From the NCBI GenBank assembly GCA_002688925.1, contig NZEC01000020.1, positions 1 through 44,090 on the forward strand: a stretch of DNA of 44,090 nucleotides, read 5' to 3'. Shown here piece by piece: positions 1 through 44,090 of this stretch (position 1 is the stretch's first letter; each line of letters starts with the position of its first letter). This DNA is from an archaeon. GTDB taxonomy: Archaea > Nanobdellota > Nanobdellia > Woesearchaeales > GW2011-AR4. Below the pieces are notes generated by a model. It did no database searches. It saw only the letters and a list, made by a program, of their open reading frames with translations, and was not told the origin of the DNA. The position numbers and the translations under genes were made by a program.

Positions 1-2
1 GG

Positions 3-104
3 GGTGGAGAAGCTGAAAAAATATACTATAGTTTGGGAGACAAGGCAAAGCCTTCTGGAAATGACAGGGTTAAAGAGTATTTTGAAAAAGCAAAATCAAG
101 TTAA
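3..104 (+). CDS. C-terminal fragment of a truncated upstream CDS (…GGEAEKIYYSLGDKAKPSGNDRVKEYFEKAKSS*)
   Basis: Open frame from the window edge to a TAA at 102-104; no start in the window. Confidence 0.5.
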   Translation, partial: GGEAEKIYYSLGDKAKPSGNDRVKEYFEKAKSS

Positions 105-115
105 ATTTTATTAAA

Positions 116-883
116 ATGATACTAAAAAAAGGACAGATTACTGTATTCGTTATAATTGGTATTATCCTAATTATCTCACTATTTTTAATATTTAAACTTC
201 AAAACACAGAAACAGAGGGAATTACAGAAACAGGAGTTCAAAAAGTTATAGAATTGGATGCAAGCAGTATAAATTTATTTGTACAAGAATGTGTTAATAT
301 GATTGGAGCAGACAGTATTGATATTGCAGGAAAACAAGGAGGATATACAGACTTAAATGAAAACATGCTCGCAACATTTTATGGTTTTTTTGGATATGCC
401 TATGATGAGGGAACTAATAAATTACTATCAAAAGAAGAAATGAGCAATCAAATTTCATTGTATGTTGAAACATTCTTACCTGATTGCATCAATGATTTTT
501 CAATTTTCAAATCTTTCGATATCTTACAAGGTAATGTTAAAGCAGAAACCTTGATAGGAGCAAATGATGTTTCAATAAAAGTTAATTATCCACTAAAAAT
601 TAGCAAACTGGGTTCTGAAACTACGATATCAGATTTTATCTCAAAATACGATGTGCGGCTTTCACATATCTATGATATTGTGGATAAGACTGCTAACAGG
701 ATGATTTTGGATGAAGGCTGGATCGATGTAACATACATGTCTGATTTCGATATACAATATGAGATTTACCCTCATAACGAAACTATTTTAATTTTTTCAA
801 TAACCGATGACAAGTCTATTTTAAATAATAAGCCTTACCAATTTTTATTTGCAAACAGGCTAATAGAGGATGAAAATGAATAA
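116..883 (+). CDS. Hypothetical membrane-anchored protein with prepilin-like N-terminus (KKGQITVFVIIGIILI)
   Basis: ORF; short basic segment, GQ, then a hydrophobic helix, resembling archaeal class III signal peptides; overlaps the next ORF. Confidence 0.75.
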   Translation: MILKKGQITVFVIIGIILIISLFLIFKLQNTETEGITETGVQKVIELDASSINLFVQECVNMIGADSIDIAGKQGGYTDLNENMLATFYGFFGYAYDEGTNKLLSKEEMSNQISLYVETFLPDCINDFSIFKSFDILQGNVKAETLIGANDVSIKVNYPLKISKLGSETTISDFISKYDVRLSHIYDIVDKTANRMILDEGWIDVTYMSDFDIQYEIYPHNETILIFSITDDKSILNNKPYQFLFANRLIEDENE

Positions 884-2897
884 GCTTAAAGTAATGATTT
901 CATTAATAGTATTTTTAATGCTTATAGATACTGTAATTGCTCAAAATGGAGATACACTTTATGATTTTAGCGAAGGAAAGTCAGTAGAATATGGTGGAAC
1001 AACTTTTCGAGGAGATGGATTCAGCCTAGACTCTGCAGGGGTTTTTAGTATAAGCAATGGAAAAGGAACAATTGGAGAATTTGACTCTGTTGAAGGTGAC
1101 TTTTCAGGAAAAGCAACTGGAAACGGTATTGTTGAAGGTACTGTTGGAAAAAACGGATTAAAAATTGGAGAAGAAAATCCTATTCCTAGTGGGTTCGAAG
1201 TAAAACTAGATACTAAAACTGGAAAATATGATATATTTCCCCAGGATAAAGACAGCGATAGTAAATCAAAACTAAATATAAATGGGAATGAGATAAATCT
1301 TGAAGAGGGAAGTATTAGTTTTGATGGAAATAATCACCATGTAAATGAAAACACTAAGATAAACGATGTCACTTTTAAAACTAAAGTTGATATTGAAAAA
1401 TATAACATCATCCAATCTGAAGAAGGAGTTAATTTAGAAATAAATGGTAGGAAATTAACTGTTCTTAAAGATGGAACAGTATCTGAAATTACCGAGAATA
1501 CTTTAACAATTTCTAAATTTACAAAAGTTAGTGGGAATTTTGATTTTGGTAACGAAGATATAAGGGATTTTACAGTGAAAGCTACAGCTGGAGATCTTAC
1601 AATAGATACAGCTGGAGATTTGATAATAGATAATATTGACGATGAAAAGCAAGAAAGTAGAGTTTATCTTAAAAAGAATGATTTTACGCAAATTGGTTTC
1701 GTAAGGATGGATATCACAAAGAACAAAAAAATAGATGGAATAAATTATCCTATAACAAATGTTTTTCAAGGTTTTGATAAAAAAACTGTAATAAAATCTT
1801 TTTTTGACAAAGGCGAAGTTTTAGTATTTAATCCAAAGAAATACAACGAATTAATACCAGAAATAGGTGGTAGACCTAAAATGGCTGGTGGAACAGTTGA
1901 ATATTTAATACAAGAGAAAAATGTTAAAACCATAGGGACAGGACGTAGAGCAAAAACTGTAGAAGACAAAAATAATCCAGGTAAAATAATAACAGTAAAA
2001 GTACCTTATAGGTATTTAGTAGGAAAGATTGACGAAGAAACTAATCTGATTGAGCCCAATGAAAAAATAAATGCTCAGATTTTTGGTATTCCAAATTTAT
2101 ACTTAAAATATGGATTTAAAGTTTTAGAAACTCCTAATTTTTTTATGTACAATGAACAAGAAGCAGGCACAAAAAATTCTTTTGGCATAAATAGTCTTGC
2201 TGATAATGTCAAATCAAACCTTAATCAACTTGACTTTAAATCAAGAGATGGAATAGCTTTTGATGAGATTACAGTACAATTAAAACAGAAGCCTGCGCAC
2301 ATACCAACACCCCATAACACTTTGGAAGATTCTGGAATTGCTCAAAATGATCCGGATTTAAAGAAGTTAACAGAATTTTTAACAAATAAGAAATTTGGTC
2401 CTAAAATAACAAAGCCTTTAATTCTTGGCAGTATTAGTTATTCCGGAAAGAGACTTAATCTAGCCCCCATTATTGAAAAAGAAAAATTTGATAGAATATT
2501 AGCGGATCTTGGATTTACAGGAGAAGATAATTGGGAAAAACTCCGTGGCTCATCTGATGAAAAGAAAACGGCTTTTATAAACGCATACCCATCTGATTCT
2601 TTATATCTGGTTGGATTAAATAGTGATTGGTTTTTAGACACAGTAAAAAGCACACAATATGACTTTTTTGATTATCTTGGTATAACAGAAAATAGGCATG
2701 AAACAAATGAAGTTATATACCATGCAAAAAATAAAGATTTTGTTATTGTGGATTTAAAAAATGAGAAAATACATACTGTGCCTCAAGGAAATAATAAACC
2801 AAGATCAACAAGAGTTGGAATTACTGACCCTGATCTAAAAAAAGACTTTGTTAATACTGCAGTAATACCAATTTTAGAGAAAATTTTATTTGATTAG
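870..2897 (+). CDS. Large secreted/surface hypothetical protein
   Basis: 675 aa ORF with N-terminal signal peptide (MKMNKLKVMISLIVFLMLIDTVIAQ); translationally coupled to the upstream ORF. Confidence 0.8.
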   Translation: MKMNKLKVMISLIVFLMLIDTVIAQNGDTLYDFSEGKSVEYGGTTFRGDGFSLDSAGVFSISNGKGTIGEFDSVEGDFSGKATGNGIVEGTVGKNGLKIGEENPIPSGFEVKLDTKTGKYDIFPQDKDSDSKSKLNINGNEINLEEGSISFDGNNHHVNENTKINDVTFKTKVDIEKYNIIQSEEGVNLEINGRKLTVLKDGTVSEITENTLTISKFTKVSGNFDFGNEDIRDFTVKATAGDLTIDTAGDLIIDNIDDEKQESRVYLKKNDFTQIGFVRMDITKNKKIDGINYPITNVFQGFDKKTVIKSFFDKGEVLVFNPKKYNELIPEIGGRPKMAGGTVEYLIQEKNVKTIGTGRRAKTVEDKNNPGKIITVKVPYRYLVGKIDEETNLIEPNEKINAQIFGIPNLYLKYGFKVLETPNFFMYNEQEAGTKNSFGINSLADNVKSNLNQLDFKSRDGIAFDEITVQLKQKPAHIPTPHNTLEDSGIAQNDPDLKKLTEFLTNKKFGPKITKPLILGSISYSGKRLNLAPIIEKEKFDRILADLGFTGEDNWEKLRGSSDEKKTAFINAYPSDSLYLVGLNSDWFLDTVKSTQYDFFDYLGITENRHETNEVIYHAKNKDFVIVDLKNEKIHTVPQGNNKPRSTRVGITDPDLKKDFVNTAVIPILEKILFD

Positions 2898-2924
2898 GGA
2901 TAACATGATTAAAATAAATAAGAA

Positions 2925-3494
2925 CTAAAAATGCATACGAGTCCGACTAATTTTCTTTTCTGGTTGAAGTTCCAACAATTTTTTTGAGTATTCTTCTGTA
3001 ATTTTCCTTTCTATAGTTATTCTTCCATCAAAAACAAAATTTTCATTCTTTTCGCTATAATCAATTTTCACTTTATCCCTTTTTTTAATATATTCTTTCA
3101 TATATCCAATATCTTCTTTATTGCCTCCGATAGTGGACTTAGAGCCATCTTTAAAAGTAATTGTATATGTATATGTGTTATCAATTTTTTTTATTTCAGA
3201 TTCAGATTCAACTATACCTTCTTTTTTTCCAATAAAAGTATAATCTGGGAAATTAAAACTAAATCCACTAACAGCATTTGAAATTTCTCCTTGTTTTTGT
3301 GAAACTTTATATGGAACTTTATCACTTTTTGTACCAAATTCAGCAGCATCAACAGTAGCATCTAAAACCAGAGCTGCCAACGGAATATATAACAAATTTT
3401 TCCCCTTAGGAATTTTTTTATATAATCCTTCGATACTTTTGTAACTATTAAGAATTCCTTCTTTAGTATTATTGACAATGTTATGAAGCCCCAT
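2925..3494 (-). CDS. Hypothetical protein
   Basis: 189 aa ORF with a hydrophobic segment; no family recognised. Confidence 0.6.
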   Translation of the reverse strand: MGLHNIVNNTKEGILNSYKSIEGLYKKIPKGKNLLYIPLAALVLDATVDAAEFGTKSDKVPYKVSQKQGEISNAVSGFSFNFPDYTFIGKKEGIVESESEIKKIDNTYTYTITFKDGSKSTIGGNKEDIGYMKEYIKKRDKVKIDYSEKNENFVFDGRITIERKITEEYSKKLLELQPEKKISRTRMHF

Positions 3495-3636
3495 AGTAAT
3501 TCTACTAGATAACCAACTATTTAAATCTTTCTATTTTTTTATCATATAAAAGTAGTTACTAATATATATCCTATTTATTTTCAATATGGAAAATATATCA
3601 ATTTAAATACACTAAACTCCCACTTTAAACAATAAC

Positions 3637-4344
3637 TCACTTCTCCAGCTTCCTCAAAAAACCCATAACAGCAAAAGCCTCTCTTTTTGTTAGCATTGCT
3701 TTACCAATAACCCTTTTCCAGACTATTCTCTGAGTTTCCTTTTTTTCTTTTGTAGAAAATTCCATTTTATTAAGCGCTTTATTCATATATTTCATAATGA
3801 TCTCTTTGTCTTTTTTCGTTGCAAATTTAATATTTGAAGTAGAATTTTCCGAATTAAATTTCTTAAACAATTCATACAAAACTATAGAGCATGCATGGCT
3901 AATATTCAAAGTAGGATATTTTTTCGATGCCGGAATTGAAACCAAAATATCGCATAAATTTATTTCCTGATTTTTTAATCCAATACTTTCTCTTCCAATC
4001 AATATCCCAATTTTTAACTTCGATTTAGAATTTTTTTGTTTTATATTTGATAACCTATCTGCCAATTGCTCTGCATTAATAGCATTCCGAGGTATATTAT
4101 AATCAGTCCCTAATATAGCGCTGGTCCCGATTAAATAATCAAATCTCTTCAAATAAGAAAAATCCTTTATCTTCACTTTATCTAAAATACTCTTCCCATG
4201 CTTTGCAACCTTAATAGCGCTCTTGCCAATTTTGCATTTAGGATTAACCAAAACCAGATTTTCAAAGCCGAAGTTTTTCATGGACCTAGCAATAGCACCT
4301 AAATTTTCCTGCCTTTTTGGCTCAATAAGTATTATACTAATCAT
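3637..4344 (-). CDS. SpoU/TrmJ-family RNA 2'-O-methyltransferase
   Basis: Motifs IILIEPKRQENLGAIARSMKNFG, GILIGRESIGL, LNISHACSIVLYEL are typical of SPOUT TrmJ-like enzymes. Confidence 0.9.
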   Translation of the reverse strand: MISIILIEPKRQENLGAIARSMKNFGFENLVLVNPKCKIGKSAIKVAKHGKSILDKVKIKDFSYLKRFDYLIGTSAILGTDYNIPRNAINAEQLADRLSNIKQKNSKSKLKIGILIGRESIGLKNQEINLCDILVSIPASKKYPTLNISHACSIVLYELFKKFNSENSTSNIKFATKKDKEIIMKYMNKALNKMEFSTKEKKETQRIVWKRVIGKAMLTKREAFAVMGFLRKLEK

Positions 4345-4365
4345 TTTTTTAATAACAGAATTGTC

Positions 4366-5589
4366 TTAGGCAATATTGCTGATTATGTTTTTAATTATTG
4401 GAACAAAAATAGTTAATAATACTACAAACAATAAAAATATGCTGACATTTGTAAATATCTTCATGGCTTTTTCTTTCTTGAAATATTTTAATAAAGTTAT
4501 ATGCAGCATCCTTCCCCCATCTAACGGTCCCATTGGCAAAAGGTTAAACAATCCTATTCCAAGGTTAAGTATAAACAAAAATAAAAATAATTGGATAAGC
4601 CAGATAAGTGCATTTGGAAAAAAAGACCCATACTTATCTATAACACCGGATTTAATCTCGCTTGATTGCGCAAGATAAATTCCAAGGTACGCTTTAGATG
4701 AATTCTCAGGATTTTTAACTGTTTTAATTTTATAAGTACCTTTATCTGTAGTAAGCCTTATTGGATTTCCCGGATTAACTCTTGCAAGCTCATATGAAAG
4801 ATTATCTAAGTAAGGAGTTTTAATTCCATTGATTTCTTTAATAACCTCATTAACCTTCATCCCCGCATTTTTGGCAGGAAAATCACCTTCAACAAAATTA
4901 GTTATAGTAACTCCATTTGCCTCAATCATTTTTGAAGATAACGGGGTTAAAGCAAAAACAAGAATCAGGCCGCATAAAACCGCAAGAACAATATTTGCCA
5001 TTGGACCGGCCGCAAAAACGCTCAATTGCTGCCTTACAGGCCTTTTCTTCAGAATTTTCTCTTCAGGCTCAACAAATGCAGCAGGTATTATTGGTACAAT
5101 AATGCCGAGAAAGGCAAATCCTGAGCTTTTCACCTTGATATCATATGTCCTGGATAAAACACCGTGCGCATATTCATGAACTAATGCAATAATAAAGATT
5201 GAAATAATCCAGAATTCTATAGGCACAAAAAAAACAACATCCTCAAAAACACCGCCACCCTTGACAGGCAATACTAATCCCGCTCCTGCAGGCGCATCAG
5301 GCTCAAATATTAAAGGTATAACACCCTTTACCAAAAAAAAAGTTATAAGAATCATGCCAGCAAACCCAACAACTATAGATAAATACCCAACATATTTTAA
5401 AAATCTTTTATATTTTCTCCCAACCTTATCCATCCACCTTAACCCAAATTTAGTCCTGTACATGACAGCATAGAAAATAGGAACAGCTTTCCAGACATGC
5501 ATCTGCCTTCCTTTTTTATGGGTTAGAATAAATGCTGTTAGAAATAAGAAAAAAATTAATGTTAGGGTAAGCCGGACATCAGGACTCAT
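4366..5589 (-). CDS. Site-2 protease family (M50) membrane metalloprotease with PDZ-like domain
   Basis: HEYAHG (HExxH) zinc motif and NLLPMGPLDGGRM motif in TM helices. Confidence 0.93.
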   Translation of the reverse strand: MSPDVRLTLTLIFFLFLTAFILTHKKGRQMHVWKAVPIFYAVMYRTKFGLRWMDKVGRKYKRFLKYVGYLSIVVGFAGMILITFFLVKGVIPLIFEPDAPAGAGLVLPVKGGGVFEDVVFFVPIEFWIISIFIIALVHEYAHGVLSRTYDIKVKSSGFAFLGIIVPIIPAAFVEPEEKILKKRPVRQQLSVFAAGPMANIVLAVLCGLILVFALTPLSSKMIEANGVTITNFVEGDFPAKNAGMKVNEVIKEINGIKTPYLDNLSYELARVNPGNPIRLTTDKGTYKIKTVKNPENSSKAYLGIYLAQSSEIKSGVIDKYGSFFPNALIWLIQLFLFLFILNLGIGLFNLLPMGPLDGGRMLHITLLKYFKKEKAMKIFTNVSIFLLFVVLLTIFVPIIKNIISNIA

Positions 5590-5590
5590 T

Positions 5591-5752
5591 TTATTTCTTT
5601 CTTACAGACCGGAATTTTTTTGCATTGCACCTTCTGCACAGCACTTTGCCCTGGATTATTTTTATATTCTGGGCCCTGACTCTTGTGCTGCACTTCTTGC
5701 ACACAAACATATTCTTGATTCTTCTTGCAAAAGCTTCTGGGAACTTAACCAT
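5591..5752 (-). CDS. rpl40e: Ribosomal protein L40e (eL40)
   Basis: Short ORF absent from the supplied track; MVKFPEAFARRIKNMFVCKKCSTRVRAQNIKIIQGKVLCRRCNAKKFRSVRKK with CxxC…CxxC. Confidence 0.88.
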   Translation of the reverse strand: MVKFPEAFARRIKNMFVCKKCSTRVRAQNIKIIQGKVLCRRCNAKKFRSVRKK

Positions 5753-5756
5753 TTTT

Positions 5757-6149
5757 TTAACCTTTTATCTGTTTCATTACCTTATCTTCAAGTATTATCC
5801 AATACATAACATTTGCCCCTTCTGTAACTTCCCCTTTAAGCTCTTCAGGTATATGCAAATCAAAAGTCTCAAAAGTTTCAGAGTCCATCACATTCGCAGT
5901 ATCTCCGTTTATGGACAAAATTTGAGCAGTCTTTTTTTCAACTATTGGGACTTCAACATTATCATGTCCGGGCATCACTGTAATTCTTTTCTTCTCATCC
6001 ACAAGCCCAACAGCTGTCAATCGTACTTTTGCATGTCCATGCTTTCCCGGCCTTGAAACTTGAGTGTCAGTGACTTTGCATGCAGCGCCATCCAATACTA
6101 CATAATTGCCTCTTTGCAATCCTCCTACACTCTGCATTTTTGTCGACAT
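5757..6149 (-). CDS. Translation initiation factor 5A
   Basis: Conserved SRPGKHGHAK hypusination loop. Confidence 0.96.
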   Translation of the reverse strand: MSTKMQSVGGLQRGNYVVLDGAACKVTDTQVSRPGKHGHAKVRLTAVGLVDEKKRITVMPGHDNVEVPIVEKKTAQILSINGDTANVMDSETFETFDLHIPEELKGEVTEGANVMYWIILEDKVMKQIKG

Positions 6150-6196
6150 AAAATCACCAAATTAGAAGGTAAAGTATGCGGTTTATAAATCTTATG

Positions 6197-6406
6197 TTAG
6201 CTTTTTGCCGCAAGTTTAATATCCCTTGCCTTTACAGTTTTCCTTCCGGCATGGTTAGCAAGCTTCACAGCCTTTGCAGCTATATCATCTGCGATATCCT
6301 CAACTGCCCCCTTTAAGGCAACCTTTGACTTATCCGATACCCTGTCAGCTCCACACTGCTTAAGTATCTTTTCCATAGCTGCCAATGGAAGAATCCTCGA
6401 ACTCAT
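6197..6406 (-). CDS. Archaeal histone
   Basis: 69 aa histone fold: [64 protein letters not shown]. Confidence 0.96.
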
Positions 6407-6470
6407 TTTAGTTTTTGATAAAAAGGCTTATATTTAAATGTTTTCAAATTAAGGGGTTTTTAGCATAGCC

Positions 6471-6493
6471 AGTGCTTATGCGTAAATTGCCAA
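6471..6493. repeat. End fragment of the dispersed TIR element (copy C)
   Basis: agtgcttatgcgtaaattgccaa matches the element's terminal 23 nt with one mismatch. Confidence 0.7.
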
Positions 6494-6494
6494 A

Positions 6495-7172
6495 TCAAAA
6501 CAACGAAAACCTTTTCCTCCTGTTTCTCCTAACTAAATTCTTTATCTTATCTTCCATCTCTTCGCTATTCGGAAACTTTTTTTCCATCTGCCTGAATTCT
6601 TTTGTATGATGGCTATTTCTCCCGTTTTTGCTGTGGAACTTATGCTTTTTATGCAGCATCTCGTGGTACATCACATAATCAAGCAAACTAATATCAGGAT
6701 CAAGAATTCTGCTTATAGATATCGTATCTGTCCCGTATTCATAACTTCCTAATCTCCTGACAGAATTATGCCAAACCAAGTTTGTCATCTCAATTAAGCC
6801 ATAAAAATATTTTTCATTGACCCTGTTAAATGAATCCTCCAGAATATCATCTGTTTTTATTTTCGGAACAGAAATATGGATATTTTTCATGAAGCTGTTG
6901 TACAAATCAACATTTATTGTTTTCTTCTTTGCCTTAAATATCTTAAGCATCAAATCCTGTATCAGGCCTATTTGTATTTCCTTGCTGACTTTCCTCCACT
7001 TTTTGCTCAAATTAAACTGGTAAGAATTTCTAGAGTATCTAGCATTTGCATTATAAGGCTTAAACTTATCATTATATTTGATTTTAAACTCATAATCAGA
7101 AATATTTTTTTCAGGGAATAGTTCTGTAAAAGCCTTTTCTGCTAAATTCATCCTAATTGATTGAATTTCCAT
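6495..7172 (-). CDS. SprT-like / M48-type zinc metallopeptidase domain protein
   Basis: YHEMLHKKHKFHSKNGRNSHHTKEFRQMEKKFP: HExxH plus a downstream histidine pattern. Confidence 0.75.
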   Translation of the reverse strand: MEIQSIRMNLAEKAFTELFPEKNISDYEFKIKYNDKFKPYNANARYSRNSYQFNLSKKWRKVSKEIQIGLIQDLMLKIFKAKKKTINVDLYNSFMKNIHISVPKIKTDDILEDSFNRVNEKYFYGLIEMTNLVWHNSVRRLGSYEYGTDTISISRILDPDISLLDYVMYHEMLHKKHKFHSKNGRNSHHTKEFRQMEKKFPNSEEMEDKIKNLVRRNRRKRFSLF

Positions 7173-7293
7173 ATTATTTTTTATTAAATTTAATATTCTT
7201 AACTATTCTAAATTTTTATTTTATTATAGTTTTTTAATTGTTTATTTTTATTGAATTTTATAATTGTAATTTTTTGTTAAATGATTTCTATTT

Positions 7294-8400
7294 TTACTTA
7301 ACCTCATACCTCAAAATAGCAGCCACCTTCCCAATATCCCTTAACTGAATTCCTTCTGTTGTTGCAACAGATATAATTTTCACCTCACTCCCTACAACTT
7401 TGGCATCATTCTCAAACTCCTCTATTTTTTTTTCGTCCAATGCCTCAGACAATAATAAAGTATCCACCACTCCCATCTTCAAATTCTTCATCACTTCCTC
7501 AACACCATAAGAAACCATGCCTTGTTTTGTAGATAACAATTCAAAAAATTTCTTCATTATTTTCTTCTCTTCGACAATACTTTCCTCTGCCAAAACATCC
7601 TGGCTTTTTTCCAGCAATTCCTGCAGGCCAAACTCCCCAGTGTAGCTTAAGTCCTTTACCGCAATAATCTTGTTTTTCACTTCTGCAGTAAGGCCGCTGG
7701 TTTCTATAAATTCATTTTTTGTTGTGCCAGGACCTCCAATAATAATACCCTTTAAGTTCTTATTTCCCAAAAACTGCTCTTTCATATACTCTGCAACTTT
7801 TTTGAAATGGTCTTTTTTTGCGCCTTCCCTTAATCGCTCAAAACGAGCACTGCTCTGCCCTCCCGCTCGTGTTTTTCCAGGCACTTCAGAATGTGTTTTT
7901 ACTGTTGGTATTATTGTCTTGCCTTTTAGAATAGCAACAATTGCATCCCTCCGATCAACAATAACAAGCCCATACACTTCTTTTGTTTGAAGCATATCCT
8001 GCAGTAAGTCAAGCACAAATTCCTTATCGCACCTATATATCCTGGTCTTTAATGGTATAGGAGGCTCAACGCTCCAAACTTTAAAGTCCTGCTGGCCTTC
8101 CCTTTCTGCAACATTGCCGGAGAATACTGCTAGGCCATTCTCCGGAGTTCTTTTATACAGCCTTAAATGTTGAGTCATCTTTTCCAGGGAATCAATCACA
8201 TTCTTCCTTGTGGAAGCAGACTTAATATTGGTTGCAGTGCCTTTCTCCTGGTCTAAATGGTTTATAATCTTAATAATATCATAGTCTTTCGGAATGTAAA
8301 CTGACACAAGCTCGGTATGCCTGCCTTTATGCTGGCTTAGTTCCTTAATGAATTTTTTCAGTTCAAATTTTTGTTTTTCAGTTATGTCCATTTTAATCAC
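7294..8400 (-). CDS. prf1: Peptide chain release factor aRF1
   Basis: NIKS (TATNIKSASTRKNV) and GGQ (KTRAGGQSSARFERLR) motifs; likely start at the MDITEKQ methionine. Confidence 0.95.
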   Translation of the reverse strand: MIKMDITEKQKFELKKFIKELSQHKGRHTELVSVYIPKDYDIIKIINHLDQEKGTATNIKSASTRKNVIDSLEKMTQHLRLYKRTPENGLAVFSGNVAEREGQQDFKVWSVEPPIPLKTRIYRCDKEFVLDLLQDMLQTKEVYGLVIVDRRDAIVAILKGKTIIPTVKTHSEVPGKTRAGGQSSARFERLREGAKKDHFKKVAEYMKEQFLGNKNLKGIIIGGPGTTKNEFIETSGLTAEVKNKIIAVKDLSYTGEFGLQELLEKSQDVLAEESIVEEKKIMKKFFELLSTKQGMVSYGVEEVMKNLKMGVVDTLLLSEALDEKKIEEFENDAKVVGSEVKIISVATTEGIQLRDIGKVAAILRYEVK

Positions 8401-8538
8401 ATTATATCAATGATAAATAAAAGTTTATGGGTGTAAATACTAAAAAGAAGAATAAGTCATCCAGTTATTTCGTTTTTGACTTTATTTTGCATATTAGGCA
8501 TAAAAGAAGAGGTTATTTATAAACATTTTTATTGAAAA

Positions 8539-9918
8539 TCACTTGCTCATTCTTAATGTCTTAATATTTGTAAACTCATGTGTTCCTTCCCTTGACCCCA
8601 ATCTTCCTATTCCGCTTAATTTAGAGCCGCCCCATGCGCTTCCAGCCCCCCCTCCACCATGCTTATTAATACCTGCAACTCCAACCTGCAGTTGCCGTGC
8701 TATTTTATTGCCCTTTTCAATGTCTTTTGTCCATACAGAACCAGTTAATCCATAGATGCTGTCATTCGCATATCTTATTGCTTCATCTATTGAATTTACT
8801 TTCATGATTGGAATTATTGGTGCAAAAGTCTCATCTGTCATGATTTTCATGCTATGGTCTATATTAGTTATTACAGTAGGCTCAAAAAAATACCCCCTCC
8901 CTTTAATCCTTTTGCCACCAAACTCTATTTTTGCCCCTTTACTCTGTGCATCATTTAAATGGTCTATACAGACATCCATCTGGAATTTTGATGCAAAAGG
9001 CCCTATTTCAGTTTTTGCCAATTCCGGATTTCCAACCTTGATAGCTTTAGCCTCTTCAACAGCTTTGCTTACAAATTCATCATATGCATCAGCTTCAACA
9101 TAAACACGCTCAACTGCACAGCAAACCTGGCCTGTATTGTTGCAGGCACTCCTTACAATCTTTTTAGCAGCATAAGCCATATCTGCATCACTGCAAACAA
9201 TAGCAGGGTCTTTTCCCCCTAACTCGAATAAAAGCTTATGAATCTTGGAAGATGACTCTTTCATTATTTCCCTTCCAGTTTGCACAGAGCCCGTAAATAT
9301 TATCTTATCTACATCCTGCTGCACAACCTGCCTGCCAGTTTCCTTGCCGCCCAAAACCAAATTAAAAACATTTTTTGGAAATCCAAAAGACTCTAATTTT
9401 TGAAATAATTCCCCTATTTTTCTGCCAACTATTAATGTAAATTCCGAAGGTTTCAGAATAACAGTATTGCCGCAAAGCAATGCCGGAATTAAAGACGCAA
9501 AAACAGTAGCAATAGGGTAATTCCATGGTGTAATGATAGCAATAACACCCAAAGGCTCATAAACTAAAACATCCTTTTCATCTTCATCTTCAAAAACCAC
9601 TTCCTCTTTTAGATGATCTTGTATATTCTTAGCATAATATTTTATTTTATTTATAGCTATTGATGGCCCTCCTATTGACATAGAAATAGGCTTTCCCATC
9701 TCTTTGGTAATAGTCAAAGCAATCTCGTCTTTTTTATTTTCAATAAGAGGTATTAATTTATTTATCCACTCTATCCTTTTCTCAATAGACATGCTTGACC
9801 ATTGTGGAAATGCCTTTCTTGCATTAACAACTGCTTCAACTACTTTTTCTTTAGAGTCAACTTCAATTTCTTCAATTAACTCTTCAGTTGCCGGGTTAAT
9901 AGATGCAATCTTTTCCAT
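8539..9918 (-). CDS. Aldehyde dehydrogenase family protein (succinate-semialdehyde dehydrogenase-like)
   Basis: ITPWNYPI, FTGSVQTGR, FELGGKDPAIV, NNTGQVCCAVERVYVE (catalytic Cys). Confidence 0.93.
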   Translation of the reverse strand: MEKIASINPATEELIEEIEVDSKEKVVEAVVNARKAFPQWSSMSIEKRIEWINKLIPLIENKKDEIALTITKEMGKPISMSIGGPSIAINKIKYYAKNIQDHLKEEVVFEDEDEKDVLVYEPLGVIAIITPWNYPIATVFASLIPALLCGNTVILKPSEFTLIVGRKIGELFQKLESFGFPKNVFNLVLGGKETGRQVVQQDVDKIIFTGSVQTGREIMKESSSKIHKLLFELGGKDPAIVCSDADMAYAAKKIVRSACNNTGQVCCAVERVYVEADAYDEFVSKAVEEAKAIKVGNPELAKTEIGPFASKFQMDVCIDHLNDAQSKGAKIEFGGKRIKGRGYFFEPTVITNIDHSMKIMTDETFAPIIPIMKVNSIDEAIRYANDSIYGLTGSVWTKDIEKGNKIARQLQVGVAGINKHGGGGAGSAWGGSKLSGIGRLGSREGTHEFTNIKTLRMSK

Positions 9919-10005
9919 GAAAATAGTAAAAATTTAATACATTTAAAAGTTTTTATTTAAGCAAAGGTATTATAATTAAAGAAACAAAAAATACATTTAT
10001 GTAAT

Positions 10006-10356
10006 ATGCTAACAAAAGAAAACTTCAAATGCAGCAGGTATTGTGCAAAATGCTGCAAAGATATAATTCTTAGAGTTAACAGCAATGACATCAAAAGAAT
10101 AATGAAAACAAACCCTAATGTTGAAACATTCCTGCAAAAAGACCCATTAGATGCAAATAAGTTAATTCTCAAAAAAGAAAATAATAAATGCATTTTTCTT
10201 GAAAAAAAGAAAGATGGAAAATATGCATGCATTATATACTCAAACAGGCCAGAGATATGCAAAAAATACCCATTCTTTGATAATCAAAAGCCAATAAAAA
10301 GCTGCCTTCCAAATGATGTTTGCTATTCCACAGGTTCTCTGATATCTTCAAAATAA
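10006..10356 (+). CDS. YkgJ-family Cys-cluster (zinc/iron-chelating) protein
   Basis: CSRYCAKCC near the N-terminus and NRPEICKKYPFF. Confidence 0.85.
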   Translation: MLTKENFKCSRYCAKCCKDIILRVNSNDIKRIMKTNPNVETFLQKDPLDANKLILKKENNKCIFLEKKKDGKYACIIYSNRPEICKKYPFFDNQKPIKSCLPNDVCYSTGSLISSK

Positions 10357-10429
10357 TCAATAAACTTTTTAAATGAAGCTTTATTCCAGATAACATTCTT
10401 AAAAATCTTTAAACAGGAGGAGAAATACT

Positions 10430-10981
10430 ATGGCAAGTTATAAACTCAACATTGCAGAAGCAAAAACAGGAAAGTGTTATAAGACAGAAGTCAAGGATGA
10501 AAAAGCATCACCCTTTATGGGCCTGAATATAGGCGAGAAAATAGAAGGAAGCAAGATAGGAATAGACGGCTATGAATTTATGCTTACAGGTGGAACAGAT
10601 TACTGCGGATTCCCTATGAGGCACGGCATCCTAGGAATAAGAAAGAAAATAACAATCTACCCAAGCACAGGCTTCAAAGGCGGATTTAAAGGAATGAAAA
10701 AAAGGAAAACTGTCTGCGGGCATAAAGTAAACGAAAGTATTTCTGCAATAAATCTCAAAGTAACCAAAGAAGGAGCAAAAAAGCTTTCTGACATTTTTAG
10801 TACTGCAAGTAAAGAAGGAAAAGAAGATGCTACAGAAGCAAAAGCAGAAAAGCCGGCTGAAAAAAAGCCCGAAGACAAAGCTAAAGCGCCAGAACAGGCA
10901 AAAGAAAAACCCAAGGTAGAAGCTAAAGAAGAAAAATCAAAAACAGCTGAAAAAGAAGAAAAAAAGGAGGAAAAGCAGTAA
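10430..10981 (+). CDS. rps6e: Ribosomal protein S6e with long charged C-terminal tail
   Basis: GYEFMLTGGTDYCGFPMRHGI … GFKGMKKRKTVCG typical of eS6; K/E/A-rich tail. Confidence 0.95.
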   Translation: MASYKLNIAEAKTGKCYKTEVKDEKASPFMGLNIGEKIEGSKIGIDGYEFMLTGGTDYCGFPMRHGILGIRKKITIYPSTGFKGGFKGMKKRKTVCGHKVNESISAINLKVTKEGAKKLSDIFSTASKEGKEDATEAKAEKPAEKKPEDKAKAPEQAKEKPKVEAKEEKSKTAEKEEKKEEKQ

Positions 10982-10987
10982 TTAAGT

Positions 10988-12253
10988 ATGTCAAAAGCCA
11001 AAAAGCCAGCTAAAGCTAATGCACCAAAAGAAAAAATTCTGCAGCCAGAGGTCAACATAGGCATGGTGGGGCATGTTGACCATGGAAAAACAACTTTACT
11101 TGAAAGATTATCAGGAGTATGGACAGACACTCATTCTGAGGAAATAAAAAGAGGCATTACTATAAGATTAGGCTATGCAGATACAGTTTTCTATAAAGAA
11201 GATAATGCTTACACAACAAAGCCCAAAAATAAATCCAAGGCTAAAGTAATCAGGAAAGTAAGTTTTGTTGATTCTCCCGGCCACGAAAGTCTTATGGCAA
11301 CAATGCTTTCAGGAGCTACAATCATGGACGGGGCTTTATTGCTTATAGCGGCAAATGAAGAATGTCCTCAACCCCAGACAAGAGAGCATTTAATGGCATT
11401 AGAGATAATAGGCATAAAAAATGTTGTAATCATACAAAACAAGATTGACCTTGTTGATGAAAAAACAGCCTTAAAGAATTACAGCCAGGTCAAGGATTTT
11501 GTAAAAGGAACGAGCTATAAAAACGCTCCAATAATACCATTGTCTGCCCAGCATAATGTTGGAGTGAGCGCTTTAATCAAAACAATAGAAGAAATAATAC
11601 CTACTCCAAAACGGGATAAAAGCAAAGACCCCATAATGCTGGTTGCAAGAAGCTTTGATATTAACCTGCCCGGAATTCTGCCCAAAGACCTGACCGGAGG
11701 CATTTTAGGAGGAAGCATGAAAGAAGGCACGCTAAAAAAAGGCCAGGAAATTGAGATAAGGCCGGGAAGAAGCACAGTGGAAAAAAACAAGGAAGTGTAT
11801 AAGCCAATAATCACTAAAATCAAGGATATAAAGTATGGAGGAGCATCTGTAGATGAATTTTCTCCTGGAGGCACAGCAGGATTACTCACTTCCTTAGACC
11901 ATTCAATCGTAAAAGCAGACCAATTATCCGGTTCTGTAGTGGGTTTACCCGGAAAATTGCCGGATGTATTATATGAGATAACAATTTCACCTGATCTGTT
12001 AAAAAGGGTTTTGGGAACAAAAGATGAGCTTAATGTTGAGCCCATAAAGATGAACGAAGCTCTGATGCTGAATGTAAATTCTGCAGCAACAGTAGGCATA
12101 GTAACTGGATTTAAGAAAAAGAATATTGTATGCAAGCTAAAAATACCTGTCTGCGCAGAATTAAGTTCTCGTGTTACAATCTCAAGAAGAATAGGCAATA
12201 GATTTAGATTAATAGGCTACGGAGAAATCCAGGAAGGAAAAACATCGCTTTAA
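10988..12253 (+). CDS. Translation initiation factor 2 subunit gamma
   Basis: GHVDHGKTTLLERLSG, VDSPGHE, QNKIDLV; aIF2-gamma domain architecture. Confidence 0.97.
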   Translation: MSKAKKPAKANAPKEKILQPEVNIGMVGHVDHGKTTLLERLSGVWTDTHSEEIKRGITIRLGYADTVFYKEDNAYTTKPKNKSKAKVIRKVSFVDSPGHESLMATMLSGATIMDGALLLIAANEECPQPQTREHLMALEIIGIKNVVIIQNKIDLVDEKTALKNYSQVKDFVKGTSYKNAPIIPLSAQHNVGVSALIKTIEEIIPTPKRDKSKDPIMLVARSFDINLPGILPKDLTGGILGGSMKEGTLKKGQEIEIRPGRSTVEKNKEVYKPIITKIKDIKYGGASVDEFSPGGTAGLLTSLDHSIVKADQLSGSVVGLPGKLPDVLYEITISPDLLKRVLGTKDELNVEPIKMNEALMLNVNSAATVGIVTGFKKKNIVCKLKIPVCAELSSRVTISRRIGNRFRLIGYGEIQEGKTSL

Positions 12254-12303
12254 CCTATAGAAACCTTTAAAAACAACCCTTAATAACCAATTCTGTAAAA
12301 ATT

Positions 12304-12428
12304 GGGGCTGTGGGGTAGCTTGGCTAGCCTTTCTGGTTTGGGACCAGACGACCCCGGTTCAAATAGCCTTTTATTTAACGCATTAATTATTGCACAAAGA
12401 AAGGGCTGCGAAAATCCGGGCAGCCCCA
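12304..12428 (+). tRNA. tRNA-Pro(TGG) with intron in the T-loop (about 12364..12414)
   Basis: Acceptor GGGGCTG/CAGCCCC, anticodon arm TCTGG-TTTGGGA-CCAGA, T-arm CCCGG-TTCAAA[51 nt]T-CCGGG; no encoded CCA. Confidence 0.9.
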
Positions 12429-12440
12429 TTTATCAATTAA

Positions 12441-12818
12441 ATGGCAAAAGTAGAAAAATTAAGCTCAGCAAAAAGATTTGGAGCAAGGTATGGCAGCAAG
12501 CCTAAGCATAAGTTTGCTAAGATTGAAAAGGAGCAGAGAAAAAAGCATAAATGCCCTTACTGCAATAAGGTCCAGGTCAAAAGGGTAGCTATGGGAATAT
12601 GGCATTGCAGGAAATGCAATTCAAAGTTCACAGGCAAGGCATATTCTATATCAAAACAGATAGCAGCTGAAGACCAGCAAGCAGAAGAATCACAAGTAGA
12701 AAAACCACAAGTAGAAGAAGATCAACAAACAGAAGAAAAACAAGAAGATATTGAAGAGCAGCAGATAGAAAAACAAAAAGCAGAAAAAAGCGAGGAAAAT
12801 CTAGTTCAAAATGGTTGA
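12441..12818 (+). CDS. rpl37ae: Ribosomal protein L37Ae (eL43) with acidic Q/E/K-rich C-terminal extension
   Basis: AKRFGARYGSKPKHKFAKIE, CPYC…WHCRKCNSKFTGKAY zinc ribbon. Confidence 0.93.
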   Translation: MAKVEKLSSAKRFGARYGSKPKHKFAKIEKEQRKKHKCPYCNKVQVKRVAMGIWHCRKCNSKFTGKAYSISKQIAAEDQQAEESQVEKPQVEEDQQTEEKQEDIEEQQIEKQKAEKSEENLVQNG

Positions 12819-12948
12819 GTATAAATGCTTTCAATGCAACAAGAAGGTTTCTCAGGATTATTTGAGGAAAAAGATCAGATGCCCTTATTGCGGCAGTAAG
12901 ATGCTCTTTAAGCCAAGAAATGTTTCTACAACAGTTAAGGCAAGATAA
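12811..12948 (+). CDS. rpoP: DNA-directed RNA polymerase subunit P (Rpb12-like)
   Basis: Short ORF absent from the track: MVEYKCFQCNKKVSQDYLRKKIRCPYCGSKMLFKPRNVSTTVKAR. Confidence 0.92.
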   Translation: MVEYKCFQCNKKVSQDYLRKKIRCPYCGSKMLFKPRNVSTTVKAR

Positions 12949-12949
12949 A

Positions 12950-13285
12950 ATGGCAGAGGCTCCTAAAGAAACAGAACAGAAATTGCAGCAGATGCAGTTG
13001 ATAGAGCAAAGCCTTCAAAACCTTTTGGCGCAAAAGCAGCAGTTTCAGATGCAGCAGGTAGAAGTGGAATCAGCATTGGCAGAATTGGAAAAGGTTAACG
13101 AAGCCTATAAGATTGTAGGCAGCATCATGGTAGCATCCAAGAAAGAGGATCTTAAAAAGGAATTAAATTCAAAAAAAGAAGTCATGGAATTGCGCATCAA
13201 GACAATGGAAAAGCAGGAAAACCAAATGAGGGAAAAAGCCTCAAAACTGCAAAATGAAGTTCTTAAGGAGATGAAGCAGGATTAA
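12950..13285 (+). CDS. pfdB: Prefoldin subunit beta
   Basis: Coiled coil with YKIVGSIMVASKKEDLKKEL; start trimmed from the supplied 12920 to ATG at 12950, which follows the rpoP stop. Confidence 0.92.
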   Translation: MAEAPKETEQKLQQMQLIEQSLQNLLAQKQQFQMQQVEVESALAELEKVNEAYKIVGSIMVASKKEDLKKELNSKKEVMELRIKTMEKQENQMREKASKLQNEVLKEMKQD

Positions 13286-13292
13286 TCTAAAA

Positions 13293-13541
13293 ATGGAGCA
13301 TAAGGAAATTGAAGATGTAATTGAAGTATTATCAGATTTAAAAGATGATATTGCAGTCCCTAAAAATGTAAGATCAAAAATAGAAAACACGATAAAAATA
13401 CTCGATACAGACATAGACACTCAGATTAAAATCAGCAAAGTTCTCCATGAATTGGAAGATATATCCAATGACACTAACCTGCAGCAATATACAAGAACGC
13501 AGATATGGAATGTTGTAAGCACGCTTGAGAAGATTAAATAA
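13293..13541 (+). CDS. UPF0147 family protein
   Basis: VIEVLSDLKDDIAVPKNVRSKIENTI … ARTQIW-like NVVSTLE pattern. Confidence 0.88.
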   Translation: MEHKEIEDVIEVLSDLKDDIAVPKNVRSKIENTIKILDTDIDTQIKISKVLHELEDISNDTNLQQYTRTQIWNVVSTLEKIK

Positions 13542-13543
13542 AT

Positions 13544-14293
13544 TCACTCTAGATGCATATATTCCCCATAAGTAAAAAAACCAACAAGCTGCTTCATCCT
13601 GGCCAATTTAGGAAACAAATCTTTTTCTAAGCTGTTGACATTTTCAAACAATTCAAATATTTCCGGCTTGAAAATATAAATGCCCGCATTAACAATATTT
13701 GTTGAACTGTGCTTTGGCTTTTCATGGAAATCAACAATAAAATCCCCATCTAATATTGCTGTTCCATAGCCCTCTATTTTCTCTCTTGTCATCAATCCCA
13801 TTGCAGCCATCTTATCAGTCTCTAAATGCTTTTTTGCCATCTTTATCAAATCAAAATTATTATAGGTATCTCCTGACATTACAACAAAGCTTCCCTTTAA
13901 TTTATCCTTTATTGCCTCAAGCGCATTTGCATTTCCTTTTACATCTTTTTCAACAACTTCAACATTTACTTTAGAGTCATTTAGTTCACTTAAAAAAAGA
14001 TTAATATTTTTTGTATGCTGTGTTACAATAAAAACATTATTTATGTTATTTTTATGGAAAAAATCCAATTGACTCTTTATCAAAGGCATTCCTTTAATAT
14101 CTCTTACAGATAATTTCTGGTGCTCTCCTTTTAAAAGGATTACAGCAGTGTTAATAGATTGTTCCTGCAGGCCTTTCCTCAGAAAAAATTCCACTGCCTG
14201 GCTCCTTGACCTTATAATATTTCCATCTACCTTGCTGTCTACTAAATCAAGCAAGGGCTTGTCCAGACTTATTGCTATTTTAGGTTTTTTCAT
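13544..14293 (-). CDS. Ribbon-helix-helix DNA-binding domain fused to NDP-sugar pyrophosphorylase-like nucleotidyltransferase
   Basis: N-term KPKIAISLDKPLLDLVDSKVDGNIIRSRSQAVEFFLRKGL (RHH) then AVILLKGEHQKLSVRDIKGMPLIKSQLDFFHKNNINNVFIVT…VMSGDTYNNFDL; start chosen at MKKPKI. Confidence 0.87.
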   Translation of the reverse strand: MKKPKIAISLDKPLLDLVDSKVDGNIIRSRSQAVEFFLRKGLQEQSINTAVILLKGEHQKLSVRDIKGMPLIKSQLDFFHKNNINNVFIVTQHTKNINLFLSELNDSKVNVEVVEKDVKGNANALEAIKDKLKGSFVVMSGDTYNNFDLIKMAKKHLETDKMAAMGLMTREKIEGYGTAILDGDFIVDFHEKPKHSSTNIVNAGIYIFKPEIFELFENVNSLEKDLFPKLARMKQLVGFFTYGEYMHLE

Positions 14294-14304
14294 AGGTATG
14301 AAAT

Positions 14305-14323
14305 AGTAGTACAAGTTCATACT
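14305..14323. promoter_or_regulatory. Imperfect operator-like palindrome AGTAGTAC-AAG-TTCATACT
   Basis: Same TTCATACT half-site and 3-nt spacer as the perfect palindrome at 14392-14410; adjacent to a TATA-like tract. Confidence 0.55.
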
Positions 14324-14391
14324 TTATATATTTTTCGCTTTATATATAGTCTGGAGAACATATTTATTATCGAAACATTTATATATAAGCA

Positions 14392-14410
14392 AGTATGAAC
14401 AATTCATACT
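14392..14410. promoter_or_regulatory. Perfect operator-like palindrome AGTATGAA-CAA-TTCATACT
   Basis: 8+8 bp perfect inverted repeat between a TATA-like element (tttatatataag, about 14379-14389) and the ATG at 14411. Confidence 0.75.
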
Positions 14411-14767
14411 ATGACTCAACATAAAGAAGTAAAGAAAGAATGGGGAAAAGAAGAATGGATAACAAATAGAGATTACTGCGGAAAAAAGCTGACACTAAAC
14501 AAAGGCTTCAGATGTTCAATGCATTACCACAAAAACAAAGATGAAACATTCTATATCTTAAAAGGCAGAGTTTTGATGGAAACAAACAATGAAAAAAGAA
14601 TAATGCTTCCCGGAGATTCAATTTTGATAACGCCAAATACAAAGCATCGCTTCACAGGCCTTGAAGACTCTGAAATAATGGAATTCTCAACACATCATGA
14701 GGATTCTGACTCATACAGGGATGAATTATCCGGAAAAGTTGATTTAGATAAACTGGATTTAAAATGA
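14411..14767 (+). CDS. Cupin-domain protein (sugar-phosphate isomerase-like)
   Basis: FRCSMHYHKNKDETFYILKGRVLMETNNEKRIMLPGDSILITPNTKHRF cupin motifs. Confidence 0.9.
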   Translation: MTQHKEVKKEWGKEEWITNRDYCGKKLTLNKGFRCSMHYHKNKDETFYILKGRVLMETNNEKRIMLPGDSILITPNTKHRFTGLEDSEIMEFSTHHEDSDSYRDELSGKVDLDKLDLK

Positions 14768-15657
14768 AATGCTTAGTGACAGGAGGCGCAGGATTCATTG
14801 GCTCAAATCTGGCCTTGGAATTAGAAAAACAAGGGCATGAAGTTACTGTTGCAGATAATTTAATATCAGGATCAAAAGAAAATCTTGATGGTTTCAAGGG
14901 AAAATTCATCCAAATGGATATATCCAAGCCATTCGAATTAAACGAAAATTTTGATATTATATTCCACGAAGCCGCTATAACCGACCCGAGATTTAAGGAT
15001 GATGATGAAACAATAAGAGCTAATGTTGAGGGATTCAAAAACATAATAGCTCTTGCAAAAAAAAACAATGCAAAATTAATCTATGCCTCAACTGCAGGAT
15101 TATACGGAAATGGTAAAGTGCCAATGAAAGAAGACCAGAAAAAAGAGATTTTAAGCGCTTACGGAAGCTCAAAACTTAAGATGGATGAAATTGCCTCAGA
15201 ATATTTTGACAAAATACACATAGTAGGATTAAGATACTTTAATGTCTTTGGCCCAAGAGAAGCAAATAAAGGAAAGCCTGCATCCATGGTTTATCACCTA
15301 AGCAGACAGATTAAATCAGGAAAAAATCCAAGAATCTTTAAGTTTGGCGAGCAAAAACGCGACCATATTTATGTAAAAGATGTTGTAGATGCCACAATAT
15401 TTGCCGTAAATGCAAAAAGTGGTATTTATAATATCGGCACTGGAATTGCAACAACCTTTAATGAATTAATAAAAGTATTGAATGAAGCCTTGAAAACTAA
15501 CCTGAATCCTGAATATTTTGACATGCCTTATGACCCAAAAACATATCAAAAAAATACTCAAGCAGATACAAAAAATGCAGAAGAATTTATTGGTTTTAAG
15601 GCTAAATGGAGCTTAAAAGACGCAATTAAGGATTACATGGGGATGTTATATGAATAA
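14764..15657 (+). CDS. NAD-dependent epimerase (SDR; ADP-heptose 6-epimerase / UDP-hexose 4-epimerase-like)
   Basis: TGGAGFIGSNLALEL Rossmann motif; LRYFNVFGPRE. Confidence 0.92.
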   Translation: MKCLVTGGAGFIGSNLALELEKQGHEVTVADNLISGSKENLDGFKGKFIQMDISKPFELNENFDIIFHEAAITDPRFKDDDETIRANVEGFKNIIALAKKNNAKLIYASTAGLYGNGKVPMKEDQKKEILSAYGSSKLKMDEIASEYFDKIHIVGLRYFNVFGPREANKGKPASMVYHLSRQIKSGKNPRIFKFGEQKRDHIYVKDVVDATIFAVNAKSGIYNIGTGIATTFNELIKVLNEALKTNLNPEYFDMPYDPKTYQKNTQADTKNAEEFIGFKAKWSLKDAIKDYMGMLYE

Positions 15658-16633
15658 AGAAAAATTGCTTAAAATTATTGAAAATTTTAATGAAAAGAAA
15701 ATCCTTGTTGTAGGGGATATAATGCTTGACAAGTCTATCTGGGGGGAAGTTTCAAGGATCAGCCCGGAAGCTCCTGTCCAGGTTGTTGATGTTTCGAAGG
15801 AAAGTTATTCTCCGGGAGCAGCAGCCAATGTTGCAAATAATATCTCAGCATTAAACGCAGAGGCATTCATGGTTGGGATTATAGGAAATGATGCTGCAAA
15901 AAACATATTGATCCCAAAACTAAAAAATAGCAGTATTGATGTTGATGGAATTTTTATTGACACCAATAAGCCGACAATACAAAAAGTGCGCGTTATTGGA
16001 AGAAGCCAGCAGCTTTTGAGGTTTGATTACGAGAAAAAAGGATACATTGATGACAGCACAGAAAACAAAATTTTTGAATTCATACTTAAAAAAATAAACG
16101 AGATAGATGCAGTAATAGTCTCTGATTACGCAAAAGGCATCATAACAAAAAAATTAATGGAGAAATTAATAGAGCTTTGCAATAAAAACAACAAGATAAT
16201 TGTAATAGACCCCAAGCCAAAGCATAAAAGCTTCTATAAAAACTCAACATTAATTACCCCGAACCACACAGAAGCTCAAAAAATGACAGGAAATGAAGAA
16301 GAGGAAAACATAGACAAATATGTTGAGGTAATGGGAAAAAAGCTGCAACAGGAACTAAATAGCAATGTCCTGATAACAAGGGGAGAAAAAGGCATGTCCC
16401 TGTTTGAAAAAAATAATGAAATAACTCACATCCCGACTTATGCAAAAGAGGTTTTTGATATTGTAGGGGCAGGAGACACTTCTGTTGCAACTTTAACATT
16501 AGCCTTGGTAGCAGGAGCCACATACAAGGAAGCAGCCGTAATAGCAAACCATGCAGCAGGAATCACTGTTGGAAAAGTAGGAACTTCCATAGTCAGCATT
16601 GATGAACTGAAAAAAAGCATTGAAAATGAATAA
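15650..16633 (+). CDS. D-glycero-beta-D-manno-heptose-7-phosphate kinase-like PfkB kinase (HldA / RfaE domain I)
   Basis: VVGDIMLDKSIWGEVSRISPEAPVQVV, GAAANVANNISALNA, QQLLRFDYE, VFDIVGAGDTSVATL. Confidence 0.92.
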   Translation: MNKEKLLKIIENFNEKKILVVGDIMLDKSIWGEVSRISPEAPVQVVDVSKESYSPGAAANVANNISALNAEAFMVGIIGNDAAKNILIPKLKNSSIDVDGIFIDTNKPTIQKVRVIGRSQQLLRFDYEKKGYIDDSTENKIFEFILKKINEIDAVIVSDYAKGIITKKLMEKLIELCNKNNKIIVIDPKPKHKSFYKNSTLITPNHTEAQKMTGNEEEENIDKYVEVMGKKLQQELNSNVLITRGEKGMSLFEKNNEITHIPTYAKEVFDIVGAGDTSVATLTLALVAGATYKEAAVIANHAAGITVGKVGTSIVSIDELKKSIENE

Positions 16634-17174
16634 GGCAATTTTTTTGGATAGGGATGGTGTATTAAATAAGGATACAGGTTATCCGCATAAAATTGAAGAT
16701 TTCATATTATCAGATGGTGTTGTTTCCGGTCTTAAAAAATTGAAAGACTTTAAGTTTTTTATAATCTCTAATCAATCCGGGATAGGGCGTGGCTATTATA
16801 CAGAAGAGGATTTCCATAATTTTAATAATCACCTATTAGATATACTAAATAAGAATAACATAAAAATAGAAAGAACTTATTTCTGCCCGCATCACCCTAA
16901 TGAAGTTTGCGATTGCAGAAAACCAAACACAAAATTCATAAAGGAAGCAACAAAAGAATTTAACATCGACTTAACAAATTCCTGGGTCATAGGGGATCAT
17001 CCTCACGATGTAGAAATGGGAATTAATGCAGGCTGCAAAGCAATTTATTTACTAACAGGGCATGGGAAAAAGCACTTTGATGAACTGAAAAAGGAAAACA
17101 TAAAACCTAATTTTACCGCAGAGAATTTCCTGCAGGCTGCAGAATTTATAATACATAATAAAACAAACAATTAA
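16620..17174 (+). CDS. D-glycero-D-manno-heptose 1,7-bisphosphate phosphatase-like HAD phosphatase (GmhB)
   Basis: AIFLDRDGVLNKDTGY, NQSGIGRGYYTEEDF, CPHHPNEVCDCRKP, WVIGDHPHDVEMGINAGCKAIYL. Confidence 0.9.
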   Translation: MKMNKAIFLDRDGVLNKDTGYPHKIEDFILSDGVVSGLKKLKDFKFFIISNQSGIGRGYYTEEDFHNFNNHLLDILNKNNIKIERTYFCPHHPNEVCDCRKPNTKFIKEATKEFNIDLTNSWVIGDHPHDVEMGINAGCKAIYLLTGHGKKHFDELKKENIKPNFTAENFLQAAEFIIHNKTNN

Positions 17175-17183
17175 ATCAACAAA

Positions 17184-17672
17184 ATGTCACAGCAAAAAAT
17201 AAAAACCATTAACGAACTAAAGGATATTTCAGAAAAATTAAGAAATCAGAATAAAAAAGTTATAACTACTAATGGAGTTTTTGACATTCTTCATATCGGC
17301 CATATAAGATATTTGAAAGAAGCTAAGAAACTAGGAGATGTCCTCATAGTAGGTATTAACTCAGATTTTTCTGTAAAAAACATAAAAGAGCCACAAAGAC
17401 CACTTAATAATCAAGATGATCGTGCCGAAGCCATAGCTTCTTTAGAAGTGGTTAATTTTGTAGTTATTTTCAATGAACCCAACCCAATTTATCTTCTTGG
17501 AGTTATAAAGCCAAGCATTCATGTAAAAGGAGGAGATTATAATTTATCTGAAATTGTTGAAAAAGATACTGTAGAAAGTAATAATGGAAAAGTCGTATTG
17601 ATTCCGGAAGTCAAGGGTTATTCCACAACAAATTTCATTAAAAAAATATTAGATATATATAAAAACCAATAA
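17184..17672 (+). CDS. Heptose-1-phosphate adenylyltransferase-like protein (HldC / RfaE domain II)
   Basis: TTNGVFDILHIGHIRYLKEAKKLGDVLIVGINSD…DRAEAIASLEVVNFVVIF…HVKGGDY…GYSTTNFI. Confidence 0.92.
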   Translation: MSQQKIKTINELKDISEKLRNQNKKVITTNGVFDILHIGHIRYLKEAKKLGDVLIVGINSDFSVKNIKEPQRPLNNQDDRAEAIASLEVVNFVVIFNEPNPIYLLGVIKPSIHVKGGDYNLSEIVEKDTVESNNGKVVLIPEVKGYSTTNFIKKILDIYKNQ

Positions 17673-17703
17673 TCTTTTATATGCTCTGCTTCTCTCAGGA
17701 AAG

Positions 17704-18402
17704 ATGAAAAAATTATCTATAATAATCCCGGTATATGATGAAGAAAAAACTATCTTAGATATAATTGGTAAAGTAAAAAAAGTAAATCTAAAAAACATAA
17801 AAAAAGAAATAGTGATTGTAGATGACTTTTCCACAGATAATACAAGAAAAATCCTGGAGAAATTAAAAGACGGAAGCATAAAGATATTTTTCCACAAAAA
17901 AAACCAGGGAAAAGGCACTGCAATACGGACAGGCTTAAATCACATTACCGGTGACATAATCCTTATTCAGGATGCTGATTCTGAATATGATCCAAGAGAA
18001 TATACCAAGCTTCTGAAGCCGATTATTGAAGATAATAAAAAAGTAGTTTACGGCACTAGGTTGGAGTATATAAAGCATAATGTCAAGAATATGAACAGGC
18101 TACATTTCATTGGAAATGTTTTTTTAACTCACACCACAAACCTTTTGTACAATACAAAAATAACAGACATGGAAACAGGCTATAAGGTCTTTAAAAAAGA
18201 GGTTATAGAAAAAATAAGGTTCAAGGCAAAAAGGTTTGATTTTGAGCCAGAAATAACAGCCAAAATACTCAAGCAAGGATATAAAATTTATGAGGTCCCT
18301 ATAACATTCAAAGCCAGAAAATTTAACGAAGGCAAAAAGATAACTTGGCGCGATGGTATAAAAGCCCTGTTTTATCTTATAAAATACAGGTTTACTGACT
18401 GA
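17704..18402 (+). CDS. Family 2 glycosyltransferase (dolichol-phosphate mannosyltransferase-like)
   Basis: IIIPVYDEEKTI, DDFSTDNT, GKGTAIRTGL, QDADSEYDP. Confidence 0.92.
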   Translation: MKKLSIIIPVYDEEKTILDIIGKVKKVNLKNIKKEIVIVDDFSTDNTRKILEKLKDGSIKIFFHKKNQGKGTAIRTGLNHITGDIILIQDADSEYDPREYTKLLKPIIEDNKKVVYGTRLEYIKHNVKNMNRLHFIGNVFLTHTTNLLYNTKITDMETGYKVFKKEVIEKIRFKAKRFDFEPEITAKILKQGYKIYEVPITFKARKFNEGKKITWRDGIKALFYLIKYRFTD

Positions 18403-18994
18403 CTTTCTTGTTTAAATCCAGCTCATCATCCTGCACATAAGCTAAATTATTCTTCAATGCAATATATGCTTTTTCAAGTTCCCTTCCAAGATAAGCTGCA
18501 TGATCCATTCTTATGTCTAATTTTTCCTTGTTCAATATTGTTTGATAGATATCAAGCGGTTTTTCCCCTGTAACTTTTAGCACAATCTTGTTCTTTTCAT
18601 TGCAGAAAGCAACCTCAATTTTATTTTTCTCATTATTGACTTTAATCAAGAAATACCCTTTATCATCAACAACAAATTCCTTTGCATCATCATATTCTGC
18701 AATTACTTCCTTACCTTCTTCATCGTTAACTTTATTTCCCACAATATCTGCACCCTTTACAGGGTCAATAACTCTTATTGCATTCACAGGGCATCCTTTC
18801 GCTGCTTCTATCAGCGCATCTGCTGTTTCAGGTTCAGAATCAACTTCTAAAGTGTAAATTCCTTTACCAATATCATCAGATTCTTTTAAGATTGCCTTGC
18901 TTCCCTCAAATTCAAAATAATCCGGAGCCAAAGCAACGCAGCTGCCCTGCCCAATACATGTATTTTTATTATATTCAATATGTAATTTTGCCAT
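18392..18994 (-). CDS. Ferredoxin fused to a C-terminal domain (possibly DUF4346-like)
   Basis: CIGQGSCVALAPDYFEF…CPVNAI ferredoxin pattern; start set at MAKLHIEYN; C-term ends IRMDHAAYLGRELEKAYIALK. Confidence 0.82.
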   Translation of the reverse strand: MAKLHIEYNKNTCIGQGSCVALAPDYFEFEGSKAILKESDDIGKGIYTLEVDSEPETADALIEAAKGCPVNAIRVIDPVKGADIVGNKVNDEEGKEVIAEYDDAKEFVVDDKGYFLIKVNNEKNKIEVAFCNEKNKIVLKVTGEKPLDIYQTILNKEKLDIRMDHAAYLGRELEKAYIALKNNLAYVQDDELDLNKKVSQ

Positions 18995-19051
18995 AACAAA
19001 AGTTAATGTATATCCATTTATAAACGTTATTGAAAAAAGATTAGTGTAAAA

Positions 19052-19223
19052 GTTGGTGCTTGTGCGTAAATTGCCAATGAAGCAAGTCCAAAAAGGTTGC
19101 GCTAAACGACCTGAGCAAAACGCAGTGCTGAAAAATCGAAGATTTTTGGCATGCCGAAAATTGAAAATTTTCCAGCATTTTGCGAAGTTGAGAAGCCATC
19201 TAAGGCCCCGCACAAGCACCAAC
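19052..19223. repeat. MITE-like dispersed element copy A (172 bp, 15-bp perfect TIRs, includes 52-bp internal cassette)
   Basis: GTTGGTGCTTGTGCG … CGCACAAGCACCAAC; near-identical to the reverse complement of copy B at 43959-44078. Confidence 0.93.
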
Positions 19224-19270
19224 GTTAGAAAAACAAAAATTATTAAATACTCATCTTATTAAAAAAGAAC

Positions 19271-20143
19271 ATGTCGAAAATATTAGGTATTGATGAAGCT
19301 GGCAGGGGCCCAGTAATCGGTCCCTTAGTTATGTGTGGAGTATCTGTAAAAGAAGAGGATGAAAAAGAGCTGGTTAAATTAAAAGTCAAAGACTCAAAAT
19401 TACTTACAAAAGAAAAAAGAGAATACATGTTTGATAAGATACAGGACATATCTTACAAATATGAAGTTATTGTTGTAAGCCCGGATGAAGTTGACAAAGC
19501 TGTCAATAATCATGATGGATTAAACCTAAACAGATTAGAAGCGCGAAAATCAGCAGAAATCATTAACCTATTAAATCCAGATAAAGCAATTATAGATGCG
19601 CCCAGCAACAATATAAGCAGTTTCAGGGAATACATATCAAATTATATTAAAAATAAAAAACTGGAATTAATTCTTGAGCACAAGGCAGATATGAAATATC
19701 CTATAGTAAGCGCAGCTTCTATCATAGCAAAAGTTACCCGAGACAGGGAAATAGAAAAAATAAAGAAAAAAATCAAAGTTAATTTCGGCTCCGGCTACAT
19801 GTCTGACCCGAAAACAGTTATTTTCCTGGAAAAATATTTTGAAAAATACCCTAAGATATTCAGGAAAAGCTGGGCGCCTTATAAAAATATTTCAAGCAAA
19901 AAATTCCAGAAAAAATTAGACTTATTTGCTGATTTTATAAATAAAGCGGAGCATAAAAACAAAAACCTAGCCATTAAGCTGAAAAAGCTCGAGGATTTTG
20001 GATATACTTTTATCCCAACATCAGCAGAGCATGAACACGTAAGGATGAAAGGCCCCTGCACAATCACATTATACAAAAGCGGCAAACTGCTAATACAAGG
20101 CAAAGAAGAGCACAAAAAAGCAGTTGAGAAGATATTAAAGTAA
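19271..20143 (+). CDS. rnhB: Ribonuclease HII with C-terminal TBP-like / RNase HIII-type substrate-binding extension
   Basis: GIDEAGRGPVIGPLV, DSKLLT, SAASIIAKVTRD; C-term GYTFIPTSAEHEHVRMKGPCTITLYKSGKLLIQGKE. Confidence 0.92.
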   Translation: MSKILGIDEAGRGPVIGPLVMCGVSVKEEDEKELVKLKVKDSKLLTKEKREYMFDKIQDISYKYEVIVVSPDEVDKAVNNHDGLNLNRLEARKSAEIINLLNPDKAIIDAPSNNISSFREYISNYIKNKKLELILEHKADMKYPIVSAASIIAKVTRDREIEKIKKKIKVNFGSGYMSDPKTVIFLEKYFEKYPKIFRKSWAPYKNISSKKFQKKLDLFADFINKAEHKNKNLAIKLKKLEDFGYTFIPTSAEHEHVRMKGPCTITLYKSGKLLIQGKEEHKKAVEKILK

Positions 20144-20191
20144 TCAAAAGAACATAAAATTTAAATACTAATCATTATTGTACAGTGAAAA

Positions 20192-20668
20192 ATGACATCG
20201 AAAACATATGATGATGGTCTGGGAAAATTCCTAGAAGAAATGATGAATAAAAAAATCCCATCAATCGAAGTTTGGAGTAATGAATTGTCCGAAGAATTGC
20301 CTAAATACTTTAAAGGATATAAAGATTTGGAAAAGACCTGTGAACTAATTGCTGGGGTGCAAAAAAAATATGAAAAGCTTGAAGATCCAGAAAAAGCCAA
20401 TAGGGCAATTAAGATCCACGAGATATCAAATGGGCTATACCTAAGCCCGGAATATTGCGATAAAAATGGAAAAAAGTATGCAGAAAGATTAAATGCTGCC
20501 AGTGGAGATGCTATGCTTAATGAAGTAGATGAAGGTGATTTTATTGGTAATAAACAGGTCTTGTTCAAAGAAACTTTTGGACTTGGTGGGTTATTTGATA
20601 AAATTCATAAAAATCTGCCAATAAAGGGCTTTCGACCGTCAGATTATCCCTCTTGTCAGAAAAAGTGA
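20192..20668 (+). CDS. Hypothetical protein
   Basis: 158 aa ORF with TATA-like sequence upstream; no family recognised. Confidence 0.6.
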   Translation: MTSKTYDDGLGKFLEEMMNKKIPSIEVWSNELSEELPKYFKGYKDLEKTCELIAGVQKKYEKLEDPEKANRAIKIHEISNGLYLSPEYCDKNGKKYAERLNAASGDAMLNEVDEGDFIGNKQVLFKETFGLGGLFDKIHKNLPIKGFRPSDYPSCQKK

Positions 20669-20730
20669 AACAAATTACGATTTTTTTTTCAATAACATTT
20701 ATAAATGAAACATCCTTCCCATGTTCTATC

Positions 20731-20808
20731 AAGAGATAAGCTGGTAGTAAAGCTAATAAGGCTTCTTTTGCTCGCTTATACTGGAGACAAATAATTCTTT
20801 TTGTTTCC
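20731..20808 (+). ncRNA. Candidate structured RNA
   Basis: ATAAGC(20736-20741)/GCTTAT(20774-20779) enclosing AAGC/GCTT, then GGAGACAAA/TTTGTTTCC hairpin; TATA-like tttataaa just upstream; intergenic. Confidence 0.35.
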
Positions 20809-20876
20809 GTAATAAAATACAGTATTTGTAATAAAAATTAAGATAAAAAACAATAAAAAAACTAATTAACACTAAA

Positions 20877-21332
20877 ATGGCACGAATGCATTCAAGGAAG
20901 CATGGAAAAAGCGGCTCCAAAAAACTGATTAAGAAATCATTACCGACATGGCTTAGCTACAAGCCGATGGAAGTAGAGATTTTAATAGCTAAGCTGGCTA
21001 AAGAAGGCAAAACTTCATCAGAAATAGGGACAATCCTGAGAGACACATACGGAGTTCCGGACATAAGGCTGCTCTGCAAGAAAAAAATTTCAGACATACT
21101 GAAAGAAAAGAAGGCAGCTCCTGAGATTCCTGATGACCTGATTTCTTTAATAAGAAGGTCTGTGGCAATAAGAAAGCATCTGGAAGCAAACCACAAGGAC
21201 GAAACAGCAAAACGAGGCCTTATTCTGACAGAATCCAAAATCAAGAGGCTGACAAAATATTATAAGGAAGCAGGAAAGCTGGAATCAGGATGGAAATTCG
21301 ATCCTCAAAGAGCAGGATTCTTCATGAAGTAA
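20877..21332 (+). CDS. rps15: Ribosomal protein S15 (uS15)
   Basis: ARMHSRKHGKSGSKK…GLILTESKIKRLTKYYKEAGKL. Confidence 0.96.
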   Translation: MARMHSRKHGKSGSKKLIKKSLPTWLSYKPMEVEILIAKLAKEGKTSSEIGTILRDTYGVPDIRLLCKKKISDILKEKKAAPEIPDDLISLIRRSVAIRKHLEANHKDETAKRGLILTESKIKRLTKYYKEAGKLESGWKFDPQRAGFFMK

Positions 21333-21360
21333 ATTCTTTTTAATTTTTTTAAAATTATTA

Positions 21361-22443
21361 TCAATCACTTCTCATAACTATATAATCAGCAAAATCATTG
21401 AAAAACTTATATCCTTGCTCATTTAAATCCGATTTATTCAGGTATTTTTTGGCTTCCATGATTTTTTTATTTGCATATTTTTGGACATAATCCAAGGCCC
21501 CTGTATCTTTTATTACGCTAATGCACCCTTTAATCTCAGATTCTGTTGCCTTGTTATTTCCTAAAACCTTAGAAAGAAATTTTTTCTGTGATTCATTGCT
21601 GTTTTGCAGCGCTTTTATAATGATTAATGTACTGTTGCCCTTCCTTAGGTCTGTTCCATGAACCCTTCCTTTATTCATTTTTTCGCTCAAATCCATAATA
21701 TCATCATGCAGCTGAAAAGCAAGCGCAATAGAATTAGCATATTTTTCCAAATTTTCCAGCTGATAAGGTTTTGCATTATTCAATACAGCCCCAAACATTA
21801 TTGAGGCAGAAAGCAATGAAGCTGTCTTATTCATGGCTGCAGCAATATAGTCTTCTTCACTTAATTCTTTCCTGAAAGAAAGCATCAAATCAAAACTCTG
21901 ACCTTCATTTATTTTTTGATAAGCATCATTGAAAATTTTAAGTGATTTGTTTTTTAGATTTCCATCTAATTTCGATTTAATAACGCAGTAATTTGACAAA
22001 GAATACAAAATATTCCCCTGTATTATTGCCATTGACACACTAAACCTCTTTGAAAAGCTGTCAAATAAAGGGCCTTTGTATTTTTTATCTGTAAAGTTTT
22101 TTTTGAAGTAAGACTCAAAAAGCTTGTGCATTGCAGGCTTATTTCTCCTTAATGAATCCTCATCCATAATATCATCATGTATTAAAGAAGATGCATGAAA
22201 AAGTTCCGGAGTTATAGCAAGAGGATAGATTTTTTCCTCATCAGAGTCATTAATTGACTTATACGCCATTATAGCTGCTATTGGCCTCATTCTCTTTCCC
22301 GGTCTGAGTGTAAATTCCTTAAGGTAGCTATAGCATGCTTTCAGAAACTCATCTTTTGTTTTCTTTATTTCATCTTCAAAAAGCTTATTCAACTCTTTAT
22401 CTACAATGATGTTGTATTTTTTTAATGTGTTATTAAAATTCAT
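21361..22443 (-). CDS. Polyprenyl synthetase (geranylgeranyl/farnesyl diphosphate synthase)
   Basis: Two Asp-rich motifs LIHDDIMDED and FQLHDDIMDL; RPGKRMRP. Confidence 0.95.
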   Translation of the reverse strand: MNFNNTLKKYNIIVDKELNKLFEDEIKKTKDEFLKACYSYLKEFTLRPGKRMRPIAAIMAYKSINDSDEEKIYPLAITPELFHASSLIHDDIMDEDSLRRNKPAMHKLFESYFKKNFTDKKYKGPLFDSFSKRFSVSMAIIQGNILYSLSNYCVIKSKLDGNLKNKSLKIFNDAYQKINEGQSFDLMLSFRKELSEEDYIAAAMNKTASLLSASIMFGAVLNNAKPYQLENLEKYANSIALAFQLHDDIMDLSEKMNKGRVHGTDLRKGNSTLIIIKALQNSNESQKKFLSKVLGNNKATESEIKGCISVIKDTGALDYVQKYANKKIMEAKKYLNKSDLNEQGYKFFNDFADYIVMRSD

Positions 22444-22452
22444 TTTAAGTTT

Positions 22453-23379
22453 TTATCTGTTATCTCTCACCTGCCTTATCCTATCAACAACCTCGTCAAT
22501 TGTAATATCTGGGGTAGATGCTCCTGCAGTTATGCCAATATGCTCTTTATTTAAAACCCATTCTTTTTTTAATTGATCAGCAAGCTGTATGAAATGAGTT
22601 TCTACATTCAGGGTTTTGCATTTTGCAGCCAGCTCCTTGCTGTTGCTTGAGTTTTTCCCTCCGATAACAATCATCACATCTGCCTTCTTGGCAATATCCT
22701 CTGTATCTGCCTGCCTTTGTTTTGTCGGATTACAAATTGTATCCACAAAAACAAAATTTTTTGAAAGCCTGTTGAGGCTTAAGTGAATTTTTTCAAAATT
22801 TTTCTCTGACAGGCTATTGATATTATCTATCAGCTCTTTATACCCTGGAACAGACATTGTGGTCTGGGATATTACAGCCACTTTCTTGAAATTATTTTTT
22901 TTAATATATTCCACAACAGAAGCAGCATCTTTTGGGCTCTCAACAATAAATGTATCTTCGCCTTTTATGTAATAGCTTGTGCCAACAGCTTCAGGGTGGT
23001 TTTTTTTCCCAAACAATATGACTTCGTAGCCGTTATTCTTTAATTTAACAGCTACTTTATGCACTAAAGTTACTAAAGGACAAGTCGCATCATTGAGGTT
23101 TTTCCCTTTTACTATTGACTTTTCCTGCAGTTTCTGGTAGGTTGTTTTTGGCTCTCCATGAGCTCTTAATACAGTTACGGAATTTTGAGGTATATCATCA
23201 ATTTTGTCTGCAAATTCTATCCCTTTTTTCTCCAAATCCTCGATTACCTTTTCATTATGCACAAGCTGCCCATAGACATAAACCTTGCCATTATTTTCCG
23301 ATGCAGTCTCCTCAGCAATTTCTATTGCGTGCTTAACGCCAAAACAGAAGCCGGCATGCTTTGCAATTAAAATTTCCAT
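22453..23379 (-). CDS. ispH: 4-hydroxy-3-methylbut-2-enyl diphosphate reductase (IspH/LytB)
   Basis: AGFCFGVKHAIEIA, DATCPLV, VDTICNPTKQRQ, GGKNSSNSKEL. Confidence 0.97.
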   Translation of the reverse strand: MEILIAKHAGFCFGVKHAIEIAEETASENNGKVYVYGQLVHNEKVIEDLEKKGIEFADKIDDIPQNSVTVLRAHGEPKTTYQKLQEKSIVKGKNLNDATCPLVTLVHKVAVKLKNNGYEVILFGKKNHPEAVGTSYYIKGEDTFIVESPKDAASVVEYIKKNNFKKVAVISQTTMSVPGYKELIDNINSLSEKNFEKIHLSLNRLSKNFVFVDTICNPTKQRQADTEDIAKKADVMIVIGGKNSSNSKELAAKCKTLNVETHFIQLADQLKKEWVLNKEHIGITAGASTPDITIDEVVDRIRQVRDNR

Positions 23380-23402
23380 GCTTTTTGGGTATTGTTTTCA
23401 GT

Positions 23403-24266
23403 TTAAAAAGTTTTAGTAAGAAATACAAAAGGATACTCATCTTTGATTTTATAATAAGCCCCTCTTGCTTCATATATGCTATTGAAAATCCCAAAAACCG
23501 TAGGGCCAGAACCGGATACCATAGAACTTAGCGCTCCATTTTTTTTTAAATCTGATTTTATGTCATTTATTATCTTGTGCTTTTTTTCCACTATCCGGGA
23601 AAAATCATTATGAATATTTTCAGATATTTTTTTTATGTCTTTTTTCCGCATAGACTTAACCAATTCCTTTATGTTTTTAGCCTTATTATTAATCTTTGAC
23701 TTTTTTTTATTTTTGTCAAATTCTTTATAAGCCCATGCTGTCGATATATTAATGCCCGGATTAACTAAAACAACATTAAGGGATTTATTTTTCAATGGCT
23801 TTATTTTATTTCCAATCCCCATTATAATTGAACTTTTCCCGGAAATAAAGAAAGGCACATCAGAGCCGATTTCCATAGCCAGATTTAATAGTCTTTTTTG
23901 GTTAAGTTTAAGCTTCCATAATTTATTCAATGCAATTAAAGTAGCTGCTGCATTTGAGCTTCCCCCCCCTAGACCTGCAGCAAGAGGAATGTTTTTAGTG
24001 ATATTTATCTTTATGCCGGAATTAATGTCAAATTTATTCTTTAAGAGAAGCGCCGCCCTATATGAAAGATTATCCTCATTTTCCAAACCTTTATTGCTGC
24101 TTTCAATAATTATGCTATTATCATCAATTTTTTCAAAAGAAATATCATCATGTAGCTTTATCGGGAGCATTAAAGATTCTATATTATGATAATTGTTTTT
24201 CAGCCTTTTTCCGATTTTCAGATACAGGTTTATTTTCGCGTATGATTTGACAAGCATGATTTTCAA
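23403..24266 (-). CDS. ispE: 4-diphosphocytidyl-2-C-methyl-D-erythritol kinase (IspE)
   Basis: SYAKINLYLKIGKR, NIPLAAGLGGGSSNAAATL, GSDVPFF, VSGSGPTVFGIF. Confidence 0.96.
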   Translation of the reverse strand: MKIMLVKSYAKINLYLKIGKRLKNNYHNIESLMLPIKLHDDISFEKIDDNSIIIESSNKGLENEDNLSYRAALLLKNKFDINSGIKINITKNIPLAAGLGGGSSNAAATLIALNKLWKLKLNQKRLLNLAMEIGSDVPFFISGKSSIIMGIGNKIKPLKNKSLNVVLVNPGINISTAWAYKEFDKNKKKSKINNKAKNIKELVKSMRKKDIKKISENIHNDFSRIVEKKHKIINDIKSDLKKNGALSSMVSGSGPTVFGIFNSIYEARGAYYKIKDEYPFVFLTKTF

Positions 24267-24282
24267 ATAATGTTTTTATATA

Positions 24283-25434
24283 TTAATGTTGCTGATTTAA
24301 TACAACCGCAACAAAACACTGCATGCCATTTCCTTTCCCAAACTCTGTAAGCTCTTCTCCGGAAGTTGCTGCAATGCCAATATTCTCTTTTTTTATCTTC
24401 AGGATTTTTGAAAGCGCATTTTTAATATTATCCAGATGCTCATCAATTCTTGGATTTTTTCCTTCCAGCATCACAGCTATATTCTTTATCTTATAATTCT
24501 TCTCAATTACCTTGTCAAGCATGAATTCAACATATTTTTTGCTGTCTGTAATCCCATCCTTGCACATTTTATCAGCATAAAATCCTAATGATTTCATGCC
24601 AATTGCTGTGCTTAGGGCATTAAACAAGGCATGCAGTAAAACATCTCCATCCGAATTTGCATCAAACCCATTTTTATCTGAAATCTTAACAGAGCCTATA
24701 ACTAATGCCTTTTTATCTGTAAACTTATGGCTGTCCTGGCCAATCCCAATCCTGGAAGCGTTAATGAGCTTGTTCGCATAGGCCAAATCATGCTGGTCTG
24801 TGATTTTAATATTTTCCCTCGAGCAGTAAACAACCTTTACTTGACCGTTCATCCTTTCAACTAAGCTTGCGTCATCAGTCCCATAGAACTTATTCCTGTA
24901 AGCTATCTCAAATGCCCTTTTTGCCAGAAAATATTTCATTGTTTGTGGGGTTTGCACCTGCCATAATAATCTCCTATCAATTGTCTGCTTTACAATACCA
25001 TCCTCCACAACTTTTATCGTATCTTTTGCAGGAAAGCCAACAACAGCCGCCCCGTATTTCTTAGCAGCCTTGATAGAATTGTTAATAGTACCTTCATCCA
25101 CAAACGGATTAGCAGCATTATGTATTATTATAATATCATCATTACCTGCTTTATCTATCGCCTTTATCCCATTATACACAGAATCCTGCCTCTCAACCCC
25201 CCCTTCCACAATCTTCTTGACTTTAGTGAATTTATTTACCTTTACAATAGTTTCAAATGCTTTTTTATCTTCAGGATTGACAACTAGGATAATATTATTG
25301 ACATTTTTGCAATCCTGAAACTTCTTGATTGTATGATAAATTATGGGCTCCTTATTCAGCAAAAGAAAAAGCTTGTTTATCCTTTTCTTCATCCTTTTCC
25401 CTTTCCCGCCTGCTACAATGATTGCTGTGTTCAT
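24283..25434 (-). CDS. ispDF: Bifunctional IspD-IspF (MEP cytidylyltransferase / MEcPP synthase)
   Basis: IspD: AIIVAGGKGKRM, GGVERQDSVYNGI, QTPQTM; IspF: RIGIGQDSHKF, NSDGDVLLHALFNAL, single ORF. Confidence 0.93.
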   Translation of the reverse strand: MNTAIIVAGGKGKRMKKRINKLFLLLNKEPIIYHTIKKFQDCKNVNNIILVVNPEDKKAFETIVKVNKFTKVKKIVEGGVERQDSVYNGIKAIDKAGNDDIIIIHNAANPFVDEGTINNSIKAAKKYGAAVVGFPAKDTIKVVEDGIVKQTIDRRLLWQVQTPQTMKYFLAKRAFEIAYRNKFYGTDDASLVERMNGQVKVVYCSRENIKITDQHDLAYANKLINASRIGIGQDSHKFTDKKALVIGSVKISDKNGFDANSDGDVLLHALFNALSTAIGMKSLGFYADKMCKDGITDSKKYVEFMLDKVIEKNYKIKNIAVMLEGKNPRIDEHLDNIKNALSKILKIKKENIGIAATSGEELTEFGKGNGMQCFVAVVLNQQH

Positions 25435-26576
25435 AATTTATCAATCTCTTTTTTTGTATTTTCTTTTGTGTCTTTATCAATTTTTAATATTGTGTTTAAA
25501 TCTGGATTATTGATTATTTTATGGCTGTCCATTGATTCTTTTATTATTCTGGGAATGTCCATAAATTTAATTTTATTATTTAAAAATGCTTCAACAGCAA
25601 TCTCATTTGCAGCATTTAATACAGCAGGCATTGTCCCACCTAAATTCCCGGCATCATAAGCATATCTAAGGCATGAAAACAAATCAAGATTCGGCTCTTC
25701 AAAGCTTAAATTTTTCACTTCCAGAAGATTTAATTTTTTCATATTCAATTTAAGCCTTTTCGGATAGCTTAATGCATACTGTATCGGAAGCTTCATACTT
25801 GGAAGCCCAAGCTGCGCAATGACAGAATTGTCCTTAAACTCAACTAAAGAGTGTATTATACTTTGAGGATGCACCACAACCTCGATTTTATCATATTTAA
25901 TTCCATAAAGCCAGTGCGCTTCTATAACTTCAAATCCCTTGTTCATTAAAGTTGCAGAATCAATGGTAATCTTATTTCCCATGTTCCATGTCGGATGGTT
26001 TAAAGCATCTTTAGCCGTTACATTTTCCATCTGTTCTTTAGAATTACTCTTAAAAGGACCACCTGAAGCTGTTATTATTATCTTATTTACATCAATAATA
26101 TCCTCCCCATTAACGCACTGGAAAATAGCACTATGCTCAGAATCAATAGGCATCAAATCAGCATTATTCTTCTTAACTTCTTCCATCACAACAGAACCTG
26201 CTGTAACCAGTGTTTCTTTATTAGCCAGTGCAATATTTTTCCCTTTTCTTATCGCTTCAACTGTCGGCCTTACCCCTATTGAGCCAACTAAAGAATTGAC
26301 AACAGTATCCGCATTATCTAATACAGATATTCTTACAACCCCTTCAATTCCGGAATAAACCTCAATATTTACCTGCTCTTTCAGTAAATCAGCCTTTTCC
26401 TTATCCATAATCGCAACTGCTTCAGGCTTAAACTCATCAATCTGCTTTTTCAATAAATCAATGTTAGTATTAGCCGTTAATCCTGCTACTTTAAACTCAT
26501 TAGGATTATTTTTAACTATTTCCAGAGTTTGAGTTCCAATGCTTCCAGTAGATCCTAATATGGATAATGTTTTCAT
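25431..26576 (-). CDS. dxr: 1-deoxy-D-xylulose 5-phosphate reductoisomerase
   Basis: SILGSTGSIGTQTLEIV, ANKETLVTAG, PIDSEHSAIFQC, ITASGGPF, NMGNKITIDSATLMNKG; start trimmed to MKTLSILG. Confidence 0.97.
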   Translation of the reverse strand: MKTLSILGSTGSIGTQTLEIVKNNPNEFKVAGLTANTNIDLLKKQIDEFKPEAVAIMDKEKADLLKEQVNIEVYSGIEGVVRISVLDNADTVVNSLVGSIGVRPTVEAIRKGKNIALANKETLVTAGSVVMEEVKKNNADLMPIDSEHSAIFQCVNGEDIIDVNKIIITASGGPFKSNSKEQMENVTAKDALNHPTWNMGNKITIDSATLMNKGFEVIEAHWLYGIKYDKIEVVVHPQSIIHSLVEFKDNSVIAQLGLPSMKLPIQYALSYPKRLKLNMKKLNLLEVKNLSFEEPNLDLFSCLRYAYDAGNLGGTMPAVLNAANEIAVEAFLNNKIKFMDIPRIIKESMDSHKIINNPDLNTILKIDKDTKENTKKEIDKL

Positions 26577-26684
26577 TTTTTTATTATATACCACCCCAAA
26601 ATTGAACAAGAATAAAAACCCATTTATAACTTTTTGCAATGGAAAACAATTAACTTTATAAAACAAAATTCCATACCCTAGCCC

Positions 26685-28040
26685 ATGGTACTGGATAAGC
26701 TAGGCAGCTCGTTAAAGGGAACTTTACAGAAAATAGCAAAATCAATTTTTGTAGATGATAAGCTGATAAATGAGCTGATTAAGGACATACAAAGGGCTTT
26801 GCTTCAATCTGATATGAATGTAAAGCTGGTTTTTGATTTAACATCTAAGATTAAGGAAAGGATAAAAAAAGAAAAAGCCCTCTCAGGACTGACAAAAAAA
26901 GAGCAGCTTGTCAATATTGTCTATGAAGAACTTGTCATTTTTCTGGGAAAAGAGCAGCACAAGATAGAAATCACGAAAAAACCCTTCAAAATCATGCTTG
27001 TTGGATTGTTTGGAAGTGGAAAGACAACAAGCGCAGGAAAGCTTGCAAAATACTTTACAAAAAGAGGCAATAAAGTCGCATTAGTTGGATTGGATGTGCA
27101 TAGGCCTGCTGCTATGACCCAATTAGAGCAGGTTTCCAAACAGGCTAATACTCCCTGTTTCATAAACAAAAAAGAAAAAAATCCAATAAGGATATACAAT
27201 GAATTCAAAAATGAGCTTAAAAAGTTCGATGTAATAATCATTGATACATCAGGAAGAGACGCACTATCAAAAGATTTGATCCAGGAAATAGAATCCCTTA
27301 ACAAGGAAATAAAGCCGCATGAGAATTTGCTTGTCATTTCTGCAGATATAGGCCAAGCAGCGGAAAAACAAGCTACCCAATTTCATAAAAGCTGCAATAT
27401 TACTGGGGTTATTGTTTCTAAAATGGATGGGACTGCCAGAGGAGGAGGCGCTTTAACTGCATGCGCTGTTTCCAAAGCTCCAATTAAATTTATTGGTGTT
27501 GGAGAAAAAATAGATGATTTAGAGCATTTTAATCCACAGGGCTTTGTTGGAAGATTATTAGGGATGGGAGACTTAGAAGCCTTGCTGGAAAAGGCAAAAC
27601 ATGCCATTAAGGCAGAAGATGCTGAGGATTTAGGAAAAAAATTCCTTAAAGGGGAATTTAATCTAATAGATTTGTATGAGCAAATGGCTGCCATGAAGAA
27701 AATGGGATCATTAAAGAAAATAGTTGAGATGGTGCCTGGTTTTTCATCATTGCAACTTCCAAAAGAGATGCTTGATGTTCAGGAAGAAAAGCTGGAAAAA
27801 TGGAAAATCGCTATGCTAAGCATGACAAAAGAAGAGCTGGAAAATCCTGATGAGATTACAAGCGCAAGAATAGACAGGATAAGCAAAGGCTCTGCAATGC
27901 CAACATCTGTTATCAGGGAACTGATAAAACAATACAGGCAAAGCAAAAAAGTTGTTAAGATGTTTAAAGGCAGCAAAGGAGACATGAGCAAGATGATGAA
28001 AAAGTTCGGCGGAAAGCTTCCAGGAAATTTTAAGATGTAA
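26685..28040 (+). CDS. srp54: Signal recognition particle protein SRP54
   Basis: GLFGSGKTTSAGKLA, DTSGRDA, KMDGTARGGGAL, M-domain. Confidence 0.97.
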   Translation: MVLDKLGSSLKGTLQKIAKSIFVDDKLINELIKDIQRALLQSDMNVKLVFDLTSKIKERIKKEKALSGLTKKEQLVNIVYEELVIFLGKEQHKIEITKKPFKIMLVGLFGSGKTTSAGKLAKYFTKRGNKVALVGLDVHRPAAMTQLEQVSKQANTPCFINKKEKNPIRIYNEFKNELKKFDVIIIDTSGRDALSKDLIQEIESLNKEIKPHENLLVISADIGQAAEKQATQFHKSCNITGVIVSKMDGTARGGGALTACAVSKAPIKFIGVGEKIDDLEHFNPQGFVGRLLGMGDLEALLEKAKHAIKAEDAEDLGKKFLKGEFNLIDLYEQMAAMKKMGSLKKIVEMVPGFSSLQLPKEMLDVQEEKLEKWKIAMLSMTKEELENPDEITSARIDRISKGSAMPTSVIRELIKQYRQSKKVVKMFKGSKGDMSKMMKKFGGKLPGNFKM

Positions 28041-28152
28041 TTTTTATTGAAAATTTATTCTTATTTATTGCAGTCAGGATTATTATGATTAAAACCGAAA
28101 TATTTATATAAAAATCATATTAGTTTAACATATAAAAAAGAGGTAGATAGAC

Positions 28153-28722
28153 ATGGCAGATGAACCCTATGATATGTTGCCCCACAAGGAAATTGTAAAC
28201 CTAAAGAAGCAGCTAAAGGAATTAAGGGAAAAAAAGGATAAATCTTTTTCTAATGAACTTACCAATTCAATGAATGATGTCAAAAAAAGCATGGATTCCA
28301 TGCTAAAGTTGTTTACCGAAGCAGCAGAGCTTAAGGAAGACAATCAATCAACAGCTTCCCTGAATGAAAAGCTCGATAATATTATTAAGCAAAATAAGAT
28401 AATTGCCGAAGGCATGATTGCAGTGCATGATACAGTTAAGGGCCTAACCAAAACTCATCCACAGGAACAAAGCCCGGAAATGCATAAAATCCCGGAACCA
28501 AAGGAAATGAATAATGTTCCAATGCCAGGCGAGATTCACAATACTCCAGAACCAAGCCTTCAGCCGCCGAAGTTTGATTCCCAATTTAACGAGCCCCATC
28601 CTCTTAAACAAGAAATTCAATCTCCGCAACAGCCCGGTCCTGTTGCAATGCCAAGCATACCTTTCCCGGATTTAGAAGCACCCCCAAAGAAAAAAGGACT
28701 GTTCGGCAGGTTAAAGCGGTAA
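28153..28722 (+). CDS. Hypothetical protein with coiled coil and Pro-rich C-terminus
   Basis: 189 aa ORF, TATA-like element upstream (aaatatttatataaa). Confidence 0.7.
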   Translation: MADEPYDMLPHKEIVNLKKQLKELREKKDKSFSNELTNSMNDVKKSMDSMLKLFTEAAELKEDNQSTASLNEKLDNIIKQNKIIAEGMIAVHDTVKGLTKTHPQEQSPEMHKIPEPKEMNNVPMPGEIHNTPEPSLQPPKFDSQFNEPHPLKQEIQSPQQPGPVAMPSIPFPDLEAPPKKKGLFGRLKR

Positions 28723-28725
28723 AAA

Positions 28726-29094
28726 ATGCAAAATACTTCTCTTGAGCATATAAATCCTGCAAACTTAAAAAAATTTGTCAGAAAGCTGAGTATAGTGAGC
28801 AGCAGGCATGAAAATAAGCAATCCTATAAAATAAAACCAAAAGAGAAAAAATTGTTGGAAAACAAGAACACAGAAAATGCTTTAAGAAAAAGAGTTCATG
28901 TCCTTGAACAGGAGCTGATGAATACAAGAGAAGAAAGAGATGCTGCATTAGAGGAAAACAAAAGCAAGATTAACAGCTTAAACATTGCATTATTATCAGT
29001 AAAAGAAAGAATGAAGGAGTTTATTGCGGCTAAAAAAGCTAGGGAAAAAAGGATAAGGCATCTTGAATATAAGATAAAAAGAAAAGTAAAATAA
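28726..29094 (+). CDS. Hypothetical coiled-coil protein
   Basis: 122 aa ORF immediately after the preceding stop. Confidence 0.7.
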   Translation: MQNTSLEHINPANLKKFVRKLSIVSSRHENKQSYKIKPKEKKLLENKNTENALRKRVHVLEQELMNTREERDAALEENKSKINSLNIALLSVKERMKEFIAAKKAREKRIRHLEYKIKRKVK

Positions 29095-29095
29095 T

Positions 29096-29278
29096 TCAAA
29101 CATCCCTCCCCATAACAGTATTCCTGTTGTTCATTTTCGCTCTTTTACAAGATTCAACAATCAAATCCTCAACTTTTTTATTCAAAGCACTATAAAAATC
29201 CTCTGTCACATTCAAAGCTTTCTCATCAACCTTGGCATAATTCTTTATCTGCGACCTTACAACTAAACCACTACTCAT
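29096..29278 (-). CDS. DUF1931-type histone-fold protein
   Basis: MSSGLVVRSQIKNYAKVDEKALNVTEDFYSALNKKVEDLIVESCKRAKMNNRNTVMGRDV; start trimmed. Confidence 0.82.
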   Translation of the reverse strand: MSSGLVVRSQIKNYAKVDEKALNVTEDFYSALNKKVEDLIVESCKRAKMNNRNTVMGRDV

Positions 29279-29405
29279 CAAAACCACCTCAAAGCATTTT
29301 ATTCAAATTAGTTATAATTTATTATTAATAATCTTGAGTTTTATTTTTTATCATTGTTTATTTTTTATCGGGTTTTTTAATATTGAAATTTTGTTTAACG
29401 TTTTT

Positions 29406-31076
29406 TTATCTATGAGTAAACCAAAATCTCAATTTAGACTTCTCTTTTTTATCAAGCCTGCAAAAACCAAACCTGCTAAACTGGATAACATCATTTTCCT
29501 TTAATTTATGAACCATAGGCTCAGCAACCCCCTTAACCAGTTTCTTATCCGGCATCAAAACCTCTGCCTTAACAAGATCTTTTTCCTTAGGAAGCCAGTG
29601 AATTATCAATCCGGGATTTTTTTTGAATTTCTCATGCTCCAAAGAATCAAAAACAAGCTTATTCCCTTTCTTTTTGAAATTTAAGCAATCCATAAGCCGG
29701 TTTATCTTATGCTCTTTAAATTTCTTAAAATCCTCTTTTTCAATGTAAAATCTGTCTTTGACCTTAAACTCTCTAAACCCTTTTTCCTCTGATTCAGGAT
29801 GTAGCTTTAATTTAACAGTCTGTTCCGGAGCCTTTTCAATCTTTACTTCTTTAATATCATTTACAAAAAAATATCTGTTAGAATGTCCATCTAAAATTCT
29901 CTTATTGTGCGCAATCAAATCATCCCACGTCAAAACAGATTCTGCTTTGGTAATGCCAGTAGATAAAATAAAGTTCTTTATTGCTTCAGCTAAAAATCCT
30001 CTTCGTTTTAATGAAACTATTGTTGTCAAAGAAGGGTCATCCCACCCAATAAGCTTCTTTTTTTGAATTAATTCCCTAATAACTCTTCCGGAACTTTCCA
30101 CCCCTTCAAGATTAAAGCGCGCAAACTCATAGATTTTTGTCTGTTTAAACTTGAGTATGTTTTGGATATAGTTTTGCAGCTCATTCCTTAATTCAAATTC
30201 TTTTGTCCTGAGCCTGTGTGTTATGCCTTCAATTCCATCCATCACTGAATTTTCAAAATCATATGTCGGCCATACATGGTATTTTTTCCCATGCCTTACA
30301 TGTTCATGCTTTATTATCCTCAGCAAAGCAGGGTCTCTCATCGTAGTATTCTCATGCTCCATATACCCTTTAAGCCTTAAAACCATTTTCCCTTCTGCAG
30401 CTTTAAACAGCTCTTCATACCTTTTAAGATGATCTTCCTCAAGCAGAATCCTGCAATTACATTCCTTTCCCTCGAACCTTCCTTTTTTTATCTCCTCCGG
30501 GCTGCATGTGCAAAGATAAGCAAAGCCTTCTTTTACCATTTTCTCTGCCAGTTCGTAAAAATCTTCCATGTAATCAGATGCATAATCAACCTTATCCGGC
30601 TTGATTCCAAGCCACTCATAATTCTCCAGATGTATTTTATAGAATTCCCTGCTTGCAAGCTTTGGATTAGTGTCCTCAAATCTTAAGATAAATTTCCCAT
30701 TGTTCCTTTTTGCAAGCTCATAATTGAGAAAAAGCGATTTTGCATGCCCTATGTGCGGGTATTTGCTCGGCTCAGGAGGAAATGCTGTAACAACATTCTC
30801 ATTTTCCTTTATCCCAAACATAGAAAAAATATCCTTTTTTTCAACTTCTTTATCTTTAAAAGAATCAGAAAACTTTTCAAGCTCTTTTTTCTGTTCCTCT
30901 AAAGTAAGTGAATTAACATCATCAACAACCTTTTTAGTCTCAGATTTAAGTTTACCAATCTGTTTTTTTAATTTAGGGTCTTCGCTTAAAACCTTGCCTA
31001 TTACTGCCCCCATTCCTGCCTTGCCGTTGAACTTCACTGCATTCTGCAAAGCATATTTCAAAATGATTTCTTTCAT
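29406..31076 (-). CDS. gltX: Glutamyl-tRNA synthetase (archaeal type)
   Basis: FPPEPSKYPHIGHAKSLFLNYELAKRNNGKFILRFEDTNP; archaeal N-terminal extension. Confidence 0.96.
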   Translation of the reverse strand: MKEIILKYALQNAVKFNGKAGMGAVIGKVLSEDPKLKKQIGKLKSETKKVVDDVNSLTLEEQKKELEKFSDSFKDKEVEKKDIFSMFGIKENENVVTAFPPEPSKYPHIGHAKSLFLNYELAKRNNGKFILRFEDTNPKLASREFYKIHLENYEWLGIKPDKVDYASDYMEDFYELAEKMVKEGFAYLCTCSPEEIKKGRFEGKECNCRILLEEDHLKRYEELFKAAEGKMVLRLKGYMEHENTTMRDPALLRIIKHEHVRHGKKYHVWPTYDFENSVMDGIEGITHRLRTKEFELRNELQNYIQNILKFKQTKIYEFARFNLEGVESSGRVIRELIQKKKLIGWDDPSLTTIVSLKRRGFLAEAIKNFILSTGITKAESVLTWDDLIAHNKRILDGHSNRYFFVNDIKEVKIEKAPEQTVKLKLHPESEEKGFREFKVKDRFYIEKEDFKKFKEHKINRLMDCLNFKKKGNKLVFDSLEHEKFKKNPGLIIHWLPKEKDLVKAEVLMPDKKLVKGVAEPMVHKLKENDVIQFSRFGFCRLDKKEKSKLRFWFTHR

Positions 31077-31153
31077 GTTTTTTAATAGTAATTAAGATTA
31101 TTTAAATATATCTATAAAAAAATTTATAAAGGACAAATCCAAATAAGTAGATA

Positions 31154-31594
31154 ATGGCCAGCAACAAAACCATAAAGCAGGAATTTGCCAAAAAATATTT
31201 CACTATAGAAGAAGCTGAAAGATTTCTCCCAAAAATTAAAAAAATTTTAAAAAGAACAATAAAGCTAAACAAAGCCCTTGAGTTATTGAGTTCCATTGAA
31301 ATTGAAGTATACGATGAAGATTATGAAAACCTGAAAAAAGTTACAAAAATAAATAAGCAGTTCCACAAACTCTCCTATGAATTCTACGCAAACATAGAAA
31401 AGATTGAAGATATGGGATGCATGATAACAGACCTGGAGATAGGAATCGTTGATTTCCTGCATAAATCCCATGGAAAAGACATATTGTTATGCTGGAATCT
31501 CGGAGAAAAAAGAATAAGGTGCTGGCACGAACTGGACTCAGACTGCGCATTCAGAAAGCCGATACTGAATTTAAACAGGGCAGGAAGGTTTTGA
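31154..31594 (+). CDS. DUF2203 family protein
   Basis: FTIEEAERFLPKIKKIL, GIVDF…KDILLCWNLGEKRIRCWHELD. Confidence 0.85.
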   Translation: MASNKTIKQEFAKKYFTIEEAERFLPKIKKILKRTIKLNKALELLSSIEIEVYDEDYENLKKVTKINKQFHKLSYEFYANIEKIEDMGCMITDLEIGIVDFLHKSHGKDILLCWNLGEKRIRCWHELDSDCAFRKPILNLNRAGRF

Positions 31595-31751
31595 ATTTTA
31601 TTTATTATCTGATTAAATTATTTTAATTTTATTATTTATATTGATATTTTTTATTGTTTCTTTTTTAATGGGTTTTTAATATTGAAATTTTTTATTGTCA
31701 TAACCTATCCAAACAACTAATTTTTTAAACTATCTAATATTAACCCCGACT

Positions 31752-32792
31752 ATGAGGAATAAAACAAGAGAAATTAGTATAGGAAATCTAAAGATTGGCT
31801 CAAACAACCCAATACCAATCCAGTCAATGACTAACACAGATACAACTGATATAGATTCAACTATAAAACAAATCAAGGAATTAGAGGAAGCAGGCTGTGA
31901 AATCATAAGAGTTTCAACTCCTACACTTGAAGCAGCAAAAGCACTAAAGGAAATAAAGGAAAAAATAAACATTCCTTTAGTGGCAGATATCCATTTTGAC
32001 TACAAAATAGCACTGGAAGCTGCAAAGCATGCAGATAAGCTCAGAATAAATCCCGGAAATATCGGAGATAAAGAAAAAATAAAATTAGTGGTAGATGCTG
32101 CAAAAGAAAACAAAATTCCAATAAGGATTGGAGTTAATTTAGGCTCATTAGAAAAAGATATCTTCCAAAAATACGGTTATACAGCAGAGGCAATGGTAGA
32201 ATCTGCATTAAGGCATATAAAAATTCTTGAAAATTTAAATTTCCATGATATTGTTGTTTCTTTAAAGGCATCAGACGTCAATATAATGGTAGATGCTTAT
32301 AGATTATTTGCAAAAAAATCAAATTATCCATTGCACTTAGGAGTTACAGAAGCAGGCAGCAAATTTTCAGGAACAATCAAGAGCGCAATTGGAATAGGAA
32401 CTTTGCTTGAAGAGGGCATAGGAGACACAATTAGAGTTTCACTTTCAGATAATCCAACAGAAGAAGTAAAAGTAGCTAAACAGATTCTAAAAACACTAGG
32501 ATTAAAAAATTCAGGAATAGAGATAACAAGCTGCCCAACCTGCGCCAGATCACAAATAAATGTAATTAAAATAGTAGAGAAACTTGAAAACCAGACAGAG
32601 AAAATAAAAAAGCCAGTCCATGTTGCAGTGATGGGATGCGCAGTCAATGGCCCTGGAGAAAGTAAAAAATCAGATATAGGGATTGTAGGCGCTCCAGACA
32701 GCAATTTATTATATAAAAAAGGGGAGATTGTGACAAGAATCAAGGATGATGATATCTTAGATGTTTTATTAAAGGAAATTGATAAATTCTAA
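31752..32792 (+). CDS. ispG: 4-hydroxy-3-methylbut-2-en-1-yl diphosphate synthase (IspG/GcpE)
   Basis: IPIQSMTNTDTTD, PLVADIHFDYKIAL, RINPGNIG, TSCPTCARSQINV, VAVMGCAVNGPGE. Confidence 0.97.
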   Translation: MRNKTREISIGNLKIGSNNPIPIQSMTNTDTTDIDSTIKQIKELEEAGCEIIRVSTPTLEAAKALKEIKEKINIPLVADIHFDYKIALEAAKHADKLRINPGNIGDKEKIKLVVDAAKENKIPIRIGVNLGSLEKDIFQKYGYTAEAMVESALRHIKILENLNFHDIVVSLKASDVNIMVDAYRLFAKKSNYPLHLGVTEAGSKFSGTIKSAIGIGTLLEEGIGDTIRVSLSDNPTEEVKVAKQILKTLGLKNSGIEITSCPTCARSQINVIKIVEKLENQTEKIKKPVHVAVMGCAVNGPGESKKSDIGIVGAPDSNLLYKKGEIVTRIKDDDILDVLLKEIDKF

Positions 32793-32795
32793 TGC

Positions 32796-33431
32796 TTATT
32801 CAAACACTATTCTACCTAATCTCACCATATTGGCACCTTCTTTAACCGCATTAATATAATCATCCGACATCCCCATAGAAAGATACTCAAATTTTACCCC
32901 TAATGTTTTTGAAAGCTTATCATATAATTTTTTTACCAAAACAAAATATTTTTCAGTATTATCTGCTAATGGAGGTATTGTCATCAGGCCTTTAATATTC
33001 AAATTTTTCAGGTTTTTATTAATTTCAGAAGCTATATTATCCAGCTCAGGAACATCAATTCCATATTTTTTATTTTCATCAGTCTTTACCTGCAGCAATA
33101 TATCTTGCTTAATCCCTAAATCATCACAAACTTTATTCATTTTTTCAGCAAGCTCATAAGAATCAACACTCTGTATCAAATAAACGCCATATTCCAAAAC
33201 CTTCCTTACTTTATTTTTCTGCAGATGCCCTATAAAGTATATTTTTGTGCCTTTTGAAATAATATCTTTAACATCCCTAAGCTGCTGGTAAGTATTGAAC
33301 CCAATATTCTTTACCCCTAAATCTATCAATTTCTTAATCTGGCTTAAAGACGCATATTTTACAGCCACAACTAAAGTTACTGAATTAGACAATTCTTTCT
33401 TTATTTTCTGAATGTTTTCTTTAATTCCCAT
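32796..33431 (-). CDS. YggS/PROSC-family PLP-binding protein
   Basis: LVVAVKYAS, IYFIGHLQKNKVRK, LSMGMSDDYINAVKEGANMVRLGR; start trimmed (the longer ORF runs into tRNA-Thr). Confidence 0.9.
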   Translation of the reverse strand: MGIKENIQKIKKELSNSVTLVVAVKYASLSQIKKLIDLGVKNIGFNTYQQLRDVKDIISKGTKIYFIGHLQKNKVRKVLEYGVYLIQSVDSYELAEKMNKVCDDLGIKQDILLQVKTDENKKYGIDVPELDNIASEINKNLKNLNIKGLMTIPPLADNTEKYFVLVKKLYDKLSKTLGVKFEYLSMGMSDDYINAVKEGANMVRLGRIVFE

Positions 33432-33446
33432 ATTAAAAAAAGAAAA

Positions 33447-33519
33447 AGCCTCTGGCGAGAGTTGCACTCGCGACCTCGACATTACCAATGTCGCGCAATA
33501 GCTACTATGCTACAGAGGC
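33447..33519 (-). tRNA. tRNA-Thr(GGT)
   Basis: GCCTCTG…CAGAGGC acceptor, anticodon arm CGACA-TTGGTAA-TGTCG, T-arm. Confidence 0.93.
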
Positions 33520-33527
33520 ATAAAAAA

Positions 33528-33667
33528 TGCGGGGGAAGGGATTTGAACCCTCGGACACACTAAGTGACAGGATATCTCCCACTTACACATGGGTGCCACA
33601 TTATGGCACTGGTCTTAAGTTTCGCAGCAATGCTCCTGCGCGTTTGACCAGGCTTCGCTACCCCCGC
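33528..33667 (-). tRNA. tRNA-Leu(TAA), apparently containing two introns (about 33574..33613 and 33620..33633)
   Basis: GCGGGGG/CCCCCGC acceptor, CAGGA[…]CTTAAGA[…]TCCTG anticodon arm, variable arm CACT-T-AGTG, T-arm GAGGG-TTCAAAT-CCCTT. Confidence 0.87.
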
Positions 33668-33715
33668 ATATAATGCATAAGAAAAGAAAACTATTTTTAA
33701 ACATTGCTATTAATC

Positions 33716-34261
33716 TTATCCAACCTTCAGCTTATACAATTCAAAAAAAGCCTTAATCCGCTTATGCAGGTCATAACAGTCTTCTGATACTATATCATCA
33801 TATTTTTCTGACCATACTTTCCAGATATACTTATCGTAAAGAGTCCTAAAAAAATAGAACAAAGGCTTCATTGTCCACTCTGTAGAAAATTCAGTTTCAA
33901 GAAAGCCGTCTATAACCATAAGGGCATCTGCCTGGTTTATCTTAACTGTTTTCTTATTCCTTTTAATCTTGACTTCCTTGACATTGTTAAACAAAGCCCT
34001 TAGCCTTACTACAGGCTTTACATGATGACCAGCGCTTTTCCATGCCTCTATTACCCACTCTATTTTTTTCCCTTTTGATTCCACATCTTCCAGTTTTCTC
34101 TTTAGCTCCTTTTGCAGGCCCTTTTCCTCTATCCATTTCTCTACTTCTTCATAAAATTTCTCTATTGACAAAGGCCCGTTGTAGCTTAACCTTAAATCAA
34201 AAACAATTTGTTTTTTTTCCATTTTAATGTGTTGATATGAAAGGAGGCACTTTTGACACAA
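33716..34261 (-). CDS. Hypothetical protein, tandem paralog family member 1
   Basis: Shares L(R)L-YNGP near the N-term and FFRTLYDKYIWKVWSEKYD with neighbours. Confidence 0.8.
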   Translation of the reverse strand: MCQKCLLSYQHIKMEKKQIVFDLRLSYNGPLSIEKFYEEVEKWIEEKGLQKELKRKLEDVESKGKKIEWVIEAWKSAGHHVKPVVRLRALFNNVKEVKIKRNKKTVKINQADALMVIDGFLETEFSTEWTMKPLFYFFRTLYDKYIWKVWSEKYDDIVSEDCYDLHKRIKAFFELYKLKVG

Positions 34262-34766
34262 CCTTGTAGTGCTTGTACATATTAAAAAATTGCTCTATTG
34301 TATGATATAAATGGTTCATATCATGGGTTAATCTTTGCTCAAACCTTTCAGTATACACTTTATAGATAAATTTGTTGTAAATTGTCCTTAAAAACTGAAA
34401 AAAAGGGATATGCTCCCATCGGTCTTGTTGGTCTAAGTTAACATAACCATCAAGATATATCACAACCTTTCCACTACCAATCTTAACTTTTTTTTTATCA
34501 ACCACCGCATCCATTTTATTATAGTTATGAATCAAAATTCTCATCTTAATAATATATCTCAAATAGTCGGATATTTGTTTCCATGGTCTTATTTGCCATT
34601 CCATATGCTTCCCAGTTTGAGTATTATGCTCAAATTCCTTTTGAGTTTCTAAATCAAAACCCATTTCTTTCACAAAAGCAGTTATATGCCTATACAAAGC
34701 ATTAGCATCAAAAGGCCCATTATAGTTCAGCCTTAAATGATCAACAACAATCTTCATTTCTGACAT
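34224..34766 (-). CDS. Hypothetical protein, tandem paralog family member 2
   Basis: LRLNYNGPFDANALYRHI … FFQFLRTIYNKFIYKVYTERFEQ. Confidence 0.8.
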   Translation of the reverse strand: MSEMKIVVDHLRLNYNGPFDANALYRHITAFVKEMGFDLETQKEFEHNTQTGKHMEWQIRPWKQISDYLRYIIKMRILIHNYNKMDAVVDKKKVKIGSGKVVIYLDGYVNLDQQDRWEHIPFFQFLRTIYNKFIYKVYTERFEQRLTHDMNHLYHTIEQFFNMYKHYKVVSKVPPFISTH

Positions 34767-34823
34767 ACTAAAAATTCACCTCATAATTTTACACCAAAAA
34801 AATGTGAATCATTTTCTTGTTTT

Positions 34824-35450
34824 TTATCTAACCTTATGAAAATACCTATGCTCATAAGCCTCTGACTCCATCTTAAGTCTTTCCTTGATTAATGAGTGCA
34901 ATTTCAAGAAAACATTATAATGCATATTATCCCACCAGAAAGCTTCTATCTTTTTCCAAATAACATACTTATGGAAAAAATTCCTTAAATTAGCATAGAA
35001 GGCATTCTCATCCCACCTTTTTTCATAATCTGTCTCTACCTTGCCCATCAATTGTATCCTCAACCTACCCTTAGTAAAAATTTTTTTACCCCCATCTTTC
35101 ATCACAACCTCAATATCATGGGTGTCATATGTATGTAAAAAGATATCAATGACAAATTTGTAATAATCTTCTACATTCCTCTCAGCCTGCCACATGTGCT
35201 TTACATCAGCGCCAAAAGGGCCGGGATGCTTGTAAATATACCTTTTTTCATGGAACTTAAACTTCTGGCCATGGAAAAAAGAAGCCACAAACTCATATAA
35301 ATCCTGCATGTCCCAGACTCCCTTATACTGTATATAATTGGTATCTGCAGGACTCTTAACATCTACATACGCAAAAGGAAAAGGCTTCATAAGAAAAAAC
35401 TTGGATGGAATATATTTAAATGTTTCTAAATAAAAATAGAAAACAAGCAT
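34824..35450 (-). CDS. Hypothetical protein, tandem paralog family member 3
   Basis: FYANLRNFFHKYVIWKKIEAFWWDNMHYNVFLKLHSLIKE parallels the paralogs. Confidence 0.78.
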   Translation of the reverse strand: MLVFYFYLETFKYIPSKFFLMKPFPFAYVDVKSPADTNYIQYKGVWDMQDLYEFVASFFHGQKFKFHEKRYIYKHPGPFGADVKHMWQAERNVEDYYKFVIDIFLHTYDTHDIEVVMKDGGKKIFTKGRLRIQLMGKVETDYEKRWDENAFYANLRNFFHKYVIWKKIEAFWWDNMHYNVFLKLHSLIKERLKMESEAYEHRYFHKVR

Positions 35451-35467
35451 ATCTCAAAAATAAAAAT

Positions 35468-36028
35468 TTATATGAGTTTAGCCTCTTCCTCAACACAACT
35501 ACCACAAACAACAATCCCTTCTTTATTGCTTACCTTTTCTGAATATTTTCCGCATGTCTGGCAGATTCCTTCTGTTAGTATTGGCTTGTTTATCAGCTTT
35601 CTGCTTTCCTCTTTCAATTCAAATTTCTCCACAATTAAGTCAAATAGCTGCGGCTCAATCTTAAGAATGTCTTTTATTGTAAGAAGCCCAACCATCTCAT
35701 CTTTTTCAACAACCGGCAAATGCCTTATATTATTGTCCCTCATCTTGACAAGAGCATCATAGATATCATCATCCGGCCCTATAGTGATCAATTTTGTTTC
35801 CATAAAATCCTTGACTTTTTCACTGTTCATGCTCACGCCTTTTGCTACAGCATTCCTTACAATATCCTGCTCTGTCAAAATGCCAATTGAGCTGCTATTG
35901 TCTTTAACAACAACAGAACCTACATGCTTGTCTGACATTACTTTGGCGCACTCTAAAAGTGTTATATCACTCTTCACAGAAATAGGATCCATTGTCATCG
36001 CATCCCCAACCTGATATCCTGTTTTCAT
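35468..36028 (-). CDS. Tandem CBS-domain protein with C-terminal zinc ribbon
   Basis: Two CBS repeats (DAMTMDPISVKSDITLLECAKVM; DFMETKLITIGPDDDIYDALVKM), CxxC…CxxC tail. Confidence 0.92.
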   Translation of the reverse strand: MKTGYQVGDAMTMDPISVKSDITLLECAKVMSDKHVGSVVVKDNSSSIGILTEQDIVRNAVAKGVSMNSEKVKDFMETKLITIGPDDDIYDALVKMRDNNIRHLPVVEKDEMVGLLTIKDILKIEPQLFDLIVEKFELKEESRKLINKPILTEGICQTCGKYSEKVSNKEGIVVCGSCVEEEAKLI

Positions 36029-36147
36029 CTTGTAATATAGTAATATTCTCTAATTTATAAATTTTTTTAATTTTAAAATTTAATTTATATAAAAATCAAG
36101 ATAATATCAATAAAAATAAAATTCATTTAAATAAAAATACAGAATTC

Positions 36148-38022
36148 TTAATAATTTACCAGAATCTCAACATCCTTGCCGAATATATTCTTAAGGTTCT
36201 CAAAAATAGGCTCTTTTATGAAAACCTTTGGAGGTATTTCCATTTTTACCAGTGATTTTTCAAGATCCTCTAAAGAGCTTTTTTGCACTGTCCCCAAGCT
36301 CCCGTCCTCTTTTACCTTAGCTTTGGTAATTTCCTTCTCTTCATGGTCTATGTCATGGATAATAAAAGCCTCATTTCCAAGCAATATTACCTCGCCATAT
36401 CTGCTGCCGTGCTTTACCCTTATCTTAGCTCTTTCAATCTCCTTGCCTCTTTTTCTCTGAATGTATTCAACTAAAAACTTGATAAGCTCATTAGAGCCTT
36501 TCTTTACCTTCTCAACTTCAATTTTTGTCAGCTTCTTGGCATCATAATCCTTCTTTGCCTGTATTATATCATTTAAAATCCTTAAGAACTTTGCAGGTAT
36601 TTTCCCCTGGCTTATGAGATTGTTTTCAAATAATCTAACAACTTCATCATCTCCAACTTTTTCTATGCCTTCCATTCTCAAAACATCTCTTATAATCGTA
36701 ACAATAGTGTCATAAATCCTTACCATATCTGACTCTTCTTTTATTTTTTCAATCTGCGAGAACAGCCTTTTTATTCTTTTAAGGTACTTGTCGCTCTCAT
36801 TTAGCAATGCATCAATCTCTTTCCCTCTAAGGTCTTTTTTATCTCCATGCTCAATGGCTTTTCTTGTCTGTATTACTTTCTCCAAAGTTTTTACAAACTT
36901 ATCCTCAAGCATTTTCTCTTTCTGGACAAAAATCTCCCTCATCAAATCCGCTGTTTCCTTTGGGGCAGGCGGAGGAACACCATGAAGCATCAAGGCTGCC
37001 TGGCTTGGAGTTAAAATTGCATAATAGATATCTTCCATGCCAATGTCCTTGAGTTTTAGCTCAACCCTTTTTAGCATCTGTTCTCCAGAGCCCATGAACA
37101 TGTCAATTGCTTCTGCGCTTGGCTTTATCTTTCCCATCTTAAGCAGCTGCTTCCATGGCATAAAAATACCCCTATCATAGAAAGGAACCCCATCACGAAG
37201 CAAGGTAAAGATGATTGGATTTGCTTCCCTTAGGCTGTCCCAGAAATCTGTTAAAATATATACCTGGATGTTAATTTTATTCTTAATGCCAGTTAATTCG
37301 CCGGCCTCAATGCCCATCCCGATAATAATGGCTCTTAATTTATCCTTAAGTTCAGCCCTGGTCATCTTCTTGACATCTGTATCATCTATGACAATCCACA
37401 CATCAATATCAGATGTAGGAGTCGCTTTTCCCTGTACTAAGCTTCCGGCCAGAACATAGCTGATAATATACTTTTCAAACTTTTTTAAGACCATAGTCTT
37501 ATGGACTTCTGAAATCTTTATTGCAGCCAGCATTCCTCTGTCAAAAATAGGAGCAGACAAGGCAATTAATTGCAATAGCTCATGTTTCCCATCATAGCAA
37601 TTCTGCCAAAGCTCAGAAAGCATAACAGTCTGCGGCATCAGGTTTTTATCAACTTCCTTGGCAAGATTATCCATTATTGCAGTCAATTTTTCCTTTAATT
37701 CCTGCTTTGACATCTTCTTGCTGTCAGAATCATCAACCAGAACAAGAACATTTATTTTATCTTTATCAACTATCTCCTTTTTACCTTCTTCATTCTGCTC
37801 GCCTTCCTTTGGCGGAGGCATAAGCGCAACTCCTGCAATATATTTATCAAACTTATCCAGAATTTTTTTCTGGAATTTCTCCAGCTTTGTCTTTATTCCC
37901 TTCAGTTTTTCCTGCACATCCTTTGGCAGCTTTTCAATCGCCTTTTCTTGGGCAGCAGCTGCCTCATCCTTGACTTTTGCTTCCTGCCCTTTCTTCTCGT
38001 ATTTCTTGGATTTTTTTGCCAT
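36148..38022 (-). CDS. Nucleotidyltransferase (MNT/pol-beta type) with degenerate second NTase domain and HEPN-like region
   Basis: VLAGSLVQGKATPTSDIDVWIVIDD canonical NTase motif; parallel VLVLVDDSDSKKMSKQELKEKL; RKAIEH (Rx4H) downstream. Confidence 0.8.
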   Translation of the reverse strand: MAKKSKKYEKKGQEAKVKDEAAAAQEKAIEKLPKDVQEKLKGIKTKLEKFQKKILDKFDKYIAGVALMPPPKEGEQNEEGKKEIVDKDKINVLVLVDDSDSKKMSKQELKEKLTAIMDNLAKEVDKNLMPQTVMLSELWQNCYDGKHELLQLIALSAPIFDRGMLAAIKISEVHKTMVLKKFEKYIISYVLAGSLVQGKATPTSDIDVWIVIDDTDVKKMTRAELKDKLRAIIIGMGIEAGELTGIKNKINIQVYILTDFWDSLREANPIIFTLLRDGVPFYDRGIFMPWKQLLKMGKIKPSAEAIDMFMGSGEQMLKRVELKLKDIGMEDIYYAILTPSQAALMLHGVPPPAPKETADLMREIFVQKEKMLEDKFVKTLEKVIQTRKAIEHGDKKDLRGKEIDALLNESDKYLKRIKRLFSQIEKIKEESDMVRIYDTIVTIIRDVLRMEGIEKVGDDEVVRLFENNLISQGKIPAKFLRILNDIIQAKKDYDAKKLTKIEVEKVKKGSNELIKFLVEYIQRKRGKEIERAKIRVKHGSRYGEVILLGNEAFIIHDIDHEEKEITKAKVKEDGSLGTVQKSSLEDLEKSLVKMEIPPKVFIKEPIFENLKNIFGKDVEILVNY

Positions 38023-38076
38023 ATTTACATATCAATGAATTGACTATTGATTTATAAAGCTTTTGATGTTGATTAA

Positions 38077-38544
38077 TCAAAAAAACATACTAAAAACAAA
38101 CTCATCCTTATCCTTATAATAATGCTCTTTCAATGTTGTCTCGTGCTTAAAGCCTAATTTCTCATAGAATTTATGCGCCCTTGCATTATCTGCATGCGTT
38201 AAAAGATACAACTTCCTCAACTTAGAATTATTTTTTTCATAAAATGCTTTTACATCTTCAATTAATTTGTTGAACAGTTCTTTTGCAATTCCCTTGCCCC
38301 TGCATTCAGGCAACACAGCAATCCTGTCCAGTTCACATAATTGATGCTTTAGCAAGCCGTGCATAACCCATGTTACAATTCCAACAACTTTCCCATCATC
38401 AACTGCTACAATATAATTATGTCCTTTCTTAATTTCATTAGCAAAAACACTAATGCCTTCTTTCAAATCATGAATATTATAGCTCTCTACAAGAACATTG
38501 GCAATTCCTTCAGAATCTTTTGATTCAGCCTTTCTGAATTCCAT
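38077..38544 (-). CDS. GNAT family N-acetyltransferase
   Basis: LDRIAVLPECRGKGIAKELFNKLIE … ARAHKFYEKLGFKHETTL. Confidence 0.92.
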   Translation of the reverse strand: MEFRKAESKDSEGIANVLVESYNIHDLKEGISVFANEIKKGHNYIVAVDDGKVVGIVTWVMHGLLKHQLCELDRIAVLPECRGKGIAKELFNKLIEDVKAFYEKNNSKLRKLYLLTHADNARAHKFYEKLGFKHETTLKEHYYKDKDEFVFSMFF

Positions 38545-38545
38545 A

Positions 38546-39136
38546 TTACCTCACGACATATTCCTGCTTTCTGATTTTAGAGACTAATCTTTCCAAAGAA
38601 TCAATTTTCCTCATCAGCTCTAATTTCTCCCTATCTGCATCTAAAAGCTGCTTTGCGAATTTTGTCAGCTCAAAATCACCTTTTTTGATGTTCTGGCTTA
38701 TCTCTACAAATTTATTTATCTCTTCATTTGCATTATTCACAGTATCTGCTATCTTATCTACTTTTTCCTTAAGCTCATTATACTTTTCAGAATCATCTTT
38801 TAATTTATCCATCTGGATTTTTAATTCTTTACTCATCTCTTCCTCAAATTTCTCAATGATTTTTTTCTGCATCTGGCCTTTCAATAATTTAAAGTCAAAA
38901 AGCTCTTTCTCAAAATCACTCTTGATATTCTTGATGCCGTTAATATTCTCATCAAAGTTCTTGAAGAACTCATTATTCTTATCATTAATGCCATTTATAT
39001 TATCACTAATATGCTGCTTTAATGATGAAATATCATTCTTTAATTCACTGACAGAACTCGTTGCATAATTCATATTGTTCTTTAACACATCAATCTGCTC
39101 TTTTACTGCCATTAACTCTTTTATTTTTTGTATCAT
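38546..39136 (-). CDS. Hypothetical coiled-coil protein
   Basis: 196 aa ORF, heptad-like repeats. Confidence 0.7.
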   Translation of the reverse strand: MIQKIKELMAVKEQIDVLKNNMNYATSSVSELKNDISSLKQHISDNINGINDKNNEFFKNFDENINGIKNIKSDFEKELFDFKLLKGQMQKKIIEKFEEEMSKELKIQMDKLKDDSEKYNELKEKVDKIADTVNNANEEINKFVEISQNIKKGDFELTKFAKQLLDADREKLELMRKIDSLERLVSKIRKQEYVVR

Positions 39137-39137
39137 A

Positions 39138-39689
39138 CTATCCTCCTTCTAATAAATGTTTTTTCAGCTTTTCAGCAGCAATTCTCCTGAATTTTTTAAT
39201 AGTTTCGCAATTTTCCATTTCTCCAAGAGTTTTTTCGCTTCCTTCAGGGATAAAGATAGGGTCATGCCCAAAACCAGAATTTCCTTTTTCTTCCAAAGCA
39301 ATTGTCCCTTTTTCCTCACCTAAAAAGCATATTGCCCCTTTACCGGGCTCGCAATAACCTACAGCTGACTTATAATAACAAATCCTATTATCAATTTTTT
39401 CCATTAATTTTAAAATTCCCTTTAACCCTATCCTTTTGTGTATGTAAGCAGAACAGGTTCCCGGGAAATCATTTAAAGCTTCTATAAACAAGCCTGAATC
39501 CTCTACAACAACAGCTTTGTTTAATTTATTTGCAAGCATCTCAGCTGCATCTTTAGCAATCTCTCCAGAATCATCACTCCTCAACTCCTTATACTCTGTT
39601 TCAATATGATTTATCTTTATCTGAGGCTCTAAATATTTCTTAAATTCCTTTAATTTGCCTTTATTTGAAGTTATTAGGTTAATTTCCAT
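39138..39689 (-). CDS. XTP/dITP diphosphatase (RdgB/HAM1)
   Basis: LITSNKGKLKEFKKYL, VEDSGLFIEALNDFPGTCSAY, GFGHDPIFIPEGSEKTLGEM. Confidence 0.95.
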   Translation of the reverse strand: MEINLITSNKGKLKEFKKYLEPQIKINHIETEYKELRSDDSGEIAKDAAEMLANKLNKAVVVEDSGLFIEALNDFPGTCSAYIHKRIGLKGILKLMEKIDNRICYYKSAVGYCEPGKGAICFLGEEKGTIALEEKGNSGFGHDPIFIPEGSEKTLGEMENCETIKKFRRIAAEKLKKHLLEGG

Positions 39690-39759
39690 AAGAATTGGAG
39701 TTATAGTTTAGTATTTAAATATGATTAAACTCAAACATTATAAGAAAAAAGAAAAACAA

Positions 39760-39963
39760 GCCAGAAGTAAACGAGGAGTGCACTTTTGGCCTGCTAATCA
39801 TCATGAAAATAGTCAAGGGCAAGCGAAAAGAGGTGCGAAACGCCTGCCCCTGAATTTATAACCAAAATAACTCTTGGAGGTGTTAGTTGGTTACGATACA
39901 GCATAGAATAGTACAGCTATTTATTAACCATTATGAATAGCCGGTAAAGAACTATGATTCATA
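39760..39963 (+). ncRNA. Candidate structured ncRNA with four consecutive hairpins
   Basis: Stems at 39760-39768/39782-39790, 39817-39825/39841-39849, 39859-39865/39887-39893, 39932-39938/39957-39963. Confidence 0.45.
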
Positions 39964-39996
39964 AACTTTATAAAGAGAAAAACGCTTTTTAAAGCC

Positions 39997-40737
39997 ATGT
40001 TATTTGACAATGTACCTTATGGACTTCCTTCTTATATATTCAGCCCAAAATGGTTTTATGGCTTTGATTCTATTATAGAGTCAGTAGCTGTCATAGTTAG
40101 CATATTATTGGTATATTACAGCTATAAATGCTTTAAATTAACGCATGAAAACAGGTATTTGTACTTCAGCACTGCCTTTTTATCCATAACATTTGCATTC
40201 CTAGCAAAAATTATAGGCACTTTAGCTATTTATAAACCAAAAATCACAAGGTCTGCGGTTGGAAGCTCAATTCATGAGACATTTAATACCTTAACCCCAT
40301 CTTACATCAATGCAGTTTCATTTGTTGTATTTATCTTCTTCATGCTGCTTGGATTCATGATATTGTTTTTGATAATCTCAAGGCTTACCTGGAAGAACCA
40401 AAGGATACTTGCGCTTTTGGTTTATTTTGTATTCCTGGCAACCTGGATCAGCACTATACATTACCAATTATTTTATGTTACAACATTCGTTCTTCTCTCG
40501 CTCATAACATATTCATACTACCGTAATTATCAGGAAATCAAAAGCGTGAACGCAAGGTTTGTATTATTCGCTTTTAGCATAATTTTGATTAGCCAGGCTT
40601 TTTTTATCTTTATAATCTATTCAAGAACCGTCTATGTGTTGGCTGAACTAATTCAATTGCTAGGATTTATATACTTGTTAATACCATTTGTATTAATATT
40701 TAAGAAAAAGCCAAAAAAACATAAGCTGGTAAAATGA
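39997..40737 (+). CDS. Polytopic membrane protein of unknown function
   Basis: 246 aa, about 7 predicted TM segments; TATA-like ctttataaag about 25 nt upstream. Confidence 0.8.
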   Translation: MLFDNVPYGLPSYIFSPKWFYGFDSIIESVAVIVSILLVYYSYKCFKLTHENRYLYFSTAFLSITFAFLAKIIGTLAIYKPKITRSAVGSSIHETFNTLTPSYINAVSFVVFIFFMLLGFMILFLIISRLTWKNQRILALLVYFVFLATWISTIHYQLFYVTTFVLLSLITYSYYRNYQEIKSVNARFVLFAFSIILISQAFFIFIIYSRTVYVLAELIQLLGFIYLLIPFVLIFKKKPKKHKLVK

Positions 40738-41009
40738 GTGAAAAAAGACGCGGAAAATTAGAGATAATAGCTGATATCCTCAGGTCAATCCAAAGCAAAA
40801 ACGGCAGGATCAAGCCAACCCATCTTCTTTACAAATCAAACTTATCTCATGCAAAGCTAAAAGAGTATATAGATGTGCTCATGAAAAAAGGCATGATTGA
40901 AGAAAAGCAGGAAAAAGGAAAAAAGATTTTTTTAATGAAAGAGCTAGGTTATAAATTCCTACTAGAGTTTGAAAGAATCAAAGAGTTTTCTGATAGTTTT
41001 GGGTTGTGA
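40734..41009 (+). CDS. Winged-helix DNA-binding protein
   Basis: KLEIIADILRSIQ…LSHAKLKEYIDVLMKKGMIEEKQEKGKKIFLMKELGYKFL; ATGA overlap with upstream gene. Confidence 0.85.
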   Translation: MSEKRRGKLEIIADILRSIQSKNGRIKPTHLLYKSNLSHAKLKEYIDVLMKKGMIEEKQEKGKKIFLMKELGYKFLLEFERIKEFSDSFGL

Positions 41010-41119
41010 ATTGGTTTAAAACAAAACAATTATTTATCAATTTAATCTGACTTTTAATCAAATTTATTTTTATACGAAAAATATATAAATCTGTATTTAT
41101 TAATAGAAAAAGAAGATAA

Positions 41120-41503
41120 ATGAAAAACAAGAAATTTCTGATAGCCGGATTAATTGCTTTGTTTATAGTTGGAATTGTTTATGTTTTAGCAATGGAAACT
41201 CACGATAAATCAGGATATAGCCATTGGAAAAAGAGCAAGTTTTCTCATAAGAATTTTGGAGACAAAAGCGCATGGTCAGAGAAACTAGACCTTCCTCAAG
41301 ATGCCACTAAAGCCCAGATTATGGAAGCATTAAAAGCGCATTATGGAAAATCAAAAACAGGCCATGCAAATAAAATAGGGAAAAAACACAGGTTCAAAAA
41401 AGACGCTTCTGAAGAAAATGTAGCAGTAATATGGCCAAATAACAAAGAAGGCAATAATCACAATTCATGGAAAAAAGATAAAGGCTGCGGATTCCATAAA
41501 TAA
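41120..41503 (+). CDS. Small secreted/membrane-anchored Lys/His-rich hypothetical protein
   Basis: N-terminal TM/signal MKNKKFLIAGLIALFIVGIVYVLA, basic/His-rich mature region. Confidence 0.7.
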   Translation: MKNKKFLIAGLIALFIVGIVYVLAMETHDKSGYSHWKKSKFSHKNFGDKSAWSEKLDLPQDATKAQIMEALKAHYGKSKTGHANKIGKKHRFKKDASEENVAVIWPNNKEGNNHNSWKKDKGCGFHK

Positions 41504-41571
41504 TTGTTTGCAGTGGAATATATTTCTAAAAATTACAACACCCATTAGATTTAGAATAAAAAGAAACAACC

Positions 41572-43344
41572 TCACTTCTTAACAACATCCAACTTAACAT
41601 TCAATTCCTTCAACTGCTTCTCATCAACATTATTTGGAGCTTCCATCATCAAATCCTCAGCATTCTTAGTCTTTGGAAAAGCTATAACTTCTCTTATGGA
41701 TTCATTTCCTGTTAGAAGCGCAATTATCCTATCTAAACCAAGTGCAATGCCGCCGTGAGGGGGAGCTCCATACTTAAAAGCCTCCAACAAAAACCCGAAC
41801 TTCTTATTAGCATCTTTATCTGAAATTCCAAGCACTTTGAACATCTTTTTCTGCATTTCAGGCTTATGTATCCTTATAGAACCGCCGCCAATCTCAACGC
41901 CGTTCAATGTAATATCATATGCTTTGGCCTTTACTTTCTTAACATCAGTATCCAGATACTTTATATCTTCATCCCTTGGGATTGTAAACGGATGATGCAC
42001 AGCAACATGCCTCTGCTCATCTTCATCAAACTCAAACAAAGGAAAATCAACAACCCATAAAAAATTATCTTCTTTCCCTTTAGTTAATTTCAACCTTCTG
42101 GCAAGCTCATTCCTCAGCTGCCCTAATGCAACATCAACAATATGATGCTTGTGGTCAGCAACAAAAAGCAATAAATCACCTTTAGCAGCATTCATAGCCT
42201 TAACCAATCCTTTCTGGACATTAGAGTCAAAATACTTTACAATATTACTTTCTAAACCTTTATCAGTGACTTTCATCCATGCCATTCCTTTTGCATCATA
42301 TATCTGCACAAATGCAATAAGCTCATCAAGCTCCTTCCTTGAAAAACCACCGCAATTTTTAGCATTAACACACTTAACTTTTCCTTTATCCGCAATGACT
42401 TTCTTAAAGACATCAAAGCCGCTTTTAGAAACAATATCAGAAACATCAACAAGCTCCAAGCCAAACCTTAAATCAGGCTTATCACTTCCATACTTACCCA
42501 TAGCATCATGATAACTCATCCTTTTGAACGGAACCTTAACATTCCTACCTAGAACTTTCTTCCATATATTTTTCACTAAACCTTCAATAAGAGAAAAAAT
42601 ATCATCCTGCTCAATAAAAGACATCTCAACATCAATCTGTGTAAATTCAGGCTGCCTATCTGCTCTCAAATCTTCATCCCTAAAGCACCTAACAACCTGG
42701 AAGTATTTGTCAAAGCCTGAAATCATGCACAACTGCTTTAATATCTGCGGGCTTTGAGGCAAAGCATAAAACTTTCCTGCATTTACTCTGGAAGGAACTA
42801 AATAATCACGAGCGCCTTCTGGAGTTGATTTTCCGAGCATTGGTGTTTCAATCTCCAAAAACCCCATACTGTCAAAATAATCCCTTGCAGCCTTAACTGT
42901 CCTATGCCTTAAAGCAATGTTCTTCTGCATGCTCTCTCTTCGTAAATCTAAATAACGATATTTCAACCTAATATCCTCATTAAGTTCTATCCGCTCATCA
43001 ATCTCAATAGGCGGAGTTTCAGACTTATTCAAAATCTCAAGCGAATCAACCAACACCTCAATTTCCCCTGTCTTTAATTTTGGATTTTCAAGCCCCTCTC
43101 CGCGACTCCTTACTTTTCCGGAAACAGCAATAACATCTTCCCTTCTTAATTTCTCAGCATCAGCATGAACTTTCTTGATATGCTTTGGGTCAAAAACAAC
43201 CTGTGTCAATCCATACCTATCCCTAAGATCAGTAAATATTATGCCCCCATGATCTCTTCTGCTGTTTACCCAGCCCATTAAACAAACCTTTTGCTTAATA
43301 TCTTTCTTTACTAATTCTCCACAGCTATTTGTCCTTTTCATCAT
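41572..43344 (-). CDS. aspS: Aspartyl-tRNA synthetase, bacterial type
   Basis: LMGWVNSRRDHGGIIFTDLRDRYGLTQVVFDP, RYLDLRR, GAD-like insertion, GAPPHGGIALGLDRIIALLTG. Confidence 0.96.
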   Translation of the reverse strand: MMKRTNSCGELVKKDIKQKVCLMGWVNSRRDHGGIIFTDLRDRYGLTQVVFDPKHIKKVHADAEKLRREDVIAVSGKVRSRGEGLENPKLKTGEIEVLVDSLEILNKSETPPIEIDERIELNEDIRLKYRYLDLRRESMQKNIALRHRTVKAARDYFDSMGFLEIETPMLGKSTPEGARDYLVPSRVNAGKFYALPQSPQILKQLCMISGFDKYFQVVRCFRDEDLRADRQPEFTQIDVEMSFIEQDDIFSLIEGLVKNIWKKVLGRNVKVPFKRMSYHDAMGKYGSDKPDLRFGLELVDVSDIVSKSGFDVFKKVIADKGKVKCVNAKNCGGFSRKELDELIAFVQIYDAKGMAWMKVTDKGLESNIVKYFDSNVQKGLVKAMNAAKGDLLLFVADHKHHIVDVALGQLRNELARRLKLTKGKEDNFLWVVDFPLFEFDEDEQRHVAVHHPFTIPRDEDIKYLDTDVKKVKAKAYDITLNGVEIGGGSIRIHKPEMQKKMFKVLGISDKDANKKFGFLLEAFKYGAPPHGGIALGLDRIIALLTGNESIREVIAFPKTKNAEDLMMEAPNNVDEKQLKELNVKLDVVKK

Positions 43345-43910
43345 AATTTTCCTTTCAATTTCAATTCAAAAACAATATCCTCAAGCTTTTTCAGGTTCCA
43401 TTTAATCGAGTCAGACTTCTTCCTTAACTCAGAATTCCTCAAATTAAACTTCAAAAACTCGCCGTAAATTTCCTCAACAAGATTTTTAATATCATAAGCA
43501 CCCTTAAAATTTTTATTGATAACCTCATTTACAGCCTTTCTCCCTAATTCTCCAGTTAAATCACACAACCCCATCAAATAGCTCTCATTATCTACCTTCA
43601 GCTCTTTAGCAACGGGTATTTTCTTGTTTTTAACAAAATGATAATAGCAAATTGCCTCAACATACTCCTGAATTGCCACTAAATTTATATTAACATCAGA
43701 AACAATGTTTATTTTCTCCAGGGCTTTTTTCTCCTTCTCAATTTCCGCAACATAAGAAGAAGCGGATTTGATATCATTCCTGTGCAGGGCATAAATAATC
43801 CTCTTCGAAATACTTATTATTCCTCTTGACTTTTGAATAACCTCTTCCCTTATCTTCTCAAAACCATCCATATCTTTCCTTATCCTTTCAAATTCCTTTT
43901 TGTTCAGCAT
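43341..43910 (-). CDS. Translin-family protein
   Basis: Helical; YVEAICYYHFVKNKKIP, YLMGLCDLTGELGRKAVNEV typical of translin/TRAX. Confidence 0.87.
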   Translation of the reverse strand: MLNKKEFERIRKDMDGFEKIREEVIQKSRGIISISKRIIYALHRNDIKSASSYVAEIEKEKKALEKINIVSDVNINLVAIQEYVEAICYYHFVKNKKIPVAKELKVDNESYLMGLCDLTGELGRKAVNEVINKNFKGAYDIKNLVEEIYGEFLKFNLRNSELRKKSDSIKWNLKKLEDIVFELKLKGKL

Positions 43911-43958
43911 TTTAATATGTAAATTATATTATTTTATAAAGGTTTTTAAATTGCTACA

Positions 43959-44078
43959 GTTGGTGCTTGTGCGGGGCCTTAGATGGCTTCTCAACTTCGC
44001 AAAACTGCGTTTTGCTCAGGTCGTTTAGCACAACCTTTTTGGACTTGCTTCATTGGCAATTTACGCACAAGCACTAAC
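43959..44078. repeat. MITE-like dispersed element copy B (120 bp, inverted relative to copy A, lacks the 52-bp cassette)
   Basis: gttggtgcttgtgcggggcc … ggcaatttacgcacaagcactaac. Confidence 0.93.
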
Positions 44079-44090
44079 TTTTACAGCAAC

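Follow-up and report, generated by a model that had tools for sequence, protein, structure and literature searches.

A bacterial-type MEP isoprenoid gene block without dxs in a clade of DPANN archaea

A contig of a Woesearchaeales archaeon encodes every enzyme of the bacterial MEP isoprenoid pathway except Dxs, and profile searches find no dxs in the rest of its genome or in the clade of related genomes to which it belongs. In the explanation that we favour, the bacterial MEP pathway (Dxr, IspDF, IspE, IspG and IspH) would have been acquired horizontally and inherited together as a block in this DPANN family, making IPP and DMAPP. An ancestral dxs would have been lost in the window's clade, with DXP entering from elsewhere, either through a side reaction catalysed by a thiamine-diphosphate enzyme or by uptake from a partner cell, both of which we favour. 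The C5 units would most likely be converted by the trans-polyprenyl synthase of the block, together with a cis-prenyltransferase encoded elsewhere in the genome, into polyprenyl-phosphate sugar carriers, and not into archaeal ether lipids. We hold this combined reading (a horizontally acquired block, a lost dxs, another source of DXP and polyprenyl-phosphate carriers as the product) with moderate confidence.

The window, that is, the whole stretch of 44,090 nt analysed here, is a complete contig (C20) of genome G000, which comprises 864,511 bases at 84.9% completeness. Gene absences in this genome rest on protein-family profile searches, and at this completeness any single absence is weak by itself. 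Counts of dxs, GGGPS and cis-prenyltransferase refer to 99 genomes of the order, and those of FGGY kinases and UbiA to 35 genomes. The features concerned are as follows, with bit scores and, after the stroke, model cut-offs.

20877-21332, plus strand: archaeal ribosomal protein S15, convergent conserved neighbour of the MEP block (NF006331, 192/154)
21361-22443, minus strand: trans-polyprenyl diphosphate synthase (PF00348, 190/27)
22453-23379, minus strand: IspH, HMBPP reductase (TIGR00216, 268/188)
23403-24257, minus strand: IspE, CDP-ME kinase (TIGR00154, 254/139)
24283-25434, minus strand: IspDF fusion (IspD, TIGR00453, 214/181; IspF, TIGR00151, 142/116)
25431-26576, minus strand: Dxr, DXP reductoisomerase (TIGR00243, 515/316; also placed by the tree)
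26685-28040, plus strand: SRP54, divergent neighbour of dxr (TIGR00959, 413 bits, and TIGR01425, 376 bits, both under cut-off)
31154-31594, plus strand: DUF2203 protein (PF09969, 98.6 bits; also from gene neighbourhoods)
31752-32792, plus strand: IspG (TIGR00612, 455/280)

Five intact open reading frames on the minus strand occupy 21361-26576; IspDF and Dxr overlap by 4 bp and the other neighbours are 9-25 bp apart, in agreement with the original prediction of five co-directional, tightly packed genes. Dxr, IspD, IspE, IspF, IspG and IspH each score above their NCBIfam equivalog cut-offs, bearing out the claim that, with IspG at 31752, all MEP steps but Dxs lie in the window. The clear catalytic motifs that had been described are largely present: the Fe–S cysteines of IspH (Cys 12, 100 and 216, within the expected motifs) and of IspG, the GLGGGSSNAA motif of IspE, the PIDSEHSA motif of Dxr and both DDxxD motifs of the polyprenyl synthase are intact. 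IspE is taken to start at the ATG at 24257, with a TTG upstream at 24266 as a possible alternative.

The exception is the IspD half of the fusion, in which the alignment places HNAANP where the bacterial HDxARP stands (HDGARP in Bacillus subtilis IspD). The metal-binding Asp and the Arg of HDxARP are active-site residues of Escherichia coli IspD. The HNxxNP change could reduce or alter the activity of the predicted enzyme. All aligned archaeal relatives but one carry HN..(N/S)(P/S), G067 alone having the bacterial form, and because dxs-bearing relatives show the same HNxxNP change, it is not tied to the loss of dxs. Bacterial IspD/IspF fusion enzymes (PDB 8xhu and 1w55) are sequence relatives of the window's IspDF and share its two-domain order, but the window's IspD has HNxxNP in place of HDxARP, as judged against B. 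subtilis IspD.

The block lies in an archaeal setting. Its GC content (0.31-0.37) is near that of the window (0.34), and it is flanked, as first described, by archaeal S15, which exceeds its cut-off, and by SRP54, whose matches stay below theirs. The original prediction had named a chimeric join as a possible artefact. Independent assemblies of relatives repeat the order dxr-ispDF-ispE-ispH, which often continues with the synthase and a convergent S15, and this identical arrangement beside an archaeal gene rules out a chimeric contig and, with the NCBIfam scores, upholds the description of a bacterial-type MEP cluster in an archaeal genome. In dxs-bearing members of the family the block is bordered by L12-L10-L1 on one side and S15 on the other, and dxs and ispG precede dxr. 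IspG adjoins dxr in relatives but stands apart from the block in the window, where ispG and the DUF2203 gene lie about 5 kb from dxr, separated by SRP54, two unassigned open reading frames and a GluRS-like open reading frame; DUF2203 adjoins ispG in the window and in several dxs-less relatives. Also near the block are a family-2 glycosyltransferase gene (17704-18402) and a heptose-nucleotide gene set (15650-17672).

That Dxs is missing from the window had been pointed out at the outset, with a genome-wide search for dxs proposed as a check. The observation stands but was too mild, because that search recovered no dxs above cut-off in the whole genome, the best TIGR00204 match (58 bits; cut-off, 466) being a pyruvate dehydrogenase (PDH) E1 beta subunit, and because the clade is likewise without it. 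The pathway might nevertheless be complete, with dxs in the unassembled 15% of the genome: the assembly is 84.9% complete, dxs is widespread among family members, and in genus g10 contig ends or gaps account for the lack of dxs in two genomes (G019 and G022). Full-length dxs above cut-off occurs in 27 of the 99 genomes, in the family mostly upstream of ispG-dxr. However, ten dxr-bearing relatives also lack a detectable dxs, giving eleven family genomes (G000, G001, G003, G004, G006, G008, G010, G011, G013, G015 and G020) that span seven genera at 64-96% completeness; were the eleven absences independent, incompleteness alone would produce them with a chance of about 2e-10, the product of the missing fractions. 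Moreover, DUF2203 and ispG come immediately after L12-L10-L1 in G001, at the site of dxs in dxs-bearing relatives, and the contiguous assemblies of G001, G011 and G006 all have other genes at the spot upstream of ispG. These relatives and contiguous loci rule out an assembly gap at the level of the clade, and we consider a hidden dxs in the window's genome highly improbable.

In a 59-protein Dxr tree, ten of the dxs-less Dxrs form one clade (bootstrap 90, SH-aLRT 89), nested in a well supported group; the rest of that group bears dxs except G022, the contig of which begins just before dxr. The eleventh, a fragment from G003, groups with this clade in an 81-row quick tree. A single loss of dxs in the window's clade would be the simplest reading of this topology, which does not itself prove the direction of change.

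The same tree, of a kind that the original prediction had suggested as a check for horizontal transfer, places the archaeal Dxrs among Firmicutes sequences (the bacteria being among the matches listed in one pattern scan), which supports a bacterial origin. A single origin of the archaeal Dxrs has weak support (57/83, with bacteria again from the matches listed), and at that value we do not claim one donor for all of them. The placement among Firmicutes agrees with PMC8421398, which connects Dxr and IspG of Woesearchaeota subgroup J with Firmicutes, and IspDF with Candidatus Nealsonbacteria.

Novelty had been flagged as needing a check, and the cluster itself is not new. PMC8204110 and PMC8421398 already describe co-located MEP genes in Woesearchaeota, with a fused IspDF, an affinity to Firmicutes and no GGGPS. 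The window shows the traits of the subgroup J type of MEP cluster, namely the IspDF fusion, clustering and a Dxr nearest to Firmicutes (bacteria among the matches listed), and adds one genome to the published pattern. Like the window, subgroup J (PMC8421398) and a 52-genome clade (PMC8204110) have clustered MEP genes, fused IspDF, a Firmicutes-like Dxr and no GGGPS; unlike the window's clade, which is without dxs, they have dxs counted among the gained genes. A dxs-less Woesearchaeota clade is not described in the passages of these papers covered here. MEP genes without dxs have been reported in Micrarchaeota (PMC12892359), likewise a DPANN lineage that acquired most MEP genes but dxs horizontally; that is, however, another phylum and a separate acquisition, whereas in the window's clade dxs seems to have been present once and then lost. 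One Spiroplasma also lacks Dxs (PMC13001223).

A mevalonate route does not take the place of the MEP pathway in this genome. The proposed search for mevalonate enzymes recovered neither HMG-CoA reductase nor a mevalonate-type GHMP kinase in G000, so that the alternative of a complete mevalonate pathway without dxs, which had been raised against the prediction, falls away. The two GHMP kinases of the genome are IspE and a pantoate-kinase homologue, the latter in a CoA operon adjoining CoaBC and phosphopantothenate synthetase. Within the family, HMG-CoA reductase was found only in G001, inside a long open reading frame bearing AMP-binding domains.

What the pathway makes can be approached through the linked synthase and the prenyl-using enzymes. 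The 21361-22443 product had been called GGPPS. It is a polyprenyl synthase by its PF00348 score and paired DDxxD motifs, but it falls under every GGPPS equivalog cut-off (NF041003, 172/500; NF040698, 205/468), and GGPPS is therefore one possible product name only. It has Ser at positions -4 and -5 of the first DDxxD, without the bulky aromatic residue at -5, and lacks the His before GQ that marks type-III enzymes. By the product-type rules for trans-polyprenyl synthases reviewed in PMC9385802, the predicted enzyme does not belong to the archaeal type-I GGPPSs, and its product may be longer than C20.

The original prediction had the pathway feeding archaeal lipid or quinone-type isoprenoids. 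The linked polyprenyl synthase would suit that outcome, as would the UbiA-type prenyltransferases in some relatives (above cut-off in 12 of 35 genomes) and near the MEP genes of published Woesearchaeota (PMC8204110). On the other side, G000 has no UbiA and no GGGPS (PF01884), and the single GGGPS match over cut-off in the 99 genomes is a partial one of 98 residues in another family, although archaeal controls were positive; published subgroup J genomes are without GGGPS and DGGGPS (PMC8421398). We thus find no convincing GGGPS in these genomes and regard ether lipids or quinones as an improbable destination. By contrast, cis-prenyltransferase scores 254 bits in G000 and is above cut-off in 84 of the 99 genomes, among them many that yielded no dxr and no HMG-CoA reductase. 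Because no convincing GGGPS was found and cis-prenyltransferase is nearly universal, polyprenyl-phosphate sugar carriers, and not archaeal ether lipids, are probably the main product.

If dxs was lost in the clade, DXP must come from another source. Precedent for DXP without Dxs exists in E. coli, in which dxs mutants are rescued by mutant PDH E1 (AceE) or DHBP synthase RibB (PMC3424233). RibB is present in most family members, but here it keeps the wild-type Gly108 and Asp113 at the bypass positions and is encoded beside RibD; it therefore looks like an ordinary riboflavin enzyme, and we rejected RibB with the known E. coli mutations as the source. We also rejected salvage of deoxyxylulose through a pentulose kinase of the FGGY type, for which no family match exceeded the cut-off in any of 35 genomes, and an MTA-isoprenoid shunt, for which a RuBisCO-like protein (PF00016) occurs in just 1 of the 11 dxs-less family members (G013). 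DUF2203 as a substitute for dxs was set aside as a small protein that is present too in the dxs-bearing relative G016. The split transketolase, common in the family and present in most dxs-less relatives, was discarded for three reasons: it lies in an operon with transaldolase, it also occurs in dxs-bearing relatives and it was not found in G000.

PDH E1 is the only protein with the thiamine-diphosphate enzyme fold found in G000. It differs from the E. coli case in having a two-subunit E1 and not AceE, and the layout of its E1-E2 operon is alike in dxs-bearing and dxs-less relatives, so that nothing marks PDH as a DXP synthase. PDH E1 would thus be a hypothetical source of DXP, favoured together with uptake, and import is its main rival. 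In the latter case, DXP, 1-deoxyxylulose or a later MEP intermediate would come from a bacterial partner and the lower pathway alone would be used. Most DPANN archaea are regarded as symbionts (PMC8204110), and many relatives in the order are without MEP genes and HMG-CoA reductase yet keep cis-prenyltransferase and so apparently take prenyl precursors from outside; the lack of FGGY-type kinases, which leaves no E. coli XylB-like deoxyxylulose route in view, tells against import. We judge import unlikely on balance, while giving it real weight.

A Dxs-less block could also be a relic or serve another role, such as MEcPP acting as a stress signal, and non-isoprenoid roles of an incomplete MEP pathway have been discussed for Listeria (PMC13001223). 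Yet IspG and IspH, which act after MEcPP, are intact in the window, and Dxr shows no decay, with mostly 73-76% identity to dxs-less relatives of other genera; we consider this reading highly improbable. Under the reading that we prefer, with a retained MEP block fed by another source of DXP, one specific form is tentatively possible: a DPANN clade would run a working MEP pathway without Dxs, obtaining DXP from an enzyme new to that role in nature, perhaps PDH E1, only for polyprenyl-phosphate carriers.

Loss of dxs throughout a clade that has kept the rest of the MEP pathway would make it testable whether natural isoprenoid synthesis through MEP can begin without Dxs, and which source it would draw on. 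These archaea would also fit a picture of cells that synthesize lipid carriers for sugars themselves but do not produce the ether lipids of their membranes.

The IspD half of the window's IspDF fusion (24283-25434) carries HNxxNP in place of the bacterial HDxARP, as alignment with relatives revealed, and the same replacement is found in the IspDF of nearly all aligned archaeal relatives, dxs-bearing and dxs-less alike. The other window features considered here are:

13544-17672, sugar-nucleotide gene set with homologues of heptose enzymes, in an archaeal host
18392-19222, 4Fe-4S ferredoxin and PterinBD-DUF4346 domains in one protein (domain search)
31154-31594, DUF2203 gene adjoining ispG
33447-33519, tRNA-Thr (ARAGORN), adjoining the next match
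33528-33667, tRNA match of 140 bases (Rfam)

Gene neighbourhoods showed that the DUF2203-ispG adjacency is common to the window and the dxs-less relatives G001, G006, G011 and G013. Among the dxs-bearing family members searched, DUF2203 was not found in five, unlike G016, which is dxs-bearing and has it.

In G038, a genome of the same order that is 97% complete, the dxs model gave no match whatever; its Dxr (stretch L076, 8961-10088) has unrelated genes as neighbours. The G001 genome holds an HMG-CoA reductase domain and MEP genes together, and a single long open reading frame there (stretch L037, 1486-4104) joins the HMG-CoA reductase domain to AMP-binding domains.

The sugar-nucleotide set includes homologues of D-glycero-D-manno-heptose kinase, heptose bisphosphate phosphatase and heptose adenylyltransferase. 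The 140-base tRNA match is perhaps an intron-containing tRNA.

On another contig of the window's genome (C18; stretch L079, 6803-11412), a FabI-type enoyl-ACP reductase homologue lies near the operon for PDH E1 and E2, which hints at fatty-acid metabolism of the bacterial kind. As a guess, the ferredoxin/PterinBD-DUF4346 protein could possibly serve as electron donor to IspG and IspH.
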